Source of the DNA: a virus
Virus record (IMG/VR): IMGVR_UViG_3300020416_000016
Span: 1-41,218 of that record
Length of the DNA: 41,218 nt
Direction: 5' to 3' (one strand)
Shown one piece after another: positions 1 to 41,218 of this stretch. The position numbers were made by a program, and so were the translations under genes. The notes beneath the pieces are model-generated. The model was not told the DNA's origin, did no database searches, and was given only the letters and a program-made list of their open reading frames with translations. How positions within the stretch are numbered: position 1 is the stretch's first letter; the number at the start of each line of letters is the position of its first letter.

Positions 1-2
1 TA

Positions 3-263
3 ATGAGCAAAATTGACACTCAAGGGATGAGTGGTCCTGCCATTGAGGGTGGTAAGGATAACATATATCCACGTGATGAAAATGGTGAACCAATCTATCC
101 ACCGTTTAACCCTACACCATTACCTTTACTTGAACCTAAACTTAGAGAAGAACTCAAGGAGTTGATTAATGAAGTCCTTGATGAAAGAGAACTTCAGAAA
201 AAACTTAATGGTCCTTATGATGTACCTGAATACACTTATCGTTTAGACGAGATACAAGAATGA
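3..263 (+). CDS. Conserved-type hypothetical protein, proline-rich and acidic (86 aa)
   Basis: I do not recognise this protein. The N-terminal half is rich in proline and glycine (for example YPPFNPTPLPLLEP at about residues 32-45); the C-terminal half is a charged, probably helical segment rich in Glu, Lys and Leu. There is no signal peptide or membrane segment. Bases 1-3 read TAA, so the start codon overlaps what is probably the stop of an upstream gene in a TAATG arrangement, and the gene's own end overlaps the start of the next small ORF. This places it in a translationally coupled operon. Its ribosome binding site lies outside the window. Confidence 0.6.
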   Translation: MSKIDTQGMSGPAIEGGKDNIYPRDENGEPIYPPFNPTPLPLLEPKLREELKELINEVLDERELQKKLNGPYDVPEYTYRLDEIQE

Positions 264-412
264 GAACACAAAACAAGGAAAATTATTACTACATTTTCTG
301 GGTTGTAGCAATGATTGCTTTCATAGTACCTCAAGTCTTTACTGCTATAGCATATCATAGGCTTGCAGATTTATTAACCAAACCCATACAAGTTGAGCAC
401 ATAAATGAATAG
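260..412 (+). CDS. Small single-pass membrane protein (50 aa)
   Basis: This short ORF starts in an ATGA overlap with the preceding gene. After a short polar N-terminus it has one strongly hydrophobic segment (residues about 10-30, including FWVVAMIAFIVPQVF), followed by a polar tail ending in HINE, so a one-helix membrane protein is likely. Function is unknown. Coupling at both ends (the next ORF begins inside its last codons) supports it being a real gene despite its length. Tiny membrane proteins of unknown role are common in cyanomyoviruses. Confidence 0.55.
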   Translation: MRTQNKENYYYIFWVVAMIAFIVPQVFTAIAYHRLADLLTKPIQVEHINE

Positions 413-488
413 TATAGGATTAGAAATAGTATTCTGGACAACATTAACAATTTACTTGTTAGCTAAATTCGGAGTATTTAAAAAATGA
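405..488 (+). CDS. 27-residue membrane peptide
   Basis: This very short ORF overlaps the end of the 50-aa membrane protein and ends in an ATGA overlap with purN. Nearly the whole peptide is one hydrophobic helix (VFWTTLTIYLLAKFGVF) capped by two lysines, which is the look of a single transmembrane peptide. It may be functional, or it may serve mainly as a leader coupling translation of purN to the upstream gene. Only the overlap at both ends and the clean membrane-helix composition support it. Confidence 0.4.
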   Translation: MNSIGLEIVFWTTLTIYLLAKFGVFKK

Positions 489-1006
489 GACTAGGAGTTA
501 TGTGTTCTGGTGAAGGAACTAACTTCGAGAACATAGTTCACTCGTGTCCTAAACACGATGTTGTTTTGATGGTATATAATAAGAAGAACTGTGGTGCTGC
601 AAAGAGAGCAGACAGATTGGATATTCCATCTGTTCGTATTGCTAGTAAGCATGAGGATGACATCATTAAAATATTTGAAGCATACAATGTTGATATAATT
701 GTTATGGCAGGATGGATGAGAGTCATGACCAAGAAATTCTGTGATGCATTTCCTGGTAGAATAATTAATTTACATCCATCATTGTTACCTAAGTATAAGG
801 GACTTCATGCTATTGAACAAGCAATCAAAGCAGGTGAAGAAACTACAGGATGTACTGTACATTTTGTTAACGAACACCTTGACTCAGGTGCTATAATAAA
901 ACAGCAGGAAGTACCAATTCTTCCTGGTGATGATGTTAAGTCTGTCACTAGGGCAGTACAACAATGTGAACATCAACTTTTACCTTTAGTACTAAACGCA
1001 TTATGA
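485..1006 (+). CDS. purN: Phosphoribosylglycinamide formyltransferase (PurN)
   Basis: GART transformylase transfers a formyl group from 10-formyl-tetrahydrofolate to GAR in purine synthesis. The 173-aa protein shows the family hallmarks: the N-terminal phosphate-binding loop (CSGEGTNFENI, residues 7-17), the catalytic Asn95-Leu-His97 with following PSLLPKYKG, and the catalytic Asp133 in HLDSGA. It is slightly shorter than typical bacterial PurN (about 190-210 aa), but all catalytic residues are present. It begins in an ATGA overlap with a tiny membrane ORF and ends in an ATGA overlap with a 58-aa ORF. Cyanophage purN genes are known auxiliary metabolic genes, presumably raising purine supply for phage DNA synthesis. 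Confidence 0.93.
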   Translation: MRLGVMCSGEGTNFENIVHSCPKHDVVLMVYNKKNCGAAKRADRLDIPSVRIASKHEDDIIKIFEAYNVDIIVMAGWMRVMTKKFCDAFPGRIINLHPSLLPKYKGLHAIEQAIKAGEETTGCTVHFVNEHLDSGAIIKQQEVPILPGDDVKSVTRAVQQCEHQLLPLVLNAL

Positions 1007-1179
1007 AACCAAAAAAAGTATTACGTGCTATGCTAGAACAACCATGGCTGTATAATGAAGAAGAACTGAAAAAGATTCAGGATAAATTAGATGAACTTGA
1101 AGACGAAGGTGTTCAGGAATTGTGGCATCGTCGTACCACTATGGGATTCTCTAATAAACCTGAACAACTGAATGGATAA
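1003..1179 (+). CDS. Hypothetical charged helical protein (58 aa)
   Basis: The start overlaps the purN stop (ATGA) and the end overlaps the start of the next membrane-protein ORF. The sequence is highly charged and probably helical, with a Glu/Lys/Leu-rich centre (EEELKKIQDKLDELEDEG) that could form a short coiled coil. It has no recognisable domain. Its place inside a tightly coupled gene string is the main reason for calling it. Confidence 0.55.
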   Translation: MKPKKVLRAMLEQPWLYNEEELKKIQDKLDELEDEGVQELWHRRTTMGFSNKPEQLNG

Positions 1180-1396
1180 AGTGTGGAGGATATGGAAATA
1201 CGCATTAGGAAGTTTTTCTGATGACAAGACAGAAAAATATGACAATTACGTGGTTGTGGTACGGACTATTATATTCATTTCTTATCTTGTTACTAACTGT
1301 TTTATTATTAGCGGAGTGATCCGTCACTGGAATAATGTACCAACTGAAAGATTACCTATACAGTCTGAACCAATCCAAAAAGAATATATTGGATGA
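1172..1396 (+). CDS. Small membrane protein (74 aa)
   Basis: The N-terminus is basic and aromatic (MDKVWRIWKYALGSF), followed by a polar stretch and one long hydrophobic helix (about residues 27-48, VVVVRTIIFISYLVTNCFII), then a polar tail. It looks like a single-pass inner-membrane protein; its function is unknown. It overlaps the preceding 58-aa ORF by 8 bases, and its last 62 bases overlap the start of the clamp-loader gene gp62 in another frame. Confidence 0.6.
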   Translation: MDKVWRIWKYALGSFSDDKTEKYDNYVVVVRTIIFISYLVTNCFIISGVIRHWNNVPTERLPIQSEPIQKEYIG

Positions 1397-1727
1397 TGAT
1401 TCTGTTGCTGTAAAAAAGTATCAACCTTATATTATTAATAAATGTTTATCATCATTTACTGATACTATTCTGTTAGTAAATGAAATGAATAAAGCGTGGC
1501 ATCTACCTAAGAAGTTACAGTATGACTTTTTACTAAATAGTGTGAAACCAAGAAAGAGATTCTCTCCTTGGTCGAAAAAGGATTCTACTGAATACCTTGA
1601 TGTAGTGAAAGAGTATTATGGTTATAATGATGATAAAGCTCTTCAAGCATTAAGAATTCTTACTAAGGATCAACTCGATAAGATTTCATATTCATTACGG
1701 AAAGGTGGCAATGAGCGTAGATCATGA
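1335..1727 (+). CDS. 62: Clamp-loader small subunit (T4 gp62-like)
   Basis: In T4, gp62 joins gp44 to load the gp45 sliding clamp on DNA. This 130-aa protein resembles T4 gp62 (187 aa) across its central and C-terminal part: an alpha-helical N-terminus, then a run around residues 55-85 with LPKKLQYDFLLNSVKPRKRF and the SPWSKK segment, matching the T4 stretch that precedes its lysine-rich helix. The position directly before regA is the canonical T4 order 44-62-regA-43. It is shorter than T4 gp62, as expected for cyanophage homologues. The start overlaps the upstream gene by 62 bases. The gp44 and gp45 genes are not in the window and presumably lie upstream. Confidence 0.85.
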   Translation: MYQLKDYLYSLNQSKKNILDDDSVAVKKYQPYIINKCLSSFTDTILLVNEMNKAWHLPKKLQYDFLLNSVKPRKRFSPWSKKDSTEYLDVVKEYYGYNDDKALQALRILTKDQLDKISYSLRKGGNERRS

Positions 1728-2142
1728 TATACAATGGAAACAAACTGATATGGTTGAGGTTTCCTTATCCGAACCAGATGACTTTTTAAAAGTCCGAGAA
1801 ACATTAACAAGAATTGGAGTAGCATCCAGAAAAGAGAAGAAGATATATCAATCTTGTCATATACTACACAAGCAAGGTAAGTATTATATCGTACACTTCA
1901 AAGAATTATTTGCACTGGATGGTAAGAAGACTAACCTATCATCTAATGATGTACAACGTAGGAATCGTATAGTACAGTTACTTGTTGATTGGGGATTGAT
2001 TAAAATTAATCCAATAAGTGAAGACAAGATTAAAGATCTTGCTCCATTGAATCAAATTAAAGTTCTTTCATTTAAAGAGAAGGGTGACTGGACTCTTGAA
2101 TCCAAATATAATATTGGTAGAAAGAAACAAGAAGTAGAATAA
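1711..2142 (+). CDS. regA: RegA translational repressor of early genes
   Basis: RegA binds the initiation region of many early mRNAs and represses their translation. Similarity to T4 RegA runs almost end to end: the LSEPDDFLKVRETLTRIGVA region, the YQSCHILHKQGKYYIVHFKE core, the VDWGLI segment and the C-terminal KYNIG. I chose ATG 1711 because AAAGG sits just upstream with a 5-base spacer; an in-frame GTG at 1705 and an ATG at 1750, where T4 RegA would begin, are alternatives. The start lies inside the end of gp62, so the two are probably coupled, which is the T4 arrangement. Confidence 0.93.
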   Translation: MSVDHDIQWKQTDMVEVSLSEPDDFLKVRETLTRIGVASRKEKKIYQSCHILHKQGKYYIVHFKELFALDGKKTNLSSNDVQRRNRIVQLLVDWGLIKINPISEDKIKDLAPLNQIKVLSFKEKGDWTLESKYNIGRKKQEVE

Positions 2143-2167
2143 ACCGTATTCTAGTTTCATAGCAATG

Positions 2168-2176
2168 TGTTATAAT
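2168..2176 (+). promoter_or_regulatory. Extended -10 promoter upstream of hsp20
   Basis: The bases read TGTTATAAT: a perfect TATAAT hexamer (2171-2176) preceded by a TGn extended -10 element. No convincing -35 box is visible at the normal distance, which is acceptable for extended -10 promoters of the host sigma-70 type. It lies in the only sizeable intergenic gap of the replication block and would start transcription near 2182-2184, just at the base of a UUCG hairpin and about 55 bases before hsp20. Confidence 0.55.
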
Positions 2177-2183
2177 TAGTTAT

Positions 2184-2200
2184 GGATGCCTTCGGGATCC
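2184..2200 (+). promoter_or_regulatory. UUCG tetraloop hairpin in the hsp20 leader
   Basis: GGAT and CC pair with GG and ATCC around a TTCG loop closed by a C-G pair, with one bulged G at 2188. C(UUCG)G is an exceptionally stable RNA tetraloop. No T-run follows, so it is not a classical intrinsic terminator. It would form the very 5' end of a transcript from the promoter at 2168-2176, where it could protect the mRNA, or it could be a 3' end-forming element for the regA transcript. Confidence 0.55.
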
Positions 2201-2238
2201 GCACAACACAAACTCGCTTATAAAAGGAGCTAAGAATC

Positions 2239-2691
2239 ATGGGTAACAAAGACCTATCCCATTTCGTATGGGATCATTACACACCATTTTCTATTGGTTT
2301 TGATGAAACATTTCAGAGACTTGAGTCTATCGCAACAGCAGGAAGTAACTATCCACCTTACAACGTCATTAATGGACCTGATGGTAGAACCAGTTTGGAA
2401 ATCGCTCTTGCTGGATTTTCAGGAGATGATATCGAAGTCTCAACAGAAAGGAATGTTCTAAACGTTTCAGCATATCCAAAGAAAGAGAAAGAACAGAATT
2501 ATAAACATAGAGGTATAGCATCTAGATCATTCCAAAGGCAATGGCAGATGGGAGCAGACGTAGAAGTTAAGGAAGTAACATTCCAAGACGGTTTGCTTAC
2601 TGTTGTACTAGAGAAGTATATACCTGAAGCACAGAAGAAAAAGCTTTGGTTCGGAAAAGAACTTAAGAAGCTTGACTCTTCTGTTTCTTAA
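2239..2691 (+). CDS. hsp20: Small heat shock protein Hsp20 (alpha-crystallin family)
   Basis: This is an ATP-independent chaperone that holds unfolding proteins. The 150-aa protein has a short N-terminal arm (about residues 1-38) and an alpha-crystallin domain (about 40-135) recognisable from YNVINGPDGRTSLEIALAGF, the conserved A-G-F near 56-58, and the L-LNVSAYPKK and QDGLLTVVLEK strand motifs. The C-terminal tail is basic. A strong AGGAG site lies 8-12 bases before the ATG, with its own promoter and leader hairpin upstream. A hsp20 gene between regA and gp43 is a hallmark of T4-like cyanophages and may help virion assembly or protect proteins under light and heat stress. Confidence 0.93.
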   Translation: MGNKDLSHFVWDHYTPFSIGFDETFQRLESIATAGSNYPPYNVINGPDGRTSLEIALAGFSGDDIEVSTERNVLNVSAYPKKEKEQNYKHRGIASRSFQRQWQMGADVEVKEVTFQDGLLTVVLEKYIPEAQKKKLWFGKELKKLDSSVS

Positions 2692-2720
2692 TGCTATAGT
2701 GTACACAGCGTGAATAAGAT

Positions 2721-3095
2721 ATGGCCTGTCAAGTAATAACCCTTAGAACTGGGGAACGTGTTATAACGGAACTCAAGGAAATATATGATGGAGAAGGGGA
2801 TGATAAGAAGGGTGTATGTCTTCTTATGGAAGATCCATACGTCCTACACTTAGATACTCAAGAACCACAGTATCTCACTGAACAACTAGGTGCAGAATAT
2901 AAGGTACGCTTTAGCAAGTGGAATCCTTATTCATCTGACTGGCAATTTAAGATGCCTTATGATGCAGTTATGACTATTAGCAATCCTGAACCAGGATTAC
3001 AAACGTCATACGAACAAAAGATCAAAGAAAAACGTGAAGTTGAATTAGAAAGTTCATTAAAACTAACAAAGGAGATACATGACGGAACAAATTGA
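2721..3095 (+). CDS. Sm-like (LSm-fold) protein, first of three tandem paralogues
   Basis: The 124-aa protein starts with a beta-strand pattern typical of Sm-like folds (VITLRTGERVITELKEIYDG: strand, turn, strand), then LLMEDPYVLHL, a W-x-P-Y signature (W67, P69, Y70) and ISNPEPGL. An Sm-like protein of putative cyanophage origin is known in the structural literature, and I infer the same family here. The next two genes repeat the same layout of motifs (an EI or EEI strand, a P-Y-x-L strand, W-x-P-[YF]-[SA], a final strand then a helix), so the three look like tandem duplicates. The role is unknown; RNA binding or a ring assembly near the polymerase gene is possible. Confidence 0.65.
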   Translation: MACQVITLRTGERVITELKEIYDGEGDDKKGVCLLMEDPYVLHLDTQEPQYLTEQLGAEYKVRFSKWNPYSSDWQFKMPYDAVMTISNPEPGLQTSYEQKIKEKREVELESSLKLTKEIHDGTN

Positions 3096-3507
3096 ACTAA
3101 GGACTAATCATAATGTACGAGTAGTCACTCTCGACACCTCTGAGAGGGTTCTAACTATCTTTGGTGAAATACGCACTGAGGATGAAGAACAAAGGGTTAT
3201 TGGTTACAGGCTTCTCTATCCTTATGCCTTATCGTTAGGTGAGGTTAATGATGATGGAACAATTCCTATTCGTTATGAGAGGTGGTGTCCATATAGTCCT
3301 GTGGAAGAACACAAAATCGGTGGAGAACATATCATTAGTGTTGTCCTACCCGATAATGGTATACTAGATAATTATGTAAATAGACTGAAACAAGTAGGTC
3401 TAACAGAAGAACAAATCTTTTTTGAGGTAAATAATGGAGGAGAATCAAGTCCTGAAGATGATGCTACTGAAGAACCAGTGGATACTGGCGAAGGTGGAGG
3501 AGATTGA
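3079..3507 (+). CDS. Sm-like paralogue 2, with acidic C-terminal tail
   Basis: This gene overlaps the previous one by 17 bases. Its 142 aa repeat the pattern of paralogue 1: strands around VLTIFGEI, LLYPYALSL, the signature W69-x-P71-Y72-S73, then HIISVVLPDNG and a helix. It carries an extra acidic, glycine-rich tail (about residues 118-142). The tail is encoded by the region overlapped by the third paralogue in another frame, so its low complexity may reflect double coding. Function is unknown; the family call is by internal comparison. Confidence 0.6.
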   Translation: MTEQIELRTNHNVRVVTLDTSERVLTIFGEIRTEDEEQRVIGYRLLYPYALSLGEVNDDGTIPIRYERWCPYSPVEEHKIGGEHIISVVLPDNGILDNYVNRLKQVGLTEEQIFFEVNNGGESSPEDDATEEPVDTGEGGGD

Positions 3508-3706
3508 AGGAGCACAATTTGGTGATCCTGATTGCATTCTAGTAGAACCAATGTTATGGGATGGTGGACAGTTAAAAGACTGGCTACCATTTGCGGATGA
3601 AAAGGAGACAATTGTCCGTTCTTCTGATATAATAACATTTGTAGAACCTGGTAAGGAGACCCTTTCCAAGTACTACAGTTACACACCAGAAGTGTTGAGT
3701 GAATGA
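3434..3706 (+). CDS. Sm-like paralogue 3 (90 aa)
   Basis: This ORF starts inside paralogue 2, overlapping it by 74 bases, behind a GAGG site at 3424-3427 with a 6-base spacer. An ATG at 3461 would give a start that aligns better with paralogue 1 but lacks a good site. The layout matches its neighbours: ILAKVEEIEG, ILVEPMLW, the signature W50-x-P52-F53-A54, then DIITFVEPG and a C-terminal helix. It ends in an ATGA overlap with the DNA polymerase gene and so is probably co-translated with gp43. Confidence 0.6.
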   Translation: MEENQVLKMMLLKNQWILAKVEEIEGAQFGDPDCILVEPMLWDGGQLKDWLPFADEKETIVRSSDIITFVEPGKETLSKYYSYTPEVLSE

Positions 3707-6189
3707 AGTTCTACACAAGCGTTGAACAAGCTGGCAATCGTTTGCTAGTGCGTGGTTATGATAATGGTAACAGATATAGCGTGAGGGTTCCTTTCAACCC
3801 CACGCTATATTTGCCTTCTAAGAATTATTCTGAGTGGAGGACATTAGATAATAAACCAGTAGAACCACATCAGTTTGGTTCTATAACTGAAGCAAGAGAA
3901 TTTGTAAAACAGTATAAGGAAGTTCCTAATTTTGAGATACATGGAAACACAAGGTTCCTGTATCAGTATATGGCAACGGAACATCCAGAGGAGCATATTA
4001 AGTTTGATACCTCAAAGATTCGTGTCTTTACAATTGACATTGAGACAGCAGCAGAGAATGGATTTCCTGATATAGAATCAGCAGACCAAGAGATATTAGC
4101 GATCAGTATTAAGGATTCCTTTACTGGTCGCATTACTGTCTGGGGTGCTAGACCTTTTGACAATAAAGATTCTGAAGTTGATTACATGCACTTCAGATCA
4201 GAAGAAGGAATGCTTAATGCCTTTCTAGGTTATTGGCAGGACAATTATCCTGACGTAGTTACAGGATGGAATGTACAGTTATTCGATATGCCGTACATTG
4301 CTAATCGTGTAGAAAGAATATTGGGAGAGAAGGCAGTTAAACTTCTTTCTCCATGGAGATTAGTATCTAAGAGAGAGATCTTTATTAAAGGTCGTAAGCA
4401 ATGGGCGGTAGATACACTTGGTATATCTACATTAGATTATCTTGATTTGTATAGGAAGTTTACTTATCAGAATCAAGAGAGTTATAGACTTGATCACATT
4501 TGTATGGTTGAACTTGGAGCGAGAAAGTTAGATCACTCTGAGTTTGATACATTCAAAGAGTTCTATGAGAATGACTGGCAGAAATTTATTGAGTACAACA
4601 TCCATGACGTTAGGTTGGTGGATAAACTTGATGATAAGATGAAGTTACTTGACCTAGCATTTACTATGGCATATGATGCTAAGGTTAATTATGAAGATGT
4701 GTTTAGTCAGGTTCGTATGTGGGATAACTACATATACCACGAACTAACTAAACGTAAGATAGCAATTCCTCCTAAGAAGGAAGCAACGAAAGACTCACAG
4801 TATGCAGGAGCTTATGTCAAGGAACCGAAACCAGGACGCTATGATTGGGTTGTTAATTTTGATCTCAATAGCCTCTATCCTCATCTTATTATGCAATACA
4901 ATATCTCACCAGAGACCCTCTGGGAGACTAGACACAGTAGTGCCAATGTTGAAGGGATCTTAAAGAAAGAGGTAGAGATTGATGGGACTTATGCAGTTTG
5001 TGCGAATGGAGCTCAATATCGGAAGGATGTACGAGGATTCCTTCCTGAACTTATGGATAAGATGTATGAAGAGAGGGTCATCTTTAAGAAGAAGATGCTT
5101 AAAGCAAAGCAGGATTACGAAAAGAAACCTTCTAATGAACTCATTAAAGAGATCGCTAGATGTAACAACATCCAAATGGCAAAGAAGATATCTCTTAATA
5201 GTGCTTATGGTGCTATCGGTAATGAGCACTTCAGGTATTATAGGTTAGCAAATGCTGAGGCTATTACGTTATCAGGTCAAGTCTCAATTAGATGGATTGA
5301 GAACAAGATGAATGGTTATCTAAATAGATTGCTATCTACAGATAAGGTAGATTATGTCATTGCATCTGACACTGACTCAATATATCTTAATCTCGGACCT
5401 GTTGTTGATAAATTTTTTGGTAATAAGTCTAGTGATAAGATTCGGATCGTGGAGCTACTTGACAAGATCTGCAAAGATAAGTTGGAACCGTTCATTGATG
5501 CCTCGTATCAGGAGCTTGCAACGTATGTATCGGCGTATGATCAAAAAATGATCATGAAGCGAGAGAACATTGCTGATCGTGGAATATGGACTGCCAAGAA
5601 GAGATACATATTAAATGTATGGGACTCAGAAGGAGTCAGGTATAAAGAACCCAAGATGAAAATTATGGGGTTGGAAACAGCGAGGTCATCAACACCTCAA
5701 TACTTTAGGGATAAATTATATGCAGCTTTCAAGATCATTATCGGCAAAACAAATGATGAACTTATCTCTTTTATCAATGATGTCAGAACAGAAACCAGAG
5801 AACGACCTTATGAGGAAGTCGCATTCCCACGAGGCGTTAACAACCTTGAAAAGTATCGCCACAGAACTAACATCTATACAGAAAGGACACCGATCCATGT
5901 AAGAGGTGCTTTACTATACAACCATTATGTTAAAAAACATAAGATAGAAAATAAACATCCCCTGATACAGGAGGGTGAGAAGATTAAGTTTATGTACCTT
6001 AAGACACCTAATCCAATACATGAAGATGTAATTAGTTTCTTTGGGGATCTCCCTGAAGAGTTTGGTCTTGAGAAGTATGTTGACTATAAAACACAATTTG
6101 AGAAGAGTTTCTTGAATCCATTAATAAATGTGCTAGACTGTGTAGGTTGGACGCACGAGAAAAAAATCACACTAGGGAGTTTCTTTTAA
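3703..6189 (+). CDS. 43: DNA polymerase, family B (T4 gp43-like)
   Basis: This is the replicative polymerase with 3'-5' proofreading. The exonuclease motifs are complete: Exo I D112-I-E114 (same numbering as T4), Exo II in VVTGWNVQLFDMPYI and Exo III in YNIHDVRLVD. The polymerase motifs are motif A DLNSLYP from D387, motif B KKISLNSAYG around 494-503, and motif C S-D556-T-D558-S. The C-terminus (KKITLGSFF) resembles the clamp-binding tail of T4 gp43. At 828 aa it is a little shorter than T4 gp43 (898 aa), is uninterrupted and shows no intron or split. ATG 3703 overlaps the stop of the third Sm-like gene. Confidence 0.98.
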   Translation: MKFYTSVEQAGNRLLVRGYDNGNRYSVRVPFNPTLYLPSKNYSEWRTLDNKPVEPHQFGSITEAREFVKQYKEVPNFEIHGNTRFLYQYMATEHPEEHIKFDTSKIRVFTIDIETAAENGFPDIESADQEILAISIKDSFTGRITVWGARPFDNKDSEVDYMHFRSEEGMLNAFLGYWQDNYPDVVTGWNVQLFDMPYIANRVERILGEKAVKLLSPWRLVSKREIFIKGRKQWAVDTLGISTLDYLDLYRKFTYQNQESYRLDHICMVELGARKLDHSEFDTFKEFYENDWQKFIEYNIHDVRLVDKLDDKMKLLDLAFTMAYDAKVNYEDVFSQVRMWDNYIYHELTKRKIAIPPKKEATKDSQYAGAYVKEPKPGRYDWVVNFDLNSLYPHLIMQYNISPETLWETRHSSANVEGILKKEVEIDGTYAVCANGAQYRKDVRGFLPELMDKMYEERVIFKKKMLKAKQDYEKKPSNELIKEIARCNNIQMAKKISLNSAYGAIGNEHFRYYRLANAEAITLSGQVSIRWIENKMNGYLNRLLSTDKVDYVIASDTDSIYLNLGPVVDKFFGNKSSDKIRIVELLDKICKDKLEPFIDASYQELATYVSAYDQKMIMKRENIADRGIWTAKKRYILNVWDSEGVRYKEPKMKIMGLETARSSTPQYFRDKLYAAFKIIIGKTNDELISFINDVRTETRERPYEEVAFPRGVNNLEKYRHRTNIYTERTPIHVRGALLYNHYVKKHKIENKHPLIQEGEKIKFMYLKTPNPIHEDVISFFGDLPEEFGLEKYVDYKTQFEKSFLNPLINVLDCVGWTHEKKITLGSFF

Positions 6190-6368
6190 TGAGTAAAACA
6201 GTTTGGACTGTCACTTATCAAGATGCTCAAGTTGAAGCACTTGAAGCAGAACAGATAAGGGTTTTTGAAGAAAAGATAACAGCAGAAGCTTATGCTAAGC
6301 TCTTGTCGAAAGACCATGACTATGTTAGAATGTACGAAAGTGAGGTAAATGAATGGCGACGTTCTTAG
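6189..6368 (+). CDS. Hypothetical protein (59 aa) between gp43 and uvsX
   Basis: The ATG at 6189 overlaps the gp43 stop (TAATG), which is a better start than an ATG further upstream inside gp43. The product begins [12 protein letters not shown], a probable beta-strand, followed by a long acidic helix ([19 protein letters not shown]), and has no recognised domain. It ends 16 bases inside uvsX. The conserved position between polymerase and recombinase suggests a small replication-linked protein, but that is inference. Confidence 0.6.
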
Positions 6369-7369
6369 ATAATGTAATTAAAGATAGTGGAAATGAATTT
6401 GCTAGCCTCGTCAGCGATGGAGTCGCTGCTGGAGATACATCCAGTTTTGTTGATACTGGTAGCTATATTTTCAACGCTGTCGTTAGTGGTTCTCTATTCG
6501 GGGGAATCCCTTCTAATAAAGTCACAGCACTCGCAGGAGAATCCTCAACAGGAAAGACTTTCTTTGCACTCAGTGTTGTACGTAACTTTCTTGATAACCA
6601 TAGCAACGGTGGGGTTATTTATTTTGAGTCTGAATCTGCTCTCAGCAAGGACATCATTGAGTCTAGGGGAATTGATTCCAGTCGTATGGTAATTTTCCCT
6701 GTTGCTACGATAGAAGAGTTCAGGACTCAAGCAACGAGGATCGTTGACAAATATATGAAAGAACCAAAGGAGCAGCGTCAACCATTGATGTTTGTTCTTG
6801 ACAGTCTTGGTATGTTGAGTACATCAAAGGAGATGGAAGACATCTCTAATGATAAACAGGTCAGAGATATGACCAAATCACAGTTGATCAAGGGTGCTTT
6901 TAGAGTACTGACCTTGAAACTAGGACAGGCAGGGATACCCATGCTTGTCACTAATCACACATATGATGTGATTGGAAGCTATGTGCCAGCTAAAGAAATG
7001 GGCGGTGGTAGTGGACTAAAGTATGCTGCATCGACTATAATATACCTATCCAAATCGAAAGAGAAGGATGGTACTGAACTGGTGGGTAACATCATTAAGT
7101 GCGAAGCAAAAAAATCTAGATTTACACAGGAGGGTTCTAAAGTTGCTACCAGATTATACTTTGACGAACGTGGACTTGACCGCTATTATGGACTCTTGGA
7201 GCTTGGTGAGAAGTACGGAGTATTCAATAGGGTGGGCAACCGTATCAAAATTGGTGGTGCTAATGTTTACCCTAAATCTATACTCTCTGATCCTACAAAA
7301 TACTTCACAGAGGAAGTGATGGCAAAACTAGAAGAAGCAGCACGAACGGAATATAGTTATGGCAACTGA
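6353..7369 (+). CDS. uvsX: Recombinase UvsX (RecA-like)
   Basis: UvsX forms filaments on single-stranded DNA and drives strand exchange for recombination-dependent replication and repair. The 338-aa protein has the Walker A motif GESSTGKT (residues 62-69), a Walker B-type strand [12 protein letters not shown] near 145-155, and the downstream MLVTNHTYD and [13 protein letters not shown] segments that match the UvsX/RecA core including the DNA-binding loop region. The C-terminal part ([15 protein letters not shown]) also fits UvsX. It overlaps the 59-aa ORF upstream and the gp41 helicase downstream by 11 bases. Confidence 0.96.
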
Positions 7370-8735
7370 ACGTATTGAACTAACAATACTAAGAAACTTA
7401 TTATTCACAGAGGAGTACTACCGTAAAGTAGTACCCTTTCTTAAAGCTGATTACTTTCAAGAACATGATGAAAAAATAATCTTTGAAGAGATTCAAGATT
7501 TTTCTGGAAAGTATGACAAGGTTCCAACACAAGAAGTTCTTTTAATAAATCTACAAAATCGTACAGATCTTACAGAAGAATCCTTCAACAACGCTGTTGC
7601 AACTGTAAAGAGTTTAACTGATGAATGGGTTGACTTTGATTGGGTCTTAGATGCCACAGAAAAGTGGTGTCAGGATCGTGCTATATACTTGGCGTTGATG
7701 CAATCAATAAAGATTGCTGACGGTGGAGACAGCAAGTTGGACAAGGGTGCTATTCCTAGCATCCTTCAGGATGCTTTGGCTGTCTCTTTTGATGAACACA
7801 TCGGACATGATTACATTGAACAATCAAAAGATAGATATGAATTTTACCACAAGGTCGAGGAAAAAATTCCGTTTGATCTGGAAAAGTTTAACTATATTAC
7901 GAAAGGTGGGATCCCTAACAAGACTCTTAATATCGCTCTTGCTGGTACAGGTGTCGGGAAAAGTTTATTCATGTGCCATATGGCTAGCTCCGTCTTGTTG
8001 CAAGGACGGAACGTATTATACATTACATGCGAAATGGCAGAGGAGAAAATTGCAGAGCGAATTGATGCAAATCTTCTCAATGTAAATATAAGGGACATTC
8101 CAGAACTTCCAGAAGTTATATACAACTCCAAAGTCCAAGAGATTACTCGTAAGACTCAGGGTAAGTTGATTATAAAAGAGTACCCTACAGCATCTGCACA
8201 TGCAGGTCATTTTAAGGCACTCTTATCTGATCTATCTTTAAAGAAAAGTTTCAAACCCGATATAATCTTTGTAGATTACTTAAATATATGTGCAAGCGTG
8301 AGGTATAAAGGTGCTATTGTTAACTCGTATACGTATGTTAAGGCGATTGCGGAGGAGCTTCGCGGTCTTGCTGTGGAACACAACTTACCTATTGTTTCAG
8401 CTACTCAAACTACTAGGAGTGGTTATGGCAATAGTGATCCTGACCTTACCGATACTTCTGAGTCTTTTGGTCTCCCTGCCACTGCTGATCTTATGTTTGC
8501 CCTTATCAGTACTGAGGAACTTGAACAACAAGGTAGGATTATGGTTAAACAACTCAAAAACAGGTACAACGACCCGACCTCATCTAGAAAGTTTATGGTA
8601 GGTATTGACAGATCTAAGATGAGGTTGTATGATGTTGCTGATAGTACATCTGTTATTGATGTAGAAGAAGAGGAGATGCCTCAGTTCTCTGAGACACAAA
8701 ACCGATTATCTAAATTTGCTGAATGGAACGTATAA
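7359..8735 (+). CDS. 41: Replicative DNA helicase (T4 gp41-like, DnaB family)
   Basis: This is the hexameric helicase that unwinds the fork and works with primase gp61. The 458-aa protein has an N-terminal helical domain (about 1-150) and a RecA-like core with Walker A GTGVGKS (196-202), a Walker B strand [10 protein letters not shown] near 300, and the [17 protein letters not shown] segment with ADLMFAL that corresponds to DnaB motifs 3 and 4. The length is close to T4 gp41 (475 aa). It overlaps the end of uvsX, so the recombinase and helicase are probably coupled. Confidence 0.95.
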
Positions 8736-8738
8736 ACT

Positions 8739-9149
8739 ATGACTAATAATGTTGACTTTGATAAGTACTCTCATTTCGTGGATGCTGTCACAAGCGATAG
8801 TTCTAAGGATTTTGTCAGTCTTGCTGACCGTCTGGGTGAACTTGACAGACAAGGTGCAAATATTGAACGTCTTACCACTGCTGGCGTTGGGCTTGCTGCT
8901 GAGTCTGGAGAGTTTCTGGAGATCGTTAAAAAAATGGTATTTCAGGGAAAGCCTTGGAACAACGATAACAGAGAGCATCTTATTATTGAGTTGGGTGATG
9001 TTATGTGGTATGTGGCACAAGCTTGTATGGCTTTGGACGTATCTTTCGACGACGTTGTGCGAGGTAATGTTAAGAAACTAGAGAAGAGATATCCTGGTGG
9101 AAAATTTAGTGTAGAGAAATCTGAAGTAAGAGCAAAGGGGGATCGTTGA
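8739..9149 (+). CDS. mazG: MazG-like nucleotide pyrophosphohydrolase
   Basis: This belongs to the all-alpha NTP pyrophosphohydrolase superfamily, which hydrolyses (d)NTPs or related nucleotides and needs Mg2+. The signature E-x-x-E then E-x-x-D is present: LAAESGEFLEIVKK, followed by LIIELGDVMWYVAQ. The length (136 aa) fits the single-domain phage form. MazG-like genes are near-universal in T4-like cyanophages; substrates proposed for them include dNTPs and ppGpp-type alarmones, with dGTP/dCTP preference reported for one cyanophage enzyme. The start lies 3 bases after gp41, and the end overlaps the next ORF as TGATG. Confidence 0.88.
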   Translation: MTNNVDFDKYSHFVDAVTSDSSKDFVSLADRLGELDRQGANIERLTTAGVGLAAESGEFLEIVKKMVFQGKPWNNDNREHLIIELGDVMWYVAQACMALDVSFDDVVRGNVKKLEKRYPGGKFSVEKSEVRAKGDR

Positions 9150-9343
9150 TGCCATTAACAGGTCAAGTAGAAGAGTCTCTTAGAGAGGCTCAAGCATGTT
9201 TAAAGAATGCACTTGCATTTGCAGCACGTAATGAGAAACCATATATTAGTAAGCATATTGCTTCGTACTTATTTGATATAGATAATCTTATAGCAGTAAA
9301 TGATATGCTAGAAGTATTAGATGAGGAGTTAGAATCTAAATAG
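9149..9343 (+). CDS. Hypothetical helical protein (64 aa)
   Basis: I chose the ATG at 9149 (TGATG overlap with mazG) over a TTG one codon upstream. The sequence is helical and mildly acidic (VEESLREAQACLKNALAFAARN then DIDNLIAVNDMLEVLDEELE) and may form a two-helix hairpin. There is no recognisable domain. Translational coupling to mazG supports it. Confidence 0.6.
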   Translation: MPLTGQVEESLREAQACLKNALAFAARNEKPYISKHIASYLFDIDNLIAVNDMLEVLDEELESK

Positions 9344-9362
9344 TCAAAGGATATACCTTTGA
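9344..9362 (+). promoter_or_regulatory. Hairpin covering the ribosome binding region before the 568-aa gene
   Basis: TCAAAGG and CCTTTGA form a perfect 7-bp inverted repeat around a 5-base ATATA loop, just after the stop of the 64-aa ORF and only 3 bases before ATG 9366. No T-run follows, so it is a poor intrinsic terminator. The only Shine-Dalgarno-like bases (AAAGG, 9346-9350) are in the stem, so the structure could restrain translation of the downstream gene. Confidence 0.5.
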
Positions 9363-9365
9363 TTG

Positions 9366-11072
9366 ATGGCTTTTAATAACATCCATACAAATCAACAAAT
9401 TAAAAATGGATTCCCTGCTGGTAGGGGAGGGAAATTTTCTAGAGATAGGTGGACTAGAATTGCTCAGATGACTGGTAATTATAACCAGTGGTTCTTGGAA
9501 GAAAATTTTAGGACTCCTAATTTTGCTGGCAAACAAAATAAAATAAAGATGATAAAGATAAAATGTCCTCAACATATTGTGGATTCTATAAATCTTCTTT
9601 ATAATAAGGATGTTAGATGGAAAAAGTTTTTGCCTGGTGGCACTAGTCAAAATACCAATACTAAATTTGAAGCATATAAAGGTGCAGCAAAACCTCCTTC
9701 TGAGGGTGATTTATATGTTGATACAATGTGGCCATGGACTAGTGAGTGGCAACCAAGTGACAATACTAGAAGAGATGTAAAGGAAAGATATCAGATAATA
9801 AGATTTATAGCAAGCGGTAAGACAGAAGGTAGTGCAAAAGTTTCTGCTGCTGCTATGACAAAATTACAAGAGACTGGTTCTGCTATTGTTTTTAGACATG
9901 TTATTATAGGCAATCTTAAAAATCCTAAGAATGCAATAGACATTGCAAATCATAAACCATGTAGGGAAGAGTTAGATCGTGAATGGCAATCAGTAGCAGG
10001 AGTTCCATGTGACATGGGATGGATAGAGAACTTCTTTAAACAACAGAAAGCATTGTTGGCAGCTCTTGCTTCATGCTCAGGTAGTAATCAATTTGAAGAG
10101 TTTCAACGTGATGGTGATTTCATGAAGTTTATCACCGATGAATGGATAGGTTCCAAAAATCCTTCAGGAATTAAAGGAAAAGATAATTGGAACCCTGCTG
10201 ATATATGGTTGATAAAAAATCAGAATCAACATATCAGAACTCTTAGATCTCTAATGAGTTCACCTGCTACTGGAAGTACAAGTTTTAGAAAGAGATTGTT
10301 TGCATCAAAGATAGATCAGTTTAATGCTAAGATGAGACAGTTGTTTAAGGACAAAGAGATCTGGGGAGTATCTTTGAAGTTGGTTACTCAGAAAGAAGCG
10401 AAGTGGGAATTTGTAAACGTTGATGATGCTTACTTTGCATCACTAGAGAGTAAACAATTTAAGTTAGGTACTGGATCTTATAAACCAGTATGCAAATTAT
10501 CTACAGAAACTAAAGAAGGTGCTGAGATATTTACTACTCAGGATAGTATTCTTTGGGTTGTTGATGGTGACGCACAGTATAAGTTTCAGGTTAAAGCAAA
10601 CACTAGTACTAAGAGAGATAATTTAAAATATGAAGCAACTCAAAAAGGATTTGGTGCTGCTAGATTAGGTAAGGCAACAGCAGAATATGTTGAAGGACTT
10701 ATTACAGCATATAGATCTAGACATTTTAATCCAAAATACAAAGATTTTGAGAAATCAAACTCAGAATATCCTTATACTGGTGATGAATTTTTAGAATGGA
10801 AAGATAAGATTACTGAAATGGCAACGTTCCTTGACAAACAAGGAGTTGATTTAGATGGAGTTAAACCAGAAGATGCTTACAATAGAATAATGGGAGCACA
10901 AGTAAATACTCCTCATGTTGCCAATAGTAAAGTCATGCAAATGGCATGGTTATGTACTATACTTTCTATTCATAAGGATGGTGATGATAATATTAATGAG
11001 TTTCTTACTGACTTAGTGTTTATGTCTAAGAAAGAAGGTAAACAATATGGTCCTTTTTTAAAGTTGTACTGA
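9366..11072 (+). CDS. Large protein of unknown function (568 aa), possible PD-(D/E)XK-type nuclease motifs
   Basis: I do not recognise this family with confidence. The protein is soluble, basic and has no signal peptide. Two short motifs stand out: NPADIWLI (N276, D279) and GVSLKLV (S336, K338). A D followed by a strand carrying S-x-K resembles the catalytic layout of some PD-(D/E)XK restriction-like nucleases, though the gap of nearly 60 residues is long. A later conserved-looking block, NLKYEATQKGFGAARLGKA (about 417-435), may also matter. The ATG at 9366 is one codon after a TTG. The stop overlaps the ligase-like gene (TGATG), so the two are likely coupled and may work together. Confidence 0.5.
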   Translation: MAFNNIHTNQQIKNGFPAGRGGKFSRDRWTRIAQMTGNYNQWFLEENFRTPNFAGKQNKIKMIKIKCPQHIVDSINLLYNKDVRWKKFLPGGTSQNTNTKFEAYKGAAKPPSEGDLYVDTMWPWTSEWQPSDNTRRDVKERYQIIRFIASGKTEGSAKVSAAAMTKLQETGSAIVFRHVIIGNLKNPKNAIDIANHKPCREELDREWQSVAGVPCDMGWIENFFKQQKALLAALASCSGSNQFEEFQRDGDFMKFITDEWIGSKNPSGIKGKDNWNPADIWLIKNQNQHIRTLRSLMSSPATGSTSFRKRLFASKIDQFNAKMRQLFKDKEIWGVSLKLVTQKEAKWEFVNVDDAYFASLESKQFKLGTGSYKPVCKLSTETKEGAEIFTTQDSILWVVDGDAQYKFQVKANTSTKRDNLKYEATQKGFGAARLGKATAEYVEGLITAYRSRHFNPKYKDFEKSNSEYPYTGDEFLEWKDKITEMATFLDKQGVDLDGVKPEDAYNRIMGAQVNTPHVANSKVMQMAWLCTILSIHKDGDDNINEFLTDLVFMSKKEGKQYGPFLKLY

Positions 11073-12301
11073 TGTCTAAGAATACTCACCTAGAACACTT
11101 AGAAGATAGCATCTTAATTGATGGTACAGCAGGTGCTAAGGATGCTTTTGTATTCTTAGATGATCTTGCACGATCATTTAGTGGTAATACTAGCAGTAAC
11201 TTTACTGTTACTACAAAATGGGATGGTGCTCCTGCTATATTCTGTGGATTATATCCAGGAACAAATTCTTTTTTTGTTGGTACTAAGTCAGTCTTTAATA
11301 AGGATGCAAAGATTAACTATACTAATGAAGATATTGAACGTAATCATGGACATGCTCCAGGACTAGTAAAGAAATTAAAAGATGCTTTAAAGTATCTACC
11401 TAAACTAGGTATTACTGGTGTTGCACAGGGAGATTTGTTATTCACTGATGATAAGGGAACAGATATAATAAATGGTGTCAGTAATATAACTTTCAAACCT
11501 AATACTATTACATATTCTGTTGCTAAAGGAGATGCTTTATACAACAAAGTTAAGGCAGCAAAGATAGGAGTAGTATTTCATACATTTTATGAAGGACGTA
11601 GTATTGAATTTTTAAGTGCTAAGTTTGGATTTGATATATCTAAATTAAAAGAGCATGATGATATATTAGTTCTCAGTGCAGAGACAGGAGAACTTGGTAA
11701 CGATACTTTATTAACACAAGGAGAGAAGAATATTTTAATTGGGTTAAAGCAAAAGAGTACTAGACTTGTTAATAGTGCTTCTCCATTTTTAGATATTGTT
11801 TCTGAACAGATTAAAGCAAACGATCAATTAACTGTTGGACCTAAGTTGAAGGTATTTTTTAATAAGTATATTAGAGATGCAGTTGCTGTTCCTGCTGGTA
11901 ATTTATTTGTAAAACAATTTACAACTTATTGGGAGGGAGAACTAGGTAAGGCAGTTGGTAAACTAAAGACACCTAAAGCAAAGGCAGCAAAGCTTCAGAA
12001 GATGTACGATGGACTTGATATAATTGAAAAGAATAAATCATCCTTAGCTAGTGCTGTTGATCTTTATAAAATCATACAAAATTCTAAGTCAATTTTTATT
12101 AAGAAATTAGAGAAAGGAGAAAGATTTGGTACGTATCTCAGAACTGAGGATGGACTTGAGATGACATCTCCAGAAGGATATGTTATAATAAGGGACGGTA
12201 CACACGCTCGTAAATTAGTAGAACGTGCTAGATTTAGTGCTGCTAACTTCAAGAAGGATACTCTTCCAACTAAGAAATGGGTGGAAGGTGATGCAAAGTA
12301 A
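11072..12301 (+). CDS. Ligase-like nucleotidyltransferase (DUF6267-type)
   Basis: The 409-aa protein carries what looks like the motif set of the covalent nucleotidyltransferase superfamily (DNA/RNA ligases and capping enzymes): motif I K49-W-D-G52, a motif III-like VAQGDLLF (G120, D121), a following VVFHTFYEG (about 167-175), motif IV E368-G-Y-V-I-I, and a motif V-like K381 within ARKLVER. In this superfamily the motif I lysine is adenylylated or guanylylated. Proteins with KWDGAP and this layout are common in marine myoviruses and are usually left as a DUF, which I recall as DUF6267. The substrate is unknown. It is coupled to a putative nuclease-like gene and overlaps a nucleotidylyltransferase, suggesting nucleic acid end processing or nucleotide metabolism. 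Confidence 0.62.
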   Translation: MSKNTHLEHLEDSILIDGTAGAKDAFVFLDDLARSFSGNTSSNFTVTTKWDGAPAIFCGLYPGTNSFFVGTKSVFNKDAKINYTNEDIERNHGHAPGLVKKLKDALKYLPKLGITGVAQGDLLFTDDKGTDIINGVSNITFKPNTITYSVAKGDALYNKVKAAKIGVVFHTFYEGRSIEFLSAKFGFDISKLKEHDDILVLSAETGELGNDTLLTQGEKNILIGLKQKSTRLVNSASPFLDIVSEQIKANDQLTVGPKLKVFFNKYIRDAVAVPAGNLFVKQFTTYWEGELGKAVGKLKTPKAKAAKLQKMYDGLDIIEKNKSSLASAVDLYKIIQNSKSIFIKKLEKGERFGTYLRTEDGLEMTSPEGYVIIRDGTHARKLVERARFSAANFKKDTLPTKKWVEGDAK

Positions 12302-12887
12302 ACGAATAGTGTTTACATTTGGTAGATTTAATCCACCAACTACAGGACACTTGAAACTTATAGAAGCAGTGGCTAAAGAGGCAGGACAAAAAGATGATTA
12401 TCGTATTGTTCCTAGCAGATCATTCAAAGCTGATAAGAACCCATTGAAAATTGATATTAAACTTGCATGGATGAAGAAGATGTTTCCTAAACATGCAGAT
12501 AATATTATAAGTACTCCAGATCTTAATGTTATTATTAAGGTCATGCAATCTTTTCAGGGAATACCTCCTGATGGTTATACTGATGTGTGTATGATTGTTG
12601 GATCTGATAGAGTTCAGGACTTTACTACCTTATTAAACAAGTATAATAGAGATCCTAATGATCCAGATAAGACAGTAGAATATGCTTTTAAAAGTATAGA
12701 GGTTAAGTCAGCAGGAGAACGAGATCCTGATAATGATAATGATGTTTCTGGTATGTCTGCTAGTAAAATGAGAGGATATGCTAAAGCTGGTAAGTGGGGA
12801 GAATTTCAAAATGCTCTTACTGGATTACTAAGTGCAGATGATGCAGCAAAACTTATGAGAGATGTTCGTAAAGGTCAAGGTTTATGA
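12291..12887 (+). CDS. Nucleotidylyltransferase of the HxGH/NMNAT-like family
   Basis: The start at ATG 12291, preceded by GGAAGG-type bases in the end of the upstream gene, puts the motif FGRFNPPTTGHLKLI at residues 10-24, with T-x-G-H20 in the form of the nucleotide-binding (H/T)xGH motif. SGMSASKMRGYA near 155-167 corresponds to the ISSTxxR-like motif. These mark the cytidylyl/adenylyltransferase superfamily (NMNAT, PPAT, glycerol-3-phosphate cytidylyltransferase). The substrate cannot be told; NMN to NAD+ is one option. At 198 aa the length fits. It overlaps the ligase-like gene by 11 bases and ends in an ATGA overlap with the next gene. Confidence 0.75.
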   Translation: MQSKRIVFTFGRFNPPTTGHLKLIEAVAKEAGQKDDYRIVPSRSFKADKNPLKIDIKLAWMKKMFPKHADNIISTPDLNVIIKVMQSFQGIPPDGYTDVCMIVGSDRVQDFTTLLNKYNRDPNDPDKTVEYAFKSIEVKSAGERDPDNDNDVSGMSASKMRGYAKAGKWGEFQNALTGLLSADDAAKLMRDVRKGQGL

Positions 12888-13096
12888 AAGACTTTAAGAA
12901 ACTACGTGAACAAGCACTACGACAGCACTACCGTAAGAAGGAAGTGTTTGTTGAGGGTGACTATGTAATGAATGCCAACACAGGACAGAAAGGTAAGATT
13001 CATAGGTCAGGTGTGAACTATGTTATCTGTGTCACTGAGAGTGGTGAGATGTTTCGTGCATGGGTAAAGGATATTAGAGCTATAAATAGAAATTGA
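12884..13096 (+). CDS. Small KOW/SH3-like protein with capsid-targeting-like N-terminus (70 aa)
   Basis: The start overlaps the nucleotidylyltransferase stop (ATGA). The first residues, MKDFKKLREQA, resemble the T4 capsid-targeting peptide of internal proteins (MKTYQEFIAEA in IPIII), with an L-x-E site (L7-R8-E9) of the type cut by the gp21 prohead protease. The remainder looks like a small beta-barrel of KOW or SH3 type: EGDYVMNANTGQKGKIHRSG, then NYVICVTESGE and AWVKDI. Small proteins of this kind are frequent in cyanophages. Capsid targeting is inferred from the N-terminus alone. Confidence 0.6.
   Translation: MKDFKKLREQALRQHYRKKEVFVEGDYVMNANTGQKGKIHRSGVNYVICVTESGEMFRAWVKDIRAINRN
13081..13088 (+). 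promoter_or_regulatory. T4-like late promoter box TATAAATA
   Basis: An exact match to the T4 late promoter -10 box lies in the last codons of the KOW-like gene. Transcription would begin near 13094-13096, almost at the ATG of the next ORF, so it would more likely serve an internal ATG (13108) or the following genes, including the 42-aa capsid-targeting-like peptide at 13508. Its position inside a coding region lowers confidence. Confidence 0.4.
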
Positions 13097-13506
13097 TGAG
13101 TATAAAAATGACAATGAAGTACCAAGATCCTGTTAATACTGTCCAGTTTGAGGATGAGTATGCAAAGAATCTCATGAAGATGTATGAAAATTGGATGGAT
13201 GGAGACACTTTTCAAGGAACTGAAATGCCATCTGCTGATCAATTAGCAGAAGAACCTTTCTCTGGAATGGATCCTCAGTCTAATGGTGCAGAAATAGAAG
13301 ATACTACAAAGAAAAAGAAAAAAATAGAGAAAGGAACTTATCTTGGTAAGAATGAAACTGCCCCTAGTTATGATTCAGATGGATATGCAGAGGAAGTTGA
13401 AGAAAGAGAAGAGTATGAATTAAATGGTGAGACATATGTTATAGAAAAGATTAAAGGAAAAGGTTGGCAGAAAGGATATAAAAAGAGTAAGAGTAAGGGT
13501 TATTAG
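13096..13506 (+). CDS. Hypothetical acidic/lysine-rich protein (136 aa)
   Basis: The ATG at 13096 overlaps the preceding stop (TGATG); ATG 13108 is an alternative, especially for transcripts from the promoter box at 13081. The first half is acidic and Met-rich (NLMKMYENWMDG), the middle has a KKKKKIEKGTYLG stretch, and the tail is strongly basic (KGKGWQKGYKKSKSKG). It is probably largely disordered, without a membrane segment or known domain. A structural or DNA-condensing role is possible but not supported by homology. Confidence 0.55.
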   Translation: MSIKMTMKYQDPVNTVQFEDEYAKNLMKMYENWMDGDTFQGTEMPSADQLAEEPFSGMDPQSNGAEIEDTTKKKKKIEKGTYLGKNETAPSYDSDGYAEEVEEREEYELNGETYVIEKIKGKGWQKGYKKSKSKGY

Positions 13507-13507
13507 A

Positions 13508-13636
13508 ATGAAATCCTACTCTCAATTCCTAGAAGAATCTAAAAAGAAGAAAGAGAAACGTAAACCTACGGTTGAAGTTATGCCTACCATTAAAGATGGA
13601 GAGAAAGGTATGACTACTAAACCAGATAATAGCTAA
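13508..13636 (+). CDS. 42-aa lysine-rich peptide with T4-type capsid-targeting sequence
   Basis: The N-terminus MKSYSQFLEES aligns residue for residue with the T4 IPIII capsid-targeting sequence (MKTYQEFIAEA), including L8-x-E10 before the expected gp21 cleavage point. The remaining 32 residues are rich in lysine and would be an internal head peptide. The start is one base after the previous stop, and the end overlaps the next ORF as TAATG. It is too short for ordinary gene finders. A late promoter box lies 420 bases upstream. Targeting is inferred; no homologue of the mature peptide is recognised. Confidence 0.58.
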   Translation: MKSYSQFLEESKKKKEKRKPTVEVMPTIKDGEKGMTTKPDNS

Positions 13637-13932
13637 TGAAGGAACCGTTACACAGATTACCACTTGATGAGTGGTTTGACGATGTACCACACCCTTACGA
13701 TGAATGGCCTATGGCAACAGATAAAACCCCAGTTGAAAGACTACACGATGATATGAGAAAAGAATACGAAAATCCTAGACCAGAAGAAGATATAGCAGAT
13801 GATATAACCATGCATGAGAAGATGTATCGGATTGCAACATCAAGATATAATCCCTTTTCAGTAGGAGGATCAGAGAATTGTCACTCGGATGTTGAGTGTA
13901 ATATTGGAGGGTCTGAGAACTTACATAAATAA
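13636..13932 (+). CDS. Hypothetical acidic protein (98 aa)
   Basis: The start overlaps the preceding stop (TAATG). The protein is acidic and rich in Asp, Glu, Pro and His (for example LPLDEWFDDVPHPYDEWP), with a duplicated GGSEN motif near the C-terminus at about 77 and 92, separated by CHSDVECNI. The two cysteines and several histidines might bind metal, but no known motif fits. It is not recognised. A late promoter box overlaps its stop codon. Confidence 0.55.
   Translation: MKEPLHRLPLDEWFDDVPHPYDEWPMATDKTPVERLHDDMRKEYENPRPEEDIADDITMHEKMYRIATSRYNPFSVGGSENCHSDVECNIGGSENLHK
13924..13931 (+). promoter_or_regulatory. T4-like late promoter box CATAAATA
   Basis: CATAAATA is one base from the T4 late consensus and fits the NATAAATA pattern repeated in this window. 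It ends 22 bases before ATG 13954, so a transcript starting near 13937 would have a short leader for the 62-aa gene. Confidence 0.55.
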
Positions 13933-13953
13933 ACTTACTTACATCATATCATC

Positions 13954-14142
13954 ATGATTAATTTTTTAATGCCTATCGCGATCAGTATCATCAACAAAGC
14001 AGTTGATAAGATACCTGATGACTTAGACTCAGTAATAAAAGATTTTGTAATTAAGTTGCTTAAGAAAGCAGCTGCTAAAACAGAGAATAAACTAGATGAT
14101 GAACTAGTTGCTGCTGTAGCAAAGGCGTTACTAGAGTCTTAA
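13954..14142 (+). CDS. Small helical, possibly membrane-active protein (62 aa)
   Basis: The N-terminus is hydrophobic (INFLMPIAISIINKAVDKI), followed by amphipathic helices with alternating Lys/Asp and Leu/Val/Ala (VIKDFVIKLLKKAAAK, then LDDELVAAVAKALLE). It has its own late promoter box upstream and another directly after its stop, so it is probably a late gene. A membrane-associated lysis accessory or small virion protein would fit, but no family is recognised. Confidence 0.55.
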   Translation: MINFLMPIAISIINKAVDKIPDDLDSVIKDFVIKLLKKAAAKTENKLDDELVAAVAKALLES

Positions 14143-14145
14143 GAT

Positions 14146-14153
14146 TATAAATA
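14146..14153 (+). promoter_or_regulatory. T4-like late promoter box TATAAATA
   Basis: This is an exact T4 late promoter sequence in the gap between two genes, ending 34 bases before ATG 14188. A purine-rich AGGAAAAAAAG ribosome binding site follows. It is the best late promoter in the window. Confidence 0.75.
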
Positions 14154-14187
14154 AACCTTAGAACTATACCTTGACCAGGAAAAAAAG

Positions 14188-15015
14188 ATGGCTGTTTTTG
14201 GAACTACGGATGCTGCTGCATTCTCAAACACAGTTGCTGTCACTCAAAACGACGCAACAGTAACAAAGAACGCTGCCGACACAGTAGTTGGTGGTGATGT
14301 ACTTGAAATTGATGGTGTTAATTACATCGTTAAGACTATAACAAGTACAACAAGTATTGAATTACACAAAGTATATGCAGGAGCTACTAATAATACTCTT
14401 GCTGCTGCTAAAGTAATCAAGCGTACACCTCCAAGAGCAGTTGCGGAATTCGTTATACTGGGTGGTGATAGTAACAGTTATGACCTTGTGTTTGCTGACG
14501 CAACAGAAGGTTCTCTTGCTGAGAACAAATCACGTGGTATAAACGGACCTGGTTGGTGGCAGTATCGTTCCTTTACGGATCATGCTGGTAACACACGCCA
14601 TAAAGCTGAATGTATAGCAGCAGTCACAGTTGCATCTAGTGTATCTGGTGACCTTGCTGATGATACTATCGCTGCTGATGTTGCATCTGCTGTAACTATC
14701 ACTGGACAACCTGGTAATTCTTCTTCTAGTTCTGGTGCTGGAACATTCGCAGTTACTACAAGTACAACTGGTACACCTGGAACACTTGCTTATGTTTGGC
14801 AACGTCAGAAGGCAGGTACTAAGCGTTGGGTTAACATCACTGCTAACCTTGACACAGGTATCACATACGCTGATTTCGCTACTGCAACTCTTGCATACAG
14901 TGGACTTGCTAATGATACATTAGATGGTCAAAACTATAGAGTTAAGATCACATCTGCTAATGGTACAGAAGAAGTTATCTCTAATGGAGCAGGAACCTTA
15001 ACATTCTCATCATAA
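14188..15015 (+). CDS. Virion structural protein with Ig-like domain
   Basis: The 275-aa product is rich in Ala, Thr, Gly, Ser and Val with few Lys/Arg, as seen in phage head or tail decoration proteins. The N-terminal ~150 residues (beta-rich, containing the GPGWWQYRSFTDHAG segment) precede a Ser-rich linker (GNSSSSSGAG, about 177-186) and a C-terminal Ig-like fold (TLAYVWQRQKAGTKRW, then NYRVKITSANGTEE, about 190-275). A perfect late promoter lies directly upstream. No signal peptide is present. Exact location in the virion is unknown; surface decoration of the capsid or tail is inferred. Confidence 0.75.
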   Translation: MAVFGTTDAAAFSNTVAVTQNDATVTKNAADTVVGGDVLEIDGVNYIVKTITSTTSIELHKVYAGATNNTLAAAKVIKRTPPRAVAEFVILGGDSNSYDLVFADATEGSLAENKSRGINGPGWWQYRSFTDHAGNTRHKAECIAAVTVASSVSGDLADDTIAADVASAVTITGQPGNSSSSSGAGTFAVTTSTTGTPGTLAYVWQRQKAGTKRWVNITANLDTGITYADFATATLAYSGLANDTLDGQNYRVKITSANGTEEVISNGAGTLTFSS

Positions 15016-15020
15016 TGTAA

Positions 15021-15377
15021 ATGAACATTCGTGAACTGGACCATGAAAATTGGTTATTCTTTGCTATTCAAAATTATAACAACCCATCATCAGTAACATA
15101 CTCAGACTTTGAAGAGGACTTAAAGAGATTTAAGTACATCAAAAGACTCTTGAGACGTTACAAGATGACGAATGAGTTAAAAACTCATCTTATACTAAAT
15201 CATGTTATAGTTCTATATAATGTGTTTGGTGACGCAGCAACTCCGTTGTTGTTTTATAAAGTAGAAGCAACTTATTGGTCTATAATCAAGGCTTTCATGT
15301 TGTTTCTCGATAGATTACCACCTGAACTTAATGAGGAAGTTGATACAGAATGTCTAAAGCAATTGAATCTAATATAG
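15021..15377 (+). CDS. Conserved phage protein of unknown function (118 aa)
   Basis: The sequence has the look of a strongly conserved T4-like marine phage protein: an N-terminal NIRELDHENWLFFAIQNYNNP, a basic helix DLKRFKYIKRLLRRYK (about 33-48), then LNHVIVLYNVFGDAATPLLFYK and a hydrophobic amphipathic helix around SIIKAFMLFLDRLP. I recall close relatives in cyanophages and pelagiphages without an assigned function. It starts 5 bases after the structural gene and overlaps the next gene by 28 bases, so it is likely expressed late with its neighbours. Confidence 0.7.
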   Translation: MNIRELDHENWLFFAIQNYNNPSSVTYSDFEEDLKRFKYIKRLLRRYKMTNELKTHLILNHVIVLYNVFGDAATPLLFYKVEATYWSIIKAFMLFLDRLPPELNEEVDTECLKQLNLI

Positions 15378-16066
15378 ATGAAGAAATTAACTCTGCTGGT
15401 GACGGCAGTGGTGTTGCTTTGCCTCCTGCTTTTGTAATTGTCCAACCCAGAGTTCATCGTCGCATGAAGAAGAACAATGGTGATAAGGTAGATGGTCGTA
15501 CATCAGGTGCAAAAGCTCTCTTTACACGTATACAAAAAAGAAAAATGAAAGAACAAGTTGAAGAAAAAATAATTCCTGAGGCTGTTTCGTCTGAGACTGA
15601 GAGAGCACAGAAACAAATTGCCCAGAAGAAAAAGTTGGGTCGTTCTAAGGAGCTTCAAAAGAAACGTAAGGAAGCAAAAGAAAAAATGCAGAGTAAGACT
15701 AAGGAAATGGATATCCTTATGAAGGCTCGCATGTCAGATTTTAAAAAGAAAGCACAAGATCAAACAAAAAAATTGAAGAGAGATCATGTAGAACCTACAG
15801 GTAATAATATTATGGAAAATCATAATGATGTTGTTCAAGTTGCTTTAGATGTTGCAACTAGTGAACTATCAAATGCACCAGAGTCATTTGCTAAGATTCA
15901 ATTTAGCGATGGTGGAGTACAGAATTTAGATAACTTCTCTGCCAAGAGAATTGCTGCTGTATATGGACAGTTAGATGACACTCACAAGCAACAGTTTCAG
16001 TATATGCTGAACAAAGATGCTGCTACTTATCAGAGTGCTTTGGATTTTGCTATACGCCACGTTTAA
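15350..16066 (+). CDS. Lysine/glutamate-rich coiled-coil protein (238 aa)
   Basis: After a short acidic N-terminus and a LPPAFVIVQPRVHRRMKK segment, the middle (about 55-150) is an uninterrupted stretch of Lys, Glu, Gln and Arg typical of a long coiled coil or scaffold-type helix. The C-terminal ~80 residues (VVQVALDVATSELSNAPESF... ending SALDFAIRHV) form a separate helical domain. There is no membrane segment. The composition would fit a scaffold, chaperone or nucleic-acid-binding protein, but I recognise no family. The start lies inside the preceding gene. Confidence 0.6.
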   Translation: MSKAIESNIDEEINSAGDGSGVALPPAFVIVQPRVHRRMKKNNGDKVDGRTSGAKALFTRIQKRKMKEQVEEKIIPEAVSSETERAQKQIAQKKKLGRSKELQKKRKEAKEKMQSKTKEMDILMKARMSDFKKKAQDQTKKLKRDHVEPTGNNIMENHNDVVQVALDVATSELSNAPESFAKIQFSDGGVQNLDNFSAKRIAAVYGQLDDTHKQQFQYMLNKDAATYQSALDFAIRHV

Positions 16067-16078
16067 GTAGAGGGTAGT

Positions 16079-16489
16079 ATGGCTGAGGGTATTAACACCG
16101 CTATTCTTGAGCGGCTGGAGAAAGTAGTTAATACTCTCCAAGAAAATTCTATAAAGATGGGGCAGCTTCTTGCTGTCCACAATGAGAAATTAGATAAACA
16201 AGATCAAATTGATGGTGTTTTGTTCGAGAAGATTGATAGTCTTCATAGAGCACTTGATAGAGAAACAGAGTTAATTAAAAAGGGGTGTGAGCGTGACATC
16301 AGAAAAGTCGATGACCGTCTTAGAGTCATGGAAAAGAAAATGTGGTCTATTTTTGGTGCTCTTTCTATTATATCTTTCCTCGTTAGTCCAGTCGGACAAA
16401 AAATCATTAGACCGATATTTGAATCGTCACAAGCAGGATTGACAAATCCACAAAAAACTACTATGATATACCCATCACAAGTCTCGTAG
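16079..16489 (+). CDS. Coiled-coil protein with C-terminal membrane anchor (136 aa)
   Basis: Residues 1-90 are heptad-like and helical (AILERLEKVVNTLQENSIKMG, later LHRALDRETELIKKG), followed by one hydrophobic helix (MWSIFGALSIISFLVSPVG, about 97-115) and a short polar tail. This layout of an N-terminal coiled coil, one membrane helix and a C-terminal tail occurs in phage lysis and envelope-associated proteins, but no family is clear. It lies 13 bases after the coiled-coil gene and just before primase. Confidence 0.6.
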   Translation: MAEGINTAILERLEKVVNTLQENSIKMGQLLAVHNEKLDKQDQIDGVLFEKIDSLHRALDRETELIKKGCERDIRKVDDRLRVMEKKMWSIFGALSIISFLVSPVGQKIIRPIFESSQAGLTNPQKTTMIYPSQVS

Positions 16490-16495
16490 GGGTGA

Positions 16496-17485
16496 ATGTC
16501 CTATATTGATGGGAATTACATAAACAGAATATCTTCGCGTTTGACTCTTTTTAAACAAAAGAAGTCGAACCTTTTTAATTTTAGGTGTCCTTACTGTGGA
16601 GACTCGCAGAAGCATAAGAATAAGGCACGAGGATATCTGTTTGAGATGAAGAGTGGATATGTATTCAAGTGTCACAACTGTGGTCTTGGTAGAACATTCT
16701 CAAACTTCTTAAAAGACCAAGATCGTATTCTCTATGATCAATATATCATGGAGAAATTTTCTCATGGACAGACAGGTAAGGGTACAACTACAAAAAATCC
16801 AGACTTTAAATTTACTCCTCCAGTTTTTAAAAAATCTGACATAGATCTAGAAAAAATCTCAGATCTAAATAAAGAACATCCAGCAAGAAAATATCTTGAA
16901 GACAGAAAAATCAAAGACTTAGACTACTTCTATTATTGTCCCAAATTTAAAGCATGGACTAACAAACAGAAGAAAACCTTTGACAATCTGAGACAAGACG
17001 GTCCTCGAATTATAATACCTTTCAGGGATAAAGACGGTAACCTCTTCGGATATCAAGGCAGATCGCTAGCCCCTACGGCAAAGATGAGATACATTACGAT
17101 CATGCTTGATGAAGACAAACCTAAAATCTTTGGACAGGATAGAATAAATTATGAAGAACCGATTTACATTGTTGAAGGACCGTTTGACAGTACCTTCATT
17201 CAGAATTCCGTTGCGATGGCTGGGTCTGATGTTGATATTCGGACGTTTGGCTGGGGCAATTATATTTGGGTATATGATAACGAGCCACGTAACAGAGAGA
17301 TCGTCAACCGAATCTCCAAGTCAATCGACAGAGGAGATAAGGTAGTCATTTGGCCTAAAAATATACAGGAAAAGGACATAAACGATATGTCTCTTGCTGG
17401 ACATGATGTGCAGAAGGTGGTAGAATCACATGTATATCAGAAATTAGAAGCAAACCTTAAAATAAACGACTGGAAAAAAGTATGA
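16496..17485 (+). CDS. 61: DNA primase (T4 gp61-like)
   Basis: The primase makes RNA primers for lagging-strand synthesis together with helicase gp41. The 329-aa protein begins with a zinc-binding domain: C31-P-Y-C34 and C59-H-N-C62. The TOPRIM part includes YIVEGPFDSTF (the acidic glutamate motif), WVYDNEPRN and the KVVIWPKNI...KDINDMSLAG segment with the D-x-N-D motif. The length matches T4 gp61 (342 aa). The ATG has an AGGGGTGA region upstream, and the stop overlaps nrdA (ATGA). Confidence 0.95.
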   Translation: MSYIDGNYINRISSRLTLFKQKKSNLFNFRCPYCGDSQKHKNKARGYLFEMKSGYVFKCHNCGLGRTFSNFLKDQDRILYDQYIMEKFSHGQTGKGTTTKNPDFKFTPPVFKKSDIDLEKISDLNKEHPARKYLEDRKIKDLDYFYYCPKFKAWTNKQKKTFDNLRQDGPRIIIPFRDKDGNLFGYQGRSLAPTAKMRYITIMLDEDKPKIFGQDRINYEEPIYIVEGPFDSTFIQNSVAMAGSDVDIRTFGWGNYIWVYDNEPRNREIVNRISKSIDRGDKVVIWPKNIQEKDINDMSLAGHDVQKVVESHVYQKLEANLKINDWKKV

Positions 17486-19791
17486 CCAATGGTACAGATA
17501 TAAAAGTACGTAAGAGAAATGGATCTATCGAGGGGTTAAACCTTGAGAAGGTTCATAAGATGACAGAAGAAGCTTGCGAAGGTCTGGGAAGCGGTGTGAG
17601 TGCCTCTCAGATAGAAATGAACTCTGGTCTGCAATTCTTTGATGGAATTCAGACTAAGGACATACAAGAAATTTTAGTTCGTTCTGCTAGTGATCTTATT
17701 AGTATTGAACAACCTAACTATCAATTTGCTGCTGCTAGATTGCTTCTATTTGGTCTTAAAAAGCAGGTCTTTGGATCAACGTGGGTCAAAAGTCATCCAC
17801 CTATTTTAGACCATGCTAAGGAGTGTGTGGAGCGTGGCATATATGATGGAGAAATTATAGATAAGTATAGTGAAGAAGAGTGGGATAAGATCAACTCTTG
17901 GATAGATCATAGTCGTGATCTTCTATTCACTTATGCAGGTCTACGTCAAATCGTTGACAAGTATCTTGTACAGGATAGAAGTACTGGAGAGGTATATGAG
18001 ACTCCTCAGTATATGTACATGATGATTGCTGCTACATTGTTCAGAAACTACGGAGATAATAGACTCGATTATGTCAGAAGATACTACGAATCAATCTCAA
18101 AACACAAAATCAACATCCCAACACCAGTCATGGCAGGGGTGCGAACTCCCATTAGACAATTTGCCTCCTGTGTTCTCGTTGATGCTGATGACACGCTTGA
18201 CAGCATCTTCAGCAGTGACATGGCTATTGGTAAATACGTTGCTCAAAGGGCGGGAATTGGCATCAACGCAGGTAGAATACGTGGGATCAACTCTAAGATC
18301 AGGGGCGGTGAAGTTCAACACACGGGTGTCGTCCCGTTTCTCAAAAAATTTGAGAGCACTGTCAGATGTTGCACTCAAAATGGCATCAGAGGTGGATCAG
18401 CGACAGTCCACTTCCCAATCTGGCATCAAGAAATAGAAGACATCCTTGTCCTCAAGAACAATAAAGGTACTGAGGATAATAGGGTCAGAAAACTTGACTA
18501 CAGTATACAAATTTCAAAATTATTTTATGAACGATTCATCGCTAACGAGGATGTTAGTCTCTTCAGTCCTCATCATGTTCCTGGGCTTTACGAGTCTTTT
18601 GGTACTCCATCCTTTGATGAGCAATATGTTGCTGCTGAAGCAGATTCAAGAATCCCAAGAAAAACTATTGGAGCACAAGAGCTCATCCTAGATCTCCTTA
18701 AGGAGAGAGCAGAGACTGGTCGTATTTACATCATGAATATAGACCACTGTAATGATCACTCATCATTCAAAGATAAGGTAAGTATGAGTAACCTCTGTCA
18801 GGAGATTACACTACCAACAGATCCTATCCAACACATTGATGGTGATGGTGAGATTGCATTGTGTATTCTATCTGCTATTAACGTAGGTAAACTACGTAAC
18901 CTAGATGAGATGGAAGAACTCTGTGACCTATCTGTACGTGGATTAGAAGAGTTAATTGACTACCAACACTACCCAGTGAAGGCAGCAGAGAGAAGTACTA
19001 TTGCAAGACGTTCTCTTGGTATTGGTTATATTGGATTAGCACATTACCTAGCAAAGAACGGAGTAAAATATGAAGACCCAGAAGCATGGAAACTCGTACA
19101 CGACTTGTCTGAAAGTTTCCAGTACTACTTGCTCAAGTCAAGTAACGCAATCGCAAAAGAGAAAGGGAAGTGCGGAGCTTTTGATCGCACCAAGTATGCA
19201 GACGGTATCCTCCCAATCGACACTTACAAAAAAGATGTAGATGAACTGGTTGCGAATGAACTTAAACATGACTGGGAAGAGCTTCGACAAAGCATTGTTG
19301 AATTCGGTCTACGACATAGCACCTTATCTGCACAGATGCCATCCGAGTCTTCTTCAGTCGTCAGTAATGCTACGAATGGCATTGAACCACCCAGAGATCT
19401 TATCTCAACGAAGAAGTCTAAGAAGGGACCTCTCAAACAAGTTGTACCACAGTACGCAACCCTTAAGAACAATTACACGTTGCTTTGGGATATGTCTGGG
19501 AACACTGGGTATATTAATATTGTTGCTGTTATGCAGAAGTTCTTTGATCAAGCAATTTCTGGAAACTGGAGTTATAACCCACAGCATTATGACAATTCTG
19601 AAGTTCCTGTATCAGTAATGGCACAGGATTTATTGACAACCTTTAAATATGGTTGGAAGACTTCTTACTATCAGAATACATATGATTCTAAATCAGATGT
19701 AGTTGAAGAAACAACTAAAGAAGACATTAAAGATCTACTAGAAGGTATATTTGAAATGGAGGAGGACGATTGTGACAGCTGCAAAATCTAA
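17482..19791 (+). CDS. nrdA: Ribonucleotide reductase class Ia, alpha subunit (NrdA)
   Basis: NrdA reduces ribonucleoside diphosphates to deoxy forms. The 769-aa protein starts with an ATP-cone-like region (VRKRNGSIEGLNLEKVHKM). Active-site features are present: the first redox cysteine in RQFASCVLVD, the N-x-C-x-E motif in SNLCQEITLP, the partner cysteine in CILSAINVG, the radical-transfer tyrosine pair in KTSYYQNTYD, and the C-terminal cysteine pair CDSC in the last six residues, which exchange with glutaredoxin or thioredoxin. There is no intron or inserted homing endonuclease. It is coupled to primase by an ATGA overlap, and nrdB follows at once. Confidence 0.97.
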   Translation: MTNGTDIKVRKRNGSIEGLNLEKVHKMTEEACEGLGSGVSASQIEMNSGLQFFDGIQTKDIQEILVRSASDLISIEQPNYQFAAARLLLFGLKKQVFGSTWVKSHPPILDHAKECVERGIYDGEIIDKYSEEEWDKINSWIDHSRDLLFTYAGLRQIVDKYLVQDRSTGEVYETPQYMYMMIAATLFRNYGDNRLDYVRRYYESISKHKINIPTPVMAGVRTPIRQFASCVLVDADDTLDSIFSSDMAIGKYVAQRAGIGINAGRIRGINSKIRGGEVQHTGVVPFLKKFESTVRCCTQNGIRGGSATVHFPIWHQEIEDILVLKNNKGTEDNRVRKLDYSIQISKLFYERFIANEDVSLFSPHHVPGLYESFGTPSFDEQYVAAEADSRIPRKTIGAQELILDLLKERAETGRIYIMNIDHCNDHSSFKDKVSMSNLCQEITLPTDPIQHIDGDGEIALCILSAINVGKLRNLDEMEELCDLSVRGLEELIDYQHYPVKAAERSTIARRSLGIGYIGLAHYLAKNGVKYEDPEAWKLVHDLSESFQYYLLKSSNAIAKEKGKCGAFDRTKYADGILPIDTYKKDVDELVANELKHDWEELRQSIVEFGLRHSTLSAQMPSESSSVVSNATNGIEPPRDLISTKKSKKGPLKQVVPQYATLKNNYTLLWDMSGNTGYINIVAVMQKFFDQAISGNWSYNPQHYDNSEVPVSVMAQDLLTTFKYGWKTSYYQNTYDSKSDVVEETTKEDIKDLLEGIFEMEEDDCDSCKI

Positions 19792-19801
19792 GGAGGAACA
19801 T

Positions 19802-20947
19802 ATGGATATAACTGGTATGACTGTATTCAATACGAATCAGGTAGATACTACCAAAGGACAAATGTTCTTTGGTCCTCCATTAGGAGTACAAAGATATGAT
19901 AAGTTTAAGTATCCTATCTTCGATAAGTTAACACAGACACAGTTAGGTTTCTTTTGGAGACCAGAAGAAGTTTCCTTACAAAAGGATCGTGCTGATTATC
20001 AAACACTAAATGCTGCACAGAAACATATATTTTCAAGTAATCTTAAGTATCAAATCTTACTTGACTCTGTTCAAGGACGTGGGCCTGGTATGGCGTTTGC
20101 TCCTTATGTTTCTTTACCTGAATTGGAAGGTTGTATGAACATATGGCAGACTATGGAGATGATCCATAGTAGATCATACACACATATAATTAAGAATGTA
20201 TATCCAGATCCATCTGAGGTCTTTGATACTATCTTGGAGGATGAGCAGATCCTTGCACGTGCTGAGTCAGTGACCAGAGCATACGATGAGTTCATTAATT
20301 ATGCACAGGAGTATGGTCAGAGTAACAGTTGGAAAGATGATATGAGGAGTCATCCCAATTCAGAATGGACACGTAAAGATTTAAAAAGATCACTCTATAA
20401 GGCAGTTGCCAATGTTTATATACTGGAAGGAATTAGGTTTTATGTCTCTTTTGCTTGTAGTTTCGCTTTTGGCGAGCTTAAGTTACTTGAAGGTTCTGCT
20501 AAGATCATATCATTGATAGCAAGAGATGAGTCACAACACATGGTTGTCTCTCAAAATATATTAAATAAGTGGAAGGAAGGTGATGATCCAGAGATGGTTG
20601 TCATTGCTAAAGAAGAAGAGGAGAATGTCTATCAGATGTTCCGTACAGCAGTAGAAGAAGAGAAGGCATGGGCTGAGTACTTATTTAAAGATGGTTCTAT
20701 TATAGGACTCAATGATAAATTACTACAAAAGTATGTTGAATGGACTGCTAATCGTAGGTTAAAATCAATTGGTCTCGATGCAATCTTCGACACTCCTATC
20801 TCTAACAATCCATTACCATGGACAGCACACTGGTTATCTTCTAAAGGTATGCAGGTTGCACCACAAGAGACAGAGGTTGAATCATATGTTGTTGGTAGCA
20901 TCAAACAGGATGTTAAGAAGGATACTTTTGCTGGTTTTAAACTATGA
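19802..20947 (+). CDS. nrdB: Ribonucleotide reductase class Ia, beta subunit (NrdB)
   Basis: NrdB carries the di-iron centre and tyrosyl radical. I chose ATG 19802 because AGGAGG lies just upstream (starting at the nrdA stop); an in-frame start at 19751 inside nrdA is unlikely. The 381-aa protein contains LPELEGCMNIWQTMEMIHSRSYTHII, abbreviated here as E...E-x-x-H with the radical Tyr of HSRSYTHI, plus the second iron-binding set in ILEGIRFYVSFACSFAF and IARDESQHM. All expected ligands appear present. It ends in an ATGA overlap with an oxygenase gene. Confidence 0.96.
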   Translation: MDITGMTVFNTNQVDTTKGQMFFGPPLGVQRYDKFKYPIFDKLTQTQLGFFWRPEEVSLQKDRADYQTLNAAQKHIFSSNLKYQILLDSVQGRGPGMAFAPYVSLPELEGCMNIWQTMEMIHSRSYTHIIKNVYPDPSEVFDTILEDEQILARAESVTRAYDEFINYAQEYGQSNSWKDDMRSHPNSEWTRKDLKRSLYKAVANVYILEGIRFYVSFACSFAFGELKLLEGSAKIISLIARDESQHMVVSQNILNKWKEGDDPEMVVIAKEEEENVYQMFRTAVEEEKAWAEYLFKDGSIIGLNDKLLQKYVEWTANRRLKSIGLDAIFDTPISNNPLPWTAHWLSSKGMQVAPQETEVESYVVGSIKQDVKKDTFAGFKL

Positions 20948-21531
20948 ACAAACCTGATACTAAATTACATGAATGTATTTACGTAGCAGAAAAGATTATT
21001 CCTGCTGATATTTGTGATGTTATTGTTAAAGATATAGAATCGAGAGAGTGGATACCTCATAAGTGGTATAATGTTCACAAAGATTCATATCATTCTGAAG
21101 AAAAGATGGAGCTTGATATTCAGGGTGCTACTCTAGAATTGCAAAAACAATTAGGGAAATTTATAATAGAAGCTGGTAGAAAATATGAAAAAAATTATGC
21201 ATTTTTTACATTTGGTGATGGATCTCCAAATGTAATGAATAACTTTTGTCAGGTTCGTTTTAATAGATACTCACCTGGTCAGATCATGCGTCAACATTTT
21301 GATCATATTCATTCATTATTTGATGGTACACAAAAAGGAGTGCCAGTACTTAGTTTTATTATGAATTTTAATGATGACTATGAAGGTGCTGATTTATATT
21401 TCTGGAAAGATAATGTGATCAAGTTAGGTAAGGGTGATATTGTTATGTTCCCTTCTAATTTCTTTTTTCCACATGGTGTGACTGAAGCAACAAAAGGAAA
21501 GAGATATTCAGGAGTATCATGGGCATGGTAG
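20944..21531 (+). CDS. 2-oxoglutarate/Fe(II) oxygenase, prolyl 4-hydroxylase-like
   Basis: The 195-aa protein shows the double-stranded beta-helix iron site: H118-x-D120 (MRQHFDHIHS), the distal H177 (FFPHGV), and R187 (GKRYSG) for the 2-oxoglutarate carboxylate. The RFNRYSPGQIM strand before the HxD motif is typical of the prolyl 4-hydroxylase branch. Such enzymes are common in cyanophages; substrates are unknown, with protein hydroxylation one option. It overlaps nrdB (ATGA), so it is translated with the RNR genes. Confidence 0.88.
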   Translation: MNKPDTKLHECIYVAEKIIPADICDVIVKDIESREWIPHKWYNVHKDSYHSEEKMELDIQGATLELQKQLGKFIIEAGRKYEKNYAFFTFGDGSPNVMNNFCQVRFNRYSPGQIMRQHFDHIHSLFDGTQKGVPVLSFIMNFNDDYEGADLYFWKDNVIKLGKGDIVMFPSNFFFPHGVTEATKGKRYSGVSWAW

Positions 21532-21752
21532 ACGATTCCAACTGGAGAGAAGAGTACAAAGGATATACTTCTAGTAAGTATGAGTTAGATTTGCTTGAGA
21601 ATGGTCCCAAGAGTCTATCCCAGTCATGGGTGATGGGAGCTCTATATAACAAATGGAAAAAGATCAAGGGATATAAGGAACCAGAACCACCAAATTGTCA
21701 ATCATCACTAAAAGAATGGGAGGAGAGTATTAAACAATATGAAAAAAATTAA
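21525..21752 (+). CDS. Hypothetical protein (75 aa)
   Basis: Two in-frame ATGs exist; 21525 is placed 10 bases after the AGGAG site and 21519 only 4 bases after it, so the start is uncertain. The product is polar (NWREEYKGYTSSKYELDLLENGPKSLSQS), with a basic helix (LYNKWKKIKGYKE) and an acidic tail, and has no known domain. It overlaps the DUF2997 gene at its end. Confidence 0.55.
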   Translation: MVDDSNWREEYKGYTSSKYELDLLENGPKSLSQSWVMGALYNKWKKIKGYKEPEPPNCQSSLKEWEESIKQYEKN

Positions 21753-21933
21753 ATTTGTTATCGCACAAGACGGTACTGTAACTGAAGAGGTTATGGGTGT
21801 TAAAGGAACACAATGTCTTGATCTTACAGAAAAGATTGAGGAGACATTAGGAACTGTCCAGTGGAGAAAAGAAACACAAGAGTATTATCAAACCGTTACT
21901 ACAGAGGAAAATGTCACACTTCAGCACGATTAA
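21739..21933 (+). CDS. DUF2997 family protein (64 aa)
   Basis: The pattern KKIKFVIAQDGTVTEEVMGVKG, then C-x-x-L-T-x-x-I-E-x-x-L-G, is characteristic of DUF2997, small cyanobacterial and phage proteins usually found beside Ycf35/DUF1257. That is exactly the next gene here, overlapping by 23 bases. Function is unknown, but the conserved pairing in host and phage implies a joint task, possibly linked to photosynthetic or chloroplast-type metabolism. Confidence 0.82.
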   Translation: MKKIKFVIAQDGTVTEEVMGVKGTQCLDLTEKIEETLGTVQWRKETQEYYQTVTTEENVTLQHD

Positions 21934-22306
21934 GACTAAAATAAAAGAGAGACCTCAATTAGTTGAGGCATTAGAATTATTACAGTATAATGTTAAAGAA
22001 GATCAAGACCTCGTTATTACAAATCCTGATCATGCTGAGGATCACCCTGTGGTTCGGGCAGAAGTTGCTGTGTCAAATGACATTGGGTTTCGTTGGAACG
22101 AAAAGACGGAGACTTATGATCTATACTCTGATCATTCTACTTGGGATCTTGATGTTCCAGTAAGTAGATTCATAGACAAGGTAACTCAACAGTATGCTAG
22201 GATGACTATACATAATACTATTAATCAGATGCATGGTTATTCTGTGTCTGAGGAGTGGGAAATGGATAATAATTCTATTGAAATAACAGTTACTAATTGG
22301 CAATAA
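21911..22306 (+). CDS. ycf35: Ycf35-like protein (DUF1257)
   Basis: The 131-aa protein begins SHFSTIKTKIKERPQLVEALELL, the Ycf35 hallmark, and continues with DIGFRWNEKTETYDLYSD and a C-terminal helix-strand pair. Ycf35 is encoded by cyanobacteria and red-algal plastids and is widespread in cyanophages; its function is unknown. It overlaps the DUF2997 gene, reproducing the cyanobacterial gene pair, and was probably acquired from the host as a unit. Confidence 0.88.
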   Translation: MSHFSTIKTKIKERPQLVEALELLQYNVKEDQDLVITNPDHAEDHPVVRAEVAVSNDIGFRWNEKTETYDLYSDHSTWDLDVPVSRFIDKVTQQYARMTIHNTINQMHGYSVSEEWEMDNNSIEITVTNWQ

Positions 22307-22309
22307 ATA
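22302..22309 (+). promoter_or_regulatory. Possible late promoter box AATAAATA
   Basis: This box matches the NATAAATA pattern and overlaps the ycf35 stop codon. A transcript starting near 22315 would leave only a few bases before ATG 22322, removing the AGGAG site, so it would have to serve the GIY-YIG start at 22336 or later genes. It may be a chance match. Confidence 0.25.
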
Positions 22310-22321
22310 GGAGATAAAGAA

Positions 22322-22651
22322 ATGAAAATTATGAGATGGTTGACGAAAGAGTTTACGAAAACCCCTGGCTATATGAGGGTAAACCTTTCACTTCTGACGA
22401 TATTGGCGATCAGTTCGGTTTCGTCTACTGTATTACTAATCTCCAGACAGGCAAAAAATACATCGGAAGAAAATATTTTACCAGTCGTAGAAAGCCTCGA
22501 AGTGGCAAAAGTAAACGGAGAGTTACGAGTGAGAGTGACTGGAAAAAATACTACGGAAGTTCTGACGAACTTAAGTCCGATGTTAAAAGATTGGGCAGAG
22601 AAATCTTTAAGCGAGAAATCTTATCGCTCCACTCAACCAAAGGTAAAGTAA
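22322..22651 (+). CDS. Possible overlapping ORF, membrane-type (109 aa)
   Basis: This ORF lies in a different frame inside the GIY-YIG gene, so it may be a shadow. In its favour, its ATG follows the best ribosome binding site in the area (AGGAG, about 7 bases spacing), and the product has one hydrophobic helix (LSLLTILAISSVSSTVLLI, about 19-37) followed by a plausible extracytoplasmic tail. Against it, the GIY-YIG frame clearly carries conserved motifs over the same bases. It may act only to bring ribosomes to ATG 22336, 14 bases downstream. Confidence 0.2.
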   Translation: MKIMRWLTKEFTKTPGYMRVNLSLLTILAISSVSSTVLLISRQAKNTSEENILPVVESLEVAKVNGELRVRVTGKNTTEVLTNLSPMLKDWAEKSLSEKSYRSTQPKVK

Positions 22652-22785
22652 ATTTTGAGGAGACTAAACAGTTATTCATCAACAATGTCCTTTCAGAAGC
22701 ATTGAGCGATGGAACACCTGCATATTATAATAGTAATATCTTAGGACGTTACTACAGGAAAGACTATTTTAAAGAACAATGTTAA
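22336..22785 (+). CDS. GIY-YIG family putative endonuclease
   Basis: The 149-aa protein has the GIY-YIG nuclease layout: GFVY (28-31), then KYIG (41-44) followed by the catalytic-type R45, a DWKKYYGSSDEL segment with a basic helix, and the NFEETKQLFI region that would supply the catalytic glutamate. It has no obvious DNA-binding domain beyond the basic patch PRSGKSKRRV. It could be a homing-type or repair nuclease; similar stand-alone proteins are frequent in cyanophages. The ATG has no good ribosome binding site of its own; a strong one serves ATG 22322 in another frame. Confidence 0.8.
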   Translation: MVDERVYENPWLYEGKPFTSDDIGDQFGFVYCITNLQTGKKYIGRKYFTSRRKPRSGKSKRRVTSESDWKKYYGSSDELKSDVKRLGREIFKREILSLHSTKGKVNFEETKQLFINNVLSEALSDGTPAYYNSNILGRYYRKDYFKEQC

Positions 22786-23018
22786 AAGTAAAGTGCCGTG
22801 TATGTGGTAAGGAACTTGTTGGATCAGGTTGCTGCGGCTGTCCTAATATGACCACGATAAGGGATGATCATGTTATTGCAAATGATCTAAACTTGGTTAC
22901 GTTAACAGAATCTATTAATAATGTTAAGAAATCAACACTTTTCACTGTTGATGACCTAAAATACCAAGAGGCTCGTCGTAAAAGAAAAGTCCGTAAAATA
23001 ATATTTGAGGAGAGATGA
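22779..23018 (+). CDS. Small cysteine-rich, probably zinc-binding protein (79 aa)
   Basis: The N-terminus holds a zinc-ribbon-like set, CRVCGKELVGSGCCGCPN (cysteines at 6, 9, 18, 19 and 21), and the C-terminus is a basic helix (YQEARRKRKVRKIIFEER). That combination suggests a nucleic-acid- or protein-binding regulator, but no family is recognised with certainty. It overlaps the GIY-YIG gene by 7 bases and the next ORF by 4. Confidence 0.62.
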   Translation: MLKVKCRVCGKELVGSGCCGCPNMTTIRDDHVIANDLNLVTLTESINNVKKSTLFTVDDLKYQEARRKRKVRKIIFEER

Positions 23019-23227
23019 TCAATCTGGATGAAAAATTTCACAACTACCTAGAAAAAGGTGGTAAGACATTTAGAATTGATGGTGTCAATGAACCACTTAC
23101 AGGTTACGGTTACAACTGTGATGGTTCGGACATCATTGGCTACTGGGTTAATACAACCAACTATAAATTGTTTTATAATTTGAATGAACAGTTCCTGAAA
23201 ATGGAACCTCTTAATACAAAACCATGA
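23015..23227 (+). CDS. Hypothetical protein (70 aa)
   Basis: This is coupled by ATGA overlaps on both sides (zinc-ribbon gene before, talC after). The product is rich in Asn, Tyr and Gly with likely beta structure (KTFRIDGVNEPLTGYGYNCDG, then GYWVNTTNYKLFYNL). It is not recognised; there is no membrane segment. Confidence 0.55.
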   Translation: MINLDEKFHNYLEKGGKTFRIDGVNEPLTGYGYNCDGSDIIGYWVNTTNYKLFYNLNEQFLKMEPLNTKP

Positions 23228-23880
23228 AAATATTTTTAGATACCGCTGAGGTGGATCAAATTGTTGATGGATACAAGACTGGTCTGGTTGATGGTGTCAC
23301 CACTAACCCCACTCTTATACTCAGGTCAGGAAGGCAACAGAGTGATGTGATCGAAGAGATCTATCAAGCATGTCCTAACCTTGAGTCCATCTCTGCTGAG
23401 GTAGTTGCTGAGACTGCTGAAGAGATGGTAGAACAAGCACAACCATACATTTCTCTCAGTGATAATGTTACAATTAAAGTACCTTGCACACGTGAGGGAT
23501 TAAAAGCTTGTTATGAATTACACAATGATGGTATATTAACTAATGTAACTCTTGTGTTCTCAGTATCACAAGCAATACTTGCTGCAAAGGCAGGTGCATC
23601 CTACGTTTCTCCTTTTGTAGGTAGAGTAGATGATAATTCTTTTGGAGGTCTATGCCTTGTAAAAGACATCGCTAATACATATAAGAGGCATGATGTTGAA
23701 ACACAAATCCTTGCTGCTTCCATTAGAAACGTCAGGGATGTAGGTAGAGCCTTTGAGTATGGTGCAAATGTATGTACTATACCTGTTAAAGTCTTCGATA
23801 AGATGTATGATCATGTCCTAACTCGTGAAGGGTTAGAACTGTTTAATAACGATTATCTTGCGGCTAAAACTCAAACATGA
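23224..23880 (+). CDS. talC: Transaldolase TalC
   Basis: This is a short transaldolase/fructose-6-phosphate-aldolase-like enzyme of 218 aa, the form found in cyanophages. It keeps the Schiff-base lysine K85 (NVTIKVP), an N-terminal catalytic-type aspartate (LDTAEV, D6), TTNPT around N28, and the VSPFVGRVDD phosphate-binding segment. Phage TalC is thought to push host carbon flux through the pentose phosphate pathway to make NADPH and pentoses for dNTP synthesis. It is coupled to glutaredoxin downstream (ATGA) in a nucleotide-supply context with nrdAB. Confidence 0.93.
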   Translation: MKIFLDTAEVDQIVDGYKTGLVDGVTTNPTLILRSGRQQSDVIEEIYQACPNLESISAEVVAETAEEMVEQAQPYISLSDNVTIKVPCTREGLKACYELHNDGILTNVTLVFSVSQAILAAKAGASYVSPFVGRVDDNSFGGLCLVKDIANTYKRHDVETQILAASIRNVRDVGRAFEYGANVCTIPVKVFDKMYDHVLTREGLELFNNDYLAAKTQT

Positions 23881-24137
23881 TCTCTCTAATTGTATACTCT
23901 AAACCAGACTGTCCTTATTGCGAAAAATTTGTAGCAGTAATGGAACATCAAGAATTAACATTTGTTGAATATAAACTTGGTAGTCAATTTTCTGAGAAAG
24001 AATTCTACCAAGAGTTTGGTGAAGGTGCTACCTTCCCACAGGTTGTGTTAGATGGATACGGAGACAGGTTACATTTGGGTGGTTGTCAAGACTCAATCAA
24101 CTACTTGCAAAAAGAAAAAATTTGTTGTACAATATGA
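23877..24137 (+). CDS. grx: Glutaredoxin
   Basis: The 86-aa thioredoxin-fold protein has the C12-P-Y-C15 active site, a cis-proline motif TFPQV and the GG-x-x-D/DS motif for glutathione binding. It likely reduces the C-terminal cysteines of NrdA. It has an extra C-C pair near the C-terminus (KICCTI). It is coupled to talC and overlaps the start of the Phd-like gene. Confidence 0.92.
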   Translation: MISLIVYSKPDCPYCEKFVAVMEHQELTFVEYKLGSQFSEKEFYQEFGEGATFPQVVLDGYGDRLHLGGCQDSINYLQKEKICCTI

Positions 24138-24286
24138 TTGAACTAACTGAAGAAGAATTTAAAGGAGATCTAGACAAATATACTCTTCGTATAGAGAATG
24201 GCGAAGACTTCCTTATTAAAAAATCAAGTGGTGAAAAGTATATTGCCACTGATATAACTAAATTTCAAAACCCTTGTGATATATGA
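24134..24286 (+). CDS. Phd/YefM-like antitoxin-type protein (50 aa)
   Basis: The start at ATG 24134 overlaps the glutaredoxin stop. The sequence IELTEEEFKGDLDKYTLRIENGEDFLIKKSSGEKYIA matches the N-terminal layout of Phd/YefM antitoxins: a beta-strand, a helix of the form EEF-x-x-x-LDKY, then GE-x-x-xI and S-G-x. At 50 aa it holds only the DNA-binding dimerisation part and lacks the long C-terminal toxin-neutralising tail. No toxin gene is adjacent; the next gene is a membrane transporter-like protein. It may act as a repressor or bind a host toxin. Confidence 0.68.
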   Translation: MIELTEEEFKGDLDKYTLRIENGEDFLIKKSSGEKYIATDITKFQNPCDI

Positions 24287-25311
24287 TACAAGCAATACTA
24301 AAGAACGAACTCTACATGGGTTACATCTTTGGTATTATGATACTAGGTGGATTTATTCGTCAATATCATGTACTAGATGATGTATACTCTTTAATAAAAA
24401 GATATGTCAAGGATAACCGTATCCTTATTATTCTTACTAGCATTTTCGGTGGTGTATTACCTATTCCTGGAAGAGTTGCACTCTCAGCACCTCTTCTTGA
24501 TGCAATAGCACCACCAGATAAGCGTAAGAGAAGTGCATTTGGCATAATTGATTACCTTTCAACACACCATTACTACTGGTGGTCTCCATTGGAGAAGACA
24601 GTGGCACTACCAATGGCAGTGTTGGGTATAAGTTATTGGGGATTCCTAAGTTATACTATAGTACCTCTTATTATATGCCTAGCATATACATGGTGGTATA
24701 TATTTTCTAAGGTTGATCCTCAATCAGTTGTACCTGATTTAAGTAACATCAGGGACTTCAATTGGATTAGAGCATTGAGAGGATGGGCTCCTTTTATTGC
24801 TACATTGTGGTTCTTACTTGCAACAGGTAAAGGTGGAGCAATCTTCTTCTTTCCTTGGTTTGGTGCTATGGCATGTTACTATAGTATCATTTGTAAAGAT
24901 TGGAACTGGGGTAAATACCTTGATGGAAAGTTTGCTATCATTGCAACAGTAGTTCTTGCTCTTGGCGGTGTAGTTAAACAGATTCATGGACCTGTAATGG
25001 AATATCTTAAGGGTGCAGATCCTTCTATGATTATTCCTGTTTCTATTGTTGCAGCAGTTGCATCGTGGATTATGGGTTCATCAGGTAAGTATGCTGGTAT
25101 GACTTCTGCTCTTGTAGCAGTCTTTGGACCTCAATATCTCGTGTGGTTTTTATCTACAGAATATTCAGGTTACCTCTTGTCACCAGCACATAAATGTCTT
25201 ATGATAGGACAGCAATACTTTGGTACACCTATCCGCAAATACTATAAGGTACTTGGTGGATTGTGTGCTTGGTTAATTGGTTATGCATTTTTAACAACAT
25301 TCATGGTATAA
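24283..25311 (+). CDS. Multi-pass membrane protein, DUF401/anion-transporter-like
   Basis: The 342-aa protein has about nine to ten hydrophobic segments. Its LPIPGRVALSAPLLDAIA motif (about 56-73) resembles the first half of DUF401 proteins, which are related to ion-transporter folds, and a second related region (MGSSGKYAGMTSALVAVFGP, about 266-285) may be the inverted counterpart. The substrate is unknown. It is coupled to the Phd-like gene by an ATGA overlap. A complete polytopic transporter-like protein in a myovirus is notable and looks host-derived, although codon use does not visibly differ. Confidence 0.65.
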   Translation: MIQAILKNELYMGYIFGIMILGGFIRQYHVLDDVYSLIKRYVKDNRILIILTSIFGGVLPIPGRVALSAPLLDAIAPPDKRKRSAFGIIDYLSTHHYYWWSPLEKTVALPMAVLGISYWGFLSYTIVPLIICLAYTWWYIFSKVDPQSVVPDLSNIRDFNWIRALRGWAPFIATLWFLLATGKGGAIFFFPWFGAMACYYSIICKDWNWGKYLDGKFAIIATVVLALGGVVKQIHGPVMEYLKGADPSMIIPVSIVAAVASWIMGSSGKYAGMTSALVAVFGPQYLVWFLSTEYSGYLLSPAHKCLMIGQQYFGTPIRKYYKVLGGLCAWLIGYAFLTTFMV

Positions 25312-25316
25312 AAAAT

Positions 25317-25742
25317 ATGTCTTGTAACGATATTAGAAAGCACTTACTTGCTGCTGAAGAAGAACTTCGTGCAGCGTTTGTGGAATCTTTGGAACAGAAA
25401 AACGATGAGAATCTTAGTATGCTTGTCGAATGTTTGAATAGTGTTAAGGATGTCCTTGCATGTACTCCAATTAGAAAGGTAGATAATATATCTGACTACT
25501 ATAGGAATAAAGCAGAGCACGATTTCAAATTGGGTGGAGACTTGGATGCATTAGATAATGTTATAAGTTTCCCTACACCAGACACAGGAATATTAGATGA
25601 TCTAATAACAGGTGATGTAAACATAGACACATCTGATTTAGAGAATAATGTAACTTTCACACCAGATCCTTCTGCATGGGGTACTAATGATGTGATTACT
25701 TTTAGTGATGATTCCGATGACAAACCACCAACTGTATCCTAA
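25317..25742 (+). CDS. Hypothetical acidic protein (141 aa)
   Basis: The start at 25317 gives MSCNDIRKHLLAAEEELRAAF, a typical helical N-terminus (about 1-45), followed by a very acidic, probably disordered half rich in Asp and Thr (about 80-141). No domain is known. It lies 5 bases after the membrane protein and overlaps the next gene by 26 bases. Confidence 0.62.
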   Translation: MSCNDIRKHLLAAEEELRAAFVESLEQKNDENLSMLVECLNSVKDVLACTPIRKVDNISDYYRNKAEHDFKLGGDLDALDNVISFPTPDTGILDDLITGDVNIDTSDLENNVTFTPDPSAWGTNDVITFSDDSDDKPPTVS

Positions 25743-25941
25743 TCCATGTTCTTTTAGATTAATCGAAGAGGTTAATGGAGATAAGGTTGTAAATCATTTT
25801 ACAGTCGAGGAAAGATGTGGTGAATTTTATTATGATTATAATGGTGAGGAGTATGGTCCTTATGAGTATCTTGATGACGCTGTGAAAGCAGCGTCTCAAT
25901 TTATTCTTCCAGGTGATATTACTGAATGGGAATATGAATAG
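25717..25941 (+). CDS. Small hypothetical protein (74 aa), beta-rich
   Basis: I used ATG 25717; ATG 25708 and GTG 25705 are in frame upstream without a better site. The product has repeated aromatic beta-strands (VVNHFTVEERCGEFYYDYNGEEYGPYEYL) and a short helix. It is not recognised. Its end overlaps the oxygenase-like gene. Confidence 0.55.
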   Translation: MTNHQLYPNPCSFRLIEEVNGDKVVNHFTVEERCGEFYYDYNGEEYGPYEYLDDAVKAASQFILPGDITEWEYE

Positions 25942-26413
25942 ATTATTTGACTATGAAGGATTAAATTTAGGAGAGATACGTGCCTTTCAATATCCAAAAG
26001 CACGAGAAGAAAATGGTCTCTTGCATAGAATTATATGTGACAACAGTGTCACCAAAGATAAAGGAGCATTGATGACCAAGTGGGATTGTTTTAAGGTAGA
26101 AGAGTTTGTTAAAATTGCAGAGTATGCACAAAGTTTAGTAGATAGACCCACTGAGTTAGTAGATTTGTGGGGTCAGGTATATCAAGAAGGACATTTTCAA
26201 AAATTTCATAATCATATTCATAATGATTGGGCATTTGTATACTATGTTAATACACCAGAAGGTTCATCACCTATAGTATTCAGAGAGATTCGTAAGAGGA
26301 TAAGACCTATAGAAGGTATGATGATAATGTTTCCTGGTTGGGTTGATCATTATGTACCACCTAACCAATGTAATGGTCGTAGTATAGTCGCAGGTAATCT
26401 AGTTTATTCATAA
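25934..26413 (+). CDS. Probable 2-oxoglutarate/Fe(II) oxygenase-like protein (159 aa)
   Basis: The beta-helix core is seen in FHNHIHNDWAFVYYVNTPEG (candidate metal ligands H92, H94 and H96), a distal H139 in GWVDHYVPP, and R149 near GRSIVAGN. The GMMIMFPGWVDHY strand pair closely resembles the phage family often annotated as 2OG-Fe(II) oxygenase (TIGR02466/PF13759 type). The first ligand is H-x-H rather than H-x-D, so activity is unproven. It sits directly upstream of the tail-fibre operon, a recurrent neighbourhood for this family. Confidence 0.7.
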   Translation: MNRLFDYEGLNLGEIRAFQYPKAREENGLLHRIICDNSVTKDKGALMTKWDCFKVEEFVKIAEYAQSLVDRPTELVDLWGQVYQEGHFQKFHNHIHNDWAFVYYVNTPEGSSPIVFREIRKRIRPIEGMMIMFPGWVDHYVPPNQCNGRSIVAGNLVYS

Positions 26414-26416
26414 ATA
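26409..26416 (+). promoter_or_regulatory. Late promoter box CATAAATA before the fibre operon
   Basis: CATAAATA overlaps the stop of the oxygenase gene and ends 39 bases before the fibre-gene ATG at 26456. It fits the window's late promoter pattern and would place the hairpin at 26417-26452 at the 5' end of the mRNA. Confidence 0.6.
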
Positions 26417-26452
26417 CTTCTAGCTCAGAGAAAGTGTCTACAGGACTAGAAG
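26417..26452 (+). promoter_or_regulatory. 5' leader hairpin that can hide the fibre-gene ribosome site
   Basis: CTTCTAG (26417-26423) and CTAGAAG (26446-26452) are a perfect 7-bp inverted repeat with a 22-base loop. The downstream arm contains AGAAG and lies 3 bases from ATG 26456; AGGA (26442-26445) is just inside the loop. The structure could control translation initiation of the fibre gene. No T-run follows, so it is not a standard terminator. Confidence 0.5.
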
Positions 26453-26455
26453 TTT

Positions 26456-28795
26456 ATGTCAAAAATACTTGCAAATCAGATTGCCAACTACGCTGATAAC
26501 TCACCCATAGAGCTGAAAGAAGGTCTGAATATTCCTGCTGGCAAGGAACTTCAAGCAGGTGGAACTTTTGGAACATTAGGACAAGTACTGAGTTCTACTG
26601 GCACAACTATACAATGGACAAATCCTTTCAGTGGAAATTATCAAGACTTAACTAATAAGCCTACAATTCCAGCAGCACAAATCCAGGCGGATTGGAATGC
26701 TACTACTGGACTTGCAGTTATAAAAAATAAACCAGCGATACCAGGTATCTCTACGGTGACGGTTGCGGCTCCTAGTGGTGGTGGTAATTTATCGCTTAAT
26801 AATGCTAACGCAGAATTTACATACACTCCACCAGACCTTAGTGGATACTTAACATCACTTGGTGCTGCTGCTGGTGTTACTACTGCAAAGATTACTAACT
26901 GGGATACAGCATATGGTTGGGGTAATCATGCTAGTGCTGGTTACGTAACTTCAATACCTGCTCTTGCTCTTAGTGGTTTATCAAATGTATCTTCCAACGC
27001 ACCTAGTGATGGACAAGTTCTTAAATGGAACAATGCAAATAGTGAATGGGAACCTGGAACTGATCTTACTTCATCAGGTGGTAGTGGTATAGCATTAACA
27101 GATCTTTCTACTTCTACTGGTGCTGCATCAGGTGGTGGATCGTTGTCATATAATAATGGAACTGGTGTATTCACATTTGCACCTGCTGATCTTACTTCAT
27201 TCATTACTGCTGAAGTAGATACATTACAGTCTGTAATTACTAGAGGTGCAGTTGTAAACTCAGGATCACCTACCTTTAATGTTTCTGTTAGTTTTGATGC
27301 TGACATTAATGTCAATCAACATTTAGAGATGGTTGATGATAAGATCATCAAGTTGGGAACTGATGATGATCTACAAATAGCATATACTAATAGCACAGAT
27401 ACATCAACAATTACAGACACTTCTACTGGTCTAACCATTAGTAGTCCTGATATTGGATTAAACTCTGGTGCTACTAAGTTTGTAAAAGCAAATGCTACAA
27501 ACACTATAATATATCACAATGATTCTGCTCGTATAACCACAACTTCTACAGGTATTACTGTTGCTGGATCTGTTACTGCTAGTGCTGGTAACTCAACCAA
27601 TTGGAACACAGCATATGGTTGGGGTGATCATTCGCAGGGTGGATACTTAACATCACTAGGTGATGCTGGTAATGTTACTAATGCAAAGATTACTAATTGG
27701 GACAATGCATATGGTTGGGGTGATCATAGTGTTGCTGGATATCTATCTAATATTGTAGAAGATACCTCACCTCAACTTGGTGGTGCATTAGATCTAAATG
27801 GTTTTAGTATCGCTGGTTCTGGTGGTGGAGTAACTAAAACTTCTATCACTGAAACAAGTGGTTATTTCCCTACTGAATTTGGACATTATGCTGGTACTAC
27901 AACTCTTGGTTGGACATTTCAAAATACTGGAGTAGCAGTATGTAGAGCAGATGGACCTAATAGTAATGGAACTGGTATAAACGCACTTCAGATAGGAAAC
28001 TTTAATGATCTATCATGTTTGACTATAGATGGTGCTGGTACATTTGCTACTGATTCAACAGTTACTGCTACTGGTGGATTTGTTGGTGACTTAACTGGTA
28101 ATGCTGATACTGCTACAACAGCAGGTGATTTATCAATCAATGCTACAGCAAGATTATTATATCAAGCTGCGAATAATGACACTGATATCTTACCAGCTGG
28201 TAATGCTAATGAGGTTTTAGTATCAGGGGGATCTGGTGTAGTACCATCTTGGACTAGTACTCCTACATTCTCTGCTACAAATTTAACTAACTTAAATGCA
28301 AGTAATCTAGCTTCTGGAACAGTTCCAACGGCAAGACTTGGAACTGGAACTGCTGATGCTACCACCTACCTGAGAGGTGATGGATCTTGGCAAGTTGCTT
28401 CTACTAGTGGTCTATCTACGAGACAAACTTATACTGCTACAACTGTTAGTCTTTCTGATGGTACAACTGATAATATTACTGTTGTTGGATATAAATCATA
28501 TGCTTTACTTGCTATTGAATTATCTGCTGCTGCATGGGTCACGGTTTATACTGACGCTACAGCTAGAGCAGCTGATGCAGGTAGAAGTGAGAACACAGAT
28601 CCATTACCAGGATCAGGTGTTATTGCTGAGGTAATTACAACATCAGCTAACCAGAAACAGATCATTACACCAGGAACTATAGGATGGAATAATGATGGAA
28701 CACCTTCTACAAACATGTATTTGAGGGTAGTTAATAAGAGTGGTGGTACTACTACAATAACAGTTGGTATGACAGTAATCAAACTAGAGGCTTAA
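26456..28795 (+). CDS. Tail fibre-like protein with AYGWG repeats (779 aa)
   Basis: This is a fibrous, Gly/Ser/Thr/Asn-rich protein with almost no cysteine. A conserved N-terminal block (SKILANQIANYADNSP) probably attaches it to the virion. The repeated module N-W-(D/N)-x-A-Y-G-W-G-(N/D)-H-x-x-x-G-Y occurs near residues 146, 382 and 412. Other fibre-type modules are TTYLRGDGSW and a PQLGGALDLNG segment. The C-terminal ~130 residues look globular and beta-rich, a likely receptor-binding or trimer-capping tip. It is preceded by a late promoter and hairpin and followed 2 bases later by the subtilase-adhesin. Confidence 0.82.
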   Translation: MSKILANQIANYADNSPIELKEGLNIPAGKELQAGGTFGTLGQVLSSTGTTIQWTNPFSGNYQDLTNKPTIPAAQIQADWNATTGLAVIKNKPAIPGISTVTVAAPSGGGNLSLNNANAEFTYTPPDLSGYLTSLGAAAGVTTAKITNWDTAYGWGNHASAGYVTSIPALALSGLSNVSSNAPSDGQVLKWNNANSEWEPGTDLTSSGGSGIALTDLSTSTGAASGGGSLSYNNGTGVFTFAPADLTSFITAEVDTLQSVITRGAVVNSGSPTFNVSVSFDADINVNQHLEMVDDKIIKLGTDDDLQIAYTNSTDTSTITDTSTGLTISSPDIGLNSGATKFVKANATNTIIYHNDSARITTTSTGITVAGSVTASAGNSTNWNTAYGWGDHSQGGYLTSLGDAGNVTNAKITNWDNAYGWGDHSVAGYLSNIVEDTSPQLGGALDLNGFSIAGSGGGVTKTSITETSGYFPTEFGHYAGTTTLGWTFQNTGVAVCRADGPNSNGTGINALQIGNFNDLSCLTIDGAGTFATDSTVTATGGFVGDLTGNADTATTAGDLSINATARLLYQAANNDTDILPAGNANEVLVSGGSGVVPSWTSTPTFSATNLTNLNASNLASGTVPTARLGTGTADATTYLRGDGSWQVASTSGLSTRQTYTATTVSLSDGTTDNITVVGYKSYALLAIELSAAAWVTVYTDATARAADAGRSENTDPLPGSGVIAEVITTSANQKQIITPGTIGWNNDGTPSTNMYLRVVNKSGGTTTITVGMTVIKLEA
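26891..27748 (+). repeat. Three copies of the AYGWG fibre repeat
   Basis: Copies lie at about 26891-26952, 27595-27650 and 27689-27748, each encoding N-W-x-x-A-Y-G-W-G-x-H-x-x-x-G-Y. The first and third are also similar for about 40 bases upstream (TSLG-A-x-x-VT-x-AKI), giving a long direct repeat nearly 800 bases apart that could recombine and change fibre length. Confidence 0.75.
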
Positions 28796-28797
28796 AG

Positions 28798-31700
28798 ATG
28801 GAAAAAATCTATGTCGTAACTCTTCACAATCGTGAAGACCTAGATGGGTTCTATAGTGACATGGCTTCTGAAGGATATCGTTTGTATCAGAAGCGTCCTA
28901 TTAGTAGGAACACACACTATTGGATGACAGAGGCACAGGCAGCAGAAATTAAAACAGATTCTAGAGTATGGGATGTTGAGTTACGTCCAGAAGAGTTAGG
29001 TATTACTCCTGAACCATTTGCATTAGAAAGGATTACTTCACATCAACAGACTGGTACATTCCGTAAGTCAACTGCTGCTAACTATACTGCAACAGATTAT
29101 GATTGGGGTAAGTTGCATTGTGCTGGTACTGATTCTGATAGAGATAAGGGTACGTTTGGTGGTGATGGAACACAAAGTAAAACTGCAACTGCTACTATCT
29201 TTAATGATGGTAAACATGTTGACGTAGTTATATGTGACAACCAAGTATCAATTGATATGAAAGAGTGGGACGGTGGTAGTGGTAGTAGTAGATATGTACA
29301 GTATGATTGGTATACAGAACTTAATAGTTATGTAACTAGTATTGATGATGATGGTATTACTATACCTAGTCCTCCTTACAACAATTATTTTAGTAACACT
29401 GTTAATGAAACTTATCATGGTACTCACGTGGCAGGTACTGTTGCTGGTAAAACTTATGGATGGGCTAAGGAAGCAAACATTTATAGTATGCAGGTGTTAG
29501 GTAATTTTGGTGGTCAAGGTACTGCTATGAATACTTACCTTATGTTTGATTATCTAAGAGCATTTCATAGGCATAAAGCAGTCAATGCTACTACTGGTAG
29601 AAGGAATCCTACGATAACAAATCATAGTTGGGGTTATGGATCAACTTTAGATCCATGGGACATTGGTGATTTGAACTCAATAATTTGGCGTGGTGTAACT
29701 TATAATTCTTCTAATCCTAATCCAAGTGGATGGACTATTAATGGAGTAGAGGCAGACTTTGGTCTTGCTCCTAGTAAACGTAGATTAAATTCACACATAA
29801 CTGCTATACAAGCAGATGTAGAGGATGCTATTGAAGATGGTGTGGTTATTATTGGTGCTGCTGGAAACAATGATTATTATATGGTTCCACAACAGAACCC
29901 AGATGGAACAACACATCAGGATTGGGATAATAGAGCAATTTTTAATACTCAAGGAACAAGATATTTTTGTAGAGGATCTAGTCCTAATAGTTCTCCTAAT
30001 GTTATATGTGTTGGTTACATATATGATGATAAAAATTTTAAAAGAAATCCAAACTCTAACTTTGGTCCTGCTATAGATGTATGGGCTCCAGGTACTCAGA
30101 TTATTTCTTGTTGGGGTAAACCAGGAGTTATCATGGATAGTGGTGGTTCTACACTCAACTATGGTATTGCTGATACAAAGTATGGTGGAGATCCTCAGTA
30201 TTGTTATCCTATTAGTGGAACTAGCATGGCATCACCACAGGTCTGTGGTATTGCTGCATGTCTAGCAACAAATAAAGAAAGGTTTACTAATGATGATGTT
30301 CTATCTTACATACAAAAGAATTCAAAGGTAAGTGACATGACCTTTGATGTTGGTCCTTCTGGTGGACAATCATCATACTTTTTCAGTACTAATGCTACTG
30401 GATCTGGAGCATATATTGTAAGTGGAACAGATGTTAATGGTGCTGTTAGTGGTAACAATCCAACTATTAGTATGCATGTAGGTGACACTGTACAGTTCCA
30501 ACAACCTCCTACAGGTAGTATGTTTGCTCAAATAACAGCAGTATCTTCCCCACAGAATAGTGTATATACAACACCAGGATCATATAGTTGGACTTGTCCT
30601 GCTGGTGTGACATCTGTTTGTGTTGTTGCAATTGGTGGTGGAGGTGCTGGTAGTAACGGTAATACTGCTGGAGAGGGTGGTGCTGCTGGAGGTGGTGGAC
30701 TTGGATGGAAGAATAATATTTCAGTAACACCAGGACAATCATATACTGTAGTCGTTGGTGCTGACGGTGTTGTACCAGGTAATAATGGTGGTGATTCATA
30801 TTTTATAAACACATCTACTGTAAAAGGTGGCGGTGGACAAGGATCAACAACTCAGGTTGGACAACCTGGTGGAACTTATACTGGTGATGGTGGTGGTAAT
30901 GGCGGTGCTGGTGGAGATGGTGGTCAAAGCGTTCCAGGAACTGGATATGAAGGTGGCGGTGGTGGAGCTGGTGGATATTCTGGAAATGGTGGAGATGGTG
31001 GTGGTGGAGATGGATCAACACATCCTAATGTTGTTGGTCTTGCTGGTAGAGGTGATGATGGATCTGGTGGAGCTGGTGGTGGAGGAGGATATGGTGGTGG
31101 ATATGTTGGAGGTGGTGTAGGACTCTTAGGTGAAGGTACTAGTGGTTTAGGTTGTGGAAACTATACTGGTGTTCAATGTTTTGGAAGTGGTGAACCTGGA
31201 TCTGATGGATCCACTAACCTGTATGGTGGTGGTGGATCTGGTTCTGGTGCTCAAGGTGGTAGTGGTGCTGTAAGAATTATATGGGGTGCTGGTAGGTCAT
31301 TCCCTTCAACTAATACTGGGGATCTATCCACTGCATATACCATTCAATATTCTGATAGAACTGTAATGCATAGTAATCCTGGTGGATCACTTGGTCCTAG
31401 TGATAATCCTACTATCAATATGGAAGTAGGTGATGCTGTTGATTTTTCTCCTGCTACTAGCATAGCAAATGATCCTATCTATATAAAAACTGCTGCAACT
31501 ACTGGGTCTGGAGATCAAGTTACTACAGGTACTACGTATGGTCAGGGTGGAACAAGTGGTACTGGATGGGATACTAATGCAGGGACGACTGTAGTTCCAG
31601 GAACGTATTATTATCAGTCTGGAAATAATCTTGGTGTAGGTGGAACGATTGTAGTACATGCTGCTGGTACATATTATAATCATCCACTCTATATTAAGAC

Positions 31701-32418
31701 GGCTCAAGGTACTGGTACAGGTAATCAAGTAACTGGTGCAACTAATCAAGGTTCTAATAGAGCTGAAGATGTTGTTAGTTGGCAAGCAACTGCTGCTGGT
31801 ACATACTATTATCAATGTGCATTACATTCTGGTATGAATGGACAGATTGTAGTTACAGCACAACCAGGAGTACTAGGACAGAATGGAAACTTTAGTGATC
31901 CTACCTGTCAAAAAGATAGTCCTAATAGATACATCCTTGCAGTTAATCCACGTCCTACTAGTGGACTTATAGGTGAGGTAAAAGGATCGAGAGTACCAGT
32001 ACCAAAAGCAGGAACTTCCAGACAGTTATTCCCAAGACCACGTACCTATCATGAGAGACAAGATACAATTTTTACTTTTGATGTTACTACTGTAACTGAT
32101 CATTATGTTTTTACTGGATCTGATCGTTCTACTACTCATACTGGAGCACAAGATCCAACTATTAATATTAACGAAGGTGATGTGATACATTTTAATGTTG
32201 TTGCACCTAGCAATCCATTCCAGATAAAAACTGCTGCTGGAATTGGAACAGTAAATCAATTAAAAACATATGGATTTGTTGGTGATGGTAATGGTGTTAT
32301 TGGTAATGAGGCAACAAATAGCCAGGTTCAATTATATACTTATGGACTATCAGGAACTACATTATACTATCAATGTAGAGTTGATTCTAATTTGGTAGGA
32401 CAGATCGTTATCACATAA
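28798..32418 (+). CDS. Subtilisin-like protease fused to glycine-rich adhesin and cupredoxin-like repeats (1206 aa)
   Basis: Domains in order: an I9-like propeptide (about 1-90, KIYVVTLHNREDL with SRVWDVELRPEE); an S8 subtilase (about 110-520) with candidate D147 (VDVVICDN), H207 (HGTHVAG), oxyanion N357 (GAAGNND) and S476 (GTSMASP); a glycine-rich adhesin domain (about 596-840, YSWTCPAGVTSV to GAVRIIWGAG); and cupredoxin-like beta domains (about 850-1206). The middle cupredoxin-like unit has H962, C1007, H1010 and M1013, a full type-1 copper ligand set; the others lack it. No signal peptide is present. It is probably a virion adhesin that can degrade host or competing surface proteins, possibly after self-cleavage. 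It shares modules with the 311-aa protein downstream. Confidence 0.85.
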   Translation: MEKIYVVTLHNREDLDGFYSDMASEGYRLYQKRPISRNTHYWMTEAQAAEIKTDSRVWDVELRPEELGITPEPFALERITSHQQTGTFRKSTAANYTATDYDWGKLHCAGTDSDRDKGTFGGDGTQSKTATATIFNDGKHVDVVICDNQVSIDMKEWDGGSGSSRYVQYDWYTELNSYVTSIDDDGITIPSPPYNNYFSNTVNETYHGTHVAGTVAGKTYGWAKEANIYSMQVLGNFGGQGTAMNTYLMFDYLRAFHRHKAVNATTGRRNPTITNHSWGYGSTLDPWDIGDLNSIIWRGVTYNSSNPNPSGWTINGVEADFGLAPSKRRLNSHITAIQADVEDAIEDGVVIIGAAGNNDYYMVPQQNPDGTTHQDWDNRAIFNTQGTRYFCRGSSPNSSPNVICVGYIYDDKNFKRNPNSNFGPAIDVWAPGTQIISCWGKPGVIMDSGGSTLNYGIADTKYGGDPQYCYPISGTSMASPQVCGIAACLATNKERFTNDDVLSYIQKNSKVSDMTFDVGPSGGQSSYFFSTNATGSGAYIVSGTDVNGAVSGNNPTISMHVGDTVQFQQPPTGSMFAQITAVSSPQNSVYTTPGSYSWTCPAGVTSVCVVAIGGGGAGSNGNTAGEGGAAGGGGLGWKNNISVTPGQSYTVVVGADGVVPGNNGGDSYFINTSTVKGGGGQGSTTQVGQPGGTYTGDGGGNGGAGGDGGQSVPGTGYEGGGGGAGGYSGNGGDGGGGDGSTHPNVVGLAGRGDDGSGGAGGGGGYGGGYVGGGVGLLGEGTSGLGCGNYTGVQCFGSGEPGSDGSTNLYGGGGSGSGAQGGSGAVRIIWGAGRSFPSTNTGDLSTAYTIQYSDRTVMHSNPGGSLGPSDNPTINMEVGDAVDFSPATSIANDPIYIKTAATTGSGDQVTTGTTYGQGGTSGTGWDTNAGTTVVPGTYYYQSGNNLGVGGTIVVHAAGTYYNHPLYIKTAQGTGTGNQVTGATNQGSNRAEDVVSWQATAAGTYYYQCALHSGMNGQIVVTAQPGVLGQNGNFSDPTCQKDSPNRYILAVNPRPTSGLIGEVKGSRVPVPKAGTSRQLFPRPRTYHERQDTIFTFDVTTVTDHYVFTGSDRSTTHTGAQDPTININEGDVIHFNVVAPSNPFQIKTAAGIGTVNQLKTYGFVGDGNGVIGNEATNSQVQLYTYGLSGTTLYYQCRVDSNLVGQIVIT

Positions 32419-32420
32419 GA

Positions 32421-32428
32421 CATAAATA
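32421..32428 (+). promoter_or_regulatory. Late promoter box CATAAATA
   Basis: It lies just after the subtilase-adhesin stop and ends 32 bases before ATG 32461. An AGGA ribosome site (32452-32455) follows. Same pattern as the boxes at 13924 and 26409. Confidence 0.6.
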
Positions 32429-32460
32429 AACCAGAGCAGTAGTATCCATCAGGAATGTAA

Positions 32461-35400
32461 ATGGCTAATCGTTTTCCATTGATTGTTAATGAAGTTTCTA
32501 AGAAGATAGAGGAACTTGTATCAGGTGACAATCTAGATTTATCAGGTAATAATATCATTATCAGTTCAGACACAGGTTCAGGTAAGTACTTGACCAGTGA
32601 TGGTACTGCGGTGTCATGGGGTACGCCTGGTGATGTTTATCTAACACAAACCCAGACTCTTACTAATAAGACTCTTACTTCAGCAATCATATCTGGATCT
32701 CAGAATACTCTTAGTAACATTCCAAACAATGCTCTCTCCAACTCATCTATAAGTGTTAACGGAACTCAGATATCATTAGGTGGAACAGTTGTAACTCCAA
32801 ATGATAATACTACTTACGCTATTAGTGCTACTGATGGATTAAATGCTACTCAAAAAATTGTTCGATTAACTGCTGGTGGATCTGGAACAGGTACTGATGA
32901 TGTTACTATTGCTGTTGGTGCTCCTCAATCTGTGCCAGCTGGTTCTAATGCTGTTGCGTTAGAGATCTCTAGAGCTGGAGATGTAATTACTATTGCTGGT
33001 TCTGCTCCTGATGCAGATACTATTACAACACTACAAGCTGCTCAAGGTGGTGCTGCACAGACAGGTGCAATGAAAATTTCTGGTAGTGGATCTACTACTG
33101 TTACACAGAACGCAGCAACAAATACTATTGATGTTAGCTCAGTATATGTTGATACTATTACAAGACTGAGAGCAACTGCTGGTCAGTCATATGCCTCTGG
33201 AGATTTTACATTCCTTGCTACTGGAGCAACAACTGTAGCACAGGGTATAGATGGCAACAACGACCCAACAATTACTTTTGATTCTACCAACACAGTTACT
33301 CGTGTTAAGGGTGGAACTGCTGGAACTCTTGTGTCTGGTGATGTTAATATCTTAGGTGGTACTAATGTTACAGTAACACAGGCAGGTAATGATGTTACCA
33401 TTGCTAGTCAAGACAACGATACTATAACAAGATTAGCATCTGGAAGTAATGCTGTTACTGCTGGTGACTTTAAGATTGCTGCTGCTGGTGCATCTACTGT
33501 TACACAGGCAACAGTTGGTGGAGTCACAACAATCACAATTTCATCTGTTAACAGTGATACTGGTGCTTCATTGACAGCATCTAATGGTGTTCTATTATCT
33601 GGTTTAGATTTCCAGTTAAAGAATGCTGCTAACCTAACAGGTAACACTGTAATGAAGTGGGACTCTGGTAACTTCCAGTTAGCAGACAGTCTTATTACTG
33701 ACAACGGATCTACAGTTACCATTGGTGGTGACCTAGTTGTCAATGGTACACAAACAATTTTAAACACAACCACTTTAGAAGTAGAAGATAATTTAATTGA
33801 ACTTAGAAAGGGTAATAATATAAGTGGTGCTGATGGTGGTATTCAACTTAATAGAACTACTGATGGTTCTGGAAACACAACTGCTTATCAAAGATTAGAA
33901 TGGTATGAGTCTGGTGCTTACTGGAGATCATGGGATGGTTCTGTATCAAGAAGATTTGTAACAGAAGGTGAGACACAGACACTTACTAATAAGACTTTAA
34001 CATCTCCTATATGTACGAACCCATCACTAGGTGCAGCAACTGCTACATCTGTTAATGGACTTCAAATTACATCAACTGCATCTGGTGTTCTATCAATAAC
34101 TTCAGGAAAGACTCTTGATGTTCAAAGAGATGTAACTCTAACAACAGACAATGCTGTTGCTGCTGTTAGTGCAAACCTTAGATCAGGTGGTAACGTAGCA
34201 TATACATCTGATACTCTTGCTACCTTTGCATCTACTACATCCACACAGCTTCGTGGTTTGATTAGTGATACAACTGGTACTGGTCGTCTTGTATTCCAAA
34301 CCAGTCCTAATATATTAACCAGTATGATAACAACATCTACTGGTTTTACTCTATTCAATACTAATGCTACTTCTATCACTGCATTTGGAGCAGCATCTGC
34401 TATTACTATGGGTGCAGCAGGTGGTGACTTTACAATTAATCAGAATTTAATAGTTAATGAAGACCTAACAGTTGGTGCTTCTATTACAGATAACATTCTT
34501 CTTAAAGGTACTGTTAATATAGACAACGCAGACCTTGTATTGTTTGGAACAAGTAATGATCCATTTAAGATAGGTCGTGGTAACAGTAGTGTTAATACCA
34601 ACATAGCTATTGGACATGATACTCTTGCCAATAACAGTTCTGGATCTCAGAACATTGCAATAGGTATGGAGTCACAGTTGACAACCAATTCTGGTGCAGC
34701 GAACTTATCCGTGGGTCATCGTGCATTACGAGCAAATGGAATTGGAGATGACAATATTGCTATTGGTAGAGACACAATGCTTGTCTCCCTTACTGGTGAG
34801 AAGAACGTTGCTATTGGTAACAACGCATTAGAGACACTCACTGGAGGAAATGCAAACGTCTGCATAGGATACTATGCTGGATACAATGTTAAAGGTACTG
34901 GTAATGTTATCATCGGTCCTGCTGATGATGCTAACCAAACTAACTCAACCTTTGAACCACCTAATGTTAATGGTGACAGGCAGTTAGTTATTGGTTCTGG
35001 TACTGAGGCATGGTTAAGAGGTGATGCAAACTTCGATCTTACTTTAAACAAAGACGTAACTATTAATAATGATTGTCTTGTTAAAGGTAACCTTACAGTT
35101 AATGGTACAACAACTACTGTTAAATCTAACGTGGTTGAGGTGGCAGACAAAGCAATCGAACTTGCTGCTGTTGTAAGTATAACTTTTGCTGCTACTGTAA
35201 CAGATGGTACTGCTAACCTTACATCAATAACCCCTACACTTGGATTGATTCCAGGTATGGAGGTTCAGACTTCTACTGGTGGTATCACAATACCTGGTGG
35301 AACAACAATTGTTTCTATTACAAATAATACTGCGGTACTTTCAAACAATGTTACTGGTAATGGAACGGCACAAATAACTGCTCTTGGTCCTTCAGATACT

Positions 35401-35895
35401 TCTGCTGATGATGGTGGTATTATCGTTAAGGGTACTACAGATAAGAAACTTACATTCAAACACATAGATGGTGGTGTTACCTATAACACTTGGGTGTCTA
35501 CAGAGCATATGGATCTGGCAGATAACAAACACTATTCTATCAATGGGGTTTATATTGCTGACGAGAACACAAGAACTATCGGACCTAATAGTGGAGGAAC
35601 TGGTGGATCAGGTGGTCTTACTTGGACACTAGGTACTGCTCTAGATCTTGGTCTAGGATCTGTTGCTAGTAATATTATTCCTGATGCTGACAATACAAGA
35701 GATCTTGGATCTAGTTCTAATAGATGGGCTAACCTATACACTGGTGACTTACAGATGAATAATATGGGAATGGGTGGTAATGAAATTGATGGAACTGAAG
35801 GACACTGGACTATGCAAGAGGGTGCTGATTCAATGTATTTAATTAATAGATTGACTGGTAAGAAGTATAAGATTGCTATGACGGAGGTATCATAA
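32461..35895 (+). CDS. Long tail fibre with YadA-like head repeats (1144 aa)
   Basis: This is a Thr/Ser/Asn/Gly/Val-rich fibre. The N-terminus (ANRFPLIVNEVSKKIEELV) resembles the virion-attachment module of cyanophage fibres; TQTQTLTNKTLTS repeats occur near residues 60 and 505. A run of N-I-A-I-G-type repeats spans about 714-820 (for example NIAIGHDTL, NIAIGMESQ, NVAIGNNAL, NVCIGYYAG), the left-handed beta-roll of YadA-like head domains. The C-terminus contains DNTRDLGSSSNRWANLYT and a globular tail with YLINRLTGKKYKI. It is preceded by a late promoter and ends in a TAATG overlap with the glycine-rich gene. Confidence 0.85.
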   Translation: MANRFPLIVNEVSKKIEELVSGDNLDLSGNNIIISSDTGSGKYLTSDGTAVSWGTPGDVYLTQTQTLTNKTLTSAIISGSQNTLSNIPNNALSNSSISVNGTQISLGGTVVTPNDNTTYAISATDGLNATQKIVRLTAGGSGTGTDDVTIAVGAPQSVPAGSNAVALEISRAGDVITIAGSAPDADTITTLQAAQGGAAQTGAMKISGSGSTTVTQNAATNTIDVSSVYVDTITRLRATAGQSYASGDFTFLATGATTVAQGIDGNNDPTITFDSTNTVTRVKGGTAGTLVSGDVNILGGTNVTVTQAGNDVTIASQDNDTITRLASGSNAVTAGDFKIAAAGASTVTQATVGGVTTITISSVNSDTGASLTASNGVLLSGLDFQLKNAANLTGNTVMKWDSGNFQLADSLITDNGSTVTIGGDLVVNGTQTILNTTTLEVEDNLIELRKGNNISGADGGIQLNRTTDGSGNTTAYQRLEWYESGAYWRSWDGSVSRRFVTEGETQTLTNKTLTSPICTNPSLGAATATSVNGLQITSTASGVLSITSGKTLDVQRDVTLTTDNAVAAVSANLRSGGNVAYTSDTLATFASTTSTQLRGLISDTTGTGRLVFQTSPNILTSMITTSTGFTLFNTNATSITAFGAASAITMGAAGGDFTINQNLIVNEDLTVGASITDNILLKGTVNIDNADLVLFGTSNDPFKIGRGNSSVNTNIAIGHDTLANNSSGSQNIAIGMESQLTTNSGAANLSVGHRALRANGIGDDNIAIGRDTMLVSLTGEKNVAIGNNALETLTGGNANVCIGYYAGYNVKGTGNVIIGPADDANQTNSTFEPPNVNGDRQLVIGSGTEAWLRGDANFDLTLNKDVTINNDCLVKGNLTVNGTTTTVKSNVVEVADKAIELAAVVSITFAATVTDGTANLTSITPTLGLIPGMEVQTSTGGITIPGGTTIVSITNNTAVLSNNVTGNGTAQITALGPSDTSADDGGIIVKGTTDKKLTFKHIDGGVTYNTWVSTEHMDLADNKHYSINGVYIADENTRTIGPNSGGTGGSGGLTWTLGTALDLGLGSVASNIIPDADNTRDLGSSSNRWANLYTGDLQMNNMGMGGNEIDGTEGHWTMQEGADSMYLINRLTGKKYKIAMTEVS

Positions 35896-36830
35896 TGGCA
35901 GTTGTTGCAACAACAGGAGATGCTGGAGGAGATCAAATTTATAATGTAGCAGGAAACCATACGTGGACTTGTCCTGCTGGAGTTACTTCTGTATGTGTAG
36001 TATGTGTAGGTGCTGGTGGTGCTGGTGGAGGAGCGTTGGCATATAAAAATAATATTACTGTTGTACCAGGCACAGGTTATTCTGTAGTCGTTGGTGTTCA
36101 AGGTACTCCAGCATCAGGAACTAGTGGTGGTGGAGCAGGTCAGAATGATGGAACTCCTGGTGGAGACTCATCATTTACTGCCACTCATGGAACAACAACT
36201 GCACAAGGTGGTGTTGTAGGATCTTCAGCTAATAAAGGATCACCAGCAGGAGTTTTTGATGGTGGTGGTAGTGGAGGTAGTGTCTATAATAATGGTGGCT
36301 ACGGCGGTGGTGGAGCTGGTGGATATTCTGGAGATGGTGGTGATAATGAGGCATTTTCTCCTTGGGCGACTAATGGAGCTGGTGGAGGAGGTGCTGGTGG
36401 TGGTTGGGCTTTCTTCTCTGCTGGAGGAGTAGGACTTTTAGGTGAAGGTGCTAACGGACAAATTGCAGATCCATCTGGTGCTAATCCAGGTGACGGTGGA
36501 GGTGGTTCAGGTGGTGAAGATGGAAAAGGTGAAGGAACAAATGGTGGTCAATCAGATGTTGGTGGCGACTATGGTGGTGGTGCTAGTGGAAGATGGAGAG
36601 GAAACAAAGGTGGTAGAGGTGCTGTCAGAATAATCTGGGGTGCTGGTAGATCATTTCCTACTAATGCTGGTGCTGTTGGAACTCCAACTACAGGTTCTTT
36701 CAAGGAAGATCGAGTAGGTCTTGCAACAGGAACTTCTGATCCTTCTACCCCTGCTGCTGGAGATATATACTATAAGACTGATAGTAAAAAAGTCAGGATA
36801 TATAATGGTTCTTCTTGGTCAGACGTTTAA
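35895..36830 (+). CDS. Glycine-rich adhesin-like protein (311 aa)
   Basis: The first ~250 residues form a glycine-rich adhesin domain nearly identical in plan to that of the 1206-aa subtilase protein: WTCPAGVTSVCVV near the start, GGAGGYSGDGGD in the middle, and GAVRIIWGAGRSFP before the tail. The last ~45 residues (DRVGLATGTSDPS, then GDIYYKTDSKKVRIYNGSSW) are a fibre-attachment module also found at the start of the next gene. Poly-glycine loops of this kind resemble the receptor-binding tips of T4-group gp38-type adhesins. It is coupled to the fibre gene by a TAATG overlap. Confidence 0.75.
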   Translation: MAVVATTGDAGGDQIYNVAGNHTWTCPAGVTSVCVVCVGAGGAGGGALAYKNNITVVPGTGYSVVVGVQGTPASGTSGGGAGQNDGTPGGDSSFTATHGTTTAQGGVVGSSANKGSPAGVFDGGGSGGSVYNNGGYGGGGAGGYSGDGGDNEAFSPWATNGAGGGGAGGGWAFFSAGGVGLLGEGANGQIADPSGANPGDGGGGSGGEDGKGEGTNGGQSDVGGDYGGGASGRWRGNKGGRGAVRIIWGAGRSFPTNAGAVGTPTTGSFKEDRVGLATGTSDPSTPAAGDIYYKTDSKKVRIYNGSSWSDV

Positions 36831-36839
36831 GAGGTAATT

Positions 36840-39044
36840 ATGCCAGTATTAGTTGGAGATGGTACTACAGGTACTGAAGGAAAATCAGATAGGATAGGAG
36901 TTGCTATTGCATCTAGTGATCCTGCTTCGGGAGTTGCAGGTGACTTGTATTTTAATACTGCTAGTAGTAAATTAAAAGTATATGACGGTACTTCATGGAA
37001 TGAATTAGGTGGTGGTGCTAGTACGGTAGGTAATGTTGATCCCTTTGGTGACAGTAGTGGCGTGGCCTTATGGCAAATGGATGGCGATGGTGATGATATT
37101 GGTGGTAGTCATGATGGTACTCCAACTAATGTAGTTTGGAGTTCTACTGCTAAGTTTGGTGCAAACTCTGGAGACTTTGGTACTAATAGTGGTACGATAG
37201 CAATAAGTGGAACTCCAAAGAACTCTTATCCATTTACAGTATCTTTATGGGCTCAGAGTAATGTTGATTGGAATTCTATGGGTGCTGGAGCTATGAATGA
37301 ATGCTTTAATGCTAATATATCTAACCAGAGAGTTTCAATGGGGTTTGTTACAAATAGTGGTTGGGTTGATGGAGTAACTTTGATGTATGGTGGTACTTCT
37401 CATTACGTAGGTCATGTTGAATTTATGAATTATGGTGGTAGTACTAAGTGGCATCATATAGTTTGGAGTGTTGCTGGTAGTGCCGATACTGATCATCATG
37501 TTTGGATTAATGGCCATCCTGTTTTCATAAAAGATGAGGCAGGTGGACATGGTGGTAGTGCTGGATGGAACATAGGATCTAACTCTGCTGGTACTGAGCA
37601 CTGGGATGGACGCATAGATCAAGTTAGATTTTTTAATAGAGAAATTACTGATTATGAAGCACTTGCTCTTTACAGAGAAGGAGCAGAATCATCTGCACCA
37701 ATAACAACTCATTGTAAATTATTCTACGATTTCTCTGACACTGCCTGTTATCCTGGTAGTGGTACAACAGTAACTAATCTTGCTACTGAAGTAGCTGCAA
37801 ATAAATTTACTGGTACTGTTGATGGAGCAACCTTTGGTGGATCTGGTAGTGCAAAATACTTTGACTTTGATGGTAGTAATGATAATATAGACACTACTGA
37901 ACTTCCTACTGATGTGCATACCAATAGACAAGTTACATTAGAAGCATGGTATAAAGCTGATGCTGTTGGTGGTGGCGATGGTATAAATTCAATCATTTCA
38001 TCACAGAATGACGGTGCTAATCAGAACGGAGTATCAATCAGTGTAGATAGTCGTACCGCACATGGCGGTGGACCAGAAGGATACCATTTCCAGATGGGAC
38101 GAGTTAATGCTGGATGGACTACTGGTGGTACAGGTAATACTAATCAAGGTACAGGAGATGTTTCTACTCATTGGAATCATGTTGTAGCTACATTTGATGG
38201 TGCTAGGAAGAGAGTCTATAAGAATGGCATGTACATAGAAGACATGGGAGACTTTACATTTGCTGAGACGGAACAGATTGACTATAGTAGTTGTCATTGG
38301 GCTCTAGGTTGTCAACCTGATAATAATGGAGATCAGAGATGGTTTAATGGTCAGATTGCTATCGCAAGAATATATGATGCAGCATTAAGTCATGCTCAAG
38401 TACAACACAATTATGATGTAGAAAGAGGTAGATTTGCTGAACCACAGGATATTTGTTGGGCTCTTCCTGAAAGTAATTGGACATTAAGTAATGATGCTCG
38501 TACAGCAGTGTATACTGGTAGTGGATATAGTGATTGCTTTACAGGAAAGTTAGCAGACGATGCTGTGTATGATTTTAAATTAGAAGTTACTAATGGTGAT
38601 GCTAATGGTGGTTGGTGGTTCTCTGGTAGTCAAGGAACGAGTGGATCTCATCCAGATGAAAGACAAGATGATACACTTGGATTGAGAGGTGGAGAGTCAT
38701 CCATAGGTGCTTATGGTACTTATGCTGCTGCTAATGGTTGGAGTCCTGGACAGAGTGTAGACAGTGGGTATGGTAATTTAGATCCAACTGGAAATATTAA
38801 TATAAATTTTGTTATTAATATGAAGGTAAGGAAGGTATGGTTGAGAGAAGAAGGAGATCCATTAACTACTTGGAAAGGTGGTGGTAATCCTTCCAATCCT
38901 GCTAGTACCCCTACTTTCTATCTTCCACCTAGACAAGGTGCTGGAAACACACCTTCTTATGAGAATGTATATTTCTGTTGCACTGCATATGATAACAGTA
39001 GTCAAACATATAAGTTCTCAAATCACGGACAGACAAACTTATAA
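36840..39044 (+). CDS. Fibre/adhesin with two LamG-like domains (734 aa)
   Basis: The N-terminus repeats the module that ends the previous gene (SDRIGVAIASSDP, then GDLYFNTASSKLKVYDGTSW). Two concanavalin/LamG-like beta-sandwich domains follow: about 65-280 (FTVSLWAQSNVDW, WINGHPVFI, GRIDQVRFFNREITD) and about 300-530 (YFDFDGSNDNIDT, VTLEAWYKAD, WNHVVATFDGARKRVYKNG, GQIAIARIYDAALS). A further beta-rich C-terminal domain (about 540-734) is unrecognised. LamG domains usually bind carbohydrates, fitting recognition of host lipopolysaccharide or other glycans. The gene starts 9 bases after the glycine-rich gene. Confidence 0.8.
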   Translation: MPVLVGDGTTGTEGKSDRIGVAIASSDPASGVAGDLYFNTASSKLKVYDGTSWNELGGGASTVGNVDPFGDSSGVALWQMDGDGDDIGGSHDGTPTNVVWSSTAKFGANSGDFGTNSGTIAISGTPKNSYPFTVSLWAQSNVDWNSMGAGAMNECFNANISNQRVSMGFVTNSGWVDGVTLMYGGTSHYVGHVEFMNYGGSTKWHHIVWSVAGSADTDHHVWINGHPVFIKDEAGGHGGSAGWNIGSNSAGTEHWDGRIDQVRFFNREITDYEALALYREGAESSAPITTHCKLFYDFSDTACYPGSGTTVTNLATEVAANKFTGTVDGATFGGSGSAKYFDFDGSNDNIDTTELPTDVHTNRQVTLEAWYKADAVGGGDGINSIISSQNDGANQNGVSISVDSRTAHGGGPEGYHFQMGRVNAGWTTGGTGNTNQGTGDVSTHWNHVVATFDGARKRVYKNGMYIEDMGDFTFAETEQIDYSSCHWALGCQPDNNGDQRWFNGQIAIARIYDAALSHAQVQHNYDVERGRFAEPQDICWALPESNWTLSNDARTAVYTGSGYSDCFTGKLADDAVYDFKLEVTNGDANGGWWFSGSQGTSGSHPDERQDDTLGLRGGESSIGAYGTYAAANGWSPGQSVDSGYGNLDPTGNININFVINMKVRKVWLREEGDPLTTWKGGGNPSNPASTPTFYLPPRQGAGNTPSYENVYFCCTAYDNSSQTYKFSNHGQTNL

Positions 39045-39055
39045 TATGCTATAAT
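39026..39055 (+). promoter_or_regulatory. Sigma-70-type extended -10 promoter candidate
   Basis: TGCTATAAT (39047-39055) is an extended -10 element, with CGGACA (39026-39031, 4 of 6 to TTGACA) at an 18-base spacing. It lies at the end of the LamG gene and just before the oxygenase gene at 39076, giving a leader of about 14 bases. A host-type promoter among late structural genes is unexpected and may be chance in AT-rich DNA. Confidence 0.35.
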
Positions 39056-39075
39056 AATACCGACTTGATTTTATT

Positions 39076-39699
39076 ATGTTAAAAACTAGAGCAGTCCTAC
39101 CCAAGAATGAGGGGTGGTTAGAAGTTGTATTACCTACTGATGTTATCGAGGACATTGATAACATGATAGAAAATGCTGGCGAGTGTGTTAGAGATAGACT
39201 CGCTGGTAATATTTCTAACAGTCAAGAGTTGACATCAACTGAAAGTTTTGAGAAGTTTATACAACAAGTAGTAGATATATATCAACAGAAGTTTGATTAC
39301 AGACCAAGACCTACTGCATTTCCAGTAGATGTTCCTTTTATTTTAAAGTTGAATGATCTATGGGTAAACTATCAGTATCAAACAGAATTTAATCCATCAC
39401 ATACACACTCTGGTGTCTTCTCCTTTGTTATATGGAGGAAGATTCCAACAGATGCTAGACAACAATTAGAGTTACCCTTTGCTAAGAACACTACTCTTCC
39501 ATGTGTTTCTTGTTTTCAGTTTGAATATATGAGCATACTAGGTAATAGAAAATCATATAACTATGCAATGAATCCTAACATGGAAGGTATGATGGTGTTT
39601 TTTCCTGCTGCATTGAACCATCTTGTCTATCCTTTTTATGGTACAGATGATGTCAGAATTTCTGTTGCAGGAAATTTGGCGTGGATTCCTGATAAATAA
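39076..39699 (+). CDS. 2-oxoglutarate/Fe(II) oxygenase-like protein (207 aa)
   Basis: This is related to the gene at 25934: FNPSHTHSGVFSFVIW gives the H109-x-H111 pair, GMMVFFPAALNHLVYPF gives the distal H182, and R194 lies in VRISVAGN. The N-terminal 90 residues form a helical cap (including PKNEGWLEVVLPTDVIEDIDNMI). The H-x-H first ligand is shared with the homologue. The position directly after the fibre operon suggests modification of a virion or host surface component, but the substrate is unknown. Confidence 0.7.
   Translation: MLKTRAVLPKNEGWLEVVLPTDVIEDIDNMIENAGECVRDRLAGNISNSQELTSTESFEKFIQQVVDIYQQKFDYRPRPTAFPVDVPFILKLNDLWVNYQYQTEFNPSHTHSGVFSFVIWRKIPTDARQQLELPFAKNTTLPCVSCFQFEYMSILGNRKSYNYAMNPNMEGMMVFFPAALNHLVYPFYGTDDVRISVAGNLAWIPDK
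39691..39698 (+). promoter_or_regulatory. Late promoter box GATAAATA
   Basis: It overlaps the oxygenase stop codon and ends 23 bases before ATG 39722, the spacing seen for the box at 13924. Confidence 0.5.
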
Positions 39700-39721
39700 A
39701 TATGACTTAAAGTGTGGTATC

Positions 39722-40177
39722 ATGACAGATGAAGTGACAAAAGATGTAAATAAACCAGAGGAAGAGAAGAAGAAAGGTATATTTGCTAAGGCAAAAGATG
39801 CTATTCTTCCCGACCCTGAAGAACAGGCAGCGATCATTTCTACAATGGTCAGAATCACAGTCCTGGCCTGGTCTGGAGGCATATTAACTTTAAATTATGT
39901 TGCCATACCTGGTGTCCCTCAACAGAAAATAGATCCGACATTTATAGCTTCGGTTTTTACAGGAGTTTTAGCTAGCTTCGGAATTCAGACAGCATCTAAG
40001 AAAGGTGATGGTACTATGAAGATGGACAAGAACGGCAACTCAATTAATGGTGGTGCTGTTACTAAAAAAGATATTGAGCAGATCATAGCAAACGCTGGAC
40101 CTACTCAAACAATAAGAGTTGAACAAGCTCCTTTAAAGATTGTCACAGTCGCTGACGATAAAAAATATACATTATAA
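39722..40177 (+). CDS. Two-helix membrane protein, possible holin-like (151 aa)
   Basis: I chose ATG 39722 (MTDEVTKDVNKPEEEKKKGIF) over an ATG inside the upstream gene because a late promoter box lies 23 bases before it. An acidic N-terminus is followed by two hydrophobic segments (about 45-62, RITVLAWSGGILTLNYVA, and 77-92, IASVFTGVLASFGIQT) and a polar C-terminal domain (about 95-151). The two-helix, mixed-charge design would suit a class II-type holin or an inner-membrane anchor, but this is only composition. Confidence 0.55.
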   Translation: MTDEVTKDVNKPEEEKKKGIFAKAKDAILPDPEEQAAIISTMVRITVLAWSGGILTLNYVAIPGVPQQKIDPTFIASVFTGVLASFGIQTASKKGDGTMKMDKNGNSINGGAVTKKDIEQIIANAGPTQTIRVEQAPLKIVTVADDKKYTL

Positions 40178-40183
40178 AAAATC

Positions 40184-40456
40184 ATGCAAAAACTAGTAAA
40201 TGTACTTGCTATTGCGTCTACTGTTGTATCTGCTTCCGTTGTCGGTGGTGGGTTATACGTATATCTCAATAGAGCATCCATCATTGATGGAATTAAATCT
40301 CAGGCTATGGAAGCAGTTACTGGATCTCTTGGGGGTCTAGGTGGTGCTGGTGCAGCAGGAATAGGTGGTGGTTCACTTCCTATAGGAACTAATGATCTCT
40401 CTCCTGATGCTCCTCAAGCAGATCCAAAATCTCCTCAGGCTCTTAAACCATTCTAA
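40184..40456 (+). CDS. Small anchored protein with glycine/proline-rich tail (90 aa)
   Basis: The N-terminal hydrophobic helix (VNVLAIASTVVSASVVGGGLYVYL, about 4-27, shown in part) could be a signal anchor. A Gly/Ala-rich stretch (GGLGGAGAAGIGGGSLPIG) and a Pro/Asp-rich end (SPDAPQADPKSPQ) follow. No family is known. It ends in an ATG overlap with the next gene (TAATG). Confidence 0.55.
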   Translation: MQKLVNVLAIASTVVSASVVGGGLYVYLNRASIIDGIKSQAMEAVTGSLGGLGGAGAAGIGGGSLPIGTNDLSPDAPQADPKSPQALKPF

Positions 40457-40710
40457 TGGACATCCAGAAGATTACTTCTACTGGTACAGCAATTGCTGTA
40501 ATAGGTACTGGTTCAGTGGTTGGTGGCAATTATGCCATCGACCAAGCAACTGGTGGACCAGAGAAGAGAATCAGGGCAAAGCAATCAGAACTTCAACTCA
40601 TAATAAGAGAAGAAGTTCGTAGTGCTCTAGCAGAGATGCTACCTAAGAGTACTGGAGATGTAGTAAGACAACAAAAACCTACTGATTATAGACAGGAAGT
40701 TCCTAAATGA
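40456..40710 (+). CDS. Small membrane-associated protein (84 aa)
   Basis: A hydrophobic, Gly-rich segment near the start (TGTAIAVIGTGSVVGGNYAI, about 9-28) resembles that of the preceding gene, suggesting a related pair. A charged helix follows (KQSELQLIIREEVRSALAEML) with a polar tail. Function is unknown. It ends in an ATGA overlap with the last gene. Confidence 0.55.
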   Translation: MDIQKITSTGTAIAVIGTGSVVGGNYAIDQATGGPEKRIRAKQSELQLIIREEVRSALAEMLPKSTGDVVRQQKPTDYRQEVPK

Positions 40711-41218
40711 TATGGCATCATATCAATGATATTCATAGCATAAGTGTGAATACATATCCCATAAATCGGAATGTGTATTACATTGCAGATGTTAATATCA
40801 GAAATGAAATACCAAACATCTATACTCCTAAGTGGATGACAACACAACCTAATGTTGATTACTTGGTTCCACCAGTAGTAGTTAACATTGGGAATCCTGT
40901 TGTGGATATGCCTGGTTGTGTGAAGGCACATAAGGATAACAAGACTCATAAGAATAACATACCAAATGATAAGGATCTTGTGAAGAATGATGAGGGTGAG
41001 GTAATGACACTATGCCCTGATGGAACTTACCCTGCATATTCTGCAATGAATTATGAACCAGATCAGTTAACAATTACAAGAGAAACAGAAGCACCACCAG
41101 TTGCACCTCCACCAGAGCCAGATATTACTACACCAGAGACCCCAGAGATACCTAAAACAAAAGAAGAAATAGAATGTCCTGGCCCAACATCTCTACGTAT
41201 TGGTGCAATAGGGCCTAG
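40707..41218 (+). CDS. Proline-rich virion structural-type protein, 3' end cut by window
   Basis: An open frame runs from ATG 40707 to the window edge (170 codons, no stop). The N-terminus is beta-rich (VYYIADVNIRNEI), followed by VDYLVPPVVVNIGNPVVDMPG, a Lys/Asn/Asp stretch (KAHKDNKTHKNN) and a LCPDGTYPAYSAMNYEPDQL segment, then a long proline-rich linker (APPVAPPPEPDITTPETPEIP) and the start of another domain. I recall similar proteins as cyanophage virion structural proteins. It overlaps the preceding stop by 4 bases (ATGA). Confidence 0.62.
   Translation, partial: MIWHHINDIHSISVNTYPINRNVYYIADVNIRNEIPNIYTPKWMTTQPNVDYLVPPVVVNIGNPVVDMPGCVKAHKDNKTHKNNIPNDKDLVKNDEGEVMTLCPDGTYPAYSAMNYEPDQLTITRETEAPPVAPPPEPDITTPETPEIPKTKEEIECPGPTSLRIGAIGP

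Follow-up and report, generated by a model that had tools for sequence, protein, structure and literature searches.

Type-1 copper sites are familiar from proteins that carry electrons and from the centres of enzymes. The locus described here raises the question whether such a site is also present in a protein of a phage particle, and what it would do there. It lies in a virus record from IMG/VR that was analysed over its whole length of 41,218 bases (hereafter the window), and whose kin are marine cyanophages of the Kyanoviridae. An earlier note on this DNA had described cupredoxin-like repeats at the C-terminus of a subtilase, and had proposed that one of them keeps a complete type-1 copper site.

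Gene neighbourhood and domain layout

The subtilase gene is flanked by a tail fibre gene (phrog_9729) and a gene for a virion structural protein (phrog_6002). The gene, its neighbours, its domains and the codons of the proposed ligands are located in the window as follows:

26456..28795, + strand: upstream neighbour, tail fibre protein, phrog_9729
28798..32418, + strand: whole gene, subtilase with glycine-rich and cupredoxin C-terminal regions, 1206 aa
28798..30360, + strand: protease part, residues 1-521, phrog_9158; PF00082 at 179-509; D147, H207, S476
30568..31284, + strand: glycine-rich domain, residues 591-829, PF21722
31330..31662, + strand: cupredoxin unit 1, residues ~845-955, full barrel with its ligands lost (D892, S941, N944, V947)
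31663..31857, + strand: unit 2, residues ~956-1020, appended C-terminal half cupredoxin with ligands H962, C1007, H1010 and M1013
31681..31683, + strand: codon of H962, with the invariant P963 next to it
31816..31836, + strand: ligand loop C1007-x2-H1010-x2-M1013 (C1007 31816-31818; H1010 31825-31827; M1013 31834-31836)
32068..32415, + strand: cupredoxin unit 3, residues ~1091-1206, full domain (N1139, C1193 (kept), D1196, L1199)
32461..35895, + strand: downstream neighbour, virion structural protein, phrog_6002

The protein is an S8 subtilase, with a score against PF00082 of 82.2 bits (cut-off 21.8 bits, E 5e-23), and the catalytic Asp, His and Ser motifs are present (D147, HGTH at 207, and GTSMA at 474, which contains S476). 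In the cyanophages S-H9-1 and ACG-2014j the corresponding gene adjoins genes annotated as ‘tail fiber-like’ and ‘structural protein’. Judged by this neighbourhood and by the annotation of relatives, the subtilase is probably located on the outside of the virion, as part of a tail-fibre/adhesion cluster. The profile phrog_4474 is matched both by a 311-aa protein encoded downstream (35895-36830) and by residues 539-845 of the subtilase (~30412-31332), which suggests that a glycine-rich domain is common to these two proteins of the cluster. Further downstream, positions 36840-39044 encode a protein with a Laminin_G_3 (concanavalin A-like lectin) domain, a probable additional adhesion protein of the tail/adhesion cluster. 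Directly past the tail cluster, a putative 2OG-Fe(II) oxygenase (PF13759) is encoded at 39076-39699.

The C-terminal part of the subtilase contains IKT repeats at residues 891-898, 961-968 and 1138-1145. All four residues that had been proposed as copper ligands, H962, C1007, H1010 and M1013, were found in the open reading frame 28798-32418 where the earlier note had placed them, with C-x2-H-x2-M spacing, and the sets of the flanking units are degenerate (D892/S941/N944/V947 in unit 1, N1139/C1193/D1196/L1199 in unit 3). A His together with a C-xn-H-xn-M motif at the cupredoxin positions is present in unit 2 alone, and absent from units 1 and 3. The layout of the repeats had to be revised, as the middle unit had been taken for a full cupredoxin repeat. 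Units 1 and 3 each span a full domain of ~110 aa. Unit 2 is a half domain that lacks strands 1-3: its C-terminal strands, those that bear the ligands, are fused straight onto the final strand of unit 1. This arrangement of one and a half domains is common to 15 homologous rows. A 21-bp tandem repeat of 2.3 copies (31704-31751) lies inside the coding sequence of the half domain, between the codons of H962 and C1007.

Fold and class of the putative copper site

A cupredoxin fold had been proposed for the C-terminal repeats, and matches obtained with a family profile, AlphaFold2 (AF2), Foldseek and VIA agree on it. Against the PDB, a profile of 47 family members matched copper nitrite reductase, plastocyanin and amicyanin, with a best E of 5e-6; its alignment with plastocyanin places all four ligand columns on the plastocyanin ligands. 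The family profile was used in place of the window segment alone, for which phmmer ranked antibody and ribosomal L2 noise above amicyanin. The Pfam family Copper-bind (PF00127) is matched at E <= 0.01 by 32 of the 47 relatives (best 1.1e-6), with scores under its gathering cut-off of 21.2 bits for the window C-terminus (13.2 bits) and for the relative L128 (18.4 bits). The NCBIfam amicyanin model TIGR02657 is matched at the same threshold by 30 of the 47 (best 2.4e-7), and L128 falls far short of the equivalog cut-off of the NCBIfam plastocyanin model TIGR02656 (17.9 versus 87.85 bits).

Structure models were built for a canonical relative and for the window protein. The canonical domain of L128 was predicted by AF2 with a pLDDT of 96.6. 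Foldseek with this model returned, at E <= 0.001, rusticyanin, AcoP, nitrite reductase, laccase and plastocyanin, together with one prothrombinase complex, and VIA aligned it with nitrite reductase (Z 10.8, 93 residues, 2.2 A) and rusticyanin (Z 10.7). The window segment was folded from alignment A3, which contains two-unit rows only; alignment A1 was left unfolded, as its single-domain rows straddle both halves of the window region and would bias the contacts. In the resulting model of residues 841-1030 (pLDDT 81) the canonical barrel is unit 1, and model residues 1-120 superpose on the cupredoxin domain of nitrite reductase (Z 7.2, 90 residues, 2.6 A). Foldseek with the whole 841-1030 model gave nothing at E <= 0.001, and mixed Ig and cupredoxin folds below that level of significance; for this reason the claims on fold rest on L128 and on unit 1. 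The appended half has block pLDDT values of ~71-89, with predicted strands where strands 4, 7 and 8 belong.

Taken by these profiles and models, the module family is a member of the cupredoxin fold superfamily, with a predicted Greek-key beta-sandwich. The first His would be located on strand 4, and the loop joining strands 7 and 8 would hold the Cys, the second His and the Met with the spacing of amicyanin; the convergence of the four ligands is putative, based on strand order and fold match. In plastocyanin and amicyanin the first ligand His is followed by Asn. In the phage family, Pro directly follows the first ligand His in all 91 scored units (P963 in the window). A His-Pro at the type-1 His is also present in multicopper oxidases of the laccase type, and by its sequence the phage site resembles a hybrid, with a His-Pro as in the oxidases and a Cys-x2-His-x2-Met loop as in amicyanin.

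Conservation and concerted loss of the ligands

The first homologue scan used peptides containing Cys and His, and was biased towards complete sites. Because of this, retrieval was repeated with the protease domain alone and with the degenerate units 1 and 3, and all retrieved sequences were searched with a profile in which the four ligand columns were masked. The result held. After dereplication at 80% identity, 84 of 101 units found with the masked profile, nearly all on marine phage contigs, read HCHM. In 91 dereplicated units the ligand columns, masked from the profile, were 92-95% identical, versus 57% for the mean column. The subset retrieved by the protease alone gave similar values (HCHM in 36 of 42; ligand columns 97% conserved, mean 55%). 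Judged from these alignments, ligand conservation is well above chance.

Losses of the ligands are coupled. The contingency table for Cys versus the second His was [[84,1],[0,6]] (Fisher p=1e-8), and for the first versus the second His p=5e-7; related sequences were counted in both, so that the p values exaggerate the association and are indicative only. In degenerate units, with sets such as DSNV, ESNA, ESNY and YSAM, more than one ligand has changed at the same time. Co-variation of H/C/H/M in marine-phage homologues had been set beforehand as the test on which the proposal could fail, and it passed, the ligands being conserved and lost in concert. Among 16 rows with one and a half domains, the second half has all four ligands in 15, oftener than the first half.

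The subtilase itself was followed through 40 distinct close orthologues with a stop codon inside the contig. The module was present in 35 of these, and no unit was detected in the other 5. At least one complete H/C/H/M set was found in all 35 module-bearing orthologues, 24 of which had been retrieved by the protease domain alone. That only the middle unit is complete, as the earlier note had it, is true of the window protein but not of its relatives: unit 1 is complete in L003, L004, L012 and L087, and unit 3 in L102, whose complete unit is the sister of window unit 3 in the tree (100/98 support). Since these units are complete in relatives, two of the three sites of the window protein have probably been lost and one retained. 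A tree that combined phage and bacterial domains had too few columns to place the origin of the phage form.

Several other arrangements of the module were observed. In L003 (ORF at 1556) and L004 (ORF at 864) an extra complete cupredoxin lies inside the protease domain (residues ~169-278), before a DYDWYTEL stretch. Phage proteins of ~2724 aa (L016, L052, L054 and similar) contain between two and four H/C/H/M units, and among these is a full domain with an appended half domain, as in the window. In more distant phage subtilases the module is mostly absent altogether; most of L131-L170, mostly ~545-606 aa long, stop shortly after the protease domain, without a cupredoxin. Near the subtilases of L142, L145, L146, L148, L167, L169 and L170, a separate ORF bears an HCHM unit.

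Distribution in phages and cells

Among annotated phages (40-42 records per query), the carriers of the domain are cyanophages, along with a few marine single-cell viruses and one actinobacterial phage from a lake. The carrier proteins are named tail fibre, tail spike, proximal tail fibre, baseplate wedge tail fibre connector and peptidase S8, and a structure search of viral models returned like kinds of protein (tail fibre, tail spike, baseplate connector, subtilase). The ligands were complete in all isolates that were read out (P-SSM2, S-H9-1, ACG-2014j, P-HM1, P-SCSP2, P-TIM68, DSL-LC01, Bellamy and S-BM3). Cellular relatives, found in the scan that required Cys and His, are almost all from marine Bacteroidetes, either small proteins or parts of large ones. 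Nine of them (L234, L237, L240, L242, L245, L247 and L251-L253) are ~125-155 aa in length, and most of each is taken up by one cupredoxin domain with a complete site. L176 is a contig binned as a Euryarchaeota MAG and encodes a 1236-aa protein with the family domain; its unit is close to the phage units, and for that reason the contig may be viral.

Possible roles of the site

We consider it fairly probable that the module is a copper-binding, probably copper-stabilised, type-1-like cupredoxin domain on an exterior tail or adhesion protein. Its ligand pattern leads us to infer that the module binds copper in vivo and, with less weight, that one intact site per protein is under selection as extra copies decay. 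The module would take up copper from the lysate, from sea water or at the host envelope, and the bound copper would mainly fix the ligand loops of a beta-domain that is exposed in the adhesion module; we are less sure of both steps. Redox transfer or copper sensing would be possible as well, and no partner for them was found.

This reading has to be weighed against others that concern the metal. A site in which the ion is purely a structural rivet, either zinc or a Cu(I) that never cycles, and not a functional blue-copper centre, would suit a domain found in adhesion and tail proteins without any redox partner. The replacement of His-Asn by His-Pro also points that way, and structural iron in phage tail fibres sets a precedent. 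However, Cys, Met and two His at cupredoxin positions are typical of copper, and the Met, 94-97% conserved in the family units, is seldom retained in zinc sites; we regard the rivet as unlikely. Following a suggestion of the earlier note, the site could instead function on the virion in redox chemistry or in copper sensing, for example in electron transfer at the host surface or in triggering the neighbouring protease. A complete type-1-like ligand set is indeed fused to a subtilase with intact catalytic motifs, and the pairing of protease and cupredoxin recurs in many phages, but no redox partner was seen in the gene cluster and the domain also occurs in fibre and baseplate proteins without a protease, which makes such a function very unlikely in our estimate.

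Two further readings hold that the residues form no metal site. It is highly improbable that the fold is a mere beta-sandwich for adhesion with relic ligands and no metal: many ligand-less units are retained in the same proteins, including two of the three in the window, but the ligand columns are among the most conserved, their losses are concerted, and every module-bearing close orthologue has a complete set. It is also possible that only full domains elsewhere are competent, and that in the window the unit 2 residues, in a half domain without strands 1-3, belong to a decaying motif. AF2 does assign the barrel to unit 1, with the half appended. Against this, the second half is complete in 15 of the 16 rows of this layout, and therefore looks like a selected site, and its predicted strands fall at the expected places of strands 4, 7 and 8; a decaying motif thus seems quite unlikely to us.

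The copper-binding reading would have consequences beyond this protein. A type-1-like site appears to be strongly selected in tail and adhesion proteins of ocean phages, in one protein after another. If these sites do bind copper, phage particles would belong among the organic copper ligands of the ocean, and copper could be needed for adsorption. A testable annotation is also provided for many proteins now called ‘hypothetical’ or ‘tail fiber-like’. Tentatively, and with considerable doubt on our part, this may be extended to marine tailed phages at large and cyanophages above all, in which widespread blue-copper domains on fibres and baseplates would matter for adsorption or entry, as a copper counterpart of T4-type iron, and phage particles would then form a pool of bound copper in sea water.

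Comparison with known systems

The closest structural likeness is to the small type-1 copper cupredoxins (amicyanin, plastocyanin, pseudoazurin and rusticyanin), which have the same Greek-key sandwich, a His on strand 4 and Cys-x2-His-x2-Met. In contrast to these, the phage form is a module at the C-terminus of a subtilase or tail protein, where tandem copies are frequent and extra half domains occur, and it has a conserved His-Pro, not His-Asn. The closest cellular relatives found are cupredoxins of marine Bacteroidetes, ~29-54% identical to the family query, which have the same GHPFYxKT...GTYYYQCxxHxxM signature; many of these are small (~125-155 aa) or lie within large cell proteins, and are not encoded by phage tail genes. 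A viral protein with a matching fold, at rank 40 in the structure search, is the ‘Blue type 1 copper protein’ of Fadolivirus. It is short (153-aa model) and belongs to a giant virus, unlike a phage tail module. No paper linking cupredoxins with phage tails or virions was found, which, given partial coverage of the literature, is weak evidence of novelty.

The nearest functional precedent is iron in tail fibres. HxH iron sites are present in the tail fibres of T4 (gp37) and of Alteromonas phage R22Y, with proposed roles in adsorption and in ocean metal cycling (PMC11705849). There a metal is held by residues of a tail-fibre protein (PMC11705849), but the T4-type site is octahedral and of an unrelated fold, whereas the phage cupredoxin site contains Cys and Met. 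We file the module as a known fold with a known site in a new setting.
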